Of a stretch of DNA of 64,000 nucleotides, positions 1-64,000 are shown in pieces. This stretch comes from Micropruina sonneratiae (GTDB lineage Bacteria; Actinomycetota; Actinomycetes; Propionibacteriales; Propionibacteriaceae): the NCBI RefSeq assembly GCF_025972045.1, contig NZ_JAPDHX010000003.1, positions 310,001-374,000 of the forward strand, read 5' to 3'. Every line of letters starts with the position of its first letter. The stretch's first letter is position 1. The position numbers and the translations under genes were made by a program. Under the pieces are notes generated by a model. It was not told where the DNA came from. It did not search any database and saw only the letters and a program-made list of their open reading frames with translations.

Positions 1-174
1 GACAGCCGTGCCGGGATTCAGCGGGGTTGTCGGGCGATAGGCGTCGCCGAACAGCACGACGGACCCATCGGCGCTGACAAGAATGGTCTCGGGGAGGTGG
101 CCTCGGACCGCGGCTGGGTTGACGAATCGGGATCCGCGGACCAGCTTCACCCATCCCGTGCCCTGGTCGCTCAT
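1..174 (-). CDS. Unknown protein, N-terminal part only, running off the window edge
   Basis: An ATG at 174 opens a frame that reads without a stop to base 1 (58 codons visible, beginning MSDQGTGWVKLVRG). The start overlaps the stop of the preceding methyltransferase remnant in an ATGA arrangement, the pattern of translationally coupled genes, so the two once formed an operon. I do not recognise a family from this portion. Pairing with a DNA methyltransferase suggests a restriction or defence role, but that rests on context alone. The rest of the gene lies outside the window. Confidence 0.5.
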   Translation of the reverse strand, partial: MSDQGTGWVKLVRGSRFVNPAAVRGHLPETILVSADGSVVLFGDAYRPTTPLNPGTAV

Positions 175-416
175 CGGGCCGCCTCACGTCGACGCTGCCC
201 ACCACGGCGATCCTCGGTATCACCCTCCAACACTTCTCGGCTAAGCCGTGCCGCAGTGAGTGCCAATGCCTTCGGATTGAGATCTCCGCCGAGGAACCGG
301 CGCCGGCACCGCCAAGCCGCGAGCGCGGTCTCTCCACCACCGATGAATGGGTCGACCACCAGCGACTCCCAGGTCTGACCCCCGTTGTCATCTCCCGTGC
401 CGTCCCCCACCCGTTC
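171..416 (-). pseudogene. C-terminal remnant of an N4/N6 DNA methyltransferase
   Basis: The frame encodes DPFIGGGETALAA, then RRFLGGDLNP and an alpha-helical end. This matches the SAM-binding motif I of DNA amino-methyltransferases, where it reads DPFxGxGT followed by RRxxGxDxNP. Having motif I so close to the C-terminus, after which the protein stops, fits the class that carries the catalytic DPPY motif first. That catalytic half is absent: the frame upstream becomes low-quality sequence and no DPPY-type motif is present. The gene therefore appears 5'-truncated. Methyltransferase ancestry is well supported; subclass is inference. Confidence 0.6.
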
Positions 417-474
417 TGCATGACCCGCCCGACGCAGCGACTGCAGGGCACCTCTGGCGCGCCGTCGCCAGCGA

Positions 475-589
475 GTGTCGGCCTGGCTGGTGCCGCTGCT
501 GGTCCGCCTGCAGGCGGGCGAGGACGTCACCAGGAGATCATCGACGGCTACCGCGTCGAGCCCGGCAGGTACCCGGCCGACCTGTACTG
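475..589 (+). pseudogene. Tail of an unidentified gene on the plus strand, probably frameshifted
   Basis: One plus frame ends in QEIIDGYRVEPGRYPADLY before a TGA at 587-589. A second frame just upstream reads LVRLQAGEDVT. Joined by a single frameshift near 530 they make a plausible short C-terminus with balanced charged and hydrophobic residues. No start or recognisable domain is visible. It lies head-on to the methyltransferase remnant, consistent with a recombination scar. This could still be chance. Confidence 0.2.
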
Positions 590-630
590 AGCGACGCTGG
601 GCCGGCCTTGGGGGTCGGCGGCGGGCCGGG

Positions 631-1950
631 CTACGGTCGGTTGCCGGACCGGGGACGGGTGAACGCCCATTCCGGGTCGGTCAGCATTCGGGCTCCGGAC
701 AGTCCGGCGACCATCGCCACGACCACCAGCACGGTCGACACCCCCGACTCGATGGCGGCGTTGATGTCGGTCTGGTCGAAGTAGATCAGGGTGCGCAGCG
801 CCGACGAGCCGGGGATCGAGACCAGCAGGGTCGGCACGGTCATGATGATCTTGGTCATCTTCAGCCAGCCGGCGACGAGCCCGCAGACCAGGCCGATGAT
901 CACGCAGGCGACGAACGTGGCGACGTGCGGCTTCACCCCGGCGTCCAGCAGCAGTTCGCGGGGGATGTTGCCGACGATGGCGATCACCCCGGACGCCACG
1001 GCGGTGCGCGGCGGCACGTTGAACATGGTGGCCCAGCCGAAGACGGCCAGGAAGCTGGCGAGCACGATGGCCAACCACACCAGGGCCGGCGGGCCGTCGA
1101 GGCGTCCGACCGGGTCGGGGGAGACGCCGGTCACCGAGGCCACCAGCCACACCCCGATGGCCATCGCGACCACCACCATGGCGGCGTAGGCCATCCGCGG
1201 CACGCCGGCGTCCAGATCGAGACGGGTCAGGTCCAATCCGGCCGTGACAAGCGGGAATCCCGGGATGAGGAAGATCGAGGCGCAGATGAAGCCGGCCGCG
1301 AACCGATCGCTCGAAGCGCCGGCGGCCACGGTGATCAGTTCCGCGAACGCCCAGTACAGGGCGGAGGCGAGCGCTGCCGAGGTGAGCACGACCGCCAGCT
1401 GGTTGAGCTGCAGCCGGGTGAAGAGCCGATGCAGTCCGTAGGCGATTCCCGAGGCGGGCAGCACCGCGAGCACCTCGCGCCAGCTGCCGTTGGACAGCAC
1501 CGCCACCGACGCGCACGCGAAGGCGACCAGCACCACCAGCAGCCAGGCCGGGTACCGGCGCGGCTGCTTCTCGATGGCGTCCAGCCTTGCCTCGACGTCG
1601 ATCGCACGCTCACGCTCGGGCAGTTGGTTCGAGAACTGGTGCAGCCGGGCGATCCGGTCGGCGTTCACGCCCGGCCGGGTCTCGCCCACCTGGGTGCGGA
1701 AGATGCCGCGGCGTCCGATGGTGAGGATGATCTGGGTGAAGGTGACCTGGGCGTCGATCTGTTGGACGCCGACCGTGCGGGCCACCGCCGCCATCACCTC
1801 GCGCACCCGCAGCGCGCTGGTGCCGGCGCCGAGCATCATCGTGCCCGCTCGCAGCACGACGTGCGACCGGCGGATCAGGTGGGTGGGTTCGAGCTGGTCC
1901 TCGTACTCGTGCTCGTCGATCGGGCGCGGCTCGTCCTGCGCGTCGGTCAT
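631..1950 (-). CDS. Threonine/serine exporter family protein (ThrE type)
   Basis: A 439-residue membrane protein of the ThrE family, which exports threonine, serine or related small metabolites across the inner membrane. Residues 1-140 form the soluble N-terminal domain, with MMLGAGTSALRV near residue 40, where the family has its conserved MxxGAGT stretch. About ten hydrophobic segments follow between residues 150 and 430 (the N-half ThrE_2 and C-half ThrE_C-like regions), so both halves are fused in one chain, as is usual in actinobacteria. It stands alone next to an S9 peptidase. A paralogue lies at 39704-40984. The true substrate is not shown by the sequence. Confidence 0.88.
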   Translation of the reverse strand: MTDAQDEPRPIDEHEYEDQLEPTHLIRRSHVVLRAGTMMLGAGTSALRVREVMAAVARTVGVQQIDAQVTFTQIILTIGRRGIFRTQVGETRPGVNADRIARLHQFSNQLPERERAIDVEARLDAIEKQPRRYPAWLLVVLVAFACASVAVLSNGSWREVLAVLPASGIAYGLHRLFTRLQLNQLAVVLTSAALASALYWAFAELITVAAGASSDRFAAGFICASIFLIPGFPLVTAGLDLTRLDLDAGVPRMAYAAMVVVAMAIGVWLVASVTGVSPDPVGRLDGPPALVWLAIVLASFLAVFGWATMFNVPPRTAVASGVIAIVGNIPRELLLDAGVKPHVATFVACVIIGLVCGLVAGWLKMTKIIMTVPTLLVSIPGSSALRTLIYFDQTDINAAIESGVSTVLVVVAMVAGLSGARMLTDPEWAFTRPRSGNRP

Positions 1951-2014
1951 GGTTCCACGCTAGACCCGGACGCCCGGGGCGGGCGGCGTCCGCCCGGTGG
2001 TGGGACGGCGCGAG

Positions 2015-4069
2015 TCAGCCGAGCAGGTCGGGGTATTCCTTCGGTTCGCCCAGCACGTGCTCGGCCAGGAAGGCCGACACGGTGCCGTACCAGATAGCCG
2101 CATGCTGCGGGGTGAGCACCCAGTGGTTCTCGTCGGGGAAGTACAGGAAGCGGTGTGGCGTCCTGCCGTCGGCGTCCAGGGCGAGTGTGGAGCGGCTGAG
2201 CAGTTCCCACCACAGCCGCAGGCCCTCGCCGATCGGAACGCGGTAGTCCTTGTCGCCGTGCACCACCAGCATCGGGGTGGCGATGTCGTCGACGAAGGCG
2301 TGCGGCGAGTAGTCGCGCACCATCGCGTCGCTGACCTCACGCGCCCAGTAGTAGGCGTGGTCGGTGGTGGGGCCGAACTGGTCCAGCGCCCACAGGGACG
2401 CGTGCGTGACGATCGCCTTGAAGCGGTCGGTCTGGCCGGCCACCCAGTTGGCCATGTAGCCGCCGAACGAGCCACCCATCGCCGCGGTGCGGCTCTCGTC
2501 GATGTCGTCGCGCGCCACGACCGCGTCGGTGATCGCCATCAGGTCGGTGAACGGCTCCGCGCCCCAGCGGCTCCAGCCGCGGGCGATGAACGCCTCGCCG
2601 TACCCCGTGGACAGCGCCGGGTCGGGCAGCAGCACCGCGTAGCCCTGGGCGACCATCAGCCACGGGCACCAGCGCCAACTCCAGGCGTTCCACGAACTCA
2701 GTGGCCCGCCGTGGATCCACAGCAGCAGCGGGGCGGGGTCTGCGGCGCCCGTACCCTCGGGAAGGGCGAGCCAGCCCCGCACCTCGCTACCGTCGGACGC
2801 CGTGGTGCTCACCTCGGTGAGGGTGCCGGGCAGCTCGGGGGCGGGCACCGGGTTCGGCAGCAGGTCGGCGGCGACCGGCTCGCCGGAGCCGCGGAAGGCG
2901 TCCAGGTCGATCCGCACCACCTCCGACGGCGCGGCGTAGGACGTGCGCAGCGCGTACACCCAGCGACCGTCGGGCGAGACCTGCGGATCGGTGAAGGCGG
3001 CATCGTCGCCGGTCACCCGACGCACGCTGTCGTGGCCCAGGTCGAGCAGGTACACCGGAGAACGGCCGTGGTCGTCGGCGGTGAGGACGAGGCCGCTCGA
3101 GTCGGGCAGCCAGGCCTGGCCGGCGTGCCAGCGGTCCCAGTCGGCGGCGATCCGGCGCGTGCTGCCGTCGGAGAGGTCGAGCAGGTGCAGTTCCACGTGC
3201 GGCGGACTCTGCGGGGTGCTGATGGTGGCGCGGGTGAACAGCACCATGGTGCCGTCGGGGGAGATGAGCGGGCCCTCGGCCTCGGCGGCCGGATCGTCGT
3301 ACAGGGTGACGGACTCTCCGGTGGCCAGGTCGAGCCGGCAGAGCACGGTGCGGCGGTCGCCGGCTGTCGTGATCCGGGCCTCCACCACGACGGCAAAGCC
3401 GGCGTCGGGTGCGAGGTCGAAATCCTGCAGGCGGTTCGGCAGCGCCTGCGGGGTGCGGTCGGTCAACTCGAGCCGGACGCCGTCGGCGTCCGTTCCGCCG
3501 GAGCCGGGAAGGGCTGCCGTGAGCAGGTGGACGGCGCCCGGGCCCAGGTCGTGGTCCCAGTGCCGGACCGGGTAGCTGGTGTGCAGCACCGCAGCGACGC
3601 TGCGCTCTTTGCGCTCTTTGCGCAGCTTCTCTTCGGACGCCTCGTCGACGGCTCCCGGCAACCGCTGCGCTGCGGTGACCACGACGTCGGAGTGGCTGAG
3701 GGTCTTGCCGAAGCCCCCCAGCCGGTTGCCGATCAGCCGCGCGTCGCCGCCCTGCGCCGGCAGCAGCCAAAGCGCGGCCGGGCCGTCCTCGTCCTCGTCG
3801 GCGTCCGGGTCGGGGCGGGTGGAAGTGAACAGCACGTCGCCCGCGTCGGTGAACACCGCCGACGACTCGCCCTTGCGCGAGCGGGTCAGCCGCCGCGCCG
3901 GTTCGGTGCCGTGCGGGTCGAGTTGCCACAGAGCGGTCCGGTACTGGGTGCGCTTGCCGTTGAGGGTGGCGATCGTGGTGACGAGCCGGGTGCCGTCGGG
4001 TGAGAGGCGCAGGCCCGAGAGCCGGGGCAGGCCGAGATACGCGTCCAGGTCGTGAAAGGGGGTCTGCAT
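2015..4069 (-). CDS. S9-family serine peptidase (prolyl oligopeptidase / acylaminoacyl-peptidase type)
   Basis: A 684-residue cytosolic-type peptidase. The N-terminal 400 residues contain repeated SPDG-type strands of a beta-propeller (LSPDGTRL near 22, SPDGTMV, SPDGRWV). The C-terminal alpha/beta-hydrolase domain holds the catalytic triad: Ser about 534 in GGSFGGY, Asp about 608 in HGDKDYRVP and His about 649 in ENHW. An oxyanion-side HGGP motif precedes them. Length and order match bacterial S9C enzymes that cleave short or N-acylated peptides. No signal peptide is visible. The start at 4069 gives an N-terminus typical of the family. Confidence 0.93.
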   Translation of the reverse strand: MQTPFHDLDAYLGLPRLSGLRLSPDGTRLVTTIATLNGKRTQYRTALWQLDPHGTEPARRLTRSRKGESSAVFTDAGDVLFTSTRPDPDADEDEDGPAALWLLPAQGGDARLIGNRLGGFGKTLSHSDVVVTAAQRLPGAVDEASEEKLRKERKERSVAAVLHTSYPVRHWDHDLGPGAVHLLTAALPGSGGTDADGVRLELTDRTPQALPNRLQDFDLAPDAGFAVVVEARITTAGDRRTVLCRLDLATGESVTLYDDPAAEAEGPLISPDGTMVLFTRATISTPQSPPHVELHLLDLSDGSTRRIAADWDRWHAGQAWLPDSSGLVLTADDHGRSPVYLLDLGHDSVRRVTGDDAAFTDPQVSPDGRWVYALRTSYAAPSEVVRIDLDAFRGSGEPVAADLLPNPVPAPELPGTLTEVSTTASDGSEVRGWLALPEGTGAADPAPLLLWIHGGPLSSWNAWSWRWCPWLMVAQGYAVLLPDPALSTGYGEAFIARGWSRWGAEPFTDLMAITDAVVARDDIDESRTAAMGGSFGGYMANWVAGQTDRFKAIVTHASLWALDQFGPTTDHAYYWAREVSDAMVRDYSPHAFVDDIATPMLVVHGDKDYRVPIGEGLRLWWELLSRSTLALDADGRTPHRFLYFPDENHWVLTPQHAAIWYGTVSAFLAEHVLGEPKEYPDLLG

Positions 4070-4199
4070 CCGATGACACTAATCCATCGCGCCAGGCGCT
4101 CCCCGACGTCAGGGGCGGCCACGCCGGGTTTCCCGGCGGTGAGGCTGCTGGCCTACACTCGACCCCGGGTCGGACGCCGCGGCGTCCGACCAGCACGAC

Positions 4200-4275
4200 C
4201 GGGGCGTAGCGTAGTGGCTAGCGCGCCTGCTTTGGGAGCAGGAGATCGCAGGTTCGAGTCCTGTCGCCCCGACCA
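4200..4275 (+). tRNA. tRNA-Pro (anticodon TGG), CCA encoded
   Basis: The 7-bp acceptor stem CGGGGCG pairs with CGCCCCG. The anticodon stem CCTGC/GCAGG encloses loop TTTGGGA, giving anticodon TGG. The T arm GCAGG-TTCGAGT-CCTGT is canonical, and CCA is encoded at 4273-4275. A tyrosine integrase starts 128 bp downstream on the same strand, the usual arrangement for an element integrated into a tRNA 3' end. I did not find a second copy of the tRNA 3' end in the window to mark the other boundary. Confidence 0.96.
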
Positions 4276-4402
4276 TTTTGCTACAAAGCGCTGAGTAGCG
4301 ATTTAGCCTCGTTGGCTAGGGGTTTCACTTAGGACGGTGCGAGGCACATGGTGGCAGAAGTGGGCAGAAACCGGCTAAGTTGAGACACGTATAAGACACG
4401 AC

Positions 4403-5560
4403 GTGGTCCACAGGAAGCCGAGAGTGCCCCAAGCCAGCCCGGTGCGACGCCCGCGACGCGGCTTTGGACGTATCGCTCGCCTCCCGTCCAAACGATTCCG
4501 AGCTCGCTACCTCGGGCCAGATGGGCAGCTTTACAGCGCCCCTGACACGTTCAGCGCCAGAATCGATGCGGAGGCCTGGCTTGCGGCCATGGAGCGGACC
4601 ATCAGCCGCGGTGACTGGCAGCCGCCCGCGCCCCCCAGCCTCCGCGGGAAGGCACTGCGAAGCTTCCGCGATTACGCGCTCAACGACGTTCAAAGCCGGA
4701 CTCTGACGCCCAGGACTCGCGAACTCTACGAGCGCCAACTTGAGCGGCTTATTCTTCCACACTTCGGCGAGACCGAAGTCGAGAAGATCACCACCACCAA
4801 CGTTCGCGCCTGGTACGCCCAGCTCTGCCCAGAGCAGCCCACGCAGCGTGCGCACGCGTATGCGCTCCTTCGGTCAATCCTTTCTCACGCGGTGGACGAC
4901 GAACGCATCACAGCCAACCCCTGCCACATCCGGAGCGCCACGAGCCGGCGGCGAATGAAGAACGTCGAGCCAGCCAAGCCAGACGATTTGGCCCGACTGC
5001 AATCAGAGCTGCAACCACGCTTTGCGCTGCCCATCCTCATTGCTGGCTGGTGCGGCCTTCGATCTGGTGAAGTTCGCGCCCTCCGTGTCAAGGACGTGGA
5101 CGTGGTGGGCGGCTGGATCAGGGTACGACAAGGCGTAACCCGAATCTCCGGCCAAGTCCTTGTTGGTCCTCCCAAGACACCAGCCTCGGTCCGTGACGTC
5201 GCGGTCCCGCCGCATCTACTTCCCTCAATCAAGACTTGGATCGAGCACCTGCCCAAGGGAGAGGCTGAGCGGTATCTCTTCCCAGGCCGCGAGCCCACAG
5301 CACCGATGAGTGAGAAGGCCCTGCGTCACGCCTTCGCCAAAGCGAAGGAGTTGATTGACAGGCCAGACATGACCTTTCACGATCTGCGCCACACGGCAGC
5401 AACATTGGCCGCTCAGAACGGTGCCACAACAGCCGAGCTCATGCGCAGGCTCGGCCACACGACCGCTTCAATGGCCATGCGTTATCAACACAGCAGCGCC
5501 CAGCGGGATCGCCAGATCGCGGAAGCCCTCTCCTCGTTGCTCAAGTCGGAAGAGAAGTGA
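4403..5560 (+). CDS. Tyrosine-type site-specific integrase
   Basis: A 385-residue recombinase. An N-terminal arm-binding segment contains RFRARYLGPDGQLY (about 30-45), followed by a SAM-like core-binding domain around 85-170 and a catalytic domain. Catalytic residues visible are Arg in GLRSGEVRAL, the HxxR box in HDLRHTAA, His in LGHTT and the nucleophile Tyr in MRYQH near the C-terminus. It starts with GTG and lies immediately downstream of tRNA-Pro, which is the likely attachment site. The protein looks complete and active. It drove insertion of the island that follows. Confidence 0.95.
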   Translation: MVHRKPRVPQASPVRRPRRGFGRIARLPSKRFRARYLGPDGQLYSAPDTFSARIDAEAWLAAMERTISRGDWQPPAPPSLRGKALRSFRDYALNDVQSRTLTPRTRELYERQLERLILPHFGETEVEKITTTNVRAWYAQLCPEQPTQRAHAYALLRSILSHAVDDERITANPCHIRSATSRRRMKNVEPAKPDDLARLQSELQPRFALPILIAGWCGLRSGEVRALRVKDVDVVGGWIRVRQGVTRISGQVLVGPPKTPASVRDVAVPPHLLPSIKTWIEHLPKGEAERYLFPGREPTAPMSEKALRHAFAKAKELIDRPDMTFHDLRHTAATLAAQNGATTAELMRRLGHTTASMAMRYQHSSAQRDRQIAEALSSLLKSEEK

Positions 5561-5597
5561 CACTTCACCCAGTTCCCAAGGTTCGGAGCCTCCGGAC

Positions 5598-5922
5598 ATG
5601 CCGGGGCGATACACCGAGGACGACTTGGACGGTGGTAGTGCCGACGTGCAGGTCACGTTTGCTCTCGAAGGTCAGCAATACGAGATCGATCTGAATCATC
5701 GCAATGCCGATGCGCTGCGGCTGGCGCTGGAACCCCTACATCCAGGCGGGACCAAAGGCCAGCGGCCGTAGCCCGCGGCGATCATCCCATCGGGTGCGTA
5801 ACAGTCGCGAACACCTCGCCTACGTCCGGGCCTCGGCGCGCGCGAACGGTCACAGTGTTTCTGATCGGGGCCGGGTCCCGGCCACCATCCTCGACGCCAA
5901 CGCCAACGCCAACGCCCACTGA
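5598..5922 (+). pseudogene. lsr2: lsr2 nucleoid protein gene, split by a one-base frameshift
   Basis: The first frame (from ATG 5598) encodes TEDDLDGG...VTFALEG..YEIDL, the Lsr2 dimerisation domain. It would stop at 5771 after 57 residues. A second frame, entered one base later at a CCCC run (5733-5736), continues with EPYIQAGPKASG and then VRASARANGHSVSDRGRVPA, the Lsr2 AT-hook-like DNA-binding domain, ending at 5922. Removing one C gives about 107 residues, the normal Lsr2 length. Lsr2 bridges AT-rich DNA and silences foreign genes. The gene sits 37 bp after the integrase. As read it yields only the dimerisation half; a sequencing slip is the alternative. Confidence 0.85.
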
Positions 5923-5938
5923 TCCGCTGCTGCCAGGG

Positions 5939-6235
5939 CTAGCTGTGCCCTGCGGGGACAGGGCTGACCGTGGCCGCCGCCACCACTTCCAGATGCAGCG
6001 ACGAGGTGCTCGTGGCCCACACCACCCTGGCTTGCCAATCGGGACCGGATCGTGACCATTCCAGCAAGATCCCCGGATGCTGAACGCCGTCGACCAAGAC
6101 AGTGACACATGCCGGTAGGCGGACCGCTGAAGTCCGGCCCGCCACCCTGTCCGCCAACGTTCCCGGCCCGAGCTGACCTTCCCTGTCATAGCCACGCAAC
6201 ACACCTTCCGGGCGCCCTTCGATGCTAGAACACAT
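5939..6235 (-). CDS. Hypothetical small protein of a mobile-element type
   Basis: A 98-residue frame. Its second half (CVTVLVDGVQHPGILLEW, then DWQARVVW) resembles short beta-rich actinobacterial proteins of unknown function found on plasmids and islands. That resemblance is from memory and not tested. The ATG at 6235 falls inside an SOS-box-like dyad, so either the real start is further in or the transcript begins upstream of the dyad. No catalytic motif is seen. Confidence 0.45.
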   Translation of the reverse strand: MCSSIEGRPEGVLRGYDREGQLGPGTLADRVAGRTSAVRLPACVTVLVDGVQHPGILLEWSRSGPDWQARVVWATSTSSLHLEVVAAATVSPVPAGHS

Positions 6236-6241
6236 GTTCTA
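6226..6241. promoter_or_regulatory. SOS-box-like dyad (possible LexA site)
   Basis: TAGAACA and TGTTCTA form a perfect 7-bp inverted repeat with a 2-base centre. It contains GAAC-N4-GTTC, the core of the actinobacterial LexA box. It overlaps the annotated start of the small minus-strand gene ending at 5939. Within an integrated element this would fit damage-linked induction. Function is inferred from pattern only. Confidence 0.45.
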
Positions 6242-6366
6242 ATCAGGCCACGGACATGTTATCCTGCATGGCCGATCGGCGCTCACGACCGAGCTGGGAT
6301 GTCGGCACGACCAAGGGGGCGGACTCCGTGTTGGTGGCCGAAACCAACTGGTCAGCCGCCTGTGGG

Positions 6367-7653
6367 TCAGGGTGCGAGGAGGCCCAGGGGAACGACGGCG
6401 ATCCCATCGGGGCGCCGGTAGGCGTTGGGGCCGGTGTTGATGACGATGGCGTCCAGCAGCTTGTCGCCCATCCGCTCGGCCAGCCAGTGGAGGTGTTTGG
6501 TGTCGGAGTCGGTGACGGTGTTGGCCAGCTTGACCTCGACGGCTAAGGCCCGGCCGTCGTCACGCAGGACGACCAGGTCGATCTCGTGGTCGCCGTTGCG
6601 GGTTCGCAGGTGGCCGACACGTGCTTCGGCCGCCTGGGCGGGTACCCGGACACACAGTGTCACCAGTGACTCGAACAGGTGACCGAGCACGCTACCCGCT
6701 TGAGGGCCCACAGCAGTGCCGGCGCCGTCGAGCAGCGCGTCGCGGCTGAGGCCGAGGAGTCGGGCGGCGAGGGCCGGGTCGGCCAGGTGATGCTTGGGTG
6801 TCTGGCCCAGCCGGGTCAGCAAACTGCCCGAAGGCGCCCAGGCCGGCACCGGGTCGAGCAGCCACAAGCTGGTCAACACGTCGCGGTATGCGATGGAGGT
6901 GGAGCGGGCTGGCTTGTCGCCCTGGCCGGGGGTGGCGGCGTCCAGGATCTGCGCGTAGCTGGCCGTGGTCGCCGTCGCGGCAGCGTAGGCGCGCAACCAC
7001 TTCAGCATCGCTTCGGGCTTGCGGACGGCCAGGCCCTGTTCGGGGACATCCCGATCGACCGCGGTGTGCAGATAGGAGTCGAGTTGGAACCGTCGCGATC
7101 GCCCCTCCAAAGGCCGGATCGCCGGATACCCCGACGCGACGATCTCCTCGACGTAGTCGCGCAAGGTCAACGGGCATGCCCCGGCCAGCGGCTCAGGGCC
7201 GCCCGCCAGCAGCCGACGCAGGCTCACCGTCGGCGCGGTCACACCGCGTTCGGACAGGGTCATCGGACGCATCCGCAGCCGGCCGATCCGACCCGCCCCG
7301 GAATGGGCCGTGGCGCCCGGCGCCGGGGAGGCGCTACCGGCCAGCAGGAACTGGCCACCAGCCGGTTCGGCGTCCACCGCCCGGCGCACCACGTCCCACA
7401 CCTCAGGGACCTTCTGCCACTCGTCGATCAACAAAGGACGCCCGCGCCCCAACACCTGCTCTGGTTCCGCGGCGATCGACTCGCGGACGGCTTTGGAGTC
7501 CAGCCGGACCACGCTGGCGACCCGCTGTTCGGCGGTGGTGGTCTTCCCCACGCCTTTGGGCCCGTCGATGGCGATGGCCGACACCTGGTCGAACAGTTCA
7601 TCCAACTCGGTATCAAGGATGCGGCGCACGTACTCCATGAGCGAAACATACAA
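6367..7653 (-). CDS. AAA-type ATP-binding protein with DUF4143 domain
   Basis: A 428-residue protein. The Walker A motif is GPKGVGKTT at about 29-37, and a Walker B-like LLIDEWQ follows around 75. The AAA core is followed by a DUF4143-like C-terminal region containing EIDLVVLRDDGRALAVEVK, an endonuclease-like ELDxxxxxxxxxxxxEVK fold signature common in this family. Members are often called archaeal-type or AAA_14 ATPases; their role is unknown, with defence or toxin-like links proposed. The frame has ATG at 7653 and 7638 and neither has a strong ribosome site. Paired repeats lie just upstream. Confidence 0.8.
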   Translation of the reverse strand: MYVSLMEYVRRILDTELDELFDQVSAIAIDGPKGVGKTTTAEQRVASVVRLDSKAVRESIAAEPEQVLGRGRPLLIDEWQKVPEVWDVVRRAVDAEPAGGQFLLAGSASPAPGATAHSGAGRIGRLRMRPMTLSERGVTAPTVSLRRLLAGGPEPLAGACPLTLRDYVEEIVASGYPAIRPLEGRSRRFQLDSYLHTAVDRDVPEQGLAVRKPEAMLKWLRAYAAATATTASYAQILDAATPGQGDKPARSTSIAYRDVLTSLWLLDPVPAWAPSGSLLTRLGQTPKHHLADPALAARLLGLSRDALLDGAGTAVGPQAGSVLGHLFESLVTLCVRVPAQAAEARVGHLRTRNGDHEIDLVVLRDDGRALAVEVKLANTVTDSDTKHLHWLAERMGDKLLDAIVINTGPNAYRRPDGIAVVPLGLLAP

Positions 7654-7656
7654 GAC

Positions 7657-7708
7657 GCATGCTTTGAATCAGTCAACTAGCACGGTTTGAATCAGGCATA
7701 TCGCATGC
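7657..7708. repeat. Paired repeats upstream of the DUF4143 ATPase
   Basis: TTTGAATCAG occurs twice (7663-7672 and 7686-7695), 23 bases apart start to start, so about two helical turns. GCATGC flanks the pair at 7657-7662 and 7703-7708. The block is more AT-rich than its surroundings and lies immediately before the ATPase start codon, so it could be an operator or part of the promoter. No known regulator is matched. Confidence 0.4.
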
Positions 7709-7825
7709 TACCCATCACAGACCGCTCCGGCCCGTCGGCACCGTGACCAACACCCGCACCGCGTCGGGTGCGGCAGAAGATGGTCTTTCGGCGATCCCGC
7801 GACAAGTAGGACCCAGTTTGGTGTC

Positions 7826-8128
7826 ATGCCATCCGACCTTGAGTGGCTTTCCGCCAAATACGAACGCAGTGAGGCAGCGTTCATGCGAGCGGTCGCGACG
7901 GGCTGCCAAAGGGATCAGCTAGCTGACTTGGCCGAGGCCACAGCCGCGTCCGCGGCTGAGCTGTTGACCGAGGCTCACCGTGCTGACATTGCAGGCGAGA
8001 CCGCGCGGAAGCCCTTGAATGAGCTCAGTGAGGCGTTCGAGCAGGTTGGTGACCTGTGGAGCGATCTGGCCAACGCGTATGCCGCACGCCCCGTCCAGAG
8101 CGAGAACTCCTTCCTTCGGCAGGAGTGA
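7826..8128 (+). CDS. Hypothetical 100-residue helical protein
   Basis: A mostly alpha-helical, acidic small protein (MPSDLEWLSAKYERSE... to SFLRQE) with no recognised domain. It ends about 10 bp before a remnant of a second tyrosine integrase in another frame, which suggests the two belonged to the same lost element. The ribosome site is weak. Balanced amino-acid use and the absence of a better frame support coding. Confidence 0.5.
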   Translation: MPSDLEWLSAKYERSEAAFMRAVATGCQRDQLADLAEATAASAAELLTEAHRADIAGETARKPLNELSEAFEQVGDLWSDLANAYAARPVQSENSFLRQE

Positions 8129-8138
8129 CCGGGGCCAG

Positions 8139-8252
8139 GTCTCTCGGCTTGGACACGCCACGCCCGCGGCAGCCATGCGCTACCAGCACGCAGCGAAAGG
8201 TCGAGACCAAGCGATCGCGGCAGCCATGTCTCGCCTGGTGGAGGGCGGCTAG
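8139..8252 (+). pseudogene. C-terminal remnant of a second tyrosine integrase
   Basis: The frame reads VSRLGHATPAAAMRYQH and continues to a TAG at 8250. This is the integrase C-terminus with the conserved His of LGH and the nucleophilic Tyr of MRYQH. It closely parallels RLGHTTASMAMRYQH in the intact integrase at 4403 but differs throughout, so it is a different enzyme and not a recent copy. The upstream Arg and HxxR boxes are absent, so it is inactive. It marks an older insertion or an element end. Confidence 0.85.
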
Positions 8253-8296
8253 GTTCACCACTGGTATGGGCGCGCCGGATAGCCGTTGTCCCCCGC

Positions 8297-8455
8297 GTGG
8301 GTCTGGAGACCAAGCATGTCATCATCGTCGGGCCCGTCGAACCAGACCACTTTCGCCGTGACGCGACCAATAGAGAGCGGGTACTCGCGGAGTTCCGAAC
8401 CGTTGACCCAACGACCGGTTCTGCCGAATACCGTTCGTCGCCTGGTCGGCTTTGA
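8297..8455 (+). CDS. Possible 52-residue hypothetical protein or gene fragment
   Basis: From GTG 8297 a frame reads VGLETKHVIIVGPVEPDHF..., then ATNRERVLAEFR, ending at TGA 8453. The alternation of hydrophobic strand and charged helix looks coding. There is no convincing ribosome site and no homologue I recognise, so it may be a fragment left by the same rearrangements that broke its neighbours. Confidence 0.3.
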   Translation: MGLETKHVIIVGPVEPDHFRRDATNRERVLAEFRTVDPTTGSAEYRSSPGRL

Positions 8456-8493
8456 GCCGGCCTTTCGACCCTCAGGGAGGCATCGGCTCTGGT

Positions 8494-8559
8494 TCAGATT
8501 TCTCGGTTGGCGTAGAGGCGGGTGGAGATGATCGCCGAAAGTGCGAGGGCGGCGATTCC
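8494..8559 (-). pseudogene. Last transmembrane segment of a lost membrane protein
   Basis: The minus strand encodes GIAALALSAIISTRLYANRE before a stop at 8494. This looks like the final helix and short basic tail of a multi-pass transporter. Upstream on that strand the sequence becomes an antisense shadow of the TetR gene. The fragment ends exactly where the truncated TetR begins (about 8560), so one deletion probably removed the start of both genes. Assignment as a transporter is inference from hydrophobicity. Confidence 0.4.
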
Positions 8560-9048
8560 CGCGCCGCCCGCGCCGGTCTCACGGCCCGCACTTTCTTTCG
8601 GCACTTTGCCGACAAGCGCGAAGTTCTCTTCAACATCGAGACGGGTTTGCGGGAAGAGATGGCGCAGGCACTCGCCGCCGTGCCGGACGACGTGCCGCCG
8701 CTGGCCGCGGTGCTCCAGGCGTTCCGTTCCATGGCTCCCGGACTGGAGGAGGGTCGACGGCTCGCCGAGGTTCGGCACCGCGTCATCGCACAGACCCCGG
8801 CGCTGCGGGAACGGGAGTTGGCGAAGGCCGAAGCCATGAGCGTCATCGTCGCCGACGCGCTCCGTGCACGCGGCGTCCCCGACTGGCGAGCCGCTCTGCT
8901 GGCTCAGGTCGGCACCGCCGCGCTAGGGCACGTCATCCATACGTGGACGGCCGATCCATCGAGTGACTTCGACCCTCTGATCACCCGTGCATTCGAAGAG
9001 CTGCGTAGCTTCTCCGAAGCCTCCGAAACGACGAACACCCGCACCTGA
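8560..9048 (+). pseudogene. TetR/AcrR-family regulator lacking its N-terminus
   Basis: The recognisable part starts within the DNA-binding domain at AARAGLTARTFFRHFADKRE, the second half of the TetR helix-turn-helix. It continues through a normal ligand-binding domain to TGA 9046. The first helix and helix 2 (about 35 residues) are missing and replaced by unrelated, glycine-rich sequence in an open frame from 8452. A protein could be made from that frame, but its DNA binding should be lost. Confidence 0.7.
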
Positions 9049-9237
9049 GCCGCGTGACATCGTGCTACTGCACGAGATCGGTTCGGACCGTTGTCCGTCA
9101 AAGAGGCGGCGGGTTCCGGCCTCGCGGCGCTGCCAGGAGGGCTTGTTCGCGTGGGCATAACGGAGTCGTCGGCGAGCTAGCCGGAATCGACGGCGCCTGC
9201 CAGGCCACACGTCCCTTCTTCTGCGTCGCCGACGCGG

Positions 9238-9618
9238 TCATGTGTCGGCGGATACCCGTGTGATGCGGGCTATCCTCTCCCTCGATCGGTGCAGCACCTC
9301 GGATGAGAAGTACGGGTCCGCCGCGTACTTCCGGGCGAACGCGTCGTCGACGCGATCCCGAAGCGCCTCGTCGGTGACATGCTCGAAACGAACCTGGTGC
9401 GGAACCCGGCTCGTCTCTACGATCCCCGCGCGCTGTGACATCGCAGCAGCGAACCAGCGGGACGCCGGATTTGTGCTCCGGACGAACACAGCCTGATCCA
9501 CCACAGCGCTCCACACCCAGATCAGCGTTCCCGGTGTCGCGCCGTCCTCGCGGTAGGGCGCGATCTTGAAGTCGTCGCTGCCCTCGATGTGCCGCAGTTG
9601 GTCATCCGACCATGTCAT
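9238..9618 (-). CDS. DUF2255 family protein
   Basis: A 126-residue protein with the DUF2255 signature pattern WSDDQLRHIEGSDDFKIAP at the N-terminus, then FVRSTNPASRWFAA and a C-terminal KYAADPYF segment. The fold resembles small flavin-reductase or split-barrel-like proteins, and the function is unknown. Its ATG overlaps the stop of the upstream TetR gene (ATGA at 9615-9618), so the two are co-transcribed and coupled. The family is often found beside TetR regulators. Confidence 0.8.
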   Translation of the reverse strand: MTWSDDQLRHIEGSDDFKIAPYREDGATPGTLIWVWSAVVDQAVFVRSTNPASRWFAAAMSQRAGIVETSRVPHQVRFEHVTDEALRDRVDDAFARKYAADPYFSSEVLHRSRERIARITRVSADT

Positions 9619-10202
9619 GCGTCCCCCCTCGTCTCATTGTTCGTGCGGCACCCGACGAGCAGGCGGGCGACCATGTCCCTCGCCTCTGCCTGGCCGTAGT
9701 GGGCTCCGAGGATGCACAGGTTCCCAACGGCTCGCATCAGGGTGTGCGCGGTCACTCCCGGGTCGATCTCGCCGGCGGTCACACCGGCGTCGATCAGCGA
9801 TGCGCAGGCGGGAACGAGTTGGTCGAGCATCAGTCTGTGGAGGCTGATCAGGCTGGGGTCCTGGGATTGCAGAGCGACGCCGAGCCCGTGCTTGGTCACC
9901 AGGAACTCCACGAAGGCGTCGACCCATCGACTCAGCGCGACGGTGGAGGCGACGGGCTCCTGCAGGAGACTCGTGGCGAGGGCCCTGCATTCGTCGAGCT
10001 GGTGTCGGTACACGGAGGTGACCAGCTCCGCCCGGCTGGGGAAGTGCCGGTAGACGGTGCCGACGCCGACACCGGCGCGACTCGCGATGTCGCGGATCGG
10101 CGCCTGCACCCCCTGCTCCACGAACACGGCCGCCGCAGCGCTCAGTAGTGCTTCGCGGTTGCGTTCCACCCCGGCTTGGCGCGCGCCGGTCGACTCTGCC
10201 AT
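9615..10202 (-). CDS. TetR/AcrR-family transcriptional regulator
   Basis: A 195-residue repressor. The N-terminal helix-turn-helix runs about 18-62 (IRDIASRAGVGVGTVYRHFPS), followed by a C-terminal ligand-binding domain with a TetR_C-type SBD helix set. It is divergent from the alpha/beta hydrolase gene at 10304. Two perfect dyads sit in the shared promoter region and are its likely operators, implying control of both itself with DUF2255 and the hydrolase gene. Ligand unknown. Confidence 0.92.
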   Translation of the reverse strand: MAESTGARQAGVERNREALLSAAAAVFVEQGVQAPIRDIASRAGVGVGTVYRHFPSRAELVTSVYRHQLDECRALATSLLQEPVASTVALSRWVDAFVEFLVTKHGLGVALQSQDPSLISLHRLMLDQLVPACASLIDAGVTAGEIDPGVTAHTLMRAVGNLCILGAHYGQAEARDMVARLLVGCRTNNETRGDA

Positions 10203-10218
10203 GCCACCCTCCTTGCTC

Positions 10219-10260
10219 GCGGAACGATGTTCCGCTAACTTTGGCGGAACATCGTTCCGT
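10219..10260. promoter_or_regulatory. Tandem TetR operators in the divergent promoter region
   Basis: Two dyads, GCGGAAC-GAT-GTTCCGC (10219-10235) and GCGGAAC-ATC-GTTCCGT (10244-10260), lie 25 bp apart centre to centre. Each is symmetric on its own, the last base of the second being the only mismatch, and the two are also inverted copies of each other. The placement between the TetR gene and the hydrolase gene fits cooperative binding of two repressor dimers. Confidence 0.8.
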
Positions 10261-10303
10261 CAAAGTATGCCAGAAGGGCATCCACGGAGAAAGTAGTATC
10301 ACC

Positions 10304-11215
10304 ATGCCCACTCATCAGCTCGAACAGCAGATCGTCGCGGTCAAGCCCATCACCGTCCCCACGACGGGACGCGGCATCGACCTCCAGGTCAAGGTCACCG
10401 CCCCCGCCTCAGGCGAGAACCTCCCCCTGATCGTGTTCTCGCACGGCAACGCCTGGTCGATGGACGGCTACGAGCCCCTCGTCGATCAGTGGGCCGCAGC
10501 CGGGTTCGTCGTCGTGCAGCCGACGCACCTCGACTCCCGTCGCAACGGCATCGGATTCGACGACCCCCGGTTCGGCACGATCTGGCGCGTCCGCATCGCC
10601 GACCTGCACTCCGTCCTCGACAACCTCGACGACATCCTGGCCCGGGCTGGAGGTTTGGACGGCCGAATCGACCGCTCCCGTATCGCCGCCGTCGGGCACT
10701 CGTGGGGCGGGCAGACCGTCGGCACGCTCCTGGGTGCGCGCGTATTCGATGCAGAGGGTCAGCCCGGAGAGGACTTCTCTCACCCGGCCGTGAAGGCAGG
10801 AGTGGTCATCGCCGCCACCGGGACCGGCGACACCCTCACCCCCTTCGCGCTCGAGCACCTGTCCTTCATGAAGCCGGACTACTCCACCATGACCGGCCTC
10901 GCGCTCGTCGTCGCCGGCGGGAAGGACCAGTCGGCCATGTCCACCCGCGGACCGGACTGGTTCACCGACGCCTACCACCTCAGCCCGACCCCCAAGAGCC
11001 TCCTCACCATCGCCGATGGCGAGCACACCCTCGGCGGCATCGCGGGCGAGAAGGTCGCCGAGACCACCGACGAGGACCCGGTCCGCGTCGCCCTGGTCGC
11101 AGATGCTGTCGCCTCCTACCTGCTTGACGCCTTCGACCTCGACGGTGCGGCATGGGGAAGTCTTCGCGACCGGGCCGCCGCCAGCGAAGGCCTCTACAGC
11201 ATCGACAGCAAGTAG
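10304..11215 (+). CDS. Alpha/beta hydrolase, chlorophyllase/dienelactone-like
   Basis: A 303-residue serine hydrolase. HGNAW after IVFS forms the oxyanion region, and the nucleophile Ser is in GHSWGG at about residue 130. A C-terminal GEH about 240 supplies the likely catalytic His. The start at 10304 is chosen because GGAGA precedes it and the family N-terminus begins there; longer frames run into the operators. It is divergent from the TetR gene and followed by a second hydrolase. Substrate unknown; an ester or lactone xenobiotic is plausible. Confidence 0.85.
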   Translation: MPTHQLEQQIVAVKPITVPTTGRGIDLQVKVTAPASGENLPLIVFSHGNAWSMDGYEPLVDQWAAAGFVVVQPTHLDSRRNGIGFDDPRFGTIWRVRIADLHSVLDNLDDILARAGGLDGRIDRSRIAAVGHSWGGQTVGTLLGARVFDAEGQPGEDFSHPAVKAGVVIAATGTGDTLTPFALEHLSFMKPDYSTMTGLALVVAGGKDQSAMSTRGPDWFTDAYHLSPTPKSLLTIADGEHTLGGIAGEKVAETTDEDPVRVALVADAVASYLLDAFDLDGAAWGSLRDRAAASEGLYSIDSK

Positions 11216-11335
11216 TGCGCACCGGAGCAGAGCGGAGCGGTTCGGTCAGCCGACAGCCGCCTCGCCGCTTGTCATCAGCATCATCGCCGCCGCCGGCGGC
11301 ATAGTGCGGATGGATCCGATCAGAAGGAGCAGTTC

Positions 11336-12115
11336 ATGACCACCGATACCACCCTTACCATCACAACCTCCGCTGGCCAGGTCCCGGTCACGATCGGCGA
11401 ACGCGGCAGCGGGCGCACCGTGCTCATCCTGCACGGTGGCGCCGGACCGGCATCTGTCACGGGTTTCGCCGGCCTACTCGCCGAACACATCGGTGCTCGC
11501 GTCATCACGCCCACCCATCCCGGCTTCGGAGGTATGCCTCGCCCCGAGGCGCTGACAACAATTGCCGGGCTTGCCGAGCTCTACGCCGGTCTGCTCGACG
11601 CGCTCGACATCGATGACGCCACCGTGATCGGCAACTCGCTCGGCGGCTGGATCACCGCCGAGATCGCCCTCCGCCACTCGCCCCGTGTGGGCCGCGTCGC
11701 ACTCGTCGACGCCGTCGGCATCGACGTGCCGGAGCACCCCGTAGCCGACTTCTTCGCCCTCACCCCGACACAGATCGCCGAGCACAGCTACTTCGACCCG
11801 TCGAAGGCTGTAATCCCCGACCTCTCGACACTGCCACCGGCCGCGCGGCAGATCGCACTCGGCAACCGCGACGCCCTCGCCACCTACGGCGGCAGCATGA
11901 GCGACGCGGGACTTCTCACACGCCTCCCTTCGATTGACGTGCCCGCACTCGTCCTATGGGGCGAGGCGGATCGGATCGCAGACTCTGACTACGGCCGCGC
12001 GTATGCCGAAGCGATCCCCGGCGCTCAGTTCGTGCTCCTCAAGGGGACAGGGCACGTGCCGCAGATCGAGACACCCGAAACCCTGCTGGATGCGCTGCAA
12101 GGATTCGTCGCGTAA
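11336..12115 (+). CDS. Alpha/beta hydrolase
   Basis: A 259-residue hydrolase of the usual fold. HGGAGP (about 33) is the oxyanion loop, Ser is in GNSLGGW (about 100), Asp in WGEADRI (about 210) and His in GTGHVPQIE (about 240). AAGGAGCAG precedes the ATG at 11336. It lies 120 bp after the first hydrolase and may share its TetR control. Close to the meta-cleavage-hydrolase/haloperoxidase group by motif, but substrate cannot be told. Confidence 0.88.
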   Translation: MTTDTTLTITTSAGQVPVTIGERGSGRTVLILHGGAGPASVTGFAGLLAEHIGARVITPTHPGFGGMPRPEALTTIAGLAELYAGLLDALDIDDATVIGNSLGGWITAEIALRHSPRVGRVALVDAVGIDVPEHPVADFFALTPTQIAEHSYFDPSKAVIPDLSTLPPAARQIALGNRDALATYGGSMSDAGLLTRLPSIDVPALVLWGEADRIADSDYGRAYAEAIPGAQFVLLKGTGHVPQIETPETLLDALQGFVA

Positions 12116-12126
12116 GGCCGGGCGAT

Positions 12127-13245
12127 TCAACCGAAAGGACGAAGTTCTGGCTGCCGCCAGAGGTTGGCACGGAGCGCGCAGGCTGCCTGTCCCGGTACGA
12201 CGCCATTTCCAAGTGCGGTGAGTTGTTGGACGTGCGTCAAGCCGAGCAACGGGTTCGTCACCCAGCCCTCATCAAGACTCATGAGCCATTCCACGAAGAT
12301 AGGTGAAGGTCGTGGCCCTGCATCCTCGTTCAGGACGGTAGGCGCTGGGGCGGAGCGTCCGACGACCTGTTCCCATCGGCTAATCGCTGCGGCGTAGCGT
12401 CCCCAGCGTCGAAGAACTCCTCGATCAGCGCGAACGTCGCCTCCGGGGAGGGTTGGCGTCCGTGCTTGGTGACGAGGTCGAACACCTGGTGGCTCAGGGC
12501 GATAGTTCCGCGACGTGTTCGCACCTGGTCCAACGTCTCGCCACCCCTCGCCGAGTCGGATGCGAGGGGGGTGCGGAACAGTGTGATGGGCGAGGACAAA
12601 GATGCGGAACCGAGGATGGGGTGCGCCGATTGCGGAAGCGGGTAGGCCGATCCATCGCGCGTCGTACCGGAGATCGGCCAGGTCTCCGAGTACGGCGCCA
12701 AGCGCCCGTAGAGGTCGGGCTGGCTGGTCTCCCAGACCCCACGGGTCGGGTTCCAGACCGCGAAGGGTTGCGTCCTCGGGGGTTGCGGCTGAGGGGTTGT
12801 GTCGCTCATCGTCGTCTCCTTCCGAGCTCGGGCGGATCGCGGGTGCGGAGAGCAGCCCGCGGACGTTCTCGATGACGACCCACTCGGGTTGCAGCGCCTC
12901 AACCGCTGTCGCCATGTGCGCCCACAGGCCCGAGCGGGTACCGGGCACGAGTCCGGCCATCTTCCCAACCGTCGATACGTCCTGGCAGGGGAACCCGCCG
13001 CAGAGCACGTCGACCGGCTCGACGGCGCTCCAGTCGATGGCAGTGATGTCTCCGAGGTTCGGAGCGTCGGGCCAATGGTGGGCGAAGACGCGAGCGACGG
13101 GCTCGTTGATCTCGGAGAACCAGATCGTGCGGGCGTCGAACACCTGCTCTACGGCGAGGTCGAGTCCGCCGTAGCCGGAGAACAGCGACCCGACCCGCAG
13201 ACGGCGGTCAGTGCTCTCGTCGCGTTCGTCGTTCGGCTCGCGCAT
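12127..13245 (-). CDS. DNA (cytosine-5) methyltransferase with an out-of-frame target-recognition region
   Basis: A 372-residue frame with the C5 motifs in order: motif I SLFSGYGGLDLA, motif IV GGFPCQDVS with catalytic Cys, motif VI ENVRG, motif VIII PHPRFRIF and motif X ALGNGVVPGQ. Between VIII and X (about 12605-12400) the in-frame residues are proline/arginine-rich. Another minus frame carries sensible sequence instead (LFRTPLASDSARGGE, then LSHQVFDLVTKHG, then FALIEEFFDAG). Good sequence resumes in the first frame at WGRYAAAISRWE. So two compensating indels scramble the target-recognition domain. The catalytic core is intact but specificity is doubtful. Phage-type enzyme; no partner nuclease is adjacent. 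Confidence 0.8.
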   Translation of the reverse strand: MREPNDERDESTDRRLRVGSLFSGYGGLDLAVEQVFDARTIWFSEINEPVARVFAHHWPDAPNLGDITAIDWSAVEPVDVLCGGFPCQDVSTVGKMAGLVPGTRSGLWAHMATAVEALQPEWVVIENVRGLLSAPAIRPSSEGDDDERHNPSAATPEDATLRGLEPDPWGLGDQPARPLRALGAVLGDLADLRYDARWIGLPASAIGAPHPRFRIFVLAHHTVPHPPRIRLGEGWRDVGPGANTSRNYRPEPPGVRPRHQARTPTLPGGDVRADRGVLRRWGRYAAAISRWEQVVGRSAPAPTVLNEDAGPRPSPIFVEWLMSLDEGWVTNPLLGLTHVQQLTALGNGVVPGQAACALRANLWRQPELRPFG

Positions 13246-13500
13246 GAGGACTCCGGCAGATCGGTGACCCCGGGCCGTCGTCCATTCGTGAACTCGGCTC
13301 CGGGCTGGTCACCTGCCAGGTGCTCGCGCCGCCTCCCGCACCGGCCTCACCCGAGACGGCCCGGTCCCTCCCGAGCCGTCGTCTCCGCGGCCTCACCCCA
13401 GAGCCACCACGCCTCTTGCAGGTCGAGGTTGAGCCCGCCTCCGCGGGCTGTCGCTCAGCGCGGTGGCGAATAATGCCCAGGGCGGCGGAAGGCCGATACC

Positions 13501-13683
13501 TTGGGGAACGTGCTGCACTTACTCGTTGACACGTCGACCTGGCTCGATCTGTGCAAGCGGCGAGACGGACAGCGGTGGATCGTTGCCCTTCGTCTCCTGG
13601 TTCATCAGCGGGACGTTGAACTCCTCGTTCCCGAACTCGTGATTGAAGAGTTCGAGCGGAATCGGGAACGGATCGGGGCATGA
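13501..13683 (+). pseudogene. Truncated PIN-like ribonuclease toxin
   Basis: Residues LLVDTSTWLDL form the first acidic strand of a PIN domain, and LLVPELVIEEFERNRERI the second conserved helix. The frame stops after 60 residues at 13681, whereas PIN-like proteins of this kind (DUF4935-type) need at least 120, including further Asp residues. The toxin is therefore incomplete. It can start at TTG 13501 or GTG 13510. No intact antitoxin lies beside it. The 255 bp before it hold nothing I can assign. Confidence 0.6.
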
Positions 13684-13818
13684 CCCCAATGAAGCGTCAA
13701 CGCGATAAAGCGTGAGAGGCCGGCCGCCGCGTCCGCGCCGATGATGACGCCATGCTGCGGCGTCCTGGCCACCAAGAGACCAGGCCCAGCTGATCGAGGA
13801 GACGCTCGCAGCCGACGC

Positions 13819-13946
13819 AAGGCTGAGTTCTGGGCTGCGCTCGAGGCTGAGACCCCCGACCACGAGATCTGGACGAGCTGTCCGAAGCGGATGCGGCTTT
13901 CGCCGCTGACATCCCGAGGCTCGGCCTCCACCGTGGCGATGTGTGA
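13819..13946 (+). pseudogene. Short frameshifted gene remnant
   Basis: One frame reads KAEFWAALEAETPDH. After a shift near 13865 another continues DLDELSEADAAFAADIPRL to a TGA at 13944. Together they resemble the C-terminus of a small acidic helical protein. I do not know the family; an antitoxin partner of the adjacent broken PIN protein is possible but unproven. Apart from this, 13684-14089 contains no supported gene. Confidence 0.3.
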
Positions 13947-14089
13947 GCAGGTGAAGTCCCGGTCGATCAACCGCGTCACCCGCGTTGATCGGACGCCTTA
14001 CCCGGTGGGTCAGGTTGATCAGGTGCCCAGATCCTCGCCCTGCTCACGGCGGCCGGTGAATGTGTACCCGAACCTCGCTCGCTCGGGGG

Positions 14090-14602
14090 TCAGTCGTCGC
14101 TCAGGTGCCTCTCGGCGATCAGATGTGCGATTGCCTCTGCCGTCTCGGGCGAGGCTGCCCGGGTGAGCGCCAGTGCGATGCCGTGCAGTTGGATGACCTG
14201 CTCGCGGGTGAGCACGTCGAAGACGAGTCGCCTGGCTTCCCGGACGTGGTCGGGAGCGGCCGCTTCGAGCGCTGCCAAGCCCCGATCGGTGAGTACGAGC
14301 TCGGTGGAGCGTGGTTCGCCCACGAGCGCCCGGCGCCGCAGCAGGCCGGCGCACTCCAGCCGGCTCGCGGCGTGCGACAGTCGTGAGAGGGAGCCGCCCG
14401 ACAGTGTCGAGAGTCGGCTCATCTGCAGGGCGCGGTCCGGCGCGTCGGCGAGCTGCGCCAGGATCGAGTACTCGAAGAAGTTCACCCCCGAATCCCGCTT
14501 GAGCTGGGCGTCGATGGCCGGAGGCACGCTCATCACCATCCCGATCAATGCCAGCCAGGCTCGCATTTCCGCCTTGTCCAGCCACGGTGCGGGTTCGCTC
14601 AC
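14090..14602 (-). CDS. MarR-family transcriptional regulator
   Basis: A 170-residue winged-helix repressor. A dimerisation helix is followed by LKRDSGVNFFEYSILAQL, the recognition region LSTLSGGSLSRLSHAASRLE (about 75-95) and wing LVGEPRSTELVLTDRG. The GTG at 14602 gives the natural N-terminus; an ATG at 14647 would overlap the operator. It is divergent from the azoreductase-like gene, and two identical dyads lie in between. Confidence 0.9.
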   Translation of the reverse strand: MSEPAPWLDKAEMRAWLALIGMVMSVPPAIDAQLKRDSGVNFFEYSILAQLADAPDRALQMSRLSTLSGGSLSRLSHAASRLECAGLLRRRALVGEPRSTELVLTDRGLAALEAAAPDHVREARRLVFDVLTREQVIQLHGIALALTRAASPETAEAIAHLIAERHLSDD

Positions 14603-14617
14603 CCCGCCATCGTAGGA

Positions 14618-14664
14618 ACTTGAACATTCAAGTGCTAGGTGCAACAATCTTATTGAACATTCAA
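14618..14664. promoter_or_regulatory. Paired MarR operators
   Basis: ACTTGAA-CA-TTCAAGT (14618-14633) is a perfect dyad. TTGAACATTCAA recurs at 14653-14664 with the same centre sequence. Centres are 33 bp apart, about three helical turns. They lie between the MarR gene and the oxidoreductase gene and probably control both. Confidence 0.78.
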
Positions 14665-14690
14665 GTCCAAGCTTTCAGGAGGCACCTCTC

Positions 14691-15347
14691 ATGTCCGTTC
14701 TGAGGATCGATGCCAGCATCCAGGGTGCGCGCTCGGCCAGCTCCGAACTCGCCGACATCACCGAAGCCGCGTGGCTCGCCACACGTCCCGACACCACCTT
14801 CGTGCGGCGTCACCTGGGCAATGAGCCCCTGCCCGCCGACGCCTGGGCTGCCGCAGTGCATGCGGGCTTCCTTCCCGACGAACAGTGGACGAGCGCCCAA
14901 CGCGAGGCCGTCGCGCTGGCGCGCACCCTGGCCGACGAGTTGCGTCGGTCAGAGGGCGCGATCCTGGCGCTGCCGCTGTACAACTGGGGCGTCTCGCAGC
15001 ATGCGAAGACGTGGTTCGATCTGGCCATGGCCGGCGGCGTGAACGGTGAGCGGCTGCTCGACGGCAAGCCCGCGATCGTGCTCACCACCCGCGGCGGCGG
15101 CTATGCGCCAGGTACGCCCCGGGAGGGCTGGGACCACAACACCGGCTACCTGCGGCGGGTCATCGGTGACGTCTGGGGTGCCGATGTGATCCTGGTCGAG
15201 CGCGAGCTGACCCTCGCCGGCGTCAACCCGGCCATGGATTCCCTGCGCGGGATCGCCGACGCGCAGAAGCAGGCCGCTCTCGAGGCGTCCGACAGGGCCG
15301 GCCGCGAGGCGGCCGCCGCAGTCGAGAGCGGTCGGCAGGCGGCCTGA
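14691..15347 (+). CDS. FMN-dependent NADH-azoreductase-like oxidoreductase
   Basis: A 218-residue flavodoxin-fold protein of the AzoR/NAD(P)H dehydrogenase (quinone) group. The N-terminal phosphate-binding stretch is IDASIQGARSASSELAD, and PLYNWGVSQHAKTWFD (about 100) matches the PMYNF..P...K.WID core that contacts FMN. A GG-rich loop TTRGGGY follows. CAGGAGG precedes the ATG. With the divergent MarR regulator this is the usual quinone- or electrophile-responsive pair. The protein reduces quinones or azo compounds using NAD(P)H. Confidence 0.85.
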   Translation: MSVLRIDASIQGARSASSELADITEAAWLATRPDTTFVRRHLGNEPLPADAWAAAVHAGFLPDEQWTSAQREAVALARTLADELRRSEGAILALPLYNWGVSQHAKTWFDLAMAGGVNGERLLDGKPAIVLTTRGGGYAPGTPREGWDHNTGYLRRVIGDVWGADVILVERELTLAGVNPAMDSLRGIADAQKQAALEASDRAGREAAAAVESGRQAA

Positions 15348-15418
15348 TCCGCGCGGCTGAGGCGACGCAGCGGCATCCATGGAACAGATCCCTCCGCCGT
15401 TTCAGCGCAACGCCGTCC

Positions 15419-15901
15419 TCAGCGCTGAACCTCGTCGGGTTCCATCATGAATTCCCACGCGAGTCCGTGCGCCCGCACCACCAGCAGAATCAAGGCGACC
15501 GCGGCACTCTGCAGCGGCGTCCCGCCGATGACGGACGCCACGCCCGGCACGAGCGCGAGCACGACGATCGCCGCGTAGAGCACGGCCACCACCCAACGGA
15601 ACCGGCGGAACGGTCCTCGCGTCGGGCTGCGGTCCGCGCCGAGCAGCCGGGCGGTGTTCACCAAGCCGACGATGGCCGCGGCGGTGAAACTCGAGCGCCA
15701 GATGAACGGGTTGGTTGCGTCCACCTGCGCGAACGTGCTCATCAGGCCTGGCAGTAGGAACGACAGGTACACGCCGCCCGACAGCCGGCGCCTGGTGGGG
15801 TCGGTCTTCCACTCGGGGTGGCGTTGGATCACTGTCCACCACAACCCGACCAGGGTGAAGCAGGTCACCGACATCAGCGAGTAGAAGGCCGACAGGTCCA
15901 T
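15419..15901 (-). CDS. Four-helix integral membrane protein of unknown function
   Basis: A 160-residue protein with four hydrophobic segments: FYSLMSVTCFTLVGLWW, VYLSFLLPGLMSTFA, VVAVLYAAIVVLALVPG and LQSAAVALILLVVRAHG. The ATG at 15901 is preferred over an upstream in-frame one because the first helix follows directly. I recognise no family. It stands between the azoreductase and PhzF genes with no evident link. Confidence 0.7.
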   Translation of the reverse strand: MDLSAFYSLMSVTCFTLVGLWWTVIQRHPEWKTDPTRRRLSGGVYLSFLLPGLMSTFAQVDATNPFIWRSSFTAAAIVGLVNTARLLGADRSPTRGPFRRFRWVVAVLYAAIVVLALVPGVASVIGGTPLQSAAVALILLVVRAHGLAWEFMMEPDEVQR

Positions 15902-16112
15902 GGGCTCAGTCCTCACCGGTGCGATTCGGGTCTCGAGCGTCGTTGATCAAACCGGCCCCTACAGGGGTGGGCCGTCGCGGCCGAGCACACACCCGCCAAC
16001 CTAGGCACGAACCCACAAGGCCGGGAAGCGGTACTTCTACTGAGGTGGGGGCGCCTGCGGCCCGCCCCGCGCCAGGGTGCGGTCACCGGCTCGCGAGTCG
16101 GCTTCGGCCGAT

Positions 16113-16943
16113 TCAGAGCGCGATCATGCCGCTGACCCCAGCCGTGACGTGGCCACCGACCCAGACATCGGAGCCGTCGGCGGTCACGTAGATGCGTCCA
16201 CGACGGCCGAGCAGGGTGCCCTGGGCGGCGACGTAGCGCCGGGGAAGATAACCCGACCCGATCAGCCACTGGGCAAGAGAGGCGTTGAGGCTGCCGGTCA
16301 CCGGATCCTCGGAGAAGCCACCGCCTGTCCGGAACAGCGCCCGTACCTCAACCTCGCAGGCACTGCCAGCAGGATGGCGTCCGATCAGGCCAACATCGGT
16401 GAGCCTGCACTCACCGTGCGGTGTGGCCGACAGCACCGTCTCGGCGTCCCGCAGCAACAAGGCGACCCACCCCGGCCCGTTGTCGACCCACTGGGCGTCG
16501 AGCACGTCCGCGCGGTCGATGCCCAGCCAGCGGACGAGCTCGTCACGATCGTCCGGATGCACAGTTCCACCGTGCAGTACGGGCGGGGCCGCGAAAGCGA
16601 GCCGGTCCCCTTCGACCCGAACGGGTACCAGGCCGGCCCCACACTCCTGGACAATCCGGTCAGCTGCGTGTGGCGCGCCGCCGGTCGCCAGCCAGGCATA
16701 GGCCGAACCGAGCGTGGGGTGCCCGGCAAAGGGTAGTTCTCCGTCGACGGTGAAGATCCGCACGCGGTAGTCCGCCGCGGGATTGGTCGGGGACAGCAGG
16801 AAAGTCGTCTCGCTGAGATTGGTCCAGCGCGCGACGGCGGACAGTTGGTCATCACTCAGGCCATCGGCGTCATGCACGACGGCGAGCGGGTTGCCGAGGG
16901 TCAGCTGGTCGGTGAACACATCCACCTGGGAGAATTTGCGCAC
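16113..16943 (-). CDS. PhzF-family isomerase
   Basis: A 276-residue protein. VDVFTDQLTLGNPLAVV at the N-terminus and the catalytic Glu region NLSETTFLL (Glu about 45) are hallmark PhzF features. Later FAGHPTLGSAY and GGFSEDPVTGSLNASLAQWL complete the two diaminopimelate-epimerase-like halves. No phenazine genes are nearby, so it is one of the many PhzF proteins of unknown substrate. Confidence 0.9.
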   Translation of the reverse strand: MRKFSQVDVFTDQLTLGNPLAVVHDADGLSDDQLSAVARWTNLSETTFLLSPTNPAADYRVRIFTVDGELPFAGHPTLGSAYAWLATGGAPHAADRIVQECGAGLVPVRVEGDRLAFAAPPVLHGGTVHPDDRDELVRWLGIDRADVLDAQWVDNGPGWVALLLRDAETVLSATPHGECRLTDVGLIGRHPAGSACEVEVRALFRTGGGFSEDPVTGSLNASLAQWLIGSGYLPRRYVAAQGTLLGRRGRIYVTADGSDVWVGGHVTAGVSGMIAL

Positions 16944-17048
16944 ATGGGCATCCTTCCAGGCCTCATCCGGTGCCTGGCCACGGCACGGCTACTCACGTCA
17001 TCACGGCCACTCCCGGTCGATTAGCCGCTCACGCAACCAGTCAACCCG

Positions 17049-17357
17049 TCAGGTGGCGCTCGGTTTGGCTGCCCCGTAGGTGATCGCCAGGTACTCCGGA
17101 TGCCGCTGGATCCAGCCCTTGATGAACGGGCAGACCGCCAGCGCCTTGCGGGTCCCCTCCGTGCGCAGGTGGTCCAGCGCCGTCCGGGCCAGCGCCGAGC
17201 CGACGCCGCGGCCCTCGAAGGCGGGCTCCACCTCGGTGTGGGTGAACACCATCAGTTCGTCGGTGAGCTGGTATTCGGCGATGCCGGCCAACTCCCCGTC
17301 CAAGTGTGCTTCGAAGCGCTTGGCGGCGGGGTTGTCGGTGACGATCGGGTCGCTCAA
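17049..17357 (-). CDS. Small GCN5-type N-acetyltransferase (YjdJ/Gtn-like)
   Basis: A 102-residue minimal GNAT protein. The acetyl-CoA loop is EGRGVGSALARTAL (about 53), followed by VCPFIKGWIQRHPEY, the hallmark C-terminus of this subgroup. The start is TTG 17357, preceded by GAAGGAG. The longer open frame upstream lacks homology. The short family is thought to acetylate small amines or act as a scavenger; target unknown. It is divergent from glgX. Confidence 0.85.
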   Translation of the reverse strand: MSDPIVTDNPAAKRFEAHLDGELAGIAEYQLTDELMVFTHTEVEPAFEGRGVGSALARTALDHLRTEGTRKALAVCPFIKGWIQRHPEYLAITYGAAKPSAT

Positions 17358-17646
17358 CGGATTCTCCTTCGGTGTCGGATCAGGTCCGGGCTCTGCAGAC
17401 ATCTGTACCACCACGCTCGTGAAAGCGGTGCTGCCGCAGGGCACGAGACGGGGAGCAGGCGCCGCTGGGCCGAGTGCTCGCACACCGCAACGGGTGGGTG
17501 CCAATGGTGCCGCCGCCTGAGCACCGCACCCGGACAAGGGGAAACGCCGAACGGAGCGACTGCAGGGGGTGACCGCGCGCGCAAGCCCAACGACCGCGGC
17601 TGGTAGGTTGCACGAGGTTCTCATCGTCTCCCCGTGGAGGAAGCCC

Positions 17647-19842
17647 GTGCACGTCTGGCCCGGTTCGCCCTACCCGTTGGGAGCCACCTTCGACGGTTCC
17701 GGCACCAACTTCGCCCTCTACAGCGAGGTCGCCGACCGCGTCGAGCTGTGTCTGTTCGACGCCGATGGCGCCGAGACCAGGGTCGAACTCACCGAGGTGG
17801 ACGCCCTCGTGTGGCACTGCTACCTGCCGCAGGTCGAACCCGGCCAGCAATACGGCTACCGCGTCCACGGCCCGTACGACCCGTCGCGGGGGCGGCGCTG
17901 CAACCCGGCCAAGCTGCTGCTCGACCCGTACGCCAAGGCGACCGCAGGCACGATCGACTGGGGCCAGCCGCTGTTCTCCTACAACTTTGGCGACGAGAAC
18001 TCCTTCAACGAGGAGGACTCCGCCGGGCACATGCTGACCGGTGTCGTGGTCAACCCGTTCTTCGACTGGACCGGCGACCGCACCCTCAACGTCCCGTACA
18101 ACGAGAGCCTGATCTACGAGGCCCACGTCAAGGGCCTCACTGAGCTGCACCCCGACGTCCCCGAGAGCATGCGCGGGACCTACGCCGGGCTGGCGCACCC
18201 GTCCGTGATCGCGCACTTCAAGCGACTGGGCGTCACCGCCGTCGAACTGATGCCGGTTCACCAGTTCGTGCACGACTCGGTGCTGGTCGAGCGTGGCCTA
18301 CGCAACTACTGGGGCTACAACACCCTCGGATTCTTCGCGCCGCACTCCGAATACTCCTCGGTGCGCGAGGGCGGCGGCCAGGTGCAGGAGTTCAAGGCGA
18401 TGGTGCGGAACCTGCACGCCGCGGGCATCGAGGTGATCCTCGATGTTGTCTACAACCACACCGCCGAGGGCAATCACCTCGGCCCCACGCTGAGCATGCG
18501 GGGCATCGACAACCCCTCGTACTACCGGCTCGTCGACGACCAGCCGCGCTACTACATGGACTACACCGGCACCGGTAACTCGCTCAACGTCGGCAACCCG
18601 CACTCGCTGCAACTGATCATGGACTCGCTGCGCTACTGGGTGCTGGAGATGCACGTCGACGGTTTCCGGTTCGACCTGGCCTCCGCGTTGGCGCGGGAGT
18701 TCTACGACGTCAACCGGCTGTCGGCGTTCTTCGAACTGGTGCAGCAGGACCCGGTCGTCAGCCAGGTGAAACTGATCGCCGAGCCGTGGGACGTCGGCCC
18801 CGGCGGCTACCAGGTGGGCAACTTCCCGCCGCAGTGGAGCGAATGGAACGGCAAGTTCCGCGACGCGATGCGTGATTTCTGGCTGGGGCAGCCCCGGTTG
18901 GGTGAGTTCGCCGCCCGCGGGGCCGGTAGTGCCGACCTGTACGAGCAGTCCGGACGCCGCCCGTTCGCCAGCATCAACTTCGTCACCGCCCATGACGGCT
19001 TCACACTGCGCGACCTGGTGTCGTACAACGAGAAGCACAACGAGGTCAACGGCGAGAACAACAACGACGGCGAGTCGCACAACCGGTCCTGGAACCACGG
19101 CGTCGAAGGGCCGACCACCGACCCAGCGATCCTGGCGGCCCGCGCCCGGTCCCAGCGCAACCTGTTGGCGACGCTGCTGCTCAGCCAGGGCGTCCCAATG
19201 CTGTCCCACGGCGACGAGGCCGGCCGCACCCAACGTGGGGTTAACAACGGCTACGCCCAGGATTCACCGATCACCTGGTTCGACTGGGCGAACACCGACG
19301 AGCCGCTGCTGGAGTTCACCGCGACACTGGCCAAGCTGCGCGCCGACCATCCCACCTTCCGGCGCAAGCGGTTCTTCACCGGCGGCGTCGGCGCCGACGG
19401 GCTCGGCGACATCGTTTGGCTCCACCCGGCGGGACGGGAGATGGAGCAGGACGACTGGCACAGCGGAGCGACCGTGGGGATGTTCCTGAACGGCTCGGCC
19501 ATCGAGGGCATGGACGCCGTGGGCCAGCCGATCACCGACGACGACTTCGTCCTGTACTTCAACGCCGCCACGGAGCCCGTCGAGGTGGTGCTGCCCGGTG
19601 AAGAGTACGCCCCGGCGTGGGACGTGGTGATCGACACCGCCGCCGACGAACCTGCCGAGGAGCCGCTGGCGGCAGGGGCGAGCGTGCAACTGGATGCGCG
19701 CAGCACCCTGGTGCTGATCGAGCACCGGCAGGCGCCCGCCAAGCCGAACGTGTCCGCCGCCGCGTCGGTGGCGGTGATCGCCGAACAGGTGGCCACCGAG
19801 GAGTCCGCCCAGTCGCCCCAGGATCCCGAGCCGGCCGACTAG
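17647..19842 (+). CDS. glgX: Glycogen debranching enzyme GlgX
   Basis: A 731-residue GH13 isoamylase-type enzyme that hydrolyses alpha-1,6 branches in glycogen. The N-terminal CBM48 domain opens with PGSPYPLGATFDGSGTNF. Catalytic residues are Asp about 343 in GFRFDLAS, Glu about 379 in IAEPWDVG and Asp about 450 in TAHDGF. The GH13 VYNHT motif is present. The start is GTG 17647, with GGAGGA six bases upstream. Full length for the family, with an Ala/Glu-rich tail. No other glycogen gene is adjacent. Confidence 0.95.
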   Translation: MHVWPGSPYPLGATFDGSGTNFALYSEVADRVELCLFDADGAETRVELTEVDALVWHCYLPQVEPGQQYGYRVHGPYDPSRGRRCNPAKLLLDPYAKATAGTIDWGQPLFSYNFGDENSFNEEDSAGHMLTGVVVNPFFDWTGDRTLNVPYNESLIYEAHVKGLTELHPDVPESMRGTYAGLAHPSVIAHFKRLGVTAVELMPVHQFVHDSVLVERGLRNYWGYNTLGFFAPHSEYSSVREGGGQVQEFKAMVRNLHAAGIEVILDVVYNHTAEGNHLGPTLSMRGIDNPSYYRLVDDQPRYYMDYTGTGNSLNVGNPHSLQLIMDSLRYWVLEMHVDGFRFDLASALAREFYDVNRLSAFFELVQQDPVVSQVKLIAEPWDVGPGGYQVGNFPPQWSEWNGKFRDAMRDFWLGQPRLGEFAARGAGSADLYEQSGRRPFASINFVTAHDGFTLRDLVSYNEKHNEVNGENNNDGESHNRSWNHGVEGPTTDPAILAARARSQRNLLATLLLSQGVPMLSHGDEAGRTQRGVNNGYAQDSPITWFDWANTDEPLLEFTATLAKLRADHPTFRRKRFFTGGVGADGLGDIVWLHPAGREMEQDDWHSGATVGMFLNGSAIEGMDAVGQPITDDDFVLYFNAATEPVEVVLPGEEYAPAWDVVIDTAADEPAEEPLAAGASVQLDARSTLVLIEHRQAPAKPNVSAAASVAVIAEQVATEESAQSPQDPEPAD

Positions 19843-19884
19843 CCGGCGTTGTCAGGGCCGTGTCACTGGCGACCCTGTGAACAG

Positions 19885-19983
19885 GATGCGGTCGGCCGGA
19901 TCGTGGCCAAGCGCAAGGGCACGGTCTCCATCACGGTCAAAGCTGGCGGCGTTGCGGTGCGGTACGAGCTCTCCGTGAAGTAG
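19885..19983 (+). pseudogene. Remnant of a bacterial Ig-like (Big_2) domain
   Basis: The frame GRIVAKRKGTVSITVKAGG followed by VAVRYELSVK and TAG matches the end of a Big_2 domain, which has the form GxVTAxxxGTxTIT. It lacks any upstream gene: the frame is interrupted just before and glgX ends 40 bp away. It is probably the tail of a deleted secreted or surface protein. Confidence 0.5.
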
Positions 19984-19998
19984 CCGGTCTGCGACGAA

Positions 19999-20031
19999 GG
20001 GGTCCGGTGTGGTACATCCACACCGGACCCC
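19999..20031. terminator. Strong hairpin, probable bidirectional terminator
   Basis: A perfect 14-bp stem (GGGGTCCGGTGTGG with its complement) closes a 5-base TACAT loop. It follows the glgX/Ig-remnant strand and also the end of the minus-strand repeat-protein gene at 20072. There is no T tract, as is common in actinobacteria. Confidence 0.75.
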
Positions 20032-20071
20032 GTCGGTCACTGAACGTGCCGGGACGGCGGAGTCGCAGCCG

Positions 20072-20296
20072 TCAGTCCTCGGGCCCCGGGTCGCCGATCG
20101 CCCGGCCCTCGGTGTACTCGTCGTCGGGGTTGGTGGTCGGGCCGGGGTTGCCGATGGAGCGCGGCTGGTTGTACTCGTCCTCGGGGTTGGTGGTCGGGCC
20201 CGGGTTGCCCACCGCCTTCGGCTGCTCGTACTCGTCGCCAGGGTTCTCGGTGTCGCCCGGGTTGCCGACGGCCCGGGGCGGATCCTGCTCGGTCAT
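20072..20296 (-). CDS. Small acidic tandem-repeat protein
   Basis: A 74-residue protein made almost wholly of a 19-residue unit repeated three and a half times. The unit is PRAVGNPGDTENPGDEYEQ-like, with invariant GNPG, NP and DEY. After MTEQDP nothing but repeats is present. It is hydrophilic and acidic with no signal peptide or membrane segment, so it should be cytosolic and disordered. GGAGG lies before the ATG, supporting translation. I do not recognise a family. Confidence 0.7.
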   Translation of the reverse strand: MTEQDPPRAVGNPGDTENPGDEYEQPKAVGNPGPTTNPEDEYNQPRSIGNPGPTTNPDDEYTEGRAIGDPGPED

Positions 20297-20451
20297 GTGC
20301 GTCCTCCTTGATGCCGGGCCTTCGATGGCCTCACCACGATCCTAGATGCGTCCGGGCGGAAGTACCGGCGACCCGTGCACGACGGCTGGATGGATCCCGT
20401 CGCGGCCGAGCAGGGGCCGCGGACGCTGAGCGACCAGCAGGCCTGAGGGCG

Positions 20452-21093
20452 GTGGCTGCCCGCGACTACGGCCAGTACTGCGGGGTGACGCGAGCCCTGG
20501 AGCTGATCGGCGAGCGGTGGGCGCTGCTCATCGTGCGCGATCTGTTGGTCGGGCCGCGACGCTACGGCGAACTCGCCGCCGGGCTGCCGCGGATCCCGAG
20601 CAACATCCTGGCCGCACGCTTGAAGGAGCTGCAGGGCGCGGGGCTGATCCGGCGGGCGCCGCGCTCCAGGATCGTCATCTATGAGCTCACCCCGTACGGC
20701 CGCGAACTGGAACCCATCGTGCTCGCGCTGGGCGCCTGGGGTTTCAAGGCGCTGGGCGATCCGCGCGACGAGCAGGTGATCACCGCGGATTCGATGACGA
20801 TGGCGCTGCGTACCGCCTTCCGGCCCGACGTCGCCGCAAGTCTGCCGTCGACCGCCTACGCTGCCCGGTTCGGCACCGCAGAGCTGTTCATCCGGGTCGA
20901 CGCGACCGCCCTCCACGTCCGGCGTGGGGACGGCGCGGCCGACCTCGCCTTCGCCGCCGGCCCGGGCATCCGGCGGCTGATCTCGGGCGAACTTCCCGCA
21001 CAGCAGGCGATCACCACCGGCGTGGTCGAGGTGTTGAGCGGGTCTGGTCGGCTGCTCGACAGGTTCGCCGACACCTTCCACCTGGCGGCCTGA
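20452..21093 (+). CDS. HxlR-type winged-helix regulator with C-terminal sterol-carrier-like domain
   Basis: A 213-residue protein. Residues 1-100 hold the HxlR domain: GVTRALELIGERWALLIVRDL, then GPRRYGELAAGLPRIPSNILAARLKEL. The remaining 110 residues (FIRVDATALHVRRGDG..., GEL near the end) look like an SCP2-type ligand domain, a known fusion. The GTG at 20452 is chosen because the conserved domain begins there and the 48 upstream codons have no homology and odd composition. Possibly controls the adjacent aldo/keto reductase. Confidence 0.85.
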   Translation: MAARDYGQYCGVTRALELIGERWALLIVRDLLVGPRRYGELAAGLPRIPSNILAARLKELQGAGLIRRAPRSRIVIYELTPYGRELEPIVLALGAWGFKALGDPRDEQVITADSMTMALRTAFRPDVAASLPSTAYAARFGTAELFIRVDATALHVRRGDGAADLAFAAGPGIRRLISGELPAQQAITTGVVEVLSGSGRLLDRFADTFHLAA

Positions 21094-21204
21094 GGCGCTG
21101 CGCCGGCCGGGCAGGCCTTCCCGGTGGGATGCGTCGGGTTGGAGCACGCTCAGGCTCGCGGGTGGCGGCAGGATGGGTGCTGTTCCGACGATCAGGAGAC
21201 AGCG

Positions 21205-22134
21205 ATGAAGAGCAGCACGATCAGCGGACTGGACCGTCCGGTGCCCAACGTGACCCTGGGGCTGATGCGCATCCAGGATCTGGACGACGCCGGTGTCCGG
21301 CACCTGGTCGGCGCCGCCCGCGACGCCGGCATCGACTTCTTCGACCACGCCGACATCTACGGCGCGCAGCTGCACGGGTGCGAGCGTCGCTTCGCCGAGG
21401 CGATGGCCTACACGCCCGCCGAGCGCGAGCAGGTGGCGCTGCAGACCAAATGCGGCATCGTTCCCGGCCAGGGCTACTTCGACTTCTCCTACGCGCACAT
21501 CGTGAGCTCGGTGGAGGAGTCCCTGAGCGCCCTGCGCACCGAGTACCTCGACGTGCTGCTGCTGCATCGCCCGGACGCCCTGGTCGAGCCGGACGAGGTG
21601 GCCCGCGCCTTCGACGACCTGTTCACCGCAGGCAAGGTCAGGGCCTTCGGAGTGTCGAACCACACGCCGCGGCAGATCGAGCTGCTGCAGGCGTCGGTCC
21701 GGCAGCCGATCGGCGTCAACCAGCTGCAATTCTCGCTGGCCCACGCCTCGCTGGTCGCGCAGGGCATCGCCAGCAACATGCAGGACCACGCCCAGTCGAC
21801 GACGTTCGACGGCGGCGGCGTCCTCGACTTCTGCAGGCTGCACGACATTCGGGTGCAGGCCTGGTCACCGTTCCAGTCGCCGACCGGGGTGCTCCTCGGC
21901 TCGCCCGACTACCCCGAGCTCAACGCGGTCATCGACCGGCTGGCGGCGTCCTACGACGTCCAGCCGATCGCGATCGCGACCGCCTGGATCACCCGGCACC
22001 CGGCCGGCATCCAGGTGGTGCTGGGCACCACCAACCCGGGCCGGGTCGCCGCGGCGGCCGAGGGGTCCGACCTGCCACTGAGCCGGGCCGAGTGGTACGA
22101 GTTGTTCCGCGCGGCCGGCCACATCGTCCCGTGA
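21205..22134 (+). CDS. Aldo/keto reductase
   Basis: A 309-residue NADPH-dependent oxidoreductase of the (beta/alpha)8 AKR family, close to the YdhF-like group. Catalytic tetrad: Asp and Tyr in FFDHADIYG (about 45-50), Lys in LQTKCG (about 80) and His in LLLHRPD (about 118). A C-terminal cofactor segment VVLGTTNPGRV is present. AGGAGA precedes the ATG at 21205. It follows the HxlR regulator by 110 bp, so regulation by it is plausible. Substrate unknown. Confidence 0.92.
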   Translation: MKSSTISGLDRPVPNVTLGLMRIQDLDDAGVRHLVGAARDAGIDFFDHADIYGAQLHGCERRFAEAMAYTPAEREQVALQTKCGIVPGQGYFDFSYAHIVSSVEESLSALRTEYLDVLLLHRPDALVEPDEVARAFDDLFTAGKVRAFGVSNHTPRQIELLQASVRQPIGVNQLQFSLAHASLVAQGIASNMQDHAQSTTFDGGGVLDFCRLHDIRVQAWSPFQSPTGVLLGSPDYPELNAVIDRLAASYDVQPIAIATAWITRHPAGIQVVLGTTNPGRVAAAAEGSDLPLSRAEWYELFRAAGHIVP

Positions 22135-22203
22135 GTGCTGTGGATTGTGGCGACGGTTCTCGCGGTCCGGAACTGAACCGGATCAACCGTCCCCGTGGTC
22201 CAC

Positions 22204-22827
22204 TCACAGCATCAGCGGCAGGTACTTCACCCCGACCAGCGTGACGATGCCCATCAGCCACACCGCGACCACCAGCAGGTCGAGGTCGTGGGCGATGAAC
22301 GTCTGCGCCGCCCGGGACGCCGGCTCGGGCAGGTACAGGTTGCCGTCGCGAATGTTGACGTGGGTGAGCGAGGTGAACACCAAGGTGGTGGAGAGGGTCA
22401 CCAGCAGGCACCACGGGCACAACGCGCCGATCACGAAGTACGCCTGGAAGAACAGCCAGTAGGCGAAGATCACGCCCAGCGTGTAGACGACCTGTGCCGA
22501 CAGCATGAACCAGCGCGGGAACCTCACCCCGCCCAGGCTGGCGACCGCGATGGTGATCACCACGGGTTCGGCCACCAGGCCCAGGAACGCGTTGGGGAAG
22601 CCGAACAGGCTGGCCTGCCACGAGTTCGCAACCGTGCCGCAGCTGAGCACCGCGTTGATGTTGCACGACAACGCCGCCTGCGGGTCGGCCGCCAGGATCA
22701 GCGCGTCGACCGACAGCACGAACGAGGCGGTCAGGCTGATCAGTGCCGAGGCCAGCATCGTCGCGAAGATCCACCCGTTCGACTGGCGAACCCCGCGCGC
22801 CCGCTGCAGCAAGGTGGTCTCACTCAC
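22204..22827 (-). CDS. Vitamin K epoxide reductase (VKOR) family membrane protein
   Basis: A 207-residue protein with four to five transmembrane helices. The VKOR cysteines are visible: the loop pair in LSCNINAVLSCGTVANSW and the active CPWC pair in ALCPWCLLV. Bacterial VKOR reoxidises DsbA-like proteins by passing electrons to quinones. The GTG start at 22827 overlaps the end of the DsbA gene by 8 bp, so the pair is translationally coupled. This cluster forms a disulfide-bond system for exported proteins. Confidence 0.92.
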   Translation of the reverse strand: MSETTLLQRARGVRQSNGWIFATMLASALISLTASFVLSVDALILAADPQAALSCNINAVLSCGTVANSWQASLFGFPNAFLGLVAEPVVITIAVASLGGVRFPRWFMLSAQVVYTLGVIFAYWLFFQAYFVIGALCPWCLLVTLSTTLVFTSLTHVNIRDGNLYLPEPASRAAQTFIAHDLDLLVVAVWLMGIVTLVGVKYLPLML

Positions 22828-23605
22828 CGCCGGCAGCCTGGGCGATCGCTTCCTCCAGCGGACCACGGTTGTAGACGTCGCCGGTGAAGGTCTCACCGTT
22901 GATCTTCACCGTCGGGGTGCCGGTGATACCGGAGTTGAACGCCTGTTGGGTCAACTCGTCGATCCAGCCGGTGTAGGACAGGTCGGCGATCTTCGCCACC
23001 ACCTCGGGCGAGGCTCCCGCCTGGGTCGCGAAGTCGGCGAGTTGGGCATCGGTCAGTCCAGAGGAGCCCTCGCTGGGCTGGTTGGCGAACAGCAGCTGGT
23101 TGAAGGCGAGTGCCGCGGTCTGGTCGGCGGCGGCGATGGTCACGAAGGCGTTGGCGGCCCGGGTGGAGTACTGCGACCCGTTCGACTGTGCATCCAGGAA
23201 CGACATCGGGTGGATCTCGAGCTTGACCGTGCCGTCGGAGACCAGCGAATCGATGGCCTCACCGTTGACGCGTTCGAACTGGCCGCAGTAGGGGCACATG
23301 AAGTCGGCGTAGACGGTCAGGGTGACCTTGGCGTCCGCCTCGCCGAAGCTGAGCGCGCCGGCACTGGTGGCGTTGGGTGGGACGGCCGATCCGCCGGCCG
23401 AGATTCCGGCGTTCTGGTTCGACTTGGCGCCGACGACCGACCAGCCGATGACGCCCACCATGACGGCGATGAGGGTGATGCCGGCGATCCAGGCGGTGCG
23501 GCTGAAAATCTTCATCCGGTGTTCGGCGGCGGCGCGGGCGGCCTGCTGGCGGCGCAGCGCCTCACGGCGTCCGGGGTTGGAGGTGGTTGAGTTCTTCGAG
23601 GACAT
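22820..23605 (-). CDS. DsbA-like thioredoxin-domain protein, membrane-anchored
   Basis: A 261-residue protein. A basic cytosolic start (RREALRRQQAARAAAEHR) precedes one transmembrane anchor, IAGITLIAVMVGVIGWSVVG. The extracytoplasmic thioredoxin fold follows, with active site CPYC in FMCPYCGQF (about 115) and cis-Pro in GTPTVKING. Start ATG 23605. It introduces disulfides in secreted proteins and pairs with the coupled VKOR gene. Related copies at 56065 and 56804 share the same RREALRRQQ opening. Confidence 0.93.
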   Translation of the reverse strand: MSSKNSTTSNPGRREALRRQQAARAAAEHRMKIFSRTAWIAGITLIAVMVGVIGWSVVGAKSNQNAGISAGGSAVPPNATSAGALSFGEADAKVTLTVYADFMCPYCGQFERVNGEAIDSLVSDGTVKLEIHPMSFLDAQSNGSQYSTRAANAFVTIAAADQTAALAFNQLLFANQPSEGSSGLTDAQLADFATQAGASPEVVAKIADLSYTGWIDELTQQAFNSGITGTPTVKINGETFTGDVYNRGPLEEAIAQAAGGE

Positions 23606-23738
23606 TGCGTTTTCCGATTCCGGGCCGCAACACGGCCCTGCTGAGAGTGTGGGCGCGGCGGACGCCGCGTGCCGGCGCGAGGCGCCAGGCGGGAGTCGGC
23701 CGGTCCGAGGGCGCCCAGGCGCGGCGGCCGGACCGGAA

Positions 23739-24197
23739 TCAGAAAGCGCAGGGAGGACCGCGGTGCGGGTTGGTCCGCGACCAGCAGCGAGTGGCGGCGC
23801 CGACCCTGACCGGGACGGGCGCCGGACGCCAGCCGAGCTGAGCCACGCCGTCCAACCAGGCGAAGACGAGGGCCAGCAGTCGGCGGCCGAAACCGGCGAG
23901 GTCACGGGCTCCACGCAGCATCAGCCCGACGCCGAGAAGGGCGAGCGGCAGCAGCACCAGTTGCACCGCCAGCGCGGCACCGACCATCAGCGTCCAGCTG
24001 ACGACGGACGCCGGGGCGGTCACACAGTGCACCGACTCGACCGACGGCACCAGGCTGTACAGCGGGTGGCCGGGCTCGAAGCAGGTGACGATGGCGACCG
24101 CGGGCAGTTGCTTCAGCAGCGGCACCAGGGCGACCAGCGTGAGGGCCAGCGCGACGACGCGCGACGTCCACGAGGGCAGTCGCAGCAGTCTGGTCAC
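23739..24197 (-). CDS. Hypothetical membrane protein upstream of the DsbA/VKOR genes
   Basis: A 152-residue protein with two to three hydrophobic segments (VVALALTLVALVPLL, WTLMVGAALAVQLVLLPLALLGVGLMLRG). Extracytoplasmic cysteines occur in VTCFEPGH and VHCVTAPA. GTG start at 24197. The last 20 residues are polar and contain two more Cys. It lies 133 bp before dsbA in the same direction. The paired cysteines suggest a disulfide-linked role, but no family is recognised. Confidence 0.6.
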   Translation of the reverse strand: MTRLLRLPSWTSRVVALALTLVALVPLLKQLPAVAIVTCFEPGHPLYSLVPSVESVHCVTAPASVVSWTLMVGAALAVQLVLLPLALLGVGLMLRGARDLAGFGRRLLALVFAWLDGVAQLGWRPAPVPVRVGAATRCWSRTNPHRGPPCAF

Positions 24198-24294
24198 TCG
24201 CTGATTCTACCGAGCCCGACGGGATGCCCCGAATCGACCATTCGGAGCGGCGTCAGGCGGCCTGCAGCTCGCTCGCCGCCGGTACGGGCCAGCC

Positions 24295-25578
24295 TCAGCC
24301 CAGACTGGGCAGCGTGATCGTCACCGAGGTCGGGGCTGCGTCGTGCACGAGCGATTCCTGATGAGCCACGTCGTCGAAGGCGAAGGCGTACGCCTTGCCG
24401 TCGGCCATGGCCGCGTGGACCGCCTTCGCGTACGGGTTGTACCGGCCGGTGCGGTAGTACGACGAGGGGGTGGCGACCGGCTCGGTCTTGCCCGAGGTGA
24501 GGGTGCCTCGATTCAGCGCGGCGCACAGGGTGCGGGCGATCGGCCCGACCACGAGGTCGTTGGGGGCGGCCAGTTCGCCGGCGCACTCGAAGACGTCCAC
24601 CGACGAGGGCTTGGCGAACGATGCCACCCGGACGCCGGCGCGGGTGAACACCAGCCGGGACCCGACCGTCCGGCCCGTGTAGCCCGGCTGGTCGGCGAAG
24701 GGGCGCACCTTCAGGGCCTTGCTGGCGGCGCGCTTCCAGGCGGCGTCGATCGCCGACTTCAGGTGGGTGGCGCTCAGCAGGCCAGACCTCGTGGCGTGAC
24801 CCGGGGCGAGCACCCGCACGACGCGTCCGCCCGATCCGGTGACCACCAGCCGTGCCGTGGCGGCGCTCGCCTTCATGGCCTTGATCACGCGCTGCCGGCC
24901 GCCTGAGACGAGGCGCCCGGTGGTCCGGGTGCCACTGCTGCCCTTGACGGTCACCGTGGTCGGCAGCGCAAATTGATCGACCTGGGTGGAGTTGATCCAC
25001 AGGCCGCCGTTGTAGGTGAACTCGGTCCAATCGAACAGCTTGGCGTGGTTGGGGTCGCTGGTCACCCACGGCGCCGGCTGGACGAGGCTGGTGGCGCCGA
25101 GGGCGTCGCGGACGAGCTTGAGGCTGAGCTTGCTGCCGACCGAGTAGTACAGGCGGCCGGAGATGCCCTTCGGGATGCGGAGGGTTCCCGTGCCGCCCGA
25201 TCGTGGTCCACGGATCGAGACGTCGGGCGCCGCTTTCGGGGTGCCGGACGCCGCGGGCCACGCGTGGAAGCGGCCCTTGGCGTCCACGTAGCCGAGCCTG
25301 CCCGACGACAGGTCGGTACCCAGCACATACAGGTAGACGGCGCCGGAGGAGCCGGTGGAGTTCTTCACCGTGACCGGCAGGGTGGTCGCGGCCGAGGCGG
25401 GGGTCGCGGCGCCGAACAGGCCGGTGACCAGGGTGATCGCCGCGGTGAGGACGGTGAGGCGGAAACGGGGACGGGGCAATGAGGGGGAGCCGTGGGGGAG
25501 CACGAGCGCACCTTCCGGGGTGGGGGCGGGGGTGGCGGCGCAGGCAGCCGTGACGGTGCCGGCGATGCGGGAGGGCAA
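24295..25578 (-). CDS. Secreted GH64 beta-1,3-glucanase
   Basis: A glucanase of the GH64 type, which cleaves beta-1,3-glucan (laminarin, fungal wall). An N-terminal signal peptide runs LTVLTAAITLVTGLFGAATPASA with an AxA cleavage site. GH64 blocks follow: TEFTYNGGLWINSTQVD, DVFECAGELAAPND and YNPYAKAVHAAM, ending with AFAFDDVAHQESL. Start is uncertain: ATG 25578 gives 427 residues with an unusually long pre-signal, and GTG about 25503 is likelier. No lectin or binding domain is attached. Divergent from the CotH lipoprotein gene. Confidence 0.82.
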   Translation of the reverse strand: MPSRIAGTVTAACAATPAPTPEGALVLPHGSPSLPRPRFRLTVLTAAITLVTGLFGAATPASAATTLPVTVKNSTGSSGAVYLYVLGTDLSSGRLGYVDAKGRFHAWPAASGTPKAAPDVSIRGPRSGGTGTLRIPKGISGRLYYSVGSKLSLKLVRDALGATSLVQPAPWVTSDPNHAKLFDWTEFTYNGGLWINSTQVDQFALPTTVTVKGSSGTRTTGRLVSGGRQRVIKAMKASAATARLVVTGSGGRVVRVLAPGHATRSGLLSATHLKSAIDAAWKRAASKALKVRPFADQPGYTGRTVGSRLVFTRAGVRVASFAKPSSVDVFECAGELAAPNDLVVGPIARTLCAALNRGTLTSGKTEPVATPSSYYRTGRYNPYAKAVHAAMADGKAYAFAFDDVAHQESLVHDAAPTSVTITLPSLG

Positions 25579-25784
25579 CGGGCGCCCTCGGCGTCCGCAG
25601 CCATCGTTGGGGGGTGTTCCTTCACCCTAGCCCATCGGCCGGCTGCCGGATGGTGCGACCGGACGCCCATCGCGCCACCGCGGCGTCACGAGGCCACTCG
25701 GTTCTGCCCGGGGCCGCCCGACGGCCCGGCCAGGTCGTCCGCGACGCACAGCCGAAGCACAGCGACCCGCGCCACACTGACCGC

Positions 25785-27047
25785 ATGCCACCGATCTCGC
25801 GCCGTTCGCTGCTCACCGGCCTGGGTGCCACAGCCGTCCTCGTCGGCGCGGCGGCGTGCACAGCGCAACCGGCCGCGGCGCCCTCCGCCGACCCAGCGGC
25901 CGGCACCGTGCTGGAGGAGAGCGCAGTGCACACCATCGCGGTCACCGTCGACGCAGCAGCGTTCACCGACATGCTGCAGACCTATGTCGACAGCGGCGAC
26001 AAGGAGTGGATCAAGGCGGACGTCACCATCGACGATCAGTCGTTCAGCGGGGTCGGCATCAAGCTGAAGGGCAACTCGTCGCTGCGCGGGGTCACCACCG
26101 ATACGGCTGCCGAGACCCTGCCGCTGCGCATCCGACTCGACAAGTACGTCGACGACCAGTTGATGGACGGCTACGGGGACTTCACCGTCCGCTCCAACAG
26201 CTCCGCCACCGCCCTGAACGAGGCCGTGGCACTCGACCTGCTCGAGGTTGCCGGGCTGGCCAGCGAGAAAGCGATCTTCACCCGCTATTCGGTCAACGGC
26301 AGCGCCGAGGTGTTCCGACTCACCGTGCAGAACCTGGACGACGTGTGGGTCGGTGAGAACTTCCCCGACGCCGGGGACGACAGCGTGCTGTACAAGGCCG
26401 AATCCGAGGGTGATTGGTCGTGGCGCGGCGACGACGGCGACTACAGCAGCTCGTTCGACATCGAGGCCGGTAAGGACGGCTACCAGCCGCTGATCGGGCT
26501 GCTCGACCTGCTCAACAACGGCACCAGCAGCGAACTGGCGAAGCAGCTGCCGAGCCTGCTCGACCTGGACGCCTTCGCCACCTACCTGGCCTTCCAGGAG
26601 GCGGTCGACAACTTCGACGACATCGACGGCCCCGGCAACAACTCCTACCTGTTCTGGGATTCCGGCGACGAGCAGTTCACGGTCGTCGCCTGGGACCACA
26701 ACCTCGCCTTCGGCGTCTCCAACCGTGGCGGCGGGGGAGGCGGCGGTGGTGACCAGCCGGGGGGTGGGCGTCCGACCGGCACGCGGCCCAACGGCGGCGG
26801 CAACGGCGGCGGACCGGGCGGTCGGGCGCGCACCAACCCGCTCGTGACGGCGTTCAAGGCCAACACCGACTGGTCGAAGACCTACGACCAGCAACTCAGC
26901 GCGTTGACCACCTCGTTCACGTCCGGCGGCGCCCTGGTCACTGCGTTGGACGCCCGGATCTCCACCCTCAAAGCCGGGGCGTCCGATCTGGTGGACGCCG
27001 ACACCCTCACCAGCGAGGGCGACGCCATCCGCGCCTACGCCGGCTGA
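25785..27047 (+). CDS. CotH-kinase-like lipoprotein
   Basis: A 420-residue exported protein. RRSLLTGLGATAVLVGAAAC gives a lipoprotein signal with Cys about 25. CotH blocks follow: IKLKGNSSLRG, RSNSSATALNEAVALDLL, and the catalytic-type WDHNLAFG near 300. A glycine-rich spacer (about 312-345, eight consecutive Gly at its start) splits the domain from the helical C-terminus. CotH proteins are atypical kinases that phosphorylate extracytoplasmic proteins; the target is unknown. ATG 25785 matches the twin-arginine-like signal start. Confidence 0.87.
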   Translation: MPPISRRSLLTGLGATAVLVGAAACTAQPAAAPSADPAAGTVLEESAVHTIAVTVDAAAFTDMLQTYVDSGDKEWIKADVTIDDQSFSGVGIKLKGNSSLRGVTTDTAAETLPLRIRLDKYVDDQLMDGYGDFTVRSNSSATALNEAVALDLLEVAGLASEKAIFTRYSVNGSAEVFRLTVQNLDDVWVGENFPDAGDDSVLYKAESEGDWSWRGDDGDYSSSFDIEAGKDGYQPLIGLLDLLNNGTSSELAKQLPSLLDLDAFATYLAFQEAVDNFDDIDGPGNNSYLFWDSGDEQFTVVAWDHNLAFGVSNRGGGGGGGGDQPGGGRPTGTRPNGGGNGGGPGGRARTNPLVTAFKANTDWSKTYDQQLSALTTSFTSGGALVTALDARISTLKAGASDLVDADTLTSEGDAIRAYAG

Positions 27048-27075
27048 CGGCTCGCTGCTCGACGTCGCGCGCGGC

Positions 27076-27115
27076 CGGTCACATTGCCTGTGTTGCAACG
27101 CGCGCGATGTGACCG
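27076..27115. terminator. Hairpin after the CotH gene
   Basis: CGGTCACAT and ATGTGACCG form a perfect 9-bp stem around a 22-base loop that itself contains TTGC/GCAA. GCGCG continues on both flanks. It sits 30 bp after the CotH stop, so it could terminate that transcript. The long loop makes this less certain. Confidence 0.4.
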
Positions 27116-27136
27116 ACGACGCGCAATGTTCCGATC

Positions 27137-27544
27137 ATGGCCGGCGCGACCGCTGCGGTCGACTTCATCGCGGGCCTGGCGCCCGGCCCTGGCGACCGCC
27201 GCAGCAGGCTCCGCGTCGCTCACGAGGTGATCGACGCCCACGAACTGCGGCTACGCCGGCGGGTCGAGGACGCCCTGGCCGGCTTCGGCGACCGGGTCAC
27301 CGTGTTCTCCCGGGCCGCCGACCGGACGCCGACGCTGCTGCTCGGCTTCCCCGGCGCCGACAGCATGGACGCCTACCGGCACCTCGCCCGCAGTGCCGTC
27401 GCGGCACCCGCGGGCACCTTCTACGCCTACGAGCCGGCCCGGGCGCTCGGGATCGACGCGGCACTGCGGATCGGGCTGGCGCCCTACAACGACGATGACG
27501 AGGTCGATCGGCTGCTAGCCGGGCTGGCGGACCTCCTGCGCTGA
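27137..27544 (+). pseudogene. C-terminal fragment of a cysteine desulfurase-like aminotransferase
   Basis: The 135 residues AGATAAVDFIAGLAP... through RTPTLLLGF, AAPAGTFYAYEPAR, then LRIGLAPYNDDDEVDRLL match the last third of class-V aminotransferases of the cysteine desulfurase-like group. The PLP-binding Lys domain (about 250 residues) is missing. The methionine at 27137 coincides with mid-domain sequence, so it is a remnant and not a real start. Confidence 0.75.
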
Positions 27545-27608
27545 GGCCGTCCGTTCCCGCTGCCCCGCAGAGCATTGCCGACCCCGGCGCAGCACTCCGG
27601 AGGCATTC

Positions 27609-28020
27609 ACGATCATCAATGCCGTCGTCGGCTACGCGCAGGAGGGACGGGCCGAAAAGGCCCTGGCCGGCATCCGGGGGATGCTCTCGCCCGGGGCCAG
27701 CGTGCGCCGTGACGGCGACTGGGCGACGATCGCGGCGTCCGACCTCGTACCCGGCGACGTCGTCCTCGAGCCTCACCCTCGACGTGCTGCGGGGCAATCC
27801 GGCGGTGTGGTGGTCGGCGCTCGCCCTGGTCGTCGTCCAGCTCGTGTACACCTACACGCCGGTGATGAACGACCTGTTCGACTCCCGTCCACTGGGCTGG
27901 CAGTCGTGGATCACCCCGGTGGTCCTGGCCGTCGCCATCTTCTTCGCGGTCGAGGCGATCAAGCTGCTCGAGCGCCAACTCGACCGACCACCAAGCCCGA
28001 CACCGCCGAACAAGCAATGA
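27609..28020 (+). pseudogene. Cation-transporting P-type ATPase with its centre deleted
   Basis: The first part (IINAVVGYAQEGRAEKALAGI, then LVPGDVVLE) is the beginning of the actuator domain of a P-type ATPase. At about 27770 it switches frame to LRGNPAVWWSALALVVVQL... and FAVEAIKLLERQ, the last transmembrane helices of the same family. The phosphorylation motif DKTGT and the ATP-binding domain are absent. So about 550 residues were lost by an internal deletion, along with the N-terminus. Confidence 0.75.
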
Positions 28021-28049
28021 GTCCGGACATCGAGTTCAATGTCCGGACT
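28020..28049. terminator. Hairpin terminator between convergent genes
   Basis: An 11-bp perfect stem (AGTCCGGACAT with its complement) closes an 8-base loop. It starts in the stop codon of the ATPase remnant and lies 24 bp before the end of the minus-strand aldehyde dehydrogenase gene, so it could end transcription from both sides. Confidence 0.6.
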
Positions 28050-28072
28050 CACACTGTGCTGAAAGGGGCGGC

Positions 28073-29545
28073 TCAGCCGAACGGGTCGGGGGTGAGGGTG
28101 TACTTGGTCTCCAGGTACTCGGCGATGCCCTCGTCGCCACCCTCACGACCCAGACCGGACTGCTTCCAGCCGCCGAAGGGGGCAGCGGCGTTGGAGACGA
28201 CCCCGACGTTGAGGCCCATCATCCCGGTGTCGAGGCGTTCGATCATTCGTTGCCCGCGAGCCAGGTCCCGGGTGTACACGTAGCTGACCAGGCCGAACTC
28301 GGTGTCGTTGGCCAGTGCGACGGCCTCGTCCTCGGTCTCGAACGGCACGATCGCCAGCACCGGGCCGAAGATCTCCTCGCGCAGCAGGTCGCTGCCGGGC
28401 TGGACGTCGCTGAGCACCGTGGCCTCGAAGAACGTGCCGGGGCCCTGGACGGCCGACCCGCCGGTGCGCAGGCTCGCGCCACGCTGGACGGCGTCGTTGA
28501 CGAGTTCGGACGCCTTCGCCACCGCCCGGTCGTCGATCAGCGGCCCGATGGTGACACCCTCGACGGTGCCGCGTCCGCTGCGGAAGCCCCGCACGCGTTC
28601 GGTGACCCGGCGGGCGAAGTCGTCGGCGACACCGGCCTGCACGATGAAGCGGTTGGCGGCGGTGCAGGCCTGGCCGATGTTGCGGAACTTGGCCGCGATG
28701 GCGCCGTCGACGGCTTTGTCGAGATCGGCGTCCTCGAACACCACGAAGGGCGCGTTGCCGCCCAGTTCCATCGAGGTGCGCAGCACATTGTCGGCCGCCT
28801 TCTTCAGCAGCCCGACACCCACCGGGGTCGACCCGGTGAAGGACAGCTTGCGCAGCCGCCGGTCGGCGATGATCGCGTCCGACACCTCCGAGGAGTGTGT
28901 GGTGGTGACCACGTTCACCACGCCGTCCGGAACGCCGGCGTCGGCCAGCAGCTGCGCGAAGTACAGGGTGGTCAGCGGGGTAAGCGAGGCGGGTTTGACG
29001 ACGGCCGTGCAGCCGGCGGCCAGCGCCGGGGCGATCTTGCGGGTCGCCATCGCCAGCGGGAAGTTCCACGGGGTGATCAGGTAGCACGGCCCGACCGGAT
29101 GCCTGCTGACGATCATCCGGCCGGTGCCCTCGGGGTTGGCGCCGTAGCGGCCGCCGATGTGGGCGGCCTCCTCGCTGAACCAACGCAGGAACTCGCCGCC
29201 GTAGACCACTTCGCCGCGCGCCTCCGCCAGCGGCTTGCCCATCTCGAGCGTCATCAGCAGTGCGAACTGCTCCTTGCGTTCCTGCAGCAGGTCGAACGCG
29301 CGCCGCAGGATCTCGGCACGGTCCCGCGCCGGCGTCCGCGACCAGGCGGGGAAGGCGTCGCAGGCGGCGTCCAGCGCGGCCCGGCCGTCATCGACGGTGC
29401 CGCTGGCGAGGGTGCGGATCGTCGCGCCCGTCGCCGGGTCGGTCACGGCGAACGTGGCACCGTCGGACGCCTCCCGCCACCGCCCGCCGATGAACAGCTT
29501 GTCGGGGACGCTCGCCAACAGTTCCTGCTCGTCGATGTCACTCAT
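28073..29545 (-). CDS. NAD(P)-dependent succinate-semialdehyde dehydrogenase-like
   Basis: A 490-residue aldehyde dehydrogenase. The NAD site includes TPWNFP and FTGSTPVG. The catalytic pair is Glu about 260 in MELGGNAP and Cys about 294 in GQACTAANRF. C-terminal PFGGWKQSGLGREGG is typical of the GabD/succinate-semialdehyde branch. ATG 29545 is preceded by GAAGGAG; the open frame upstream is not homologous. It oxidises succinate semialdehyde to succinate in GABA-shunt-like routes, although no transaminase is adjacent, so the substrate is not proven. Confidence 0.9.
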   Translation of the reverse strand: MSDIDEQELLASVPDKLFIGGRWREASDGATFAVTDPATGATIRTLASGTVDDGRAALDAACDAFPAWSRTPARDRAEILRRAFDLLQERKEQFALLMTLEMGKPLAEARGEVVYGGEFLRWFSEEAAHIGGRYGANPEGTGRMIVSRHPVGPCYLITPWNFPLAMATRKIAPALAAGCTAVVKPASLTPLTTLYFAQLLADAGVPDGVVNVVTTTHSSEVSDAIIADRRLRKLSFTGSTPVGVGLLKKAADNVLRTSMELGGNAPFVVFEDADLDKAVDGAIAAKFRNIGQACTAANRFIVQAGVADDFARRVTERVRGFRSGRGTVEGVTIGPLIDDRAVAKASELVNDAVQRGASLRTGGSAVQGPGTFFEATVLSDVQPGSDLLREEIFGPVLAIVPFETEDEAVALANDTEFGLVSYVYTRDLARGQRMIERLDTGMMGLNVGVVSNAAAPFGGWKQSGLGREGGDEGIAEYLETKYTLTPDPFG

Positions 29546-29761
29546 CTGGACTCCTTCGTCATCACCAGCAACATAGGCGATGCGCCGCACCGCGGGGATG
29601 GTTCCGGGCCGCGGGGCGGGGGCCAACGTTCTGAGAACTGGACCCGCGACGGCCTGGTTACCGCTCCGCCCGCCGTGCCCCCCTCGCTCAGGGTCCAGAT
29701 TTCAGAATCCGCCCAGTGGCCCCCCGCAGCCGGGGCCCTGGGTTGCTGGCCGGAGCGCTGC

Positions 29762-30766
29762 TCAGTCCTGGTGCCCGAGCAGTTCCAGGACGGCCCGCTC
29801 CAGCCCGGCCTGGCGGGCGCGCGGCGTCCGGTACCACTTCGTCGCCGCCTCGGCGATCGTGGTGCCCGACTCGTACAGGTCGGTGATCCGCGGGTCGATG
29901 TAGGACGACCGCGCCACCGTCGGGGTGTTGCCCAGGTACCCCGCCACCTCCTTGACCGCCTCGCGCTCGGCCCGCGTCCGCGACGCCTTGGTCTCACCCG
30001 CCTCGTCGCTCAGCGCCAGGGCGGCCGCGTAGATGACCGTCGCGTGCCAGGTGCGGAAGTCCTTGGCGGTGAAGTCACCCCCGAACAGCTCGGCCAGGTA
30101 CGCGTTCACCGTTCCGGACGCCAGGTCGAGCCACTGCGATCCGTCGCGGTAGGCGAGCAGCCGGTCCCCACCGCGCCGCTTGCGCATCACGCCCAGCGCC
30201 TCGATCACGGGTTCGTCCTCGATCAGCACGTGGTGCTCGATGCCCGACTTGCCGACGAACGCGAACGCGAGCCCGTCCCCGTGCCGCCGGACGTGCCGCC
30301 GCTCCAGGGTGGTCAGCCCGAACGACCCGTTGGCGTCGGCGTAGTAGTCGTTGCCGATCCGGAAGTAGCCCAGGTCGAGCAGCCGCACGGCGGTGGCGGC
30401 CGCCCGCTCCAGCGGCATGCCGTCCCGGTTCAGATCGGTGCTGATCCGCCGCCTGGCCGTGGGCAGCCGTTCCGCGGCCTCGGCCACCCTGTCGTACTTC
30501 AGCTTGTCCCGCAGCACCCGCCAGTGCGGGTGGTACAGGTACTGCCGGCGTCCCGCGTCGTCCACACCGGTGGCCTGCAGGTGCCCGTTCGGCACCGGGC
30601 AGATCCACACGTCCCGCCAGGCCGGCGGGATGACCAGCGCTCGGATTCGCTCGACGTCGTCGGCCGGCAGCGCCTCGCCGTCGGCGTCGAGGTAGCGAAA
30701 GCCCTTGCCGGAGCGCCTTCGCGTCCACCCCGGCGAGGTGGGCGACACGCGGCGCAGACGCGGCAT
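29762..30766 (-). CDS. Type IB DNA topoisomerase (bacterial, poxvirus-like)
   Basis: A 334-residue enzyme that relaxes supercoils through a transient 3'-phosphotyrosine. N-terminal domain: GFRYLDADGE, then RIRALVIPPAWRDVWI. Catalytic domain: Arg of YFRIGN, KFG-like Lys of FAFVGKSG, DFRTWHAT (His/Arg) and nucleophile Tyr about 289 in ARSSYIDPRI. Length fits the bacterial family. Not linked to other replication genes here. Confidence 0.94.
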   Translation of the reverse strand: MPRLRRVSPTSPGWTRRRSGKGFRYLDADGEALPADDVERIRALVIPPAWRDVWICPVPNGHLQATGVDDAGRRQYLYHPHWRVLRDKLKYDRVAEAAERLPTARRRISTDLNRDGMPLERAAATAVRLLDLGYFRIGNDYYADANGSFGLTTLERRHVRRHGDGLAFAFVGKSGIEHHVLIEDEPVIEALGVMRKRRGGDRLLAYRDGSQWLDLASGTVNAYLAELFGGDFTAKDFRTWHATVIYAAALALSDEAGETKASRTRAEREAVKEVAGYLGNTPTVARSSYIDPRITDLYESGTTIAEAATKWYRTPRARQAGLERAVLELLGHQD

Positions 30767-30886
30767 GGCCGCAGCCTACGCCGCCGGGCGACGGCCGACC
30801 TGACCCGTGCGGGGGTGAACGCCATGCCCGGTCCGGAGTAGCGTCAAGGCGGCATTCGGCCAATCCCGGGCGGACGGAGGTGAGGC

Positions 30887-31291
30887 GTGGTTGCACGGCT
30901 ACTCCTCGCACTGGCCGCCGTGCTGGCCCTGACCGGCTGCGGCAGCACCGAGGATGCCGCCCAACGCTCCGTGGCCGAGGCGCGCTCCGCCGTCATCTTC
31001 GCCCACGATGCCGGTCGCCTGCTGCTCAACGACCGCGCCAGCCGCGCCTACGTCCAGGTGGTGTTCGACGACAGCCTCGACCAGGCCGCCGACGCCGAAC
31101 GTGACCTGCAGGGCGCCTCAGGCGTCGAACCGCAGCGGGTCGCCACCGCGCACCGGGTGGTGGACGCCGCGGCGTCCGTACTCGACGAACTCACCGACGC
31201 CGGCGTGGGCACGCTCGATGAGAGCGGCCTGACCCGGTTGCAGGCCGCTCTGCGCGAGTTGGACGCCGTGGCTGAGGAGTTGGAGCGGTGA
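30887..31291 (+). CDS. Small lipoprotein, first gene of the Nramp-like operon
   Basis: A 134-residue protein with a lipobox: LLALAAVLALTGC, Cys about 19. The mature part is alpha-helical and acidic (SVAEARSAVIFAHDAG, then LDELTDAGVGTLDE). GTG start at 30887, with GGAGG seven bases before it. Its stop overlaps the start of the Nramp-like gene by 4 bp, so it probably works with that transporter outside the membrane. No named family. Confidence 0.75.
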   Translation: MVARLLLALAAVLALTGCGSTEDAAQRSVAEARSAVIFAHDAGRLLLNDRASRAYVQVVFDDSLDQAADAERDLQGASGVEPQRVATAHRVVDAAASVLDELTDAGVGTLDESGLTRLQAALRELDAVAEELER

Positions 31292-32514
31292 AGAAGATCT
31301 TCGCCGTCGCCCTCGGCATCCTGACCGCGATCGGCGGCTTCCTGGACATCGGCGACATCGTGACCAATGCCGTGGTCGGCTCGCGCTTCGGCTGGTCGCT
31401 GGCCTGGGTGGTGGTGGTCGGGGTGGCCGGCATCTGCGTGTTCGCACACATGGCGGGCAAGGTCGCCGCGGTCAGTGGACGGGCGACCTTCGAACTGATC
31501 CGGGAGCGGCTCGGCCCGCGGATGGCGCTGGCCAACCTGTCGGCGTCCTTCTTCATCAACCTGCTCACCCTCACCGCCGAGGTGGGCGGCATCGCGCTGG
31601 CCCTGCAACTGGCCAGCAGCGTCAACTACCTGCTCTGGGTTCCAGTGGCGGCGTTCGCGGTGTGGCTGGTGGTGTGGCGGGTCGGGTTCGAACTGATGGA
31701 GAACGTCACCGGGCTAATCGGATTGCTGCTGATCGGTTTCGCCGTGGCCTTCTTCCTGCTCGGACCGGACTGGGGCGAACTGGGCCGGCAGGCCGCGCAG
31801 CTGATGCCGACCCAGGAGAGCCCGGCCACGTACTGGTTCTACGCGGTGGCCCTGTTCGGCGCCGCGCTGACCCCGTACGAGGTCTTCTTCTTCTCCTCCG
31901 GCGCCGTCGAAGAGGGCTGGAGCGTGAAGGATCTCGGGCAGTCCCGGCTCAACGTGCTGGTCGGCTTCCCGCTCGGCGGCTTCCTGTCGTTGGCGATCGC
32001 CGGCTGCGCCGCGCTGGCGCTGCTGCCGATCGGTGTCGAGGTGGGCACGTTGAGCCAGGTGGTGCTGCCGGTCGCCGAGGCGGGCGGCACGCTGCTGTTG
32101 GTGGCGATCATCCTCGGCATCGTCGCGGCCACCTTCGGCGCAGCCCTCGAAACGACTCTGTCGGCCGGGTACACGCTCGCGCAGTTCTTCGGCTGGACGT
32201 GGGGCAAGTCGAAGGCGCCCGCGCAGGCGGCGCGCTTCCACACCACCATGATCGTCTGCCTGGTGATCGGGCTGGGGGTGCTGGCCACCGGGGTCGATCC
32301 GGTGATGGTGACCGAGGTGTCGGTGGTGTTCTCGGCGGTTGCCCTGCCGCTGACCTACCTGCCGATCCTGATCGTCGCCAACGACCCCGACTACATGGGT
32401 GAGCACGTGAACTCCCGCGCCCTCAACGTCGCGGGACAGGCGTACTTCGGGCTCATTCTGGTCGCCGCCGTGGCGGCCGTGCCGCTGATGATCGTGACGG
32501 GGGTGGGGCAATGA
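31288..32514 (+). CDS. Atypical Nramp-family divalent metal transporter
   Basis: A 408-residue protein with about 11 transmembrane segments in Nramp arrangement. The TM1 metal-binding motif, DPGN in true Nramp, reads DIGD in GGFLDIGDIVTN (about 17-28). The TM6 MPH motif reads TPYE in LTPYEVFFFSSG (about 192). Asp of TM1 is kept, but the Met, His and Asn ligands are all replaced, so Mn/Fe selectivity is unlikely; magnesium or another ion, or a different solute, is possible. GTG start overlaps the lipoprotein stop, and the stop overlaps the next gene. Confidence 0.8.
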   Translation: MKKIFAVALGILTAIGGFLDIGDIVTNAVVGSRFGWSLAWVVVVGVAGICVFAHMAGKVAAVSGRATFELIRERLGPRMALANLSASFFINLLTLTAEVGGIALALQLASSVNYLLWVPVAAFAVWLVVWRVGFELMENVTGLIGLLLIGFAVAFFLLGPDWGELGRQAAQLMPTQESPATYWFYAVALFGAALTPYEVFFFSSGAVEEGWSVKDLGQSRLNVLVGFPLGGFLSLAIAGCAALALLPIGVEVGTLSQVVLPVAEAGGTLLLVAIILGIVAATFGAALETTLSAGYTLAQFFGWTWGKSKAPAQAARFHTTMIVCLVIGLGVLATGVDPVMVTEVSVVFSAVALPLTYLPILIVANDPDYMGEHVNSRALNVAGQAYFGLILVAAVAAVPLMIVTGVGQ

Positions 32515-32909
32515 CCGAGGACTTGCAGCCGGCCCGGTCGCCGTCGGGCGGAGTGCTCGTCGACGCGCGATTGAGCCTGCTCGACCGGCAGATGCTCGAC
32601 GTCGACGGCGTGACCGTGGGTGTCGTGGACGACCTGGAGTTGTCCGACGTGCCGGCGGTGCTCGAGCGCGGGACGCCGCCGCCGTCGGTGCTGGCGCTGG
32701 TGCACGGGCCGATCGTGCTGGAGAGGATCTTCGGCGGCAAACGGCCCCACGGGCAGCTGCTGCGCTTCGGCTGGGACACCGTCGCGAAGCTGGGGTCCGC
32801 GGTCGAGCTGGCCGCGCCGGCGTCCGAACTGCCGAGGCCGTGGCTGGAGACCTGGCTGCGCGAACGGGTGATCGCCCGGCTGCCGGGAGGTCGTCATGTA
32901 CCTGGCTGA
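32511..32909 (+). CDS. PRC-barrel-like protein, Nramp operon
   Basis: A 132-residue cytosolic protein. LVDARLSLLDRQMLDVDGVTVGVVDDLEL in its first half has the look of a PRC barrel (repeated short strands around DVDGxxVGxVDD). A basic helix-rich C-terminus follows (RPWLETWLRERVIARL). The ATG overlaps the Nramp-like stop (ATGA), and its end overlaps the next gene by 14 bp. Likely a regulatory subunit or sensor for the transporter, inferred from context. Confidence 0.6.
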   Translation: MTEDLQPARSPSGGVLVDARLSLLDRQMLDVDGVTVGVVDDLELSDVPAVLERGTPPPSVLALVHGPIVLERIFGGKRPHGQLLRFGWDTVAKLGSAVELAAPASELPRPWLETWLRERVIARLPGGRHVPG

Positions 32910-33228
32910 GCTCGTCGACGCCCCCGTGCTGCAGGCCGGAAGCCGCATCGGCCATGTGGTCGACGTGCGGCTGTTCGTGCCCCGCCACACCGAGGGCCAA
33001 CGGGTGGGGACGCCGGAGGTGTTCGGGGTGGTCGTCTGCCCGCGCCGCACCGGCTCGTTCCTCGGGTTCGAACGCACCGATGCCCGGGCGCCCGCGCTGC
33101 TGGCCGCCTTCTTCCGGTGGCGCGCACGTGGGTCGTTCCTGGTGCTGTGGGACGACCTGGCCGCCGTGTCCAAGGACGCCGTCGAACTGCGTCCGGAAGC
33201 CATGCGCTGGTCACCGGCCCTGGCCTGA
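32896..33228 (+). CDS. Second PRC-barrel-like protein, Nramp operon
   Basis: A 110-residue protein. It opens MYLAELVDAPVLQAGSRIG, then VVDVRLFVP and EVFGVVVCPRR, strands consistent with a PRC-type barrel, and ends in a charged tail. Last gene of the tightly packed operon (four genes, all overlapping). Function unknown; the shared fold with the upstream gene suggests a heteromeric partner. Confidence 0.55.
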   Translation: MYLAELVDAPVLQAGSRIGHVVDVRLFVPRHTEGQRVGTPEVFGVVVCPRRTGSFLGFERTDARAPALLAAFFRWRARGSFLVLWDDLAAVSKDAVELRPEAMRWSPALA

Positions 33229-33250
33229 GCGATCGCAAGTCGACGGATGC

Positions 33251-33352
33251 CGTCATCCCGGGCCGACCAGTGATGGTCCCGTCAGCCCGGGTTTGCCCCG
33301 GGATCTTTCGTTGGTGCTGGTCGGCCGGGGTCCCGGCCTGCCACGGGATGAC
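33251..33352. repeat. REP-like repeat cluster with GTCATCCCGGG elements
   Basis: CGTCATCCCGGG (33251-33262), then CGTCAGCCCGGGTTTGCCCC with GGGATC after it, and finally CCACGGGATGACC (33340-33352) form an imperfect palindrome. The same elements recur at 42741-42766 and 54842-54985. No gene fits this 169-bp gap. It may be a transcription-end or REP-type structure. Confidence 0.6.
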
Positions 33353-33397
33353 CAGGTGTGATCGTCCACCCTCAGCAGCGTGGCGTACCTTGACGCC

Positions 33398-33913
33398 ATG
33401 GAACCCGACGATGCGGTCCCGGGGACGCGTTCCTCACCCGAGCGCCGAGAGACCCCGGCCGAGCGGCTGGACCGCAATTGGTCCGAGTTGCTGCAGGAGT
33501 TGCGGGTCACCCAGACCGGCATCCAGATCCTCACCGGCTTTCTGCTGATCCTGCCGTTCCAGGCGCGCTTCGTCGACCTGTCGCCGGCCCTGGTGGGCAT
33601 CTTCCTGGCGGCCGTCCTGCTCGCCGCGCTCGCCACCGGGCTCGTGCTCGCCCCGGTCACCGCGCATCGGCTGCTGTTCCGTCGCCACGAGAAGGACGTC
33701 CTGGTCAACCTGGGCGGGGTGATGGCGAAGGCCGGACTGGTCTGCCTCGCGCTGACCGTGGGCCTGGTCGCAACCCTGGTGGTCGGGCTGGTGGCCGACC
33801 TGACCGCCGGCCTGATCGCCGGGGGCTGCCTGGTGGCCGTCTTCGGAGTGCTCTGGCTCGGGGTGCCGCTGGCGCTGGTCCGCCGCAAGCGCGACCGGAC
33901 GCCCTACGTGTAG
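33398..33913 (+). CDS. DUF6328 family membrane protein
   Basis: A 171-residue protein. WSELLQELRVTQTGIQILTGFLLILPFQARF followed by AHRLLFRRHEK is the conserved core of DUF6328, a four-helix actinobacterial membrane family of unknown function. Three further hydrophobic segments follow (VGIFLAAVLLAALATGLV, ALTVGLVATLVVGLVADL, CLVAVFGVLWLGVPLALV). ATG 33398 is preferred; a GTG 18 bp upstream is possible. Confidence 0.8.
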   Translation: MEPDDAVPGTRSSPERRETPAERLDRNWSELLQELRVTQTGIQILTGFLLILPFQARFVDLSPALVGIFLAAVLLAALATGLVLAPVTAHRLLFRRHEKDVLVNLGGVMAKAGLVCLALTVGLVATLVVGLVADLTAGLIAGGCLVAVFGVLWLGVPLALVRRKRDRTPYV

Positions 33914-33989
33914 CGTCCGGTCGGCAGTCGAACCGTGCCGGCAGGGCCACCGCTACATTGTGCGGCTGTCACCGATGGGGGAGGAACCC

Positions 33990-35456
33990 TTGTTCAGTTT
34001 CCTGGCCGACTGGACGTGGTGGGTGGCGGTCGCCTTCGTGCTCGACATGGTGGTGCGCGTCGTGGCGATCGTCGTCATTCCCCGCAACCGGCGCCCGATG
34101 TCAGGCATGGCGTGGCTGCTGGCGTTCTTCTTCGTGCCCTCGATCGGGGTGATCCTGTTCCTGCTGATCGGCAACCCACAGCTGCCGGCCGAGCGGCGCC
34201 GCAAGCAGGTGGCGATCAACGACCACATCCGTGAAGTGACCTCCGGCGTCGAGTTCGGCACCCTGCGGTCGGACGCCCCGACCTGGTTCGACTCGCTGGT
34301 CACGCTCAACGTCAACCTCGGAGCCCTGCCGCTGACCGGCGACAACGACGCCCGGCTCTACTCCGACTACGCCGAATCCATCGAGGCGATGGCCGAGGCG
34401 GTCCGCAGGGCCGGCCGCTACGTGCACGCCGAGTTCTACATCCTGCAGGCGGACGCCGCCACCGACGTGTTCTTCGCGGCGCTCGAGGAGGCGGCGGCGC
34501 GCGGCGTCGAGGTCCGCGTCCTGCTCGACCACTGGGCCAACCGCAGCAAGCCCTACTACAAGCAGACCCTGGCGCAGCTGGACGCGATGGGCGCGAGTTG
34601 GCGGCTGATGCTGCCCGTGATGCCGTTGAAGGGTCACTACCAACGACCCGACCTGCGCAACCACCGCAAGCTGCTCGTGGTCGACGGCGAAGTCGCCTTC
34701 ACCGGCTCGCAGAACCTGACCGATTCCACCTACAACCTGCCGGTCAACATCCGCCGCGGGCTGCACTGGGTCGACCTGATGGTGCGCCGCGACGGCCCGG
34801 TGGTGGCCAGCGTCAACGCCGTCTTCCTCGGCGACTGGTACAGCGAGACCAACGAAATCCTGCCCGAGGAACGCGATCTGCTCGGCGCCACCGACGGTCC
34901 GGGCGATCTGGACTGCCAGGTCGTGCCGTCCGGTCCCGGGTTCGAGTTCCAGAACAACCTGAAGCTGTTCACCGGCCTGCTGTACGCGGCCCAGCAGCGG
35001 ATCATCATCGTCTCGCCCTACTTCGTGCCCGACGAGGGTCTGATGCTGGCCATCACCACCGCCTGCCAGCGCGGGGTCCGGGTCGAGCTGTTCGTGTCGG
35101 AGGAGGGCGACCAGGCCATCGTCTACCACGCCCAGCGCAGCTACTACGAGGCGCTGCTGCGGGCCGGTGTGGTGATCTGGATGTACCGGCGTCCGTTCAT
35201 CCTGCACTCCAAGTCGATGACCATCGACGACGAGGTGGCGATCATCGGCTCCAGCAACATGGACATGCGCTCGTTCGGCCTCAACCTGGAGATCTCGCTG
35301 CTGGTGCGCGGCTCGGAGTTCGTCGATCAGCTGCGCGAGGTCGAGGCGCAGTACCGGGCGAACTCGCGCGAGTTGACCCTGGCCGAATGGCTGCAGCAGC
35401 CGCTGCGCTCCACCGTGCTCGACAACCTCGCCAGGCTGACCTCGGCCCTGCAGTAG
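33990..35456 (+). CDS. cls: Cardiolipin synthase (phospholipase D family)
   Basis: A 488-residue protein that joins two phosphatidylglycerol molecules into cardiolipin. Two N-terminal transmembrane helices (WTWWVAVAFVLDMVV, GMAWLLAFFFVPSIGVILFL) precede two HKD motifs: HRKLLVVDGEVAFTGSQN and HSKSMTIDDEVAIIGSSNMD. TTG 33990 is preferred because GGGGGAGGA lies five bases before it and the first helix follows. ATG 33975 and GTG 33960 are in frame, but 33975 overlaps the ribosome site. Confidence 0.92.
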   Translation: MFSFLADWTWWVAVAFVLDMVVRVVAIVVIPRNRRPMSGMAWLLAFFFVPSIGVILFLLIGNPQLPAERRRKQVAINDHIREVTSGVEFGTLRSDAPTWFDSLVTLNVNLGALPLTGDNDARLYSDYAESIEAMAEAVRRAGRYVHAEFYILQADAATDVFFAALEEAAARGVEVRVLLDHWANRSKPYYKQTLAQLDAMGASWRLMLPVMPLKGHYQRPDLRNHRKLLVVDGEVAFTGSQNLTDSTYNLPVNIRRGLHWVDLMVRRDGPVVASVNAVFLGDWYSETNEILPEERDLLGATDGPGDLDCQVVPSGPGFEFQNNLKLFTGLLYAAQQRIIIVSPYFVPDEGLMLAITTACQRGVRVELFVSEEGDQAIVYHAQRSYYEALLRAGVVIWMYRRPFILHSKSMTIDDEVAIIGSSNMDMRSFGLNLEISLLVRGSEFVDQLREVEAQYRANSRELTLAEWLQQPLRSTVLDNLARLTSALQ

Positions 35457-35469
35457 GAGCCCGGTCGGC

Positions 35470-38400
35470 TCAGCCCTCCGGCTGCTCCAGCCTCGCCTTC
35501 TCGGACGCCGCGGCGCGCCGGGCGGCGCGGCGGTCGCGTCCGTTCTGTCGCCAGTTCTCGAGCAGGTCGTACAGCACCGGCACGAGGATCAGCGTCAGGA
35601 TCGTCGACGACACCAGGCCACCGATCACCACGATCGCCAGCGGCTTGGACACGAACACTCCGCCACCGGTCAGGCCCAGGCTCATCGGCACCAGGGCGAA
35701 GATGGTGGCCAGCGCGGTCATCACGATGGGCCGCACCCGCAACCTCGCACCTGCCGCGATGGACGCCTCGATGCCGGCACCCGATCGGCGTTTCTGGTTG
35801 ATCAGATCGATGAGCACGATCGCGTTGGTGACCACGATGCCGATCAGCATGAGCAGGCCGATCATCGATGGGATGCCCAGGGCGGTGTCGGTGAGCAGCG
35901 ACAACCCCAGCGCACCGGTCGCCGCGAACGGGATCGACACCAGCAGGATCAGCGGCTGCAGCAGGGAACCGAAAGTCGCGACCATGATCAGGTAGACCAC
36001 GGCGATCGCGACCACCATCGCCAGGCCCAGCTGTGCGAAGGACTCCTGCTGCTGCTGCGACACCCCGCCGATCCGGACGGTGACCCCGTTGGGCAGATCG
36101 AGGGCCGCCAGTCCGTTGGTGATCGCGGTGGTGGTGGCACCCAGGTCGGACGACTCCGAGCTGCCGGTGATCGTGGCCGCCCTGGTGCCGTCGACCCGGG
36201 TGACCGTCGAGGGCGCCTGGGTGACGCTCACCTTGGCCACGTCGGACAGCGCAACCGGGTCGGCGGTCGCGTCACCGGCCGCCTTGCTGTCGTCGGTGAT
36301 CGACTGCTGCTGCGCCTGGGCGTCCAGCGTCTTCTGCCGCTGCTCGGCCAACGCCTCCAGCTGCTTGTCCACCGAACTCACCCCCGAGCGGGCCTGGGCG
36401 AGCGCCGAGCTGAGCTGCGCGACCTGGTTGGCCGCGCCCGAGACCTGCTGGCTGAGCTGGTACACCGAGGCCGGCAGCGGGGTGCAGCGCGGGTCGGCGG
36501 GATTGGTGGCGCACACCGTGGGCAGGCTCTGCTGCAGCGCGCCGAGCTGGCGCTGCAGCTTCGCGAGCCTGGAGCGTGCGCTCTTCAGCTGCGAGTTCAG
36601 GTTCCGGCGAGCCTTGACGGCGTCGGCCCGGCTGTCGCGCAGTGCCTCCACCTGGTCGTTGTAGGCCTTGGTGGCGTCCCGCTTCGACTGGGCCGAGAGC
36701 CTGTCGGACCGCTTCTGCACCTTGTCGGCGGCGTCCGACTTGGCGTTGGCGTTCATCAGCTGGGTGACCGGCAGTTTGATGCCGCGCAGTTCCTCGACCG
36801 ACCGCACCGGCTTGCGCGAGCGGAGGTAGACGTTGAGCGTCGTGTCGCCCTGGGCCAGCGTGCCGATCAGCTGGCCGCGGACGGCGCGGGCGACGTCCTG
36901 GCCGATGCCCGCCTGGGTCATGCCCAGCTTGGCGGCCTTGGCCTCGTCGACGTCGACCGACAGCATGTCGCGCGCGTCAGCGAGGTCGCTGGTCACGTTG
37001 GTCAGGCCGCCGATTCCCTGCATCATCGCCAGCACCTGCTGGTTGGCCGCCTCGAGGGCGTCGGGGTCGGAGCTCTCCACGTACACCACGACGCCGGAGC
37101 TGGTGTTGCCGGCACCGATCGACACTTCGACCTCGCCCACGTCGGGGCCCAGGTCGGCGATCTGGGTGCGCAGCCGGTCGGCGGTCTCGGTGGCGTCCGC
37201 ACCCGCCTTGAGCGGCGCGGTGAAGTCGGCGCTGTTGGTGTCGCTGGGGGCGGCCAGGAAGACGGCCGAGGAGGAGCCGCCGATGGTGGTCGAGAACGTC
37301 TGCACCGACGGATCGGACGACAGCAGCGCCTCGATCCGCTTCGCGGCCTCGTCGGTCTGCGACAGGCTGGTGCCCGAGGGCAGGGTCTGGCTGATGGTCA
37401 GCGATTCGGTGCCGGTGTTGCCGATGAAGTCGGTCTTCAGCCGCGGCACCAGGGCGAGGGTGCCGGCAAAGATGGCCACGGCGATCAGCAGGGTGATCCA
37501 GCGGTGCGCCAGCGACCAGTTAAGCACCGGCAGGTAGCCGCGTTGCAGCCAGGTGTTGGTCTCGGCCGACGCCCCGCCCGTGTCTTCGCCGGCCCGGTCA
37601 TCCTCGCCGGTCCCGGAGGACGCCCCGGCCGCCGCCCGCTGCTTGGCGGTGGGCCGCATGAACCAGGAGGCGAACACCGGCACCACGGTCAGGGACACGA
37701 ACAGCGAGGCAAGCAGGGCCACCACCGCGGCGACCGCGAACGGCCGGAAGATCTCGCCGGCCTGGCCGCCGACCAGGCCGATCGGCAGGAAGACCGCCAC
37801 CGTGGTCAGGGTCGAGGACGTGACCGCGCCGGCGACCTCGCGCACCGCCCGGGTGATGGACTCCCGGCCGTACTCGCCCTCGCTCTGATGTCGCTTGATG
37901 TTCTCGATCACCACGATCGAGTCGTCCACGACGCGTCCGATCGCCACCGTGAGCGCGGCCAGGGTGAGGATGTTGAGCGTGTAGCCGCCCAGCCACAGCC
38001 CGATCAGCGCGATCAGCAGCGACAGCGGGATCGAGATGGCGGTGATCAGGGTCGGCCGGATCGACCCGAGGAAGAGCAGGATCACCAGCACCGCCATGGC
38101 CAGGCCGATGCCGCCCTCCACCGTCAGGTCGTGGATGGACTGCTCGATGTAGGGGGCCTGGTCGAAGACGGTGACGAATGAGGCGTTGTTGCCCAGCAAC
38201 CGCTCCAGCTCGGGTAGCCGCTCGGCGATGGCGTGGGACACGGTGACCGTGTTGGCGTCCGGGGTCTTGGTCAGCGACAGGGTGAGCGACGTGCGCCCGT
38301 CGACGCGGGAGATGCTGGTGGTCTCGACGGGCTGTTCGGACACGGTGGCCAGCTCGCTCAGCTTCACCGGGCCGTCGGTGCCCTGCACCCGCAGCGCCGC

Positions 38401-39117
38401 GACCTGCTTGGCGGTCGAGAACGTGGTTCCGGTCTGCACATCCAGGTTGGCGGTGTCGGTGCGCATCGTGCCCGACGGGATCGCGGTGGAGTTGGCGGCG
38501 AACAGCTGGGCGATGGTCGAGGGATCGACGCCGTACTCCTGCAGCTTGGACTGCTTGTAGGTGATGACGACCTCGTGTTCCGCCTGGCCGGACACCGCGA
38601 CATCGCGCACCCCGGCGATCGCCCGCAGGTCGGGGGCGACGGTGTCGGTCACCCGCTCCGAGAGGGTGCTCAAATCCTCGTCGGAGGAGAGCGCCAGGAT
38701 CGCCACCGGAATGTCGTCGGTGCCGCCGGTCAGTACCCGCGGGTCGACGTCGTTGGGCAGGGACGCCGCGATCGAATCGACCGCGCTGCGCAGCTTCGTC
38801 GCCATCTCGTCGGCCGCTATGCCGTAGTCCCACTGGACGCTGACCTGGGACACCCCGCTGGAGCTCGTCGAGGTGACCTGGGTCACGCCGTCCACGGCCT
38901 TGACGGCGCTCTCGATCGGCTTGGACACCTGCGCCTCGACGACATCCGGTCCGGCACCGGCGTACACGGTGACGACGCTGCCGCGGGGCACGTCGATGGA
39001 CGGGATCAGCTCCTGCTTGAGCGCGGTCGCTGCGTACACACCGACGCCGATGGTGAGCAGGCTCAATAGCAGGACGACGGTGCGGTGGGCCAGGCTGAGC
39101 TTGGTCAGGCGAACCAC
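35470..39117 (-). CDS. RND-family efflux permease (HAE-1/AcrB-like) with a coiled-coil hairpin insert
   Basis: A 1215-residue RND transporter with twelve transmembrane helices in two repeats. Functional marks: TVAIGRVVDDSIVVIENI with the proton-relay Asp pair in TM4, and GIVVTNAIVLIDLIN in the second half. AcrB-type proteins are about 1030-1050 residues; the excess lies in about 788-955, where two charged Lys/Arg/Ala/Gln heptad-like helices flank CATNPADPRC. This looks like a disulfide-capped helical hairpin placed in the second porter loop. No adaptor or outer-membrane gene is near. Divergent from a MarR gene. Confidence 0.92.
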   Translation of the reverse strand: MVRLTKLSLAHRTVVLLLSLLTIGVGVYAATALKQELIPSIDVPRGSVVTVYAGAGPDVVEAQVSKPIESAVKAVDGVTQVTSTSSSGVSQVSVQWDYGIAADEMATKLRSAVDSIAASLPNDVDPRVLTGGTDDIPVAILALSSDEDLSTLSERVTDTVAPDLRAIAGVRDVAVSGQAEHEVVITYKQSKLQEYGVDPSTIAQLFAANSTAIPSGTMRTDTANLDVQTGTTFSTAKQVAALRVQGTDGPVKLSELATVSEQPVETTSISRVDGRTSLTLSLTKTPDANTVTVSHAIAERLPELERLLGNNASFVTVFDQAPYIEQSIHDLTVEGGIGLAMAVLVILLFLGSIRPTLITAISIPLSLLIALIGLWLGGYTLNILTLAALTVAIGRVVDDSIVVIENIKRHQSEGEYGRESITRAVREVAGAVTSSTLTTVAVFLPIGLVGGQAGEIFRPFAVAAVVALLASLFVSLTVVPVFASWFMRPTAKQRAAAGASSGTGEDDRAGEDTGGASAETNTWLQRGYLPVLNWSLAHRWITLLIAVAIFAGTLALVPRLKTDFIGNTGTESLTISQTLPSGTSLSQTDEAAKRIEALLSSDPSVQTFSTTIGGSSSAVFLAAPSDTNSADFTAPLKAGADATETADRLRTQIADLGPDVGEVEVSIGAGNTSSGVVVYVESSDPDALEAANQQVLAMMQGIGGLTNVTSDLADARDMLSVDVDEAKAAKLGMTQAGIGQDVARAVRGQLIGTLAQGDTTLNVYLRSRKPVRSVEELRGIKLPVTQLMNANAKSDAADKVQKRSDRLSAQSKRDATKAYNDQVEALRDSRADAVKARRNLNSQLKSARSRLAKLQRQLGALQQSLPTVCATNPADPRCTPLPASVYQLSQQVSGAANQVAQLSSALAQARSGVSSVDKQLEALAEQRQKTLDAQAQQQSITDDSKAAGDATADPVALSDVAKVSVTQAPSTVTRVDGTRAATITGSSESSDLGATTTAITNGLAALDLPNGVTVRIGGVSQQQQESFAQLGLAMVVAIAVVYLIMVATFGSLLQPLILLVSIPFAATGALGLSLLTDTALGIPSMIGLLMLIGIVVTNAIVLIDLINQKRRSGAGIEASIAAGARLRVRPIVMTALATIFALVPMSLGLTGGGVFVSKPLAIVVIGGLVSSTILTLILVPVLYDLLENWRQNGRDRRAARRAAASEKARLEQPEG

Positions 39118-39122
39118 GGTTT

Positions 39123-39192
39123 CCCCTTCTACAGCCCCCGAAGGGGAGATTCATGGCGTATCGACAGCCACATCCGTTAGCATAGCCCTAAC
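39123..39192. promoter_or_regulatory. Dyads between the RND permease and MarR genes
   Basis: Two inverted repeats sit in the 95-bp divergent gap. CCCCTTC/GAAGGGG (39123-39129 with 39140-39146) lies near the RND start. GTTAG/CTAAC (39176-39192) lies near the MarR start and resembles MarR-box half sites (TTAG...CTAA). They are likely operators of the adjacent regulator, inferred from position. Confidence 0.5.
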
Positions 39193-39212
39193 TATTTGCG
39201 CAGTAGAAAGCG

Positions 39213-39707
39213 ATGACGGTGCCGTCCTTCCACGCCATGGGGCTCGATGCGGAGCGCGCCGGGTTGGCCTCGGAACTGTTCGAGCTGAACTCGCAGGTGC
39301 ACGACCAGGCCTTCGGGCTGGTGGGGCCGATGCCGATGCCGCCCGACCTGACCATGCAGCAGGTGCGGGTACTCGGACACGTGGTGAAGAGCCCCGGGAT
39401 CACCGGCAACGAACTGGGCGCCACCCTCGGGGTGAGTGCCCCGACCGCCAGCGGCCTGGTCGACCGGCTGGTCGAGAAGGGCCTGGTGACCAGGGTGGAC
39501 GACGTGGTCGACCGTCGCATCCGGCGGCTGCATGCGACCCGGACCGGGCTGGAACTGATGCGTGACATGGACTCGATGTTCGGTCGCGCGCTGGGTGTGG
39601 TGTTGCAGGAGCTGTCCGCCGACGACCTGCGGTTGCTGTGTTCGGGCTCGCGCGCGATGCTCTCCGCGCTCTCCCGGGTCAGTGCCGACCAGGAGCCCGT
39701 CGGCTAG
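39213..39707 (+). CDS. MarR-family regulator divergent from the RND pump
   Basis: A 164-residue winged-helix protein. The DNA-binding core is GNELGATLGVSAPTASGLVDRLVEKG (about 68-92), with wing VDDVVDRRIRRLHATRTG. It is divergent from the RND permease and likely represses it in the absence of inducer. Its stop overlaps the stop of the convergent ThrE-like gene (shared CTAG at 39704-39707). Confidence 0.9.
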   Translation: MTVPSFHAMGLDAERAGLASELFELNSQVHDQAFGLVGPMPMPPDLTMQQVRVLGHVVKSPGITGNELGATLGVSAPTASGLVDRLVEKGLVTRVDDVVDRRIRRLHATRTGLELMRDMDSMFGRALGVVLQELSADDLRLLCSGSRAMLSALSRVSADQEPVG

Positions 39708-40984
39708 TCGTCCGGCTCGACCACCCGCAGCACGTCCTGGGCGCGGGTGTGCGGCATCCGCGTCCAGTGCGGGGTGGGGGAGAGCCACGCCTGGTCGGTG
39801 AGCATCCGGGCGATCACCAGGCCCGCGGCCAGGCCGAGCACGATGCCGAGGCTGACCGAGCCGTTCGCGAGGGCGTCCAGCGGATCCTGGTTGATCATCG
39901 CAACGAGGGCGCGGTAGGTGGACGCGCCCGGGATCATGATCAGCACTGCCGGCACCGACAGGATGATCCGCGGCGTCGCCAGCCGTTGGCTGGTCCAGGC
40001 CGCCAGTAACCCCACCATGGCGGTGGCGGTCGTCGCGCACAGCAGCTCGTTCGCCCCGGCGTCCACCGCGACCAACCGGGGCACGTTCGCGATCGTGCCG
40101 ATCACGGACGCCGCCAGGGCGCTGCGCATCGGGGTGTTGAACGTGATCGCGAAACCCAGGACGCCGACGAAGCTGGCCAGCACCCGCAGCGCCAGCAACG
40201 AGCCGACGCTCAGGTCGGGGCGCAGCAGTGCACCCGGCTCGAGGCCGAACGCGGACGCGGACAGCCACGCCCCGAGCGCGGCGGCCAGCGTGATCATCGT
40301 GGCGTACAACAACCGGGAGATCCCGGACCCGAAGTCGAACCTGGCCAGGTCGAGCGCCGCGGTGAGCAGCGGGAAGCCCGGCACCAGGAACAGGATCGCC
40401 GAGGTGAAGGCCGCCCCGTGCAGGGGCTCGGGGCCCATACCGGGCAGCAGCGCGAAGACGTCGGCGAGGAACAGGAAGGTCATGCAGGCCAGGGCCGAGG
40501 CCAATGCGATCGAGGCGAGCTGATTGAGCCGGAAGCGACGCTGGATCAGTACCAGCGCCAGCTTGCCCAGGCCGGCGGCCAGCCCAGCCGCCAGGCACTC
40601 CGGCCAGCGCCCGTTGTTGAGAAAGGCGAAGGCCGTGCAGGCGGCCGCCGCACCCGCCACCACGGCACCGGACGGATACCGCGCGCGGCGCTGTTCGACC
40701 CGGTCGAGCTGGCGTTGCAGGTCGGCCGCCTGCAGTCCCGGCTCGGCGCGCAGCGACACCCGCATCAGGGCCCGGATCCGGTCGGCGTTGACCACCGGCG
40801 GGCCGGTCTCCACCACCTGGGTGCGAAAGGTCCCGAAGGCCCGGGTGGTGGCGACGATCTCGTTGAGGCTGACCTGCGCCTCCAGCTGTTCGATGCCCAG
40901 GGCGGCCGCGACCCGGCCCATCGCCGCCTTCACCCGGTACGAGCCGGTGCCGGCGCCGAGCATCATCATGCCCATCCGGCACAC
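39704..40984 (-). CDS. Second ThrE-type exporter, N-terminus apparently frameshifted
   Basis: A 426-residue ThrE protein, paralogous to the one at 631. MMLGAGTGSYRVKAAMG is near the start, followed by about ten transmembrane segments. The frame opens at ATG 40984, but family similarity continues upstream in another frame: ATG 41042 with MTDPP, then VVLAEKSDAVCRMG. An eight-G run (41027-41034) separates the frames; one G fewer would give a 445-residue protein starting at 41042. Either this start is lost, translation begins at 40984, or the run is a slippery or misread tract. Transport core intact. Confidence 0.8.
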   Translation of the reverse strand: MCRMGMMMLGAGTGSYRVKAAMGRVAAALGIEQLEAQVSLNEIVATTRAFGTFRTQVVETGPPVVNADRIRALMRVSLRAEPGLQAADLQRQLDRVEQRRARYPSGAVVAGAAAACTAFAFLNNGRWPECLAAGLAAGLGKLALVLIQRRFRLNQLASIALASALACMTFLFLADVFALLPGMGPEPLHGAAFTSAILFLVPGFPLLTAALDLARFDFGSGISRLLYATMITLAAALGAWLSASAFGLEPGALLRPDLSVGSLLALRVLASFVGVLGFAITFNTPMRSALAASVIGTIANVPRLVAVDAGANELLCATTATAMVGLLAAWTSQRLATPRIILSVPAVLIMIPGASTYRALVAMINQDPLDALANGSVSLGIVLGLAAGLVIARMLTDQAWLSPTPHWTRMPHTRAQDVLRVVEPDD

Positions 40985-41026
40985 GGCGTCCGACTTCTCG
41001 GCCAGGACGACGGCGGGGTCCTCCGC

Positions 41027-41034
41027 GGGGGGGG
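41027..41034. repeat. G8 homopolymer breaking the ThrE-like start
   Basis: Eight consecutive G on the plus strand lie four codons inside the natural start of the ThrE-like gene. Seven would keep the frame with residues AEDPAVVLAEKSDAV preceding the intact frame. This is the pattern of slipped-strand variation or of a sequencing slip. Confidence 0.6.
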
Positions 41035-41189
41035 TCAGTCATGCCGGCTCCCAGAGATCGACTGTGTGCCCAACGCTGTCACGGACGCGCCGACTGTGCA
41101 CCTGTACGACCGGGCGTCCCAGTACTCGGCAGCCATTACTCGCGCGCAGTACCCGGCACGCTCGTTCTCCGGGCCGACTCTCGCCGGGC

Positions 41190-42062
41190 TCAGCGGGTCA
41201 GGGTTAGGGGCGCGTCGAGGGCCGCCAGCTTGTCCGGGTTCACCACGATCTTGATGCCGCTGACCAGGCCGCCGGCGAGTTCGGTCAGCACTGCGCCGTG
41301 CGGCCTGCCGTCGAGGCGGGTCACCCAGGCGGGGCTGCCGTTGACGATCGCGTGCTCCACCCGGGCGTCGGGGTTCTTTGCGATGATGCCGAGCAGGAAG
41401 CGGGCCACGGCGTCGGCGCCGACGATCGGACGCCGCGCCGCGCTGACCACACCGCCGCCGTCCGAGAGCAGCACCACGTCGGGGGCGAGCACGTCCATCA
41501 GCGCCTGCAGGTCACTGGTCAGCAGCGACCGTTCGAACTCGGCCCTGACTCTTTCGGCGGTCGCACGATCGGTGGTGAAGCGCGGACGCCGGGCCTCGAC
41601 GTGCTGCCGGGCCCGGTGGGCGAGTTGGCGCACGGCGACCGGGGAACTGTCCAGCGCGCTCGTGATCTCGTCGTGGCTGTATCCGAACACCTCGCGCAGC
41701 ACGAACACCGCCCGTTCGCGCGGGCCCAGTGACTCCAGCACGACCAGCAGCGCCAGCGAGACCGACTCGGCCAGCACGACGTCCTCGGCCACGTCGGGCA
41801 CGGTCAGCAGGGGCTCGGGCAGCCACGGGCCCACGTAGTCCTCGCGGCGGCGGGCCAGGGTGCGCAGCCGGTTCAGGGCCAGCCGGGTGGTCACCTGCGC
41901 CAGGTAGGCGCGTGGGTTGGCCACCTCGCCCGGGGGCCGCTGGGACCAGCGCAGGTAGGCCTCCTGGACAACGTCCTCGGCGTCGGCGACCGAACCGAGC
42001 AGTTCGTAGCCAAGGGTGAACAGCAGGGAGCGGTGCCGGTCGAAGACCTCGGCATCCGTCAT
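41190..42062 (-). CDS. ECF41-type RNA polymerase sigma factor
   Basis: A 290-residue sigma-70-like factor. Region 2: YELLGSVADAEDVVQEAYLRW. Region 4: GPRERAVFVLREVFGYSHDEI. A C-terminal SnoaL-like domain carries the ECF41 hallmarks DGGG (about 208) and NPDK (about 278). No anti-sigma gene is present; in ECF41 the C-terminal domain itself controls activity. Its ATG at 42062 overlaps the stop of the carboxymuconolactone-decarboxylase gene, the standard ECF41 partner class. Confidence 0.93.
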   Translation of the reverse strand: MTDAEVFDRHRSLLFTLGYELLGSVADAEDVVQEAYLRWSQRPPGEVANPRAYLAQVTTRLALNRLRTLARRREDYVGPWLPEPLLTVPDVAEDVVLAESVSLALLVVLESLGPRERAVFVLREVFGYSHDEITSALDSSPVAVRQLAHRARQHVEARRPRFTTDRATAERVRAEFERSLLTSDLQALMDVLAPDVVLLSDGGGVVSAARRPIVGADAVARFLLGIIAKNPDARVEHAIVNGSPAWVTRLDGRPHGAVLTELAGGLVSGIKIVVNPDKLAALDAPLTLTR

Positions 42063-42694
42063 GGGCGTGACGGTAGCGAACACGTGGCGGAGAAGCCCTG
42101 CGAAACCAGCCCCAGGGCCGCGTTGAACCGGGATCGCTGATTCTCGATGGCCACCATCATCGCCAGTTCGACCAGGCCGTCGTCGCCCAGCGCGGACCGC
42201 AGCGGTGTCACCTGCTCGTCGGTCACCTGGGGTGGCGTCCGGGTCGCCGCGACGGCGAAGTCGATCACCCGGCGCTCCAACTCGGTCAGGTTGTCGGCCG
42301 TGCGCCAGTCGGGCACCGCGGCCAGCTTGGCCAGATCGATGCCTTCGGCGTCGGCCAGGTGATAGCCGAAGTCGATGCACCAACTGCAGCCGATCTCGGA
42401 CGCCGCCGCCATCACCGCGAGCGCCTTCAGGGTCGGATCCAGCCTGTTGAACCGGGCCACCGTGCGCTCGTGGCCGAAGGTCGCGAACAACACCCGGCGG
42501 TTGTGCGCCAGGGCGTGGGCGTTGTCGAGCTCGCGGCCGTACAGCCGTCGGCCGAGCCACGTGAGGAGGGCGCCGAACGGGCCGGCCGGCGGTTCGATCG
42601 GAACCCGCGCCAGCCGGCGCCGGGTGAGGGTGTCGATGCCCGCGCCGGGCAGGATCGGCGAGCTCTGATGGATATCTGCATCGTTCATACCCAT
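42059..42694 (-). CDS. Carboxymuconolactone decarboxylase/AhpD-like protein, ECF41 partner
   Basis: A 211-residue protein with the AhpD-like core MAAASEIGCSWCIDFGYHLA, which holds a CxxC redox pair and downstream His. Members detoxify peroxides or act on lactones. It is translationally coupled to the ECF41 sigma gene, and in this group the partner's gene is usually the sigma factor's target. Starts at ATG 42694 or 42688. Confidence 0.88.
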   Translation of the reverse strand: MGMNDADIHQSSPILPGAGIDTLTRRRLARVPIEPPAGPFGALLTWLGRRLYGRELDNAHALAHNRRVLFATFGHERTVARFNRLDPTLKALAVMAAASEIGCSWCIDFGYHLADAEGIDLAKLAAVPDWRTADNLTELERRVIDFAVAATRTPPQVTDEQVTPLRSALGDDGLVELAMMVAIENQRSRFNAALGLVSQGFSATCSLPSRP

Positions 42695-42740
42695 GGGACA
42701 CCGCCCGGTCCGGACGCGTGACATCACACGGCCTGAAAGC

Positions 42741-42766
42741 CGTCATCCCGGGCTTGCCCCGGGATC
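42741..42766. repeat. REP-like GTCATCCCGGG element
   Basis: CGTCATCCCGGG followed by GCTTGCCCCGGGATC is a 26-bp element with a CCCGGG core on both sides of GCTTG. It is nearly identical to units at 33251 and 54842. It sits in the 90-bp gap between the GNAT gene and the AhpD-like gene. Confidence 0.6.
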
Positions 42767-42784
42767 TCGTCCCATCGGCCGGGC

Positions 42785-43312
42785 TCAGACGACCAGCGGC
42801 AAGGGCTCATAGGCTGGACGCGGATCGGTGGGCAGCCGGCCGTAGGCGATGACGTCCACCCGGTCACCGTCGACCACCAGCTTGTCCCGCTCCAGTCCTT
42901 CACGGACGAAGCCGGCGGCCAGCGCCACGGCGCGGGAGGCCGGGTTGTCGACCCGGTGGCCGAGCTCGAGGCGTTCCAGCCCTCCGGCGTCCAGGGCCCA
43001 GTCCGCGATCGTCGCGGCCGCCCGCGAACCCCAGCCGCGGCCCCGGTACGCGGCGTGCAACCAGTACCAGAACCAGCCGTTGCGGTTGCCCGGATCGACG
43101 GTGATGCCCACCAGGCCGACCGTGCGGTCCTCGACGGTGATGGCGAACGCCAGGAACGGCCCGCCCGCGGCGCTGAGCCGCTGCACGTAGCCGATGGCGC
43201 TCTCGAGGTCGGTGATGTGCCCCTGCCGGGCCATGTCCGGCGCGGAGGAGAAGGCGGCGAGGACGTCTTCGGCGTCACTCGCACGCAGCCGGCGCAGCAC
43301 CGGGTCATCCAT
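42785..43312 (-). CDS. RimJ/RimL-type GNAT acetyltransferase
   Basis: A 175-residue acetyltransferase. The N-terminal VLRRLRASDAEDVLAAF matches the RimJ/L start. The acetyl-CoA loop is YRGRGWGSRAAATI (about 89), and later LGHRVDNPASRAVALAAGF is the conserved GNAT motif B. It probably acetylates an N-terminal amine of a protein or a small metabolite; substrate unknown. Confidence 0.9.
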   Translation of the reverse strand: MDDPVLRRLRASDAEDVLAAFSSAPDMARQGHITDLESAIGYVQRLSAAGGPFLAFAITVEDRTVGLVGITVDPGNRNGWFWYWLHAAYRGRGWGSRAAATIADWALDAGGLERLELGHRVDNPASRAVALAAGFVREGLERDKLVVDGDRVDVIAYGRLPTDPRPAYEPLPLVV

Positions 43313-43416
43313 GCTCGCGACGTTACCGGCAGATCGTGGCCGGTGCCCGCGCGGGAGGGCCGCGACGGCGTCCGTTTAGGCCCCAGCGCAACGCGACCGC
43401 TACTCTGGTGACCCTT

Positions 43417-43487
43417 GCGGATGTAGCTCAATGGTAGAGCCCCAGTCTTCCAAACTGGCTACGCGGGTTCGATTCCCGTCATCCGCT
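43417..43487 (+). tRNA. tRNA-Gly (anticodon TCC)
   Basis: The acceptor stem GCGGATG pairs with CATCCGC. The D arm TAGCTCAATGGTAGAGC is normal for Gly. The anticodon stem CCAGT/ACTGG encloses CTTCCAA, giving TCC. The T arm GCGGG-TTCGATT-CCCGT is canonical. CCA is not encoded in full. It lies 47 bp upstream of tig in the same direction. Confidence 0.96.
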
Positions 43488-43534
43488 CCGGTTAACGACC
43501 GCACCGAAAGACCACCGACTACAGGAGCATCACG

Positions 43535-44959
43535 TTGCCCAGCACCGTCGAGCAACTCAACCCGTCCCGGGTGAAGTTGACCGTGGAGATCCCGTTCAGC
43601 GACCTCCAGCCGCACCTCGCCAAGGCGTACCGCGAAATCGCCCAGAGCGTGAACATCCCCGGCTTCCGCAAGGGCAAGGTGCCCGCCGCGGTGATCGACC
43701 AGCGGTTCGGCCGCGGGGTCGTGCTGCAGGAGGCGATCAACGCCGCACTGCCGACCGCCTACAGCCAGGCCGTCGAGACCAACAAGCTGATCCCGCTCGG
43801 TGAGCCCGAGGTCGAGATCACCAAGCTCGAGGACGGCGACCTGGTCGAGTTCGTCGCCGAGGTGGACGTCCGTCCCGAGATCGAACTGCCGGCCTTCGAC
43901 ACGCTCTCCGCGACCGTCGACGTGCTCGGAGACCTCGACACCGAGGTCGACAACCGCATTGGCATGATGCGCGAGCGGTTCGCCACCAGCACCGAGGTCG
44001 ACCGCCCGGCCGCCGAGGGTGACGTCGTCACCATCGACCTGGCCGGCACCCGCGACGGTGAGGCCCTCACCGACGCCACCGCGGACGGCGTCACCTACAC
44101 GATCGGCTCCGGCGGCATGCTGGACGGTTTGGACGAGGCGGTGACCGGCCTGGCGGCCGGCGAGTCCGCCGACTTCAGCTCGACCCTGGTCGGCGGTCCG
44201 CTGACCGGCGAGCCCGCCGACATCCATGTGACCGTCACCAAGGTCGCCGAGCAGCAGCTGCCCGAGTTGGACGACGAGTTCGCCCAGTTGGTGTCGGAGT
44301 TCGACACCGTCGAGGAGATGAAGGCCGACCTGGCCACCGGCGTGGCCCAGTTGCTGCGCGCCGAGCAGGTCAACAGCGCCCGCGACAAGGTGCTCGAGGG
44401 CCTGGTCGAGAAGGTCGACTTCGAGCTGCCCGAGAAGCTGCTCGCCGCCGAGATCGAGTCGCGGCACGCCCAGATCGACGACCAGCTGAAGCGGGCCGGG
44501 CTCACCCTTGACCGCTACCTGGAGACCGCCGAGGACGAGGCGGACACGGCCGAGGAGTTCTGGGCCGAGGTCGACACCCGCGCCGAGCAGAGCCTCCGGG
44601 CGCAGATCCTGCTGGACGCCATCGCCGACGCCAGCGAGGTCGGAGTCGAGCAGCACGAGCTGACCGACCTGATCGTGCGCAAGGCGCAGCAGGCCGGCTC
44701 GACGCCCGAGCAGGAACTGCAGCACATGATGGAGCACAACCACATGGGCGCCTGGATGCAGGAGATCCGCCGCAGCAAGGCGCTCAGCCTGGTGCTCGCC
44801 GAGGCCACCGTCACCGACACCGAGGGCGCGACCGTCGACGTCACGCCGCCCGTCGCCGAGGCTGAGGACGCCGCCGAGGTCGAGGGCGCCGCCGACGACG
44901 AGGCGGACGCCGCGGCCGAGCAGGCCGTCGAGGCCGACGAGGTTCCCGCCAAGGCCTGA
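43535..44959 (+). CDS. tig: Trigger factor
   Basis: A 474-residue ribosome-associated chaperone and peptidyl-prolyl isomerase. The N-terminal ribosome-binding motif is GFRKGKVPAAVI (about 43-54). The FKBP-like PPIase domain spans about 165-245 (EGDVVTIDLAGTRDGE), and a helical substrate-binding C-domain follows, with an extra acidic tail of about 35 residues. TTG start at 43535, with CAGGAG upstream. It opens the tig-clpP1-clpP2-clpX block, joining folding and degradation of new proteins. Confidence 0.96.
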   Translation: MPSTVEQLNPSRVKLTVEIPFSDLQPHLAKAYREIAQSVNIPGFRKGKVPAAVIDQRFGRGVVLQEAINAALPTAYSQAVETNKLIPLGEPEVEITKLEDGDLVEFVAEVDVRPEIELPAFDTLSATVDVLGDLDTEVDNRIGMMRERFATSTEVDRPAAEGDVVTIDLAGTRDGEALTDATADGVTYTIGSGGMLDGLDEAVTGLAAGESADFSSTLVGGPLTGEPADIHVTVTKVAEQQLPELDDEFAQLVSEFDTVEEMKADLATGVAQLLRAEQVNSARDKVLEGLVEKVDFELPEKLLAAEIESRHAQIDDQLKRAGLTLDRYLETAEDEADTAEEFWAEVDTRAEQSLRAQILLDAIADASEVGVEQHELTDLIVRKAQQAGSTPEQELQHMMEHNHMGAWMQEIRRSKALSLVLAEATVTDTEGATVDVTPPVAEAEDAAEVEGAADDEADAAAEQAVEADEVPAKA

Positions 44960-44980
44960 CGCCGTCCGCGTCACCCTGAC

Positions 44981-45040
44981 CGCTCGCCCAACTACCGAGG
45001 GCTCGCCAAGCTTGGCGAGCCCTCGGTAGTTGGGCGAGCG
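44981..45040. repeat. Perfect 60-bp palindrome between tig and clpP1
   Basis: Thirty-base arms centred on AAGCTT, with no spacer. The arm begins CGCTCGCCCAACTACCGAG and runs on through GCTCGCC to AAG. The copy at 58144-58219 has the same arm except for two G/C swaps (arm positions 20 and 27), each mirrored on the other arm. Here it follows the tig stop by 21 bp and might act as a terminator or RNA-processing site. Confidence 0.85.
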
Positions 45041-45153
45041 CCGGGGGCGGGGGACAGGCTGGCCAGGGGGCGGACGCCGGGGGCACTGCGCCGTCAGCGA
45101 ACAGCGGGTGGATGCCCTTAGATTTGTCACCGCCGTTGGATAGGTTCGGCAGC

Positions 45154-45792
45154 GTGAACGACATCCAATTGCCCATGACGGCCGCCGCCCCGTTGCGTGC
45201 CGCGGCCGGTATCAGCCTCGCCGGCATCAACGACTCGGTCTACCAGGCCCTGCTGGGTAACCGGATCATCTTCCTCGGCTCCGAGGTGCGCGACGAGAAC
45301 GCGAACGCCATCTGCGCGCAGATGCTGCTGCTCAACGCCGAGGATCCGCACAAGGACATCTACCTCTACATCAACTCTCCGGGCGGCTCGGTCGACTCCG
45401 GCATGGCCATCTTCGACACCATGCAGTGGATCAGCAACGACGTCGCCACGGTGGCGATGGGTCTGGCGGCCTCGATGGGCCAGTTCCTGCTCAGCGCCGG
45501 CACCAAGGGCAAGCGGTTCGCGCTGCCGCACAGCCGGATCATGATGCACCAGCCCTCCGGCGGCCTGGGCGGCACGGCGTCCGACATCCGCATCCAGGCC
45601 GAGCAGTCGCTGCACATCAAGAAGACGATGTCGTCGCTGATCGCCGAGCACACCGGGCAGACCGTCGAGCAGATCGAGGCCGACTCCGACCGTGACCGGT
45701 GGTTCACCGCCGCCGAGGCGCTCGAGTACGGGTTCATCGACCACGTCTACGAGCGCGCCGCCCAGATCGTCTCCGAATCGCCGAACCAGTGA
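45154..45792 (+). CDS. clpP1: ATP-dependent Clp protease proteolytic subunit 1
   Basis: A 212-residue serine protease subunit. Catalytic Ser is in [11 protein letters not shown], His in [11 protein letters not shown] and Asp near the C-terminus in ESDSDRDRW-type context. GTG 45154 is preferred; TAGGTT (45141) lies about eight bases before it like a -10 box, and no ribosome site is present, consistent with a leaderless mRNA. ATG 45175 is an alternative. Forms a mixed ClpP1P2 ring with the next gene, fed by ClpX or ClpC. Confidence 0.93.
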
Positions 45793-45800
45793 GGACCGTC

Positions 45801-46451
45801 ATGACCACGCCCGCTCTGCCCGGTGGACTGGCCCCGGCCGGTCCGTCGATGGACTACTACATCCCGCAGTGGGAGGAGCGCACCAGCTACGGCGTCCGGC
45901 GCGTCGACCCCTACACCAAGCTGTTCGAGGACCGGATCATCTTCCTCGGCACCCCGATCAGCGACGACATCGCCAATGCGGTGATGGCCCAGTTGCTGTG
46001 CCTGCAGTCGATGGATCCCGAGCGTCCGATCAGCATCTACCTCAACAGCCCCGGCGGCTCGTTCACGGCGCTGACGGCGATCTACGACACGATGCGCTAC
46101 ATCAAGCCCGACGTGCAGACGGTGTGCCTGGGCCAGGCGGCGTCGGCGGCCGCGGTGCTGCTCGCCGCGGGCACCAAGGGCAAGCGACTGGCGCTGCCGA
46201 ACAGCCGCATCCTGATCCACCAGCCGGCCACCGAGGGCGGTTACGGCCAGTCCTCCGATCTGGAGATCCAGGCCAAGGAGATCCTGCGGATCCGGTCGCT
46301 GATGGAGGGCATGCTCGCCGAGTCGACCGGCCAGGAGGTCGAGAAGATCTCCCGCGACATCGAGCGCGACAAGTACCTGACCGCCGAGGAGGCCGTCGAG
46401 TACGGCATCGTGGACGCCATCCTCACCTCGCTCAAGGACATCGAAGCCTGA
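45801..46451 (+). CDS. clpP2: ATP-dependent Clp protease proteolytic subunit 2
   Basis: A 216-residue ClpP. Ser is in [13 protein letters not shown] and His in [13 protein letters not shown], followed by [15 protein letters not shown]. It starts 8 bp after clpP1 with GAGGACC before the ATG, so the two are co-transcribed. In actinobacteria ClpP1 and ClpP2 assemble into one heteromeric tetradecamer, and both are needed for activity. Confidence 0.95.
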
Positions 46452-46527
46452 TCTGCCGCGCTGGGGTGCGTTCCTTGCGGATGCGCCCCAGCGGGCTAGG
46501 GTGGCCATCACGGGAAGGAGGGCGGCG

Positions 46528-47823
46528 GTGGCACGAATCGGGGAGACCTCCGAACTGCTGAAGTGTTCGTTCTGCGGAAAGAGCCAGAAGCAGGTCAAGA
46601 AACTGATCGCGGGTCCAGGTGTGTACATCTGTGACGAGTGCATCGACTTGTGCAACGAGATCATCGAGGAGGAGTTCTCCGAGGCGGCCGACGTCGGCCT
46701 GCTCGACGACCTGCCCAAGCCACGCGAGATCTGCTCCTTCCTCGACTCCTACGTGATCGGCCAGGAGGTGGCGAAGAAGGCGCTCAGCGTCGCCGTCTAC
46801 AACCACTACAAGCGGGTGCAGGCCCAGGCCACCAATCCGTCCGGACGCCGCGCGGCCGAGGAGGAGTCGGTCGAGCTCGGCAAGTCCAACATTCTGCTGA
46901 TCGGCCCCACCGGCTGCGGCAAGACCTACCTCGCCCAGACCCTGGCCCGCATGCTGAACGTGCCGTTCGCCATGGCGGACGCCACCGCGCTGACCGAGGC
47001 CGGCTACGTCGGCGAAGACGTCGAGAACATCCTGCTGAAGCTCATCCAGGCGGCCGACTTCGACGTGAAGAAGGCCGAGACGGGCATCATCTACATCGAC
47101 GAGATCGACAAGGTCGCCCGCAAGAGCGAGAACCCCTCCATCACCCGCGACGTGTCCGGTGAGGGCGTCCAGCAGGCGTTGCTGAAGATCCTCGAGGGCA
47201 CCACCGCGTCCGTACCCCCGCAGGGCGGCCGCAAGCACCCGCACCAGGACTTCATCCAGATCGACACCACCAACATCCTGTTCATCGTCGGCGGCGCGTT
47301 CGCCGGGCTCGAGGAGATCATCAACGCCCGGGTCGGCAAGCGTCCGCTCGGGTTCAACAACGACGCCGCGGTGCGCAAGCCCGCCTCGGCCAACCCGTTT
47401 GAAGAGGTGCGCCCCGAGGACCTGCACCGCTACGGGCTGATCCCCGAGTTCATCGGCCGGTTGCCGATGATCTCCACGGTGGCCTCACTCGACGCCGCCG
47501 CCCTGGTGCGCATCCTGGTCGAACCGAAGAACGCGCTGATCAAGCAGTTCCGCAAGCTGTTCGAGATGGACGGCGTCGACCTGCAGTTCACCGACGAGGC
47601 CATCGCGGCGGTGTCGGACATGGCGCTGCACCGGGGCATCGGTGCTCGCGGGCTGCGTTCGATCCTCGAGGAGATCCTGCTCAACGTCATGTACCACGTG
47701 CCCAGCGACGACGACGTCGCCCGCGTCGTGGTCACCGAGAGCGTGGTCCGCGACGGCGTGGCGCCCACGCTGGTCTCGCGGGCCAAGGTGGCCCGCAGCG
47801 ACCGGCGCGAGAAGAGCGCCTGA
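46528..47823 (+). CDS. clpX: ClpX unfoldase
   Basis: A 431-residue AAA+ protein. The N-terminal zinc finger has Cys 13, 16, 35 and 38 (CSFC and CDEC). Walker A is GPTGCGKT (about 134), Walker [10 protein letters not shown], and the ClpP-docking loop region lies around 270-285. The GTG start at 46528 follows GGGAAGGAGG. It unfolds tagged proteins and feeds them into ClpP1P2. Confidence 0.97.
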
Positions 47824-47824
47824 G

Positions 47825-48622
47825 TCAGCCGCTGGCCTGCAGCCCGGGGCTCGACGGACTCGAGGGGTAGGTGTCGACCAGCCCCTGCAGCCGGGCGATG
47901 CTCACCGCGACCAGCCGGTCGTGCACGCCGAGCTTGCGGTAGATGTTGCCCAAGTGCTTGTGCACGGTACGCGGCGAGAGCTGCAGCCGTGACGCGATCG
48001 AGGTGGCGAGCAAGCCTTCGGCCAGCAGCCCCAGCACCTGCAGTTCGCGGTCGGTCATGTGGTTGGTGGCCACGGCCGTCCGTACCCAGTCCTGCGCGTC
48101 GTGCGCGCGCACCAATCGTGCCGCATGCGGCCACAGCGCCACCAGGGCGTCGCGGGCGCGGTCGAGCAGCGCACGGCAGCCGGGGGTGAACGGCTGCGTC
48201 CGGACGAAGGCCAGCAGCCGGCCCGGCCCGTTGGCGCCCGGTGGGTCCGCCGGTCGGATCCACATCGAGGCGACATGGCCGAGATCGGCCACGTACTCGA
48301 CCCGGAAGTCCTCCTCGCCGGCCTGTAGTCCGCGACGCAGCAGGCTGTCGCCGATGGTGGTGGCGAGCGGGCTGTCGGGCCACGTACACACCACCTGGTC
48401 GGGCCGGTCGGGGTGCAGGGCGATGGTGACCGCGACGTCGGCATTCAGCGCGTTACCCAGTTGGCGACAGATGATCTGGTCGGCGGCGTGGCCCAGAGTG
48501 AGGGCGTGCATGGCCGAGCACAGCATGTCCAACACCACTGTTGCGGTGTCGGCGCGTGGCGTTCCCCCCTCATGTGAAGCCACCTGCTCGTCCCTTCGGC
48601 CGATAATGCAGGAATCAATCAC
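47825..48622 (-). CDS. LuxR-type HTH transcriptional regulator
   Basis: A 265-residue regulator. The C-terminal LuxR/GerE domain reads MTDRELQVLGLLAEGL, then SPRTVHKHLGNIYRKLGV. The N-terminal 170 residues look like a GAF/PAS-type sensor with no phospho-acceptor Asp signature. The start is uncertain (ATG 48622 or an internal GTG). It is divergent from ptsH, so it may respond to sugar status, but that is context only. It converges on clpX with a 1-bp gap and no visible terminator. Confidence 0.85.
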   Translation of the reverse strand: MIDSCIIGRRDEQVASHEGGTPRADTATVVLDMLCSAMHALTLGHAADQIICRQLGNALNADVAVTIALHPDRPDQVVCTWPDSPLATTIGDSLLRRGLQAGEEDFRVEYVADLGHVASMWIRPADPPGANGPGRLLAFVRTQPFTPGCRALLDRARDALVALWPHAARLVRAHDAQDWVRTAVATNHMTDRELQVLGLLAEGLLATSIASRLQLSPRTVHKHLGNIYRKLGVHDRLVAVSIARLQGLVDTYPSSPSSPGLQASG

Positions 48623-48869
48623 CTCGGCTCCTCCCGATCATGCACAGGAGCCACTGGGCGCTTGCACAGATACGGTGGCACAACTGCGTATTACAGCTCA
48701 ATAGTCCGTGGTCCATGCGGCCTTGGTGCGAGTCTGCCGAGCGACCTCCCGCGCCTTGATACCCCCTAGCCGAGCGCCATATATTGGCAAAGACCGCAGG
48801 CGTCGCGACTCGCGTACGCCGAGTCATCACCCAGGTCCTCTGGGGCCATTCGCACAAAGGAGTCCATCC

Positions 48870-49139
48870 ATGGCCACCCGTGAAGTCGCTATCGGTTCGT
48901 CCGTCGGCCTGCACGCCCGTCCCGCCTCCATCTTCGTCCAGGCCGCCACGGCGACCGGCCTTCCGGTCACCATCGCCAAGCAGGGTGGAAACCCGGTCGA
49001 CGCACGCAGCATCCTGGGCGTGATGGCACTCGGCGCCAAGAACGGTGAGGTCGTCACCCTGTCCGCCGAGGGCGACGGCGCAGACGCCGCCCTCGATTCC
49101 CTGGTCGCGTTGCTCGAACGGGATCTGGACGCCGAATGA
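48870..49139 (+). CDS. ptsH: Phosphocarrier protein HPr
   Basis: An 89-residue PTS carrier. Active-site His15 is in GLHARPAS, and the regulatory Ser site (about 47) is in ARSILGVMAL. AAAGGAG lies eight bases upstream. It accepts phosphate from Enzyme I, encoded by the next gene, which overlaps its stop by 4 bp, and passes it to sugar-specific EIIA proteins. EII genes are not in this window. Confidence 0.96.
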   Translation: MATREVAIGSSVGLHARPASIFVQAATATGLPVTIAKQGGNPVDARSILGVMALGAKNGEVVTLSAEGDGADAALDSLVALLERDLDAE

Positions 49140-50821
49140 GCGATCTTCACTCGACGCTGACCGGTATCGGCGTGAGTGCGGGCGTGGCGGTCGGCCCCCT
49201 GGTGATCGTCAACCCCCCACCCACCCCGCCCGCGGACGAGGCGCCCACCACCGATGCGGCGGCCGCCTCGACCCAGGTTCGCGACACGCTGAAGGCGGTC
49301 GCCGACGGGCTGCTGGCCAAGGCCGCTAACGCCGATGCGCACGCCAAGCCGATCCTGGAGGCCGGTGCCATGATGGCCGGCGACCCGGGTCTCGCCGGAG
49401 CGATCGACACCCAGTTGCAAACCGGCAAGGGCATCACCAGGGCGGTCTCGGACGCCGTGGACGAGTACTGCGCCATGTTCGAGTCGCTGGGCGGCTATAT
49501 GGCCGAGCGGGTCACCGACCTGCGCGACGTCCGTGACCGCACGGTCGCCCGATTGCTCGGTAAGCCCGAGCCCGGCGTCCCGACCTTGACCGCCCCCAGC
49601 GTGCTGGCGGCGATCGACCTGGCGCCGGCCGAAACCGCGACCCTGTCGACCGAGACCTGCCTGGGCATCATCACCTCCGCCGGGGGACCGACCAGCCACA
49701 CCGCGATCCTTGCGGCGCAGCTCGGCATTCCCGCGATCGTTCAGGCGGCCGGCATCCTCGACGTACCGTTCGGCACCAGTGTTGCGCTGGACGGCGGTGT
49801 GGGCGAGATCATCGTCGACCCGAGCGACGAGGAGAAGCAGTCCCTGCAGGACCGCAAGGCACGCCGCGAGAAGGCGCTCGCCGCCGGCTCGGGCAAGGGC
49901 ACCACCAAGGACGGCCATCCGATCCAGCTGCTGGCCAACATCGGCACCGCTGCCGACGCCCACAAGGCGGCCGCGATGGACGTCGAGGGCGTGGGGCTGT
50001 TCCGTTCGGAGTTCCTGTTCCTGGACCGTGACACGGCGCCGACCGTCGACGAACAGACCGCGACGTACACCGAGGTACTCGAGGCGTTCGGCGACCGCAA
50101 GGTCGTCGTCCGCACCCTCGATGCCGGTGCTGACAAGCCGCTCGCCTTCGCCGATCTCGGCGAAGAGGAGAACCCGGCACTCGGACGCCGTGGCATCAGG
50201 CTCAGCGCGGTGCGCACCGACCTGCTCGACGACCAGCTGCAGGCGCTGTACAACGCGTGGAAGGCGACCAACGGAAACCTGTGGGTGATGGCGCCGATGA
50301 TCGCCACCCGTCAGGAGGCCGCCTGGTTCGCCGAGCGGGTCCGGGCGATCGGCCTGCCCAAGGTGGGCGTGATGATCGAGGTGCCGGCCGCGGCGCTGCG
50401 ATCGTTCGACGTGCTCAGCGAGGTCGATTTCGCCAGTCTCGGCACCAACGACCTGGGCCAGTACACGATGGCCGCCGACCGGATGCAGGGTGAGCTGTCG
50501 GTGCTGCTCGACCGGTGGCAGCCGGCACTGCTCGACATCATCTACTACGCCTGCGACGGCGGGGCCAAGACAGGGCATCCCGTCGGCGTCTGTGGCGAGG
50601 CCGGTGGCGATCCGCTGCTGGCCCTCGTCCTGGCCGGTCTCGGGGTGTCCAGCCTGTCGATGGCGGCCAGCAAGGTCCGGGCCGTCCGGACGGCGCTGGC
50701 GCTGCACGACCTGCCTCAGTGCCAGCAGATGGCGGCCGCCGCTCGGGCGTCCGTCGGACCGCAGGAGGCTCGCGAGGTCGTGCTGTCGATGGCCGACCCG
50801 ATCATGCGCGACCTGCTCTGA
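49136..50821 (+). CDS. ptsI: PTS Enzyme I (phosphoenolpyruvate-protein phosphotransferase)
   Basis: A 561-residue enzyme. The phospho-His is His188 in GGPTSHTAI. The N-terminal domain starts GIGVSAGVAVGPL. The PEP-binding C-terminal barrel holds GVGLFRSEFLF and GTNDLGQYTMAADR. Its ATG overlaps the ptsH stop (ATGA). It uses PEP to phosphorylate HPr, starting the sugar uptake cascade. Confidence 0.96.
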   Translation: MSDLHSTLTGIGVSAGVAVGPLVIVNPPPTPPADEAPTTDAAAASTQVRDTLKAVADGLLAKAANADAHAKPILEAGAMMAGDPGLAGAIDTQLQTGKGITRAVSDAVDEYCAMFESLGGYMAERVTDLRDVRDRTVARLLGKPEPGVPTLTAPSVLAAIDLAPAETATLSTETCLGIITSAGGPTSHTAILAAQLGIPAIVQAAGILDVPFGTSVALDGGVGEIIVDPSDEEKQSLQDRKARREKALAAGSGKGTTKDGHPIQLLANIGTAADAHKAAAMDVEGVGLFRSEFLFLDRDTAPTVDEQTATYTEVLEAFGDRKVVVRTLDAGADKPLAFADLGEEENPALGRRGIRLSAVRTDLLDDQLQALYNAWKATNGNLWVMAPMIATRQEAAWFAERVRAIGLPKVGVMIEVPAAALRSFDVLSEVDFASLGTNDLGQYTMAADRMQGELSVLLDRWQPALLDIIYYACDGGAKTGHPVGVCGEAGGDPLLALVLAGLGVSSLSMAASKVRAVRTALALHDLPQCQQMAAAARASVGPQEAREVVLSMADPIMRDLL

Positions 50822-50830
50822 TCCATCCGC

Positions 50831-50864
50831 GAACGGGCCGGCGAGTTCGCTCGCCGGCCCGTTC
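50831..50864. terminator. Strong terminator between convergent genes
   Basis: A 15-bp perfect stem (GAACGGGCCGGCGAG with its complement) is closed by a TTCG tetraloop. It lies 10 bp after the ptsI stop and 11 bp from the end of the convergent lipoprotein gene, so it serves both. Confidence 0.85.
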
Positions 50865-50874
50865 GGCCTCCGGG

Positions 50875-51336
50875 CTACTTCTTGGCGCCCTTGAGCGAAC
50901 CCTCGATGCCGCCCTTGCTGGATCCCGCGAGGCACAGCACCTCACGGTCGCCGATCGTCCACGAGTCCTCGACCGGGTACATGTAGTACATCTCGTAGCT
51001 GGAGTTCTTGGTGGCGAGCCCGACGAACGACTTGAACTGCGCGGCGCAGTAACTGTCGGCCTGCTTGCGCACCTCGTTGTCGCCGGGGAAGTCCGTGCCC
51101 TCCAGGGCCGTCGAGGCGTACGCCTCGTAGTAGTGCGCCTGCTCGCAGGGCAGTACCTGCAGGCTGTCGACGTCGCCCTCCGTCATCGGGCCCGTGCAGT
51201 CACCGACGGAGACCTGGAACGGGTCGACCGAGGCGGACTCCGTCACCTGCCCGGCGGTGTTGCGCGGCGCCCCGGTGACGCAGCCTGCCAGGAGCAGTCC
51301 GCAGGCCGCCCAGGCGACGGCAGACCGCAGCCTCAC
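50875..51336 (-). CDS. Septum-formation family lipoprotein
   Basis: A 153-residue exported protein with lipobox LLLAGC, Cys about 19. [10 protein letters not shown] and [16 protein letters not shown] match the Septum_form domain, with pairs of cysteines (DC.., PC.., SYC..., LC). Family members are linked to actinobacterial cell division, but evidence is thin. Its ATG overlaps the valS stop, so both are likely co-transcribed. Confidence 0.8.
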
Positions 51337-53924
51337 TGGCCGACCAGGACGATCTCGACGTGCAACGGACCCTCGGTGGCCGTGGTGGTGACGTCACCCA
51401 CGATGCGACCCACCGCCGTCAGGTCACCCAGCACCGGCTCCAGCCGTTCGAGCGACGCCTGCGGACCGGACACGGCTGCCGACGCGGCCTCGGTCTTCAT
51501 CGACACCTTCGCGGTCGACTTGGCGCCGCGGATGCCCATCAGCACCTCGGACACGTCGGCCAGCACCGCCGGGTCGCCGTCGCCGGGCAGTTCGTCGGCC
51601 ACCGGCCACCGGCTCAGGTGCACCGAGCCGTCGCGCCACCACGACCAGACCTCTTCGGTGACGTACGGCATGAACGGCGCGAACAGCCGCAGCTGGACGT
51701 CGAGCGCGAGCCGCAGGGCCGCCCGCGCGGACGCCGCCGGCCCGTCGCCCTGGGCACCGTAGGCGCGCTCCTTCACCAGTTCCAGGTAGTCGTCGCAGAA
51801 CGACCAGAAGAACCGTTCGGCGACCTCCAGCGCGGTGGAGTAGTCGAACGCCTCGAACGAGGCGGTGGCACGCTGCACCACCCGCCGCAGGCCGGCCAGC
51901 ATGGACAGGTCGACGGCTTCGGTGATGGCCTCGGTGCCGAGCGGGCCCTCGCCGATGCCGAGCACGAACTTGGACGCGTTGAGCACCTTCATGGCCAGCC
52001 GGCGGCCGACCTTCATGCCGGTCTCTTCGAAGGGGGAGTCCATCCCTGGCCGGGTCATCGCCGCGCGCCAGCGGACGGCGTCCGCCCCGTAGCGCTGCAG
52101 GATGTCGGTCGGCACGATGGTGTTGCCGAGCGACTTGCTCATCTTCTTGCGGTCCGGGTCGACCACGAAGCCCGAGACGGCGACGGTCTTCCACGGCACG
52201 TGGTGCTCCTCGAAGTGCGCCCGCACCACCCGGCCGAACACCCAGGTGCGGATGATCTCGTGGGCCTGCGGTGCGAAGTCCATCGGGAAGGTGAGCCGCC
52301 ACAATTCCGGGTCGGAATCCCAGCCGCAGACGATCTGCGGGGTCAGCGACGAGGTCGCCCAGGTGTCCATGATGTCGGGGTCGCCGACGAAGCCGCCGGG
52401 CAGGCCGCGCTGCTGTTCGGTGTAGCCGGGCGGCACGTCCGAGGACGGGTCGACCGGCAGTGTCTCGGCGGCGGCGAAGATCGGTCGGGTGTGGTCGGGC
52501 TCGCCCTCGGCGTCCACCGGGTACCACACCGGGAACGGGACGCCGAAGTAGCGCTGCCGGCTGATCAGCCAGTCACCGTTGAGGCCGTTGACCCAGTTGG
52601 CGTAGCGGTGCTTCATGTGGTCGGGCACCCAGTTGAGTTCCTCGCCGCGGCGCAGCAGCGCCTGCTTCAGGTCGTCGTCACGGCCGCCGTTGCGGATGTA
52701 CCACTGCCGGCTGGAGACGATCTCGAGCGGCTTGTCGCCCTTCTCGTAGAAGTTCGCCTTGCGGGTGGTCGGGGTCGGCTCTCCGGCCAGGTCGCCGGAG
52801 GCGCGCAGCAGCGCCACCATCGCCTCACGGGCCGAGAACGGGGTCTTGCCGGCCAACTGCGCGTACGGCTCGGCGTTCACCAGCCAGTCCGGCGTCTCGC
52901 GCGCCAGGCGTCCGTCGCGCTGGATGACGGTGCGGGTCGGCAGTTGCAGTTCGCGCCACCACTGCACATCGGTGGCGTCGCCGAAGGTGCAGCACATCGC
53001 GATGCCGGCGCCCTTGTCGGGCTCGGCCGCCGGATGCGACAGCACCGGAATCTCGACGCCGAACACCGGCGAGGTGACGGTGGTGCCGAACAGCGCCTGG
53101 TACCGGCTGTCGTCAGGGTGGGCGATCAGCGCGCACACGCTGGGCAGCAGCTCCGGCCGGGTGGTCTCGATGTGGACCGGCTCCCCGCCGGGGCGGTGGA
53201 ACGCGACCCGGTGGTAGTGACCCGGGTAGTCGCGGGCCTCCTGCTCGGCCTGGGCCACGGCGGTCTGGAAGGTGACGTCCCACACCGTCGGCGCCTCGGC
53301 CAGGTACGCCTCGTCGCGCTCGACGTTGCGCAGGAACGCCTTCTGCGAGATGCGCAGCGCGTCGGTCGAGATGGTCGCGTACAGGTGGTTGTCCCAGTCG
53401 ACGCTCAGCCCGAGCGTCCGCCACAGGTTCTCGAAGGCCTGCTCGTCGACCTGGGTCAGCTCGTGGCAGAGCTCGATGAAGTTCTTGCGGCTGATCGACA
53501 CCTGCCGCTTGGGGTCCGGCTTGGCGGGCGGGGTGAAGTCGGGGTCGTAGGGCACCGACGGATCACACCGGACGCCGTAGTAGTTCTGCACCCGGCGCTC
53601 GGTGGGCAGGCCGTTGTCGTCCCAGCCCATCGGGTACAGCACGTGCTTGCCCTGCATCCGCTGGTAGCGAGCCACCAGGTCGGTGTGGGTGTAGCTGAAC
53701 ACGTGCCCCACGTGCAGCGATCCGGAGACCGTCGGCGGGGGAGTGTCGATGCTGAACACCTGCTCACGCGACTCCGGACGCCGGAACGTGTAGATGCCGT
53801 CGGCCTGCCAGCGCTGCGACCACTTGTCCTCCAGGCCCTCCAGGGCGGGGCGGTCGGGCACCGCTACTACCGCACCCGACTGGGGAGTCGCGGTGGGCAC
53901 GGTCGAGCGGGTTGGCGCGGTCAT
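51333..53924 (-). CDS. valS: Valyl-tRNA synthetase
   Basis: An 863-residue class I synthetase. The HIGH-type motif is HVGH (about 72) and the KMSKS motif is exact (KMSKSLGN, about 597). An editing (CP1) domain lies between (THE ARP... region), and the C-terminal anticodon-binding domain is rich in helices. It is the bacterial short type without a long C-terminal coiled coil. Co-transcribed with the lipoprotein gene. Confidence 0.96.
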
Positions 53925-53994
53925 GGACGCATCTTATGAAACCGGTGCCCGCGGCCACGAATCCGGCACCGGGGTGGTCACCGATCGACTCCAC

Positions 53995-54026
53995 CCATAT
54001 ACTTCGCCATATGGTGAAGTATATGG
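53995..54026. promoter_or_regulatory. 32-bp ArsR operator overlapping the regulator's own start
   Basis: CCATATACTTCGCCAT is followed directly by ATGGTGAAGTATATGG. The two halves are inverted with a single mismatch. The dyad spans the ATG at 54011, so bound repressor would block both promoter and start, consistent with tight autoregulation of the ArsR gene and SRPBCC gene. Confidence 0.75.
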
Positions 54027-54379
54027 ACGGGTTGGACGCGGTCGCCACCGCGTTGGCCCATCCCGGTCGCCGGCAGGCGGTCACGCTGCTCGGTAGCGGC
54101 CCGGCGAGCAGCAGCCGGCTCGCCGGCGTCCTGGGCATCGGCCTGCCGGCCATGCACAAGCACCTGGCGGTGCTCACCACCGCCGGGCTGATCGAGTCGA
54201 CCAAGGCCGGACGGGTGGTCACCCACCGGCTGCTCGTCGAACCGCTGCGTCGCTACGCGGGTTGGCTGGCCGAGCGCAGCGCCTTCTGGAACACCCAACT
54301 CGACGCGCTGGCCGACGCCTTCGCCGCGCCCGCCGGGGAGCCGTCAAGAGCTCCCGGTGACCCGGACGGAGACGCATGA
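54011..54379 (+). CDS. ArsR-type winged-helix repressor
   Basis: A 122-residue HTH protein. HPGRRQAVTLLGSGPASSSRLAGVLGIGLPAMHKHLAVLTTAGLI is the ArsR DNA-binding fold (about 16-60). There are no conserved metal-binding Cys. The ATG at 54011 lies in the operator; ATG 54023 is an alternative. Its stop overlaps the next gene start. ArsR plus SRPBCC is a common uncharacterised actinobacterial pair. Confidence 0.9.
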   Translation: MVKYMDGLDAVATALAHPGRRQAVTLLGSGPASSSRLAGVLGIGLPAMHKHLAVLTTAGLIESTKAGRVVTHRLLVEPLRRYAGWLAERSAFWNTQLDALADAFAAPAGEPSRAPGDPDGDA

Positions 54380-54798
54380 ACCAGCTCGACATCGACCGGC
54401 TGATCCCGGCCTCCCGGCAGCAGGTCTGGACGGCCTGGACCACCGCGGAGGGGCTGGCGTCCTGGTGGTGGCACACCTGGAAGGGGGTCGGTTACGCGGT
54501 CGACGCCCGGCCCGGCGGCGACTACCGCATCGAAGCGCCGGTGCAGGGCATCGGGGTGCGCGGCACCTTCCGCGTGGTGCAGCCGACCGAACGGCTGGTG
54601 TTCAGCTGGATCTGGTTCGACATCGACGACGGACGAACGGTCGAGCAGCCGGCCGACGAGGTCGAGGTGCGGTTGGTGGCCGAGGGCGAGGCGACCCGCG
54701 TGCTGCTGCGGCACACCGGCCCCTGGACGACGCCGGACGCCGCCGACGATTACCGCCAGGGTTGGGCGTTCGTGCTCGACGCCCTTGCCGCCAGGTGA
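54376..54798 (+). CDS. SRPBCC (AHSA1-like) family protein
   Basis: A 140-residue START-like fold protein. IDRLIPASRQQVWTAWTTAEGLASWWW is the AHSA1/START N-terminus, and LVFSWIW and VEVRLVAEGEATRVLLRHTG form the later strands. Its start overlaps the ArsR stop. It probably binds a hydrophobic ligand and may act with the regulator; the ligand is unknown. Confidence 0.88.
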   Translation: MNQLDIDRLIPASRQQVWTAWTTAEGLASWWWHTWKGVGYAVDARPGGDYRIEAPVQGIGVRGTFRVVQPTERLVFSWIWFDIDDGRTVEQPADEVEVRLVAEGEATRVLLRHTGPWTTPDAADDYRQGWAFVLDALAAR

Positions 54799-54841
54799 GG
54801 ACCCAGATCGAGGCCGACCGGCCAGGATCCGGCGAGGGTGG

Positions 54842-54985
54842 CGGGGATCCCGGGGCAAGCGCGGGATGACGAAGCTGGGGTCCTGGCGAGCCCTGGGATG
54901 ACGGAGCGTGGTTCCCTGGCGAGCCCTGGATGAGGTGATGACGCCTTCCCGTCATCCCGCCGGACGCCGGGATCCCCGCGCGGGG
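54842..54985. repeat. REP-like repeat cluster
   Basis: GGATCCCGGGGCAAG with GCGGGATGAC (54845-54870) is the reverse orientation of the 42741 element. Then TGGCGAGCCCTGG occurs twice (about 54883 and 54917), and CGTCATCCCGC...GGGATCCCCGC closes the cluster. Nothing coding is seen in 54799-55083 apart from the PadR promoter region. Confidence 0.55.
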
Positions 54986-55031
54986 TCTCGACACGGATCG
55001 ACCGGCAAAGGTCGAGTCCGACTGGATCCAG

Positions 55032-55050
55032 ATATACCTATGAGGTATAT
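55032..55050. promoter_or_regulatory. PadR-type operator
   Basis: ATATACC and GGTATAT form a perfect 7-bp dyad around TATGA. It lies 34 bp before the PadR gene start in AT-rich sequence that may include the promoter, so it is likely the autoregulatory site. Confidence 0.65.
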
Positions 55051-55083
55051 TGTGTCTGGCTCACAGGGGGACAGGAGGCAGGC

Positions 55084-55614
55084 GTGCAGTTCGTGATCCT
55101 CGGCCTGTTGCTGAGCGAGCCGCTGACGTTGTACGAGGTCCGCACGCGATTCACCGCAGGCATTTCCCTGTTCTACAGCGCCAGCTTCGGCAGCCTGCAG
55201 CGGGCACTGCAGGTGCTGGTCCGCGACGGGTCGGTGACCGTCACCGCGGCGCAGGGCGACGCCCGGGGCCGCAAGCTGCACGCGATCACCGAGCAGGGTG
55301 AGCGCCAGTGGCGGGAGTGGATGCTGGCGCCGGTCGAACCGGGCGTGGAGGCCGAGCGGGTGATCCTGGCCAAGGTGTTCCTGCTCGGCAGGCTGCGCCC
55401 GGCCGACCGGGCCGTGTCGTTGGCCGGCGTCCGGGCCGCGGTGGCCGAGCAGGCCGACGCGCTGGGCCGGTTGGCGTCCGAACTGGATGCCGTCGACGTG
55501 CCCGCCGAGCACCGAGGGCTGTACCACTACCAGCGCGCCACCCTCGACTACGGCCTGCGGTCCAGCGCCGTTCTGCTCGACTGGGTCGACGAACTCTCCG
55601 GAGATCTGTCGTGA
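55084..55614 (+). CDS. PadR-family transcriptional regulator
   Basis: A 176-residue repressor. The N-terminal winged helix is FVILGLLLSEPLTLYEVRTRF, then SFGSLQRALQVLVRDGSV. A C-terminal helical dimerisation segment follows. GTG start at 55084 with GGAGGCAGGC upstream. Its stop overlaps the next gene. Such PadR/membrane-protein pairs often sense lipophilic drugs. Confidence 0.9.
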   Translation: MQFVILGLLLSEPLTLYEVRTRFTAGISLFYSASFGSLQRALQVLVRDGSVTVTAAQGDARGRKLHAITEQGERQWREWMLAPVEPGVEAERVILAKVFLLGRLRPADRAVSLAGVRAAVAEQADALGRLASELDAVDVPAEHRGLYHYQRATLDYGLRSSAVLLDWVDELSGDLS

Positions 55615-55910
55615 CCGGCGCCGGGGATCCGCCCACGCGCGCACGGGTGGGCTACGGGCTGGCCGCGGTGGCCGCCGGGATCGTGGCGGCCATCTTCGGC
55701 ACGGTCGGCGACGGGGTCGGCAGCGAGGGCCTGGACGGGCCGCGAAAGGTGCTGGTCGAGCACGGCCACACGGTGGTGTGGCTGCTACTGACGGTCGCCT
55801 TCGCCGCCGCTGCGCGCACCGCACGGTGGAATCGGCTCTCGCAGCTCAGCGCCGGAGCGGCCGGATTGCTCTACCTGTCGTTCCTCGCCGCCGTGTTCAG
55901 CGGACGCTGA
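55611..55910 (+). CDS. Small membrane protein coupled to PadR
   Basis: A 99-residue protein with three hydrophobic stretches (YGLAAVAAGIVAAIFG, VVWLLLTVAFAAAA, AGAAGLLYLSFLAAVFS). GTG start at 55611 overlaps the PadR stop (GTGA). Likely the target of PadR. No family recognised. Confidence 0.7.
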   Translation: MTGAGDPPTRARVGYGLAAVAAGIVAAIFGTVGDGVGSEGLDGPRKVLVEHGHTVVWLLLTVAFAAAARTARWNRLSQLSAGAAGLLYLSFLAAVFSGR

Positions 55911-55913
55911 CCG

Positions 55914-56051
55914 ATGGCCGCTCCCGCCGCCGTCGTTGCGGTGACTCCGCTCGCAGGGCTGGCCGTGTTCCAGCTCTGCCTGGCGTCCGGCGCCGGGCGG
56001 GGAGCTCAGCATCGTGCTGGCGTGGCGTCGGCTGTCGTGGCCCCCGACTGA
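55914..56051 (+). CDS. Possible 45-residue membrane peptide or remnant
   Basis: ATG 55914 opens MAAPAAVVAVTPLAGLAVFQLCLASGAG and ends at TGA 56049. The first half resembles the start of a DUF3995-like membrane protein; another frame continues sensibly after position 55995, so a frameshifted remnant is possible. It begins 3 bp after the preceding stop. Confidence 0.3.
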   Translation: MAAPAAVVAVTPLAGLAVFQLCLASGAGRGAQHRAGVASAVVAPD

Positions 56052-56064
56052 GGACGCGGGACGC

Positions 56065-56811
56065 TCAGCTCGAGGCGGCGTCCGCGATGTACTCAGGCAG
56101 CTTGCTGACGTCGTCGGGCAGCGTGGCCAGGTCGATCGTCTTGCCGTTCACCATCATCGTCGGGGTGGCGTTCACCCCCGCCTTGCTGGACGCCTCCTCG
56201 ACCCCGTTCACCCAGCCGAGCATCGACTTGTTGTCGTAGCACGCCTGGAACTGGGTGAGCGTGTCGCCGGTGATGCCCGTGCGTTCGGGCAGTTCGACGC
56301 GGAACAGGTTGTCGGTGTACTCGCCGTTGTAGGCGGCCGAGAAGATGCCCTGGCTGTAGTCGTTGTAGACCCCGGCCACGTCGGCGCAGGCCGCTGCCAT
56401 CGCAGCCTTGTGCGACAGCCCGTTGTCGTCACCCTTGTCGAGGAACACCTTGGTGTTGGCGACCAACTCGATCGTGCCCTCGTCGGCCATCGAGTCGAGG
56501 GTCAGGCCGTACTTCTCCTCGAAGGTGACGCAGTGGCTGCATCGGTAGTCGAGGTACAGGTTGACCCTCGGGGCGCCGGCGGACGCCTTGCCGGGGTTCA
56601 CCACGATGCCGTCGCCGGCAGCGGTCGCGTTCGGGGGGCGGTTGGCGGACTGCTGGCCGGGGGCCCCGCCGAGGGTCGACCACAGCATGATCGCGATCGC
56701 GACCGCGGCTCCGACCATGACGCCGACGGCCGCGATGATGCGGGTCCGGCGCCGCTTCTGCTGAGCCTCCTGCGCCGCCCGCAGCTTCTCGCGCCGGGAC
56801 GCGTTAGCCAT
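56065..56811 (-). CDS. DsbA-like protein 2, membrane-anchored
   Basis: A 248-residue protein: basic start (RREKLRAAQEAQQKRRR), one anchor helix IIAAVGVMVGAAVAIAIML, then a thioredoxin fold with CSHC in DYRCSHCVTF (about 92) and cis-Pro in ATPTMMVNG. Its ATG overlaps the stop of the other DsbA gene by 8 bp. Oxidises or isomerises disulfides in exported proteins. Confidence 0.9.
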   Translation of the reverse strand: MANASRREKLRAAQEAQQKRRRTRIIAAVGVMVGAAVAIAIMLWSTLGGAPGQQSANRPPNATAAGDGIVVNPGKASAGAPRVNLYLDYRCSHCVTFEEKYGLTLDSMADEGTIELVANTKVFLDKGDDNGLSHKAAMAAACADVAGVYNDYSQGIFSAAYNGEYTDNLFRVELPERTGITGDTLTQFQACYDNKSMLGWVNGVEEASSKAGVNATPTMMVNGKTIDLATLPDDVSKLPEYIADAASS

Positions 56812-57577
56812 TGCCCTTGGTGGTCAGCAGCAGTTGCTTGAAGGCGTCCGTACTGGCGGAGAAGACGGTGTTGTTGTCGAGCTTGGTGCCGTTCACCTGG
56901 ATCGTGGGCGTCGAGTTGACTCCCGCCTCGGACGCCTTCTCGTTGGTGCCCTCGACGAACGATTGGGTGGCCTTGGTGTCGTAACAGTTCTGGAAGCCGC
57001 TCAGGGCGTCCCCGGTGATGCCGGCGGTGGCGGGGAAGTCGACCCGCAGCTGTTGGGTGGTGTACCCGGTGCCTTCCGTGGAGGGCTGGCCGGCGAAGAC
57101 CGCGTTGTGGTAGGCGGAATACTGGCCCGCGTTGTCGGCGCAGGCTGCGCCGATGCCCGCCTTCAGCGACGAGTCGTTGCGCAGGTTGTTGTCCAGGAAC
57201 GTCATCGTGCGGTAGATCAGCTGGATCTGGCCGGCACTGGCCATCTCGTCGAGGGTGGCGCCGTGCATCGACTCGAACTGCTTGCAGACCGGGCACTGGT
57301 AGTCGAGGAAGATCTCGACCTTGGGCGCCCCGTCGGCGTACGTGCCGGGGTTGACGATGATGCCGGTGCTGTCGGAGGTGGCGTTGACCGGCGTCGCCTG
57401 GGAACCGGCGACCGGGTTGCCGCCCTTGTTTAGCTGGCTCAGGAAGATGGTGGCGAACACGGCCACCACGGCGACGGCGAGCACGATCGCGCCGACGATG
57501 ACGATGCGTTGCGTCCGCTTGGCTCTGGCCTGTGCCTGTTGCTGACGGCGCAGCGCTTCGCGGCGACTCTGGCTCAT
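56804..57577 (-). CDS. DsbA-like protein 1, membrane-anchored
   Basis: A 257-residue paralogue with start RREALRRQQQAQARAKR, anchor IVIVGAIVLAVAVVAVFATIF, and a thioredoxin fold with CPVC in YQCPVCKQF (about 109), cis-Pro in STPTIQVNG. Start ATG 57577, only 2 bp after the MauE-like gene. The two DsbA genes and MauE form one operon. Confidence 0.92.
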   Translation of the reverse strand: MSQSRREALRRQQQAQARAKRTQRIVIVGAIVLAVAVVAVFATIFLSQLNKGGNPVAGSQATPVNATSDSTGIIVNPGTYADGAPKVEIFLDYQCPVCKQFESMHGATLDEMASAGQIQLIYRTMTFLDNNLRNDSSLKAGIGAACADNAGQYSAYHNAVFAGQPSTEGTGYTTQQLRVDFPATAGITGDALSGFQNCYDTKATQSFVEGTNEKASEAGVNSTPTIQVNGTKLDNNTVFSASTDAFKQLLLTTKGNG

Positions 57578-57579
57578 GG

Positions 57580-58110
57580 TCAGGACTCCTCGGGATCTTC
57601 GTCTTCGGTGACGTCGGTGTCGATGCTCTCGGCGGCGCCGAACAGCCAGGTGTCGAGGGCAAGTGGCGAGCGGGGGAACAGGCCCCCCCAGACGCCACAC
57701 GCCAACAGGCCGACGTCGCGCGCGATTTCCCAAGGGTACTGGGCGATGCCGTTCTCGGACGCGCCGCCACCCCCGAAGCAGCCGCAGTCGATCGAGATGC
57801 CGTGCGCCCACACCCACGAGATGCCGACGATGAACGCGACCATCACCGCGGCGCCGATCCAGGCGGCCAGCCGGGTGAACAGCCCCAGCATGAGCAGCAG
57901 GCCGACGATCACCTCGAGCACCGGCAGGGCGTAGCCGATCGGACGGGTGAGGTCGAAGGGCAGCAACTGGTAGGCGCGGACGGCCTGCACCGACGCCTCC
58001 GGCCACGGCAGTTTCAGCGCTCCGGCGACGACCAGCACGATGCCCAGGATCTGCCGCGCGGCGAACGTCGCCCAGCCGACCCAGCGTCGATCGGCTAGGG
58101 GGCGCGGCAT
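57580..58110 (-). CDS. MauE/DoxX-like membrane redox protein
   Basis: A 176-residue protein with four helices (QILGIVLVVAGALKLPW, LPVLEVIVGLLLMLGLF, IGAAVMVAFIVGISWVWAHG, IARDVGLLACGVWGGL). The MauE signature CGCFGGG follows ISID. MauE-type proteins supply electrons or oxidise thioredoxin-like partners, so this is the probable membrane partner of the two DsbA proteins, in place of VKOR. An acidic tail ends the protein. Confidence 0.88.
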   Translation of the reverse strand: MPRPLADRRWVGWATFAARQILGIVLVVAGALKLPWPEASVQAVRAYQLLPFDLTRPIGYALPVLEVIVGLLLMLGLFTRLAAWIGAAVMVAFIVGISWVWAHGISIDCGCFGGGGASENGIAQYPWEIARDVGLLACGVWGGLFPRSPLALDTWLFGAAESIDTDVTEDEDPEES

Positions 58111-58143
58111 GCGGTCAGTATAGGGAGCCTCCCGCCACCCCTC

Positions 58144-58219
58144 CCCACCCGCGCTCGCCCAACTACCGAGCGCTCGCGAAGCTTCGCGAGCGCTCGGTAG
58201 TTGGGCGAGCGCGGGTGGG
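58144..58219. repeat. Perfect 76-bp palindrome between divergent genes
   Basis: Thirty-eight-base arms meet at AAGCTT with no spacer. The arm contains CGCTCGCCCAACTACCGAG (as at 44981), then CGCTCGCG to AAG; an extra CCCACCCG flank lengthens it. It lies between the MauE gene (start 58110) and folC (start 58238), which point away from each other. It therefore cannot terminate either and overlaps both promoter regions. Confidence 0.85.
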
Positions 58220-58237
58220 CACTAGGCTGGCCGCACC

Positions 58238-59572
58238 ATGCCCGAAACACACGCCCAGATCGTCCGGCAGCTCGTCTCGCGCTGGCCCGAACACCGGGTG
58301 GCGCCCGGCACCGCGCGGGTCCAGGCGCTGTGCAACCTGCTGGGCTCGCCGCAGGACGCCTACCCGGTCATCCAGCTCGCCGGCACCAACGGCAAGGGCA
58401 GCACGGCCATCATGATCGACGCGTTGTTGCGGGCACTGGGGCTGCGCACGGGACGGTTCAGCAGCCCGCACCTGGTCGAGGTGAACGAGCGGATCAGCAT
58501 CGACGGTCGTCCGATCGACGACGAGACCTTCGACCAGCTCGTCACCCACAGCCAGCCCCTGGTCGACATGGTCGATGCCCGGGCGATCGACGGCATCGGA
58601 CTGACCTTCTTCGAGCTGATCACCGCACTGGCCTACGAGGCGTTCGCCGAGGCCCCCGTCGACGTCGCCGTCGTCGAGGTGGGCCTGGGTGGGGTGACCG
58701 ACGCCACCAACGTGATGGACGCCCAGGTCGCGGTGATCTGCCCGATCGACTTCGACCACACCCACCTGCTCGGCGACAACCTGACCGACATCGCGACCGA
58801 GAAGGCGGGCATCATCAAGCCCGGTTCGCACGTCGTGCTGGCCGCCCAGCACCCCGAGGTCGCCGCCGTGCTGCTGGAGCGGTGCGCCGAGGTCGGCGCC
58901 AAGGTGTACCGCGAGGGCGTCGAGTTCGGCCTGCTGGAGCGGACGCCGGCCGTCGGCGGCCAGGTGCTGCGCCTGGACACCTCGGGCGGACCGGTCGCCG
59001 ACGTACTGCTGCCGCTGTTCGGCGAGCACATGGCACGCAACGCCGCCCTGGCCGTCGCCGCGGTGGAGGCGTTCCTCGGCGGCAAGCCGCTGGCCCCCGA
59101 CGTCATCGCCGAGGGGTTGGCCGACGTGGTGGCGCCGGCGAGGCTCGAAGTGGTCCGGCGCTCGCCGACGGTGGTGCTGGACACCTGCCACAACCCGCAC
59201 GGCGCCCGAGCCACCATCGCCGCGATCACCGAGGCGTTCGGGTTCGCGCCGCTGATCGGCGTCGTGGCGATGATGGCCGACAAGGACATCACCGGGGTGC
59301 TGGAGGTGTTCGAGGCCGAGATGAACACGGTCGTGTGCACAGCCGTCGCCTCAACCGACCGGGCGCTCAGCCCCGACGCGCTGGGTGAACGGGCCGCCGA
59401 GGTGTTCGGCGAGGACCGGGTCCGGGTGGCGGCGTCGATGGCCGACGCCATCGAGGCCGCCGTGGCCCTCGCCGACGACGCAGGGCCCGGCGCCGGCGTC
59501 CTGATCGCCGGGTCGGTGATCGCCGCCGGCGAGGCGCGGGCGCTGCTGGTGCGGGAGGACGACGACCGATGA
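58238..59572 (+). CDS. folC: Folylpolyglutamate synthase / dihydrofolate synthase
   Basis: A 444-residue Mur-ligase-type enzyme. P-loop GTNGKGST (about 49-56), omega-loop RTGRFSSPHLVEVNERI, and VVEVGLGGVTDATNV. It joins glutamates to folate and makes dihydrofolate from dihydropteroate. ATG 58238. Its stop overlaps the DUF4233 gene, and ndk follows, the usual actinobacterial order after valS. Confidence 0.95.
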   Translation: MPETHAQIVRQLVSRWPEHRVAPGTARVQALCNLLGSPQDAYPVIQLAGTNGKGSTAIMIDALLRALGLRTGRFSSPHLVEVNERISIDGRPIDDETFDQLVTHSQPLVDMVDARAIDGIGLTFFELITALAYEAFAEAPVDVAVVEVGLGGVTDATNVMDAQVAVICPIDFDHTHLLGDNLTDIATEKAGIIKPGSHVVLAAQHPEVAAVLLERCAEVGAKVYREGVEFGLLERTPAVGGQVLRLDTSGGPVADVLLPLFGEHMARNAALAVAAVEAFLGGKPLAPDVIAEGLADVVAPARLEVVRRSPTVVLDTCHNPHGARATIAAITEAFGFAPLIGVVAMMADKDITGVLEVFEAEMNTVVCTAVASTDRALSPDALGERAAEVFGEDRVRVAASMADAIEAAVALADDAGPGAGVLIAGSVIAAGEARALLVREDDDR

Positions 59573-59913
59573 GCCTGCTGCCGACGAACCCGATGAACAA
59601 GGTGCTGATGGCGATCCTGCTGTTCGAGGCGATCTGCTGCGGCCTGGCGATCCCCGGCATGATCCAGGTGGCCGACGCGCCGCTGGGGCAGGCGTTGGGG
59701 CTGGGTGGTGCGGCCATGGCGCTGTGCCTGGTCGCCGCCGGGCTGATGCGGCGCCGCATCGGTTGGGTGCTCGCCTGGCTCGCTCAACTGGCCTGTGTCG
59801 CGCTGGGTTTCGCGGTCGACATGATGTTCGCGGTCGGCGGCATGTTCCTGCTGCTGTTCGTCATCACCTTCGTGCTGGGTCGCCGGCTCGAGGCGACGCG
59901 GACGGCCGGCTGA
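59569..59913 (+). CDS. DUF4233 membrane protein
   Basis: A 114-residue protein with four short helices (LLFEAICCGLAIPGMI, GGAAMALCLVAAGLMRRR, LAWLAQLACVALGFAVDMMF, GMFLLLFVITFVLGRRLE). This small family lies between folC and ndk across actinobacteria and its function is unknown. Starts with ATGA overlap to folC. Confidence 0.9.
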   Translation: MSLLPTNPMNKVLMAILLFEAICCGLAIPGMIQVADAPLGQALGLGGAAMALCLVAAGLMRRRIGWVLAWLAQLACVALGFAVDMMFAVGGMFLLLFVITFVLGRRLEATRTAG

Positions 59914-59946
59914 GCGCGAGGGCGCGCACGGCTAAGGTTGACCGTC

Positions 59947-60357
59947 ATGAGCGAGCGGACTTTCGTCATCATCAAACCGGACGCGGTGCGTCGCGGTCTG
60001 GTCGGCGCCATTCTGTCCAGGTACGAGACCAAGGGCCTGGCCATCGTCGCGCTCGAACAGCGGGTGATCGGGCCCGAACTCGCGGACGCACACTACGCCG
60101 AGCACATCGAACAGCCGTGGTATCCCTCGCTGCGCGACTTCATCACGGCGGGGCCGCTGGTGGCGTTGATCCTCGAAGGAGACTCCGCGATCGAGGTGGT
60201 CCGGCTCGTCAACGGTGCGACCGACGGACGCAAGGCGGCGCCGGGCTCGGTCCGCGGTGACTTCTCGCTGTCGAACCAGGCCAACGTTGTGCACGCCTCC
60301 GACTCGCCGGGCAGCGCCGCGCGCGAGATCGCGCTGTGGTTCCCGGCGTTCGCATGA
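59947..60357 (+). CDS. ndk: Nucleoside diphosphate kinase
   Basis: A 136-residue enzyme. ERTFVIIKPDAVRRGL is the N-terminal P-site, and the catalytic His is in NVVHASDS (about 116). It balances NTP pools with ATP as donor. ATG 59947 is preferred over 59938. Its stop overlaps the next gene. Confidence 0.97.
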   Translation: MSERTFVIIKPDAVRRGLVGAILSRYETKGLAIVALEQRVIGPELADAHYAEHIEQPWYPSLRDFITAGPLVALILEGDSAIEVVRLVNGATDGRKAAPGSVRGDFSLSNQANVVHASDSPGSAAREIALWFPAFA

Positions 60358-61847
60358 CCCAGTCGCCGCAGTCGGTTCCCCCCGCGGGCCAGGGGTCGTC
60401 GGGAATCCCACCCGTCCCTTCCGGCCGGCCCGAGCCCGGTTGGCAGCCCGCAGCGCACGGCCAGTCCTGGCAGCGGGACCCGGCCTCCCCGCAGGAGCAG
60501 CCGTGGCAGCAGGCGGGGCCGTCCGCCCAGGAGACCGGCCGGACGCCGTCCGCACCCACCTTGCACGAGCCTGATCAGCAGCCGCCGGCCCAGGCGCCCG
60601 GCCAGCAGCAGTTTGGTGCGCCGCAGCCCTGGCCGCCGGCCCCGGTACCCGGCCAGCAGTTCGGCACCGCGCCGCAGCCCTGGCAGCAGGCCCCGGCGCC
60701 CGGCCAGCAGCAGTTCGGTGCGACGCAGCCCTGGCAGCCGGCCCAGCAGTTCGGCCCGGCACCGCACCCGTGGCTGCCGCAGCCGCAGCAGCTCGGCCCG
60801 CCGCCCGCACTGCCCGTCGAGCCTCGCCAGTACCACGAGTTCCTGCGCACGCCCCGGCTGCGCTGGTGGCGTCCGGTGCTGGCCCTGCTGATGGGTGCGG
60901 CCCTGTTCTTCATCGCCAGCACGCTGTTGACCCTGCCCGCGATGTTCTACGACATCAGCACGGGTCGCACGACGATGGACAACTACACCTCGCTGGACGC
61001 CTTCGTCATGACGCCGGCGTTCTTCCTCGCCAACAACGTGGCGCTGGCCGCCTGCGTCCCGATCGCCGGCCTCACCCAATGGGCCTGCTTCGGGCAGCGG
61101 CCGCGGTGGATGTCCGCGGTGACCGGTGTTTTCCGCTGGCGCTGGTTCGGTGAGTGCGTGGTCTGGATCCTGCCGCTGTTCGGGATCAGCCTCGTGATGG
61201 ACGTGGTGCTCAGCGGGGGCCTGGGTGGGCTGCGGGTGACGCCCGACACCGGGTTCATGCTGGCCGCGATCCTGCTCACCACTCCGCTGCAGTCGGCGGG
61301 CGAGGAGTACCTTTTGCGCGGCCTGGGCCAGCGGTCGATCGCCGCCTGGCTGCCGACCACGGCCGGACTGGTCCTCAGCACGCTGGTGACCGCGGTGATC
61401 TTCATGCTGCTGCACGGCGCCGGCGACCCCTGGCTGAACGCCTTCTACCTGTTCTTCGCCGTGATCTCGTCGCTGCTGGCCTGGCGCACCGGTGGGCTGG
61501 AGGCGTCCGTTGCGATGCATGCGGTCAACAACGTGGTGTCGATGACCTTCCTTCCGTTCACCGACTTCTCCGACATGTTCAACCGCAGCGAGGGCACCGG
61601 CAGTCCGGTGCTGCTGGTGCAGTTCGCGATCCTGGCCGGGTCGTTGGCGCTGGTGCTGTGGCGAGCGAAGCTGCGTGGAATCGTGCGCGCCGCTGCGCCT
61701 GCCGCGGTCGCCCTCCCCGCCGGGGTGGCCGTACCGGCCGGGATGGCCGTGCCCGGACCCGCCGCCGCTGCGTGGCCCGCGCAGCCCGACCAGGCGCACC
61801 CGGCCCGCCCGCCGTGGAGGCAGGACGATGGACACCAGACCCACTGA
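60354..61847 (+). CDS. CPBP-family intramembrane protease with Pro/Gln-rich tail
   Basis: A 497-residue protein. Residues 1-155 are a low-complexity, Pro/Gln-rich cytosolic region with units like PGQQQFG..QPW repeated about five times. Then about eight transmembrane helices carry the CPBP motifs: GEEYLLRG (Glu-Glu, Arg), FMLLHGAG and HAVNN. Metal-binding glutamates and His agree with an active type. A further Ala/Pro/Val-rich tail ends it. Overlaps ndk and the following kinase gene by 20 bp. Confidence 0.88.
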   Translation: MTQSPQSVPPAGQGSSGIPPVPSGRPEPGWQPAAHGQSWQRDPASPQEQPWQQAGPSAQETGRTPSAPTLHEPDQQPPAQAPGQQQFGAPQPWPPAPVPGQQFGTAPQPWQQAPAPGQQQFGATQPWQPAQQFGPAPHPWLPQPQQLGPPPALPVEPRQYHEFLRTPRLRWWRPVLALLMGAALFFIASTLLTLPAMFYDISTGRTTMDNYTSLDAFVMTPAFFLANNVALAACVPIAGLTQWACFGQRPRWMSAVTGVFRWRWFGECVVWILPLFGISLVMDVVLSGGLGGLRVTPDTGFMLAAILLTTPLQSAGEEYLLRGLGQRSIAAWLPTTAGLVLSTLVTAVIFMLLHGAGDPWLNAFYLFFAVISSLLAWRTGGLEASVAMHAVNNVVSMTFLPFTDFSDMFNRSEGTGSPVLLVQFAILAGSLALVLWRAKLRGIVRAAAPAAVALPAGVAVPAGMAVPGPAAAAWPAQPDQAHPARPPWRQDDGHQTH

Positions 61848-62481
61848 GCCGCTGGCCCGCAAGGCCGGCCTCGCCTGGCTGGTCTCGCGGATCCGTCCCC
61901 GGGCCGGCCGCACGCTGGTGGCCGTCGACGGCGTGGACGGGGCCGGCAAGACGACGTTCGCAAACGACCTGGCCACCGAACTCACCGATTCGGGGCTGAG
62001 GGTCATCCGGATCTCGCTGGACGACTTCCTCAACCCGCCCGAGCGACGCTACGCCAAGGGTCGTAGCTCGCCGGAGGGCTTCGTCAGCGACACCTACGAC
62101 TACCGGCGGTTCGTCGACGACGTCCTCGAGCCGCTCGGCCCCGAGGGCGGCGGTCGTTACCGCCCGAAGTCCTACGACTACGCCACCGAGACGCCGCTCA
62201 GCCCGCCGTGGGAGGTCGCCCCCGACCCGGTAGTGGTCGTCGTCGACGGAATGTTCCTGCACTCCGACCAGCTCCGGGACGCCCGCGGCCGGAAGGTGTG
62301 GGACCTGTCGGCCTGGCTCGAGGTGCCGCCCGAGGTCAGCGTCCGTCGGCTCGCGGAACGCGACGGGTCGCCCCCCGACCCCGACGACCCGCGCAACCAT
62401 CGCTACGTCGAGGGCCAGCGGCTCTACGTGGCGGCGCAGCATCCGGCCGAGCGGGCCGATCTGGTCGTCGACAACAGCTGA
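61828..62481 (+). CDS. P-loop nucleoside/uridine kinase-like protein
   Basis: A 217-residue kinase. Walker A is GVDGAGKTT (about 33-41), and ISLDDFLNPPERRY (about 62) is the lid-like acceptor region. The C-terminal RYVEGQRLYV and an Arg-rich LID suggest a uridine/phosphoribulokinase-type fold. Substrate unproven. ATG 61828 follows GGAGG. Confidence 0.85.
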   Translation: MDTRPTEPLARKAGLAWLVSRIRPRAGRTLVAVDGVDGAGKTTFANDLATELTDSGLRVIRISLDDFLNPPERRYAKGRSSPEGFVSDTYDYRRFVDDVLEPLGPEGGGRYRPKSYDYATETPLSPPWEVAPDPVVVVVDGMFLHSDQLRDARGRKVWDLSAWLEVPPEVSVRRLAERDGSPPDPDDPRNHRYVEGQRLYVAAQHPAERADLVVDNS

Positions 62482-62582
62482 TGCCGCCCGGGCCGCCGAG
62501 CGTCCACCCCTCCCGACACCGATAGACTGCCCATCCCCAGCCCTGCCCGCGATCCGGCCGTCCCTGGTCGAGAGAGGGACCC

Positions 62583-64000
62583 GTGATCAGCAGCATCGTC
62601 ATCGCCCACCTGGTGATGGCCCTGTGCGCGCCCATCCTGGCCCGCTCGATCGGTCCCCGCGGCTACCTCGTGATGGCGTTGGCGCCGGCGGTCGGCTTCG
62701 GCTGGCTGCTGAGCCTCGCCCCGCTGGTCACCGGCGGCGGCGTCTATACGGAGTCCGGGGTGTGGATCGCCAGACTCGGCGTCGTCGTCGAGTACCGGGT
62801 GGCGCTGCTGCAGTGGGTGCTCGCCCTGATCGTCACCGGGGTGGGTGCCCTGGTGCTGCTGTACTGCCGGTGGTACTTCGACTCGGGCGCCAATCCTCGG
62901 ACGATGGGTGTGCTCACCGCGTTCGCCGCGGCGATGCTCGGCCTGGTCACCGTCGACGACCTGGTGCTGCTCTACGTGTTCTGGGAGCTGACCACGGTCT
63001 TCTCCTACCTGCTGATCGGCTACGACCCGACCCGGCGGGCCAACCGGTCCGCGGCGGTGACCGCGCTGATCGTGACCACCACCGGCGGGCTGGCCATGCT
63101 GGTCGGCATCGTCACCCTCGGGGTGCAGGCGGGCACCTTCAGCCTGTCCGCGATCCTGGCCACCCCGCCGACCGGCACCCTGGCGACGATCGCGGCCCTG
63201 CTGATGCTGGTGGGCGCGTTGAGCAAGTCGGCGCTGGTGCCGTTCCACTTCTGGCTGCCGGGAGCCATGGCCGCGCCGACGCCGATCTCGGCCTACCTGC
63301 ACGCCGCGGCCATGGTGAAGGCCGGCGTCTACCTGGTCGCGGCGATGGCGCCGGCCTTCGCCGGCGTCCCGGGATGGCGGCCCGCGGTCGCCCTGCTCGG
63401 CGCGACGACGATGATCCTCGGCGGCTGGCGGGCGCTGCGGCAGAACGACCTGAAACTGCTGCTGGCCTACGGCACGGTCAGCCAGCTGGGCTTCATGGTG
63501 CTGCTCAGCGGTTTCGGCACCCGGGCGTCCGCACTGGCCGGCATGGCGATGCTGATCGGGCACGCGCTGTTCAAGTCGACCCTGTTCCTGATCACCGGCG
63601 TGATCGACCATTCCGCAGGCACCCGCGACATCACCAGGCTGACCGGCCTGGCCAGACAGCTGCCCGTGGTGGCGGTCGTCGCGGGCGTCGCGGCGGCGTC
63701 CATGGCCGGGCTGCCGCCCACCCTGGGCTTCATCGCCAAGGAGTCCGCGCTCGAGGCGCTCACCTACCTGACCGAGGCCGGCGGCGACGGCACCGGGCTC
63801 ACCCCGATGCTGGCCGTGCTGCTGCTCGCGGCGGTCGTGCTCGGCTCGGTGCTGACCGTCGCCTACACGCTGCGTTGGTGGTGGGGGGCCTTCTCCGACA
63901 AGGCGGACGTCGAGGCGGTGCACCTGCACCGGCCGTCGGTCGGCTTCGTCTCCGCCCCCGTCCTGCTCGGCACGCTGTGCCTGGTCGGCGGCTTCGCGGG
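62583..64000 (+). CDS. mrpA: Mrp-type Na+/H+ antiporter subunit A (partial, runs off the window)
   Basis: A GTG start at 62583, with GAGAGAGGGA before it, opens a frame without a stop to the window end (472 codons). Transmembrane segments follow the NuoL/MrpA pattern, with LSKSALVPFHFWLPGAM (conserved Lys and His), HAAAMVKAGVYLVA, and GHALFKSTLFLITG. It is the large subunit of the sodium/proton antiporter complex; the remaining mrp genes should follow beyond the window. The ORF continues out of the window, so it is a partial gene. Confidence 0.9.
   Translation, partial: MISSIVIAHLVMALCAPILARSIGPRGYLVMALAPAVGFGWLLSLAPLVTGGGVYTESGVWIARLGVVVEYRVALLQWVLALIVTGVGALVLLYCRWYFDSGANPRTMGVLTAFAAAMLGLVTVDDLVLLYVFWELTTVFSYLLIGYDPTRRANRSAAVTALIVTTTGGLAMLVGIVTLGVQAGTFSLSAILATPPTGTLATIAALLMLVGALSKSALVPFHFWLPGAMAAPTPISAYLHAAAMVKAGVYLVAAMAPAFAGVPGWRPAVALLGATTMILGGWRALRQNDLKLLLAYGTVSQLGFMVLLSGFGTRASALAGMAMLIGHALFKSTLFLITGVIDHSAGTRDITRLTGLARQLPVVAVVAGVAAASMAGLPPTLGFIAKESALEALTYLTEAGGDGTGLTPMLAVLLLAAVVLGSVLTVAYTLRWWWGAFSDKADVEAVHLHRPSVGFVSAPVLLGTLCLVGGFA

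Follow-up and report, generated by a model that had tools for sequence, protein, structure and literature searches.

The window analysed here, a stretch of 64,000 nucleotides from one contig of Micropruina sonneratiae, contains two long perfect palindromes with nearly the same arm, and the letters in which they differ are changed on both sides of each palindrome. This raises the question of what kind of element the palindromes represent and how the two arms of a copy are kept alike. Mirrored changes in a stem are usually taken as proof of selection on RNA pairing; tens of copies per genome in several species allow selection, inheritance from a symmetric source and hairpin copying to be separated site by site.

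Two perfect palindromes in the window

Repeat finding recovers both palindromes that an earlier note on this DNA had reported, at 44981-45040 and 58144-58219. Copy 1 (type A; 44981..45040, without assigned strand), which is also matched by our models, is a perfect 60-bp palindrome in which the 30-nt arm 44981-45010 is mirrored without a loop by 45011-45040; the word GCTCGC occurs at 44982-44987 and again at 45001-45006, and AACTA at 44990-44994. The core of copy 2 (type A; 58152..58211, without assigned strand) is likewise a perfect 60-bp palindrome by repeat finding, and its perfect pairing extends to 58144-58219 (38-nt arms, no loop). Folded as RNA, the two copies reach -64.3 and -62.9 kcal/mol, respectively. 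Between the two copies, the 30-nt arm that they share is changed at positions 20 (G/C) and 27 (C/G), and each change is mirrored in both copies, as the earlier note had described. From base composition, 3.6e-12 perfect palindromes with 30-nt arms are expected in 64 kb, which rules out chance. A longer repeat unit with 38-nt arms, as in copy 2, was also rejected since flank pairing is no better than that of flanks swapped between copies (p 0.08 to 0.90); the extra 8-nt arms of copy 2 are probably a chance pairing of C-rich and G-rich flanks and not part of the repeat.

Copy 1 starts 21 nt after the stop codon of tig (trigger factor; 43571..44959, + strand; Pfam Trigger_N and Trigger_C) and lies upstream of clpP (45154..45792, + strand; Pfam CLP_protease). 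Copy 2 is downstream of no gene end and is flanked by two divergent genes: one for a MauE/DoxX-like membrane protein (57580..58110, - strand; Pfam MauE and DoxX) and one with a Mur-ligase fold (58238..59572, + strand; Pfam Mur_ligase_M and _C), presumably folC. An Rfam search over the window brought two tRNAs, and nothing else, to gathering score.

A dispersed repeat family in the host genome

The two window palindromes are members of a dispersed extragenic palindromic repeat family. A 19-base arm word (up to two mismatches) has 42 matches in the host genome and none for the reversed control, and these matches form 26 places, i.e. 21 two-armed and five half copies. The covariance model R1, built on the 21 two-armed copies, adds six weaker and diverged host places (E up to 0.01). 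The earlier note had suspected a palindromic repeat of this lineage and left its number to a genome-wide count of the arm; the 26 host places, more than the two window copies, and their kin in same-genus genomes bear this out. Its further guess that the family is undescribed agrees with the open-licence papers, among which we recognised no name for a 60-bp hairpin family. We regard it as an apparently undescribed, lineage-limited hairpin family that is REP-like and terminator-shaped.

Copies are placed between genes and near gene ends. Across four genomes, and with our own simple gene finder, none of 64 copies lies wholly within a predicted gene and five extend 11-45 nt into a predicted gene end. 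Gene 3' ends are at a median distance of 20 bp (n=71) and gene 5' ends at one of 86.5 bp (n=54). By gene orientation, 28 host copies divide into 10 convergent, 12 tandem, five divergent and one at a contig edge; the four weakest host places (L100, L101, L104 and L105) are absent from the orientation, distance, mirroring and mismatch counts. Ten gene-end neighbours were scanned, and the core genes among them include those for a GroEL, NADP-isocitrate dehydrogenase and RibF; ribose-phosphate diphosphokinase, thiol peroxidase, PhoU and PhoH2 are further core-gene neighbours of copies.

The host copy on contig C11 (L025) stands 34 nt from the contig end, and in G004, one of five same-genus relatives (G001 to G005), the stretches L223, L224, L231 and L239 carry copies within about 100 nt of contig ends. 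This suggests that assemblies break at the repeats and that too few copies are counted in draft genomes.

Organization of core and flanks

The arm follows a common layout (word, one letter, AACTA or nearly so, variable block, word, centre), and the 60-bp core consists of this arm and its mirror. Type A has GCTCGC as its word, some G003 copies have GCTCCC and type B has CCCT(C/G)C, and G132 has a different word again; by eye, the word tends to match at both places of an arm. The flanks are of symmetric make-up, with a C-tract and A-rich letters before the core and the mirror of these after it (116 flanks). Type B flanks read about CCCGTAAA and TTTACGGG.

Distribution among relatives and the type B subfamily

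With one mismatch allowed, the host arm word is found in none of the five same-genus relatives. By contrast with these letters, the architecture is shared: with models R1 and R2, 60-bp palindromes built in the same way from other letters are detected in G001, G003 and G004, at one place in G005 and nowhere in G002, so that four of the five contain it. Family-wide, eight of 147 genomes are matched, namely the host, G001, G003, G004 and G005, two of other genera (G132 and G140) and G176. The G176 contig has the gene order of the window's genus, and a second, more distant copy of the locus is also present in G176; the contig appears to be stray material from that genus. Two weaker relatives of the repeat occur in G013. 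In G132, a long palindrome occurs twice around housekeeping genes (L153, 3866-3939 and 7154-7227), about 3.3 kb apart and with identical cores (GACTCGCCTAACTACCGCCGAGGACTCG...). An exact gapped pattern, which recovers only one of the 21 host copies, has matches in 10 of 345 genomes of the class; one of these is the host, and the other nine look like chance. Among named genomes, the 19-base arm word appears in four contigs, none of which has the palindrome there.

The type B arm pattern (up to two mismatches, both strands) has 76 matches in G001, 58 in G004 and 23 in G003; the host, G002 and G005 are among the 17 other genomes in which it has no match. Both types are present side by side in G001, G003 and G004. 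Type B loci were read twice, giving 51 two-armed copies from 60 stretches and, in a fuller recount, 64 from 66, three stretches being without any. Comparisons among the relatives rest on partly fragmented or contaminated drafts, with incomplete sampling of type B sites and few shared sites. One such case is L107 (G001 contig C212), which is 98% identical over 3.1 kb to L095 (G003 contig C245) while G001 carries a second, diverged copy of the L107 locus (L206); one of the two draft genomes is probably contaminated.

Arm symmetry and covariation

The earlier note had expected every copy to be symmetric and every arm difference to be mirrored. In the host, neither expectation survives: the window pair are the only perfectly symmetric copies among the 21 with two arms, and when the 20 outermost letters are compared in 20 copies, 34 changes affect one arm, 10 are mirrored and one alters both arms differently. 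Mirroring is thus no strict rule in the host; what stands is that the arms co-vary far beyond shuffles. Same-copy host arms have 1.75 differences compared to 2.25 for randomly re-paired arms (p 0.00085), and the type A arms of 23 G004 copies have 3.39 compared to 4.57 (p 0.0001). The mirroring count left out the five half copies, copy 2 of L028 (a 1-nt deletion), the diverged L102 and L103, and two G004 type B copies. Among 43 ungapped copies from five genomes, 91.4% of cells are paired, and in 23 of 30 pairs both members have changed. None of the 500 shuffles and no slid control reaches the observed value of any of the five covariation measures, with the qualification that relatedness can inflate the comparison with shuffles and that a self-derived structure is favoured over its slid versions.

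In type B copies of the relatives, the rule of mirrored changes nearly holds. In G004 the variable block comes in several variants, and 23 of 25 copies have it mirrored, against 7.1 expected and a maximum of 15 in 5000 shuffles (18 of 20 in the smaller reading), while in G001, where the block hardly varies, the figures are 32 of 35 against 30.3. Perfect copies make up 20 of 35 in G001 and seven of 25 in G004. A variant of G001, A to T at position 14, is present on both arms of all three copies that carry it.

Outside the core, 24 position tests of flank mirroring (49 type B and 48 type A copies) yield a single p of 0.045 (type B, position -4) and otherwise p of 0.11 or more. Among 62 type B copies, 20 have a CG dinucleotide on both sides at 4 nt from the core, compared to 13.5 expected (p 0.0016, in one test of many). 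Since flank variants show little or no within-copy mirroring, mirroring is a property of the core and is essentially confined to its 60 bp.

Shared sites and genome-specific cores

We then compared cores at sites shared between species. Eight G004/G001 type B pairs differ at 34 mirrored, 13 one-arm and two other positions (totals that exclude L231/L108). For the five pairs in which the alignment of both flanks reaches the core, the counts are 20, 11 and two; in the other three (L220/L244, L237/L249 and L242/L263), one flank aligns directly. The differences lie mostly at positions 6, 15, 16, 19, 29 and 30; at position 6, for example, 22 of 25 G004 copies have C in both arms and 31 of 35 G001 copies have G in both. 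Four pairs involving G003 give four mirrored, 18 one-arm and four other positions. At one divergent site (host L026 and G003 L095), which we take to lie between metB-like and CBS-domain genes, each copy has its own genome's type, and outside the centre we count by eye four mirrored (6, 15, 17 and 25) and five one-arm changes; no copy is present at this site in G005, G002 or one G001 contig. At window site 2, that of copy 2, all five same-genus relatives are without a copy.

Partners at a site rank 52nd and 9th in similarity to each other for L026/L095, and 66th and 49th for L081/L097. The nearest relative belongs to the same genome for 67 of 83 copies, with a mean of 21 and a maximum of 32 in 500 shuffles. 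Within-genome likeness of this kind is what concerted evolution, or replacement of copies at existing sites, would produce.

Some gene ends carry different types in different genomes. The end of tig has type A in the host and type B in G001, a difference found by directed search, and other hairpins in G003 and G004 (by eye); the remaining cases are L017/L273, L025/L248 and L224, L082/L246, L231/L108 and the L076/L250 site. Because the distance from the stop codon differs at these type-switched ends, independent insertion at preferred gene ends is just as probable as replacement. We also tabulated whether loci have a copy adjacent to them in two genomes (both, first only, second only, neither): host-G001 3, 0, 0, 8 (p 0.006); host-G004 2, 0, 1, 1 (p 1); host-G003 1, 0, 0, 4 (p 0.2); G004-G001 9, 3, 1, 11 (p 0.003); G003-G001 1, 1, 2, 11 (p 0.37); and G003-G004 1, 0, 0, 13 (p 0.07). 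These tables are biased in that loci were sampled because they contain copies, and they include the groEL pairing of L010 with L219 and L261, probably paralogues (66-68% identity, different C-termini), to which we give no weight. Two candidate shared sites, L027/L262 and L014/L264, looked shared at first and were later discarded. An impression that sites are hardly shared between species came from type A loci only and was revised once type B loci were added.

Comparison with known systems

The family resembles REPs and REPINs in that its members are dispersed extragenic palindromes, often beside gene ends, that vary between related species. REPs are described in PMC3733652 as palindromes of 20-40 bp with a GTAG or CGTC tag, the CGTC class lacking a dedicated transposase, and the lack of a Y1 transposase match in the host is a point of likeness to that class. 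It differs in its near-perfect 60-bp cores and in ends that read CGCTC or GCCCT, with no GTAG or CGTC tag. A passage of the RepRanger paper (PMC12306157) has no bearing on the 60-bp family. The RAYT partner gene suggested in the earlier note did not turn up in the host or in two of the three copy-rich relatives (relatives are 84-89% complete): the RAYT/Y1 profile PF01797 has no match in the host (G000), G001, G002 and G004, of which G001 and G004 are incomplete drafts. One match in G003, one in G005 and two in G013 do not follow copy number. A RAYT-driven REP/REPIN system is ruled out for the host by the lack of PF01797.

Bidirectional intrinsic terminators share the stable hairpin just after stop codons and, in type B, the A-rich letters before and T-rich letters after it. 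By contrast, the family consists of dispersed near-identical sequences, and type A mostly lacks a T-run: TTT occurs within the first 8 nt in seven of 60 type A and five of 10 type B copies with an assigned gene end (17 type A and two type B copies are without one). Five of the 28 host copies lie between divergent genes, which tells against a terminator because no gene end is there to serve. Integron attC sites are hairpins with AAC/GTT triplets as well, and their motif GTTRRRY fits host copies by eye; however, the stems of the family are perfect, and G004 and type B cores fall outside GTTRRRY. None of the six genus genomes has an integron integrase (TIGR02249) over the cut-off, which rules out attC sites; weaker matches occur in all six and in all 14 controls. 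Quasipalindrome template switching (PMC8794818, PMC7202029) would make imperfect arms alike, as in the family; it is a mutation process and not a repeat family, and alone it leaves different copies unhomogenised.

Possible origin of mirrored arms and genome-specific cores

The reading we prefer, which we hold with about even confidence, is that of a hairpin family whose arms are kept alike by hairpin-dependent copying, and whose copies are homogenised or replaced by a further process. The cores would form very stable hairpins at the 3' ends of RNAs, with short T-runs on both strands in type B, and where they are downstream of genes they are probably bidirectional terminators or 3'-end stabilisers. 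If template switching at the replication fork depends on the hairpin, many mutations of one arm may be transferred in this way to the opposite arm; template-switch mutation both creates and repairs stems, according to the same two papers (PMC8794818, PMC7202029). Dispersed cores could then be homogenised or replaced via conversion between copies, or via re-insertion by a putative or lost enzyme, and this process would give each genome its own consensus. Against this reading stands the excess of one-arm over mirrored changes in the host, and because of that excess the symmetrising of arms is slow there at best. The four pairs with G003, the host copies between divergent genes and the scarcity of T-runs in type A also count against it, and the searches for a Y1 transposase in the host, for integron integrases and for target duplications of 3-9 bp yielded no candidate for the homogenising step. 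A more specific form, concerted evolution in which 60-bp cores are copied both between arms and between scattered sites while the flanks of each site stay, is offered tentatively: a single-stranded hairpin would template its own other arm and overwrite resident copies. The G003 pairs and the 2-bp CG excess slightly lower the weight that we give to both readings. If concerted evolution is correct, it homogenises very short bacterial repeats without a RAYT. In any case, these short repeats keep a genome-specific consensus, partly at shared positions, in a host without a REP-type transposase.

Alternatively, miniature mobile elements (MITE- or REP-like) could have spread from a symmetric source, so that symmetry is inherited and not repaired in place. 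This is possible, if somewhat doubtful. It would account for sites that are filled in one species and empty in others, for the perfect and nearly identical majority of G001 type B copies and for subfamily variants such as that at position 14, found on both arms of all carriers; however, differences between species that are alike on both arms at shared sites demand replacement at the same spot, the host has no Y1 transposase, and no direct repeats of 3-9 bp flank the copies above shuffling. The 2-bp excess is nearly all CG and, because CG mirrors itself, possibly reflects symmetry and not target duplication. That RNA hairpins (terminators or 3' stabilisers) are held paired by site-wise compensatory selection alone seems unlikely to us. 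The location of cores just after stop codons, the short T-runs beside type B, an A at -3 in 90 of 98 flanks and the hairpins of another kind downstream of tig in G003 and G004 (by eye) all fit such selection; but sense-strand mismatches divide into 54 G-U and 46 A-C (p 0.48; 41 and 34 without badly aligned G001 copies, gapped copies being read ungapped), so wobble pairs are not favoured. This absence of a G-U bias makes selection on RNA pairing alone less likely, and such selection leaves unexplained why the same mirrored letters recur at many sites of one genome. Between the two causes that the earlier note had put forward for mirrored changes, hairpin-templated copying of arm onto arm seems to us more likely than selection on pairing. 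Very improbable, finally, are binding sites for a DNA-binding protein with four copies of the word per site: by eye, an arm tends to hold the word twice and subfamilies change it at both places, as such sites might, but types A and B occur together in three genomes, the co-varying stretch is 60 bp long and copies are strongly biased to gene 3' ends.

Other hairpins near the repeats

Long hairpins of other kinds were met at several loci. In G074, of the same order, L032 has two more of them mid-locus, beside a chance match to the arm word. G004 contains hairpins of the TGGTTGAGCTTGTCGA kind (L078, about 320-375; L081, about 3546-3606) that are unrelated to the 60-bp family. In G013, a gene for a Y1 (RAYT-like) transposase (L159, 3789-4496) is flanked by its own palindromes (GCAGAAAAAGGGGAC...). 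Similar hairpins of the GGGGACGGTTC type are found in other places of the genus, at about 4758-4817 in L015, 4017-4077 in L107 and 4070-4173 in L154, and make up another palindromic repeat family, perhaps the one linked to RAYT.
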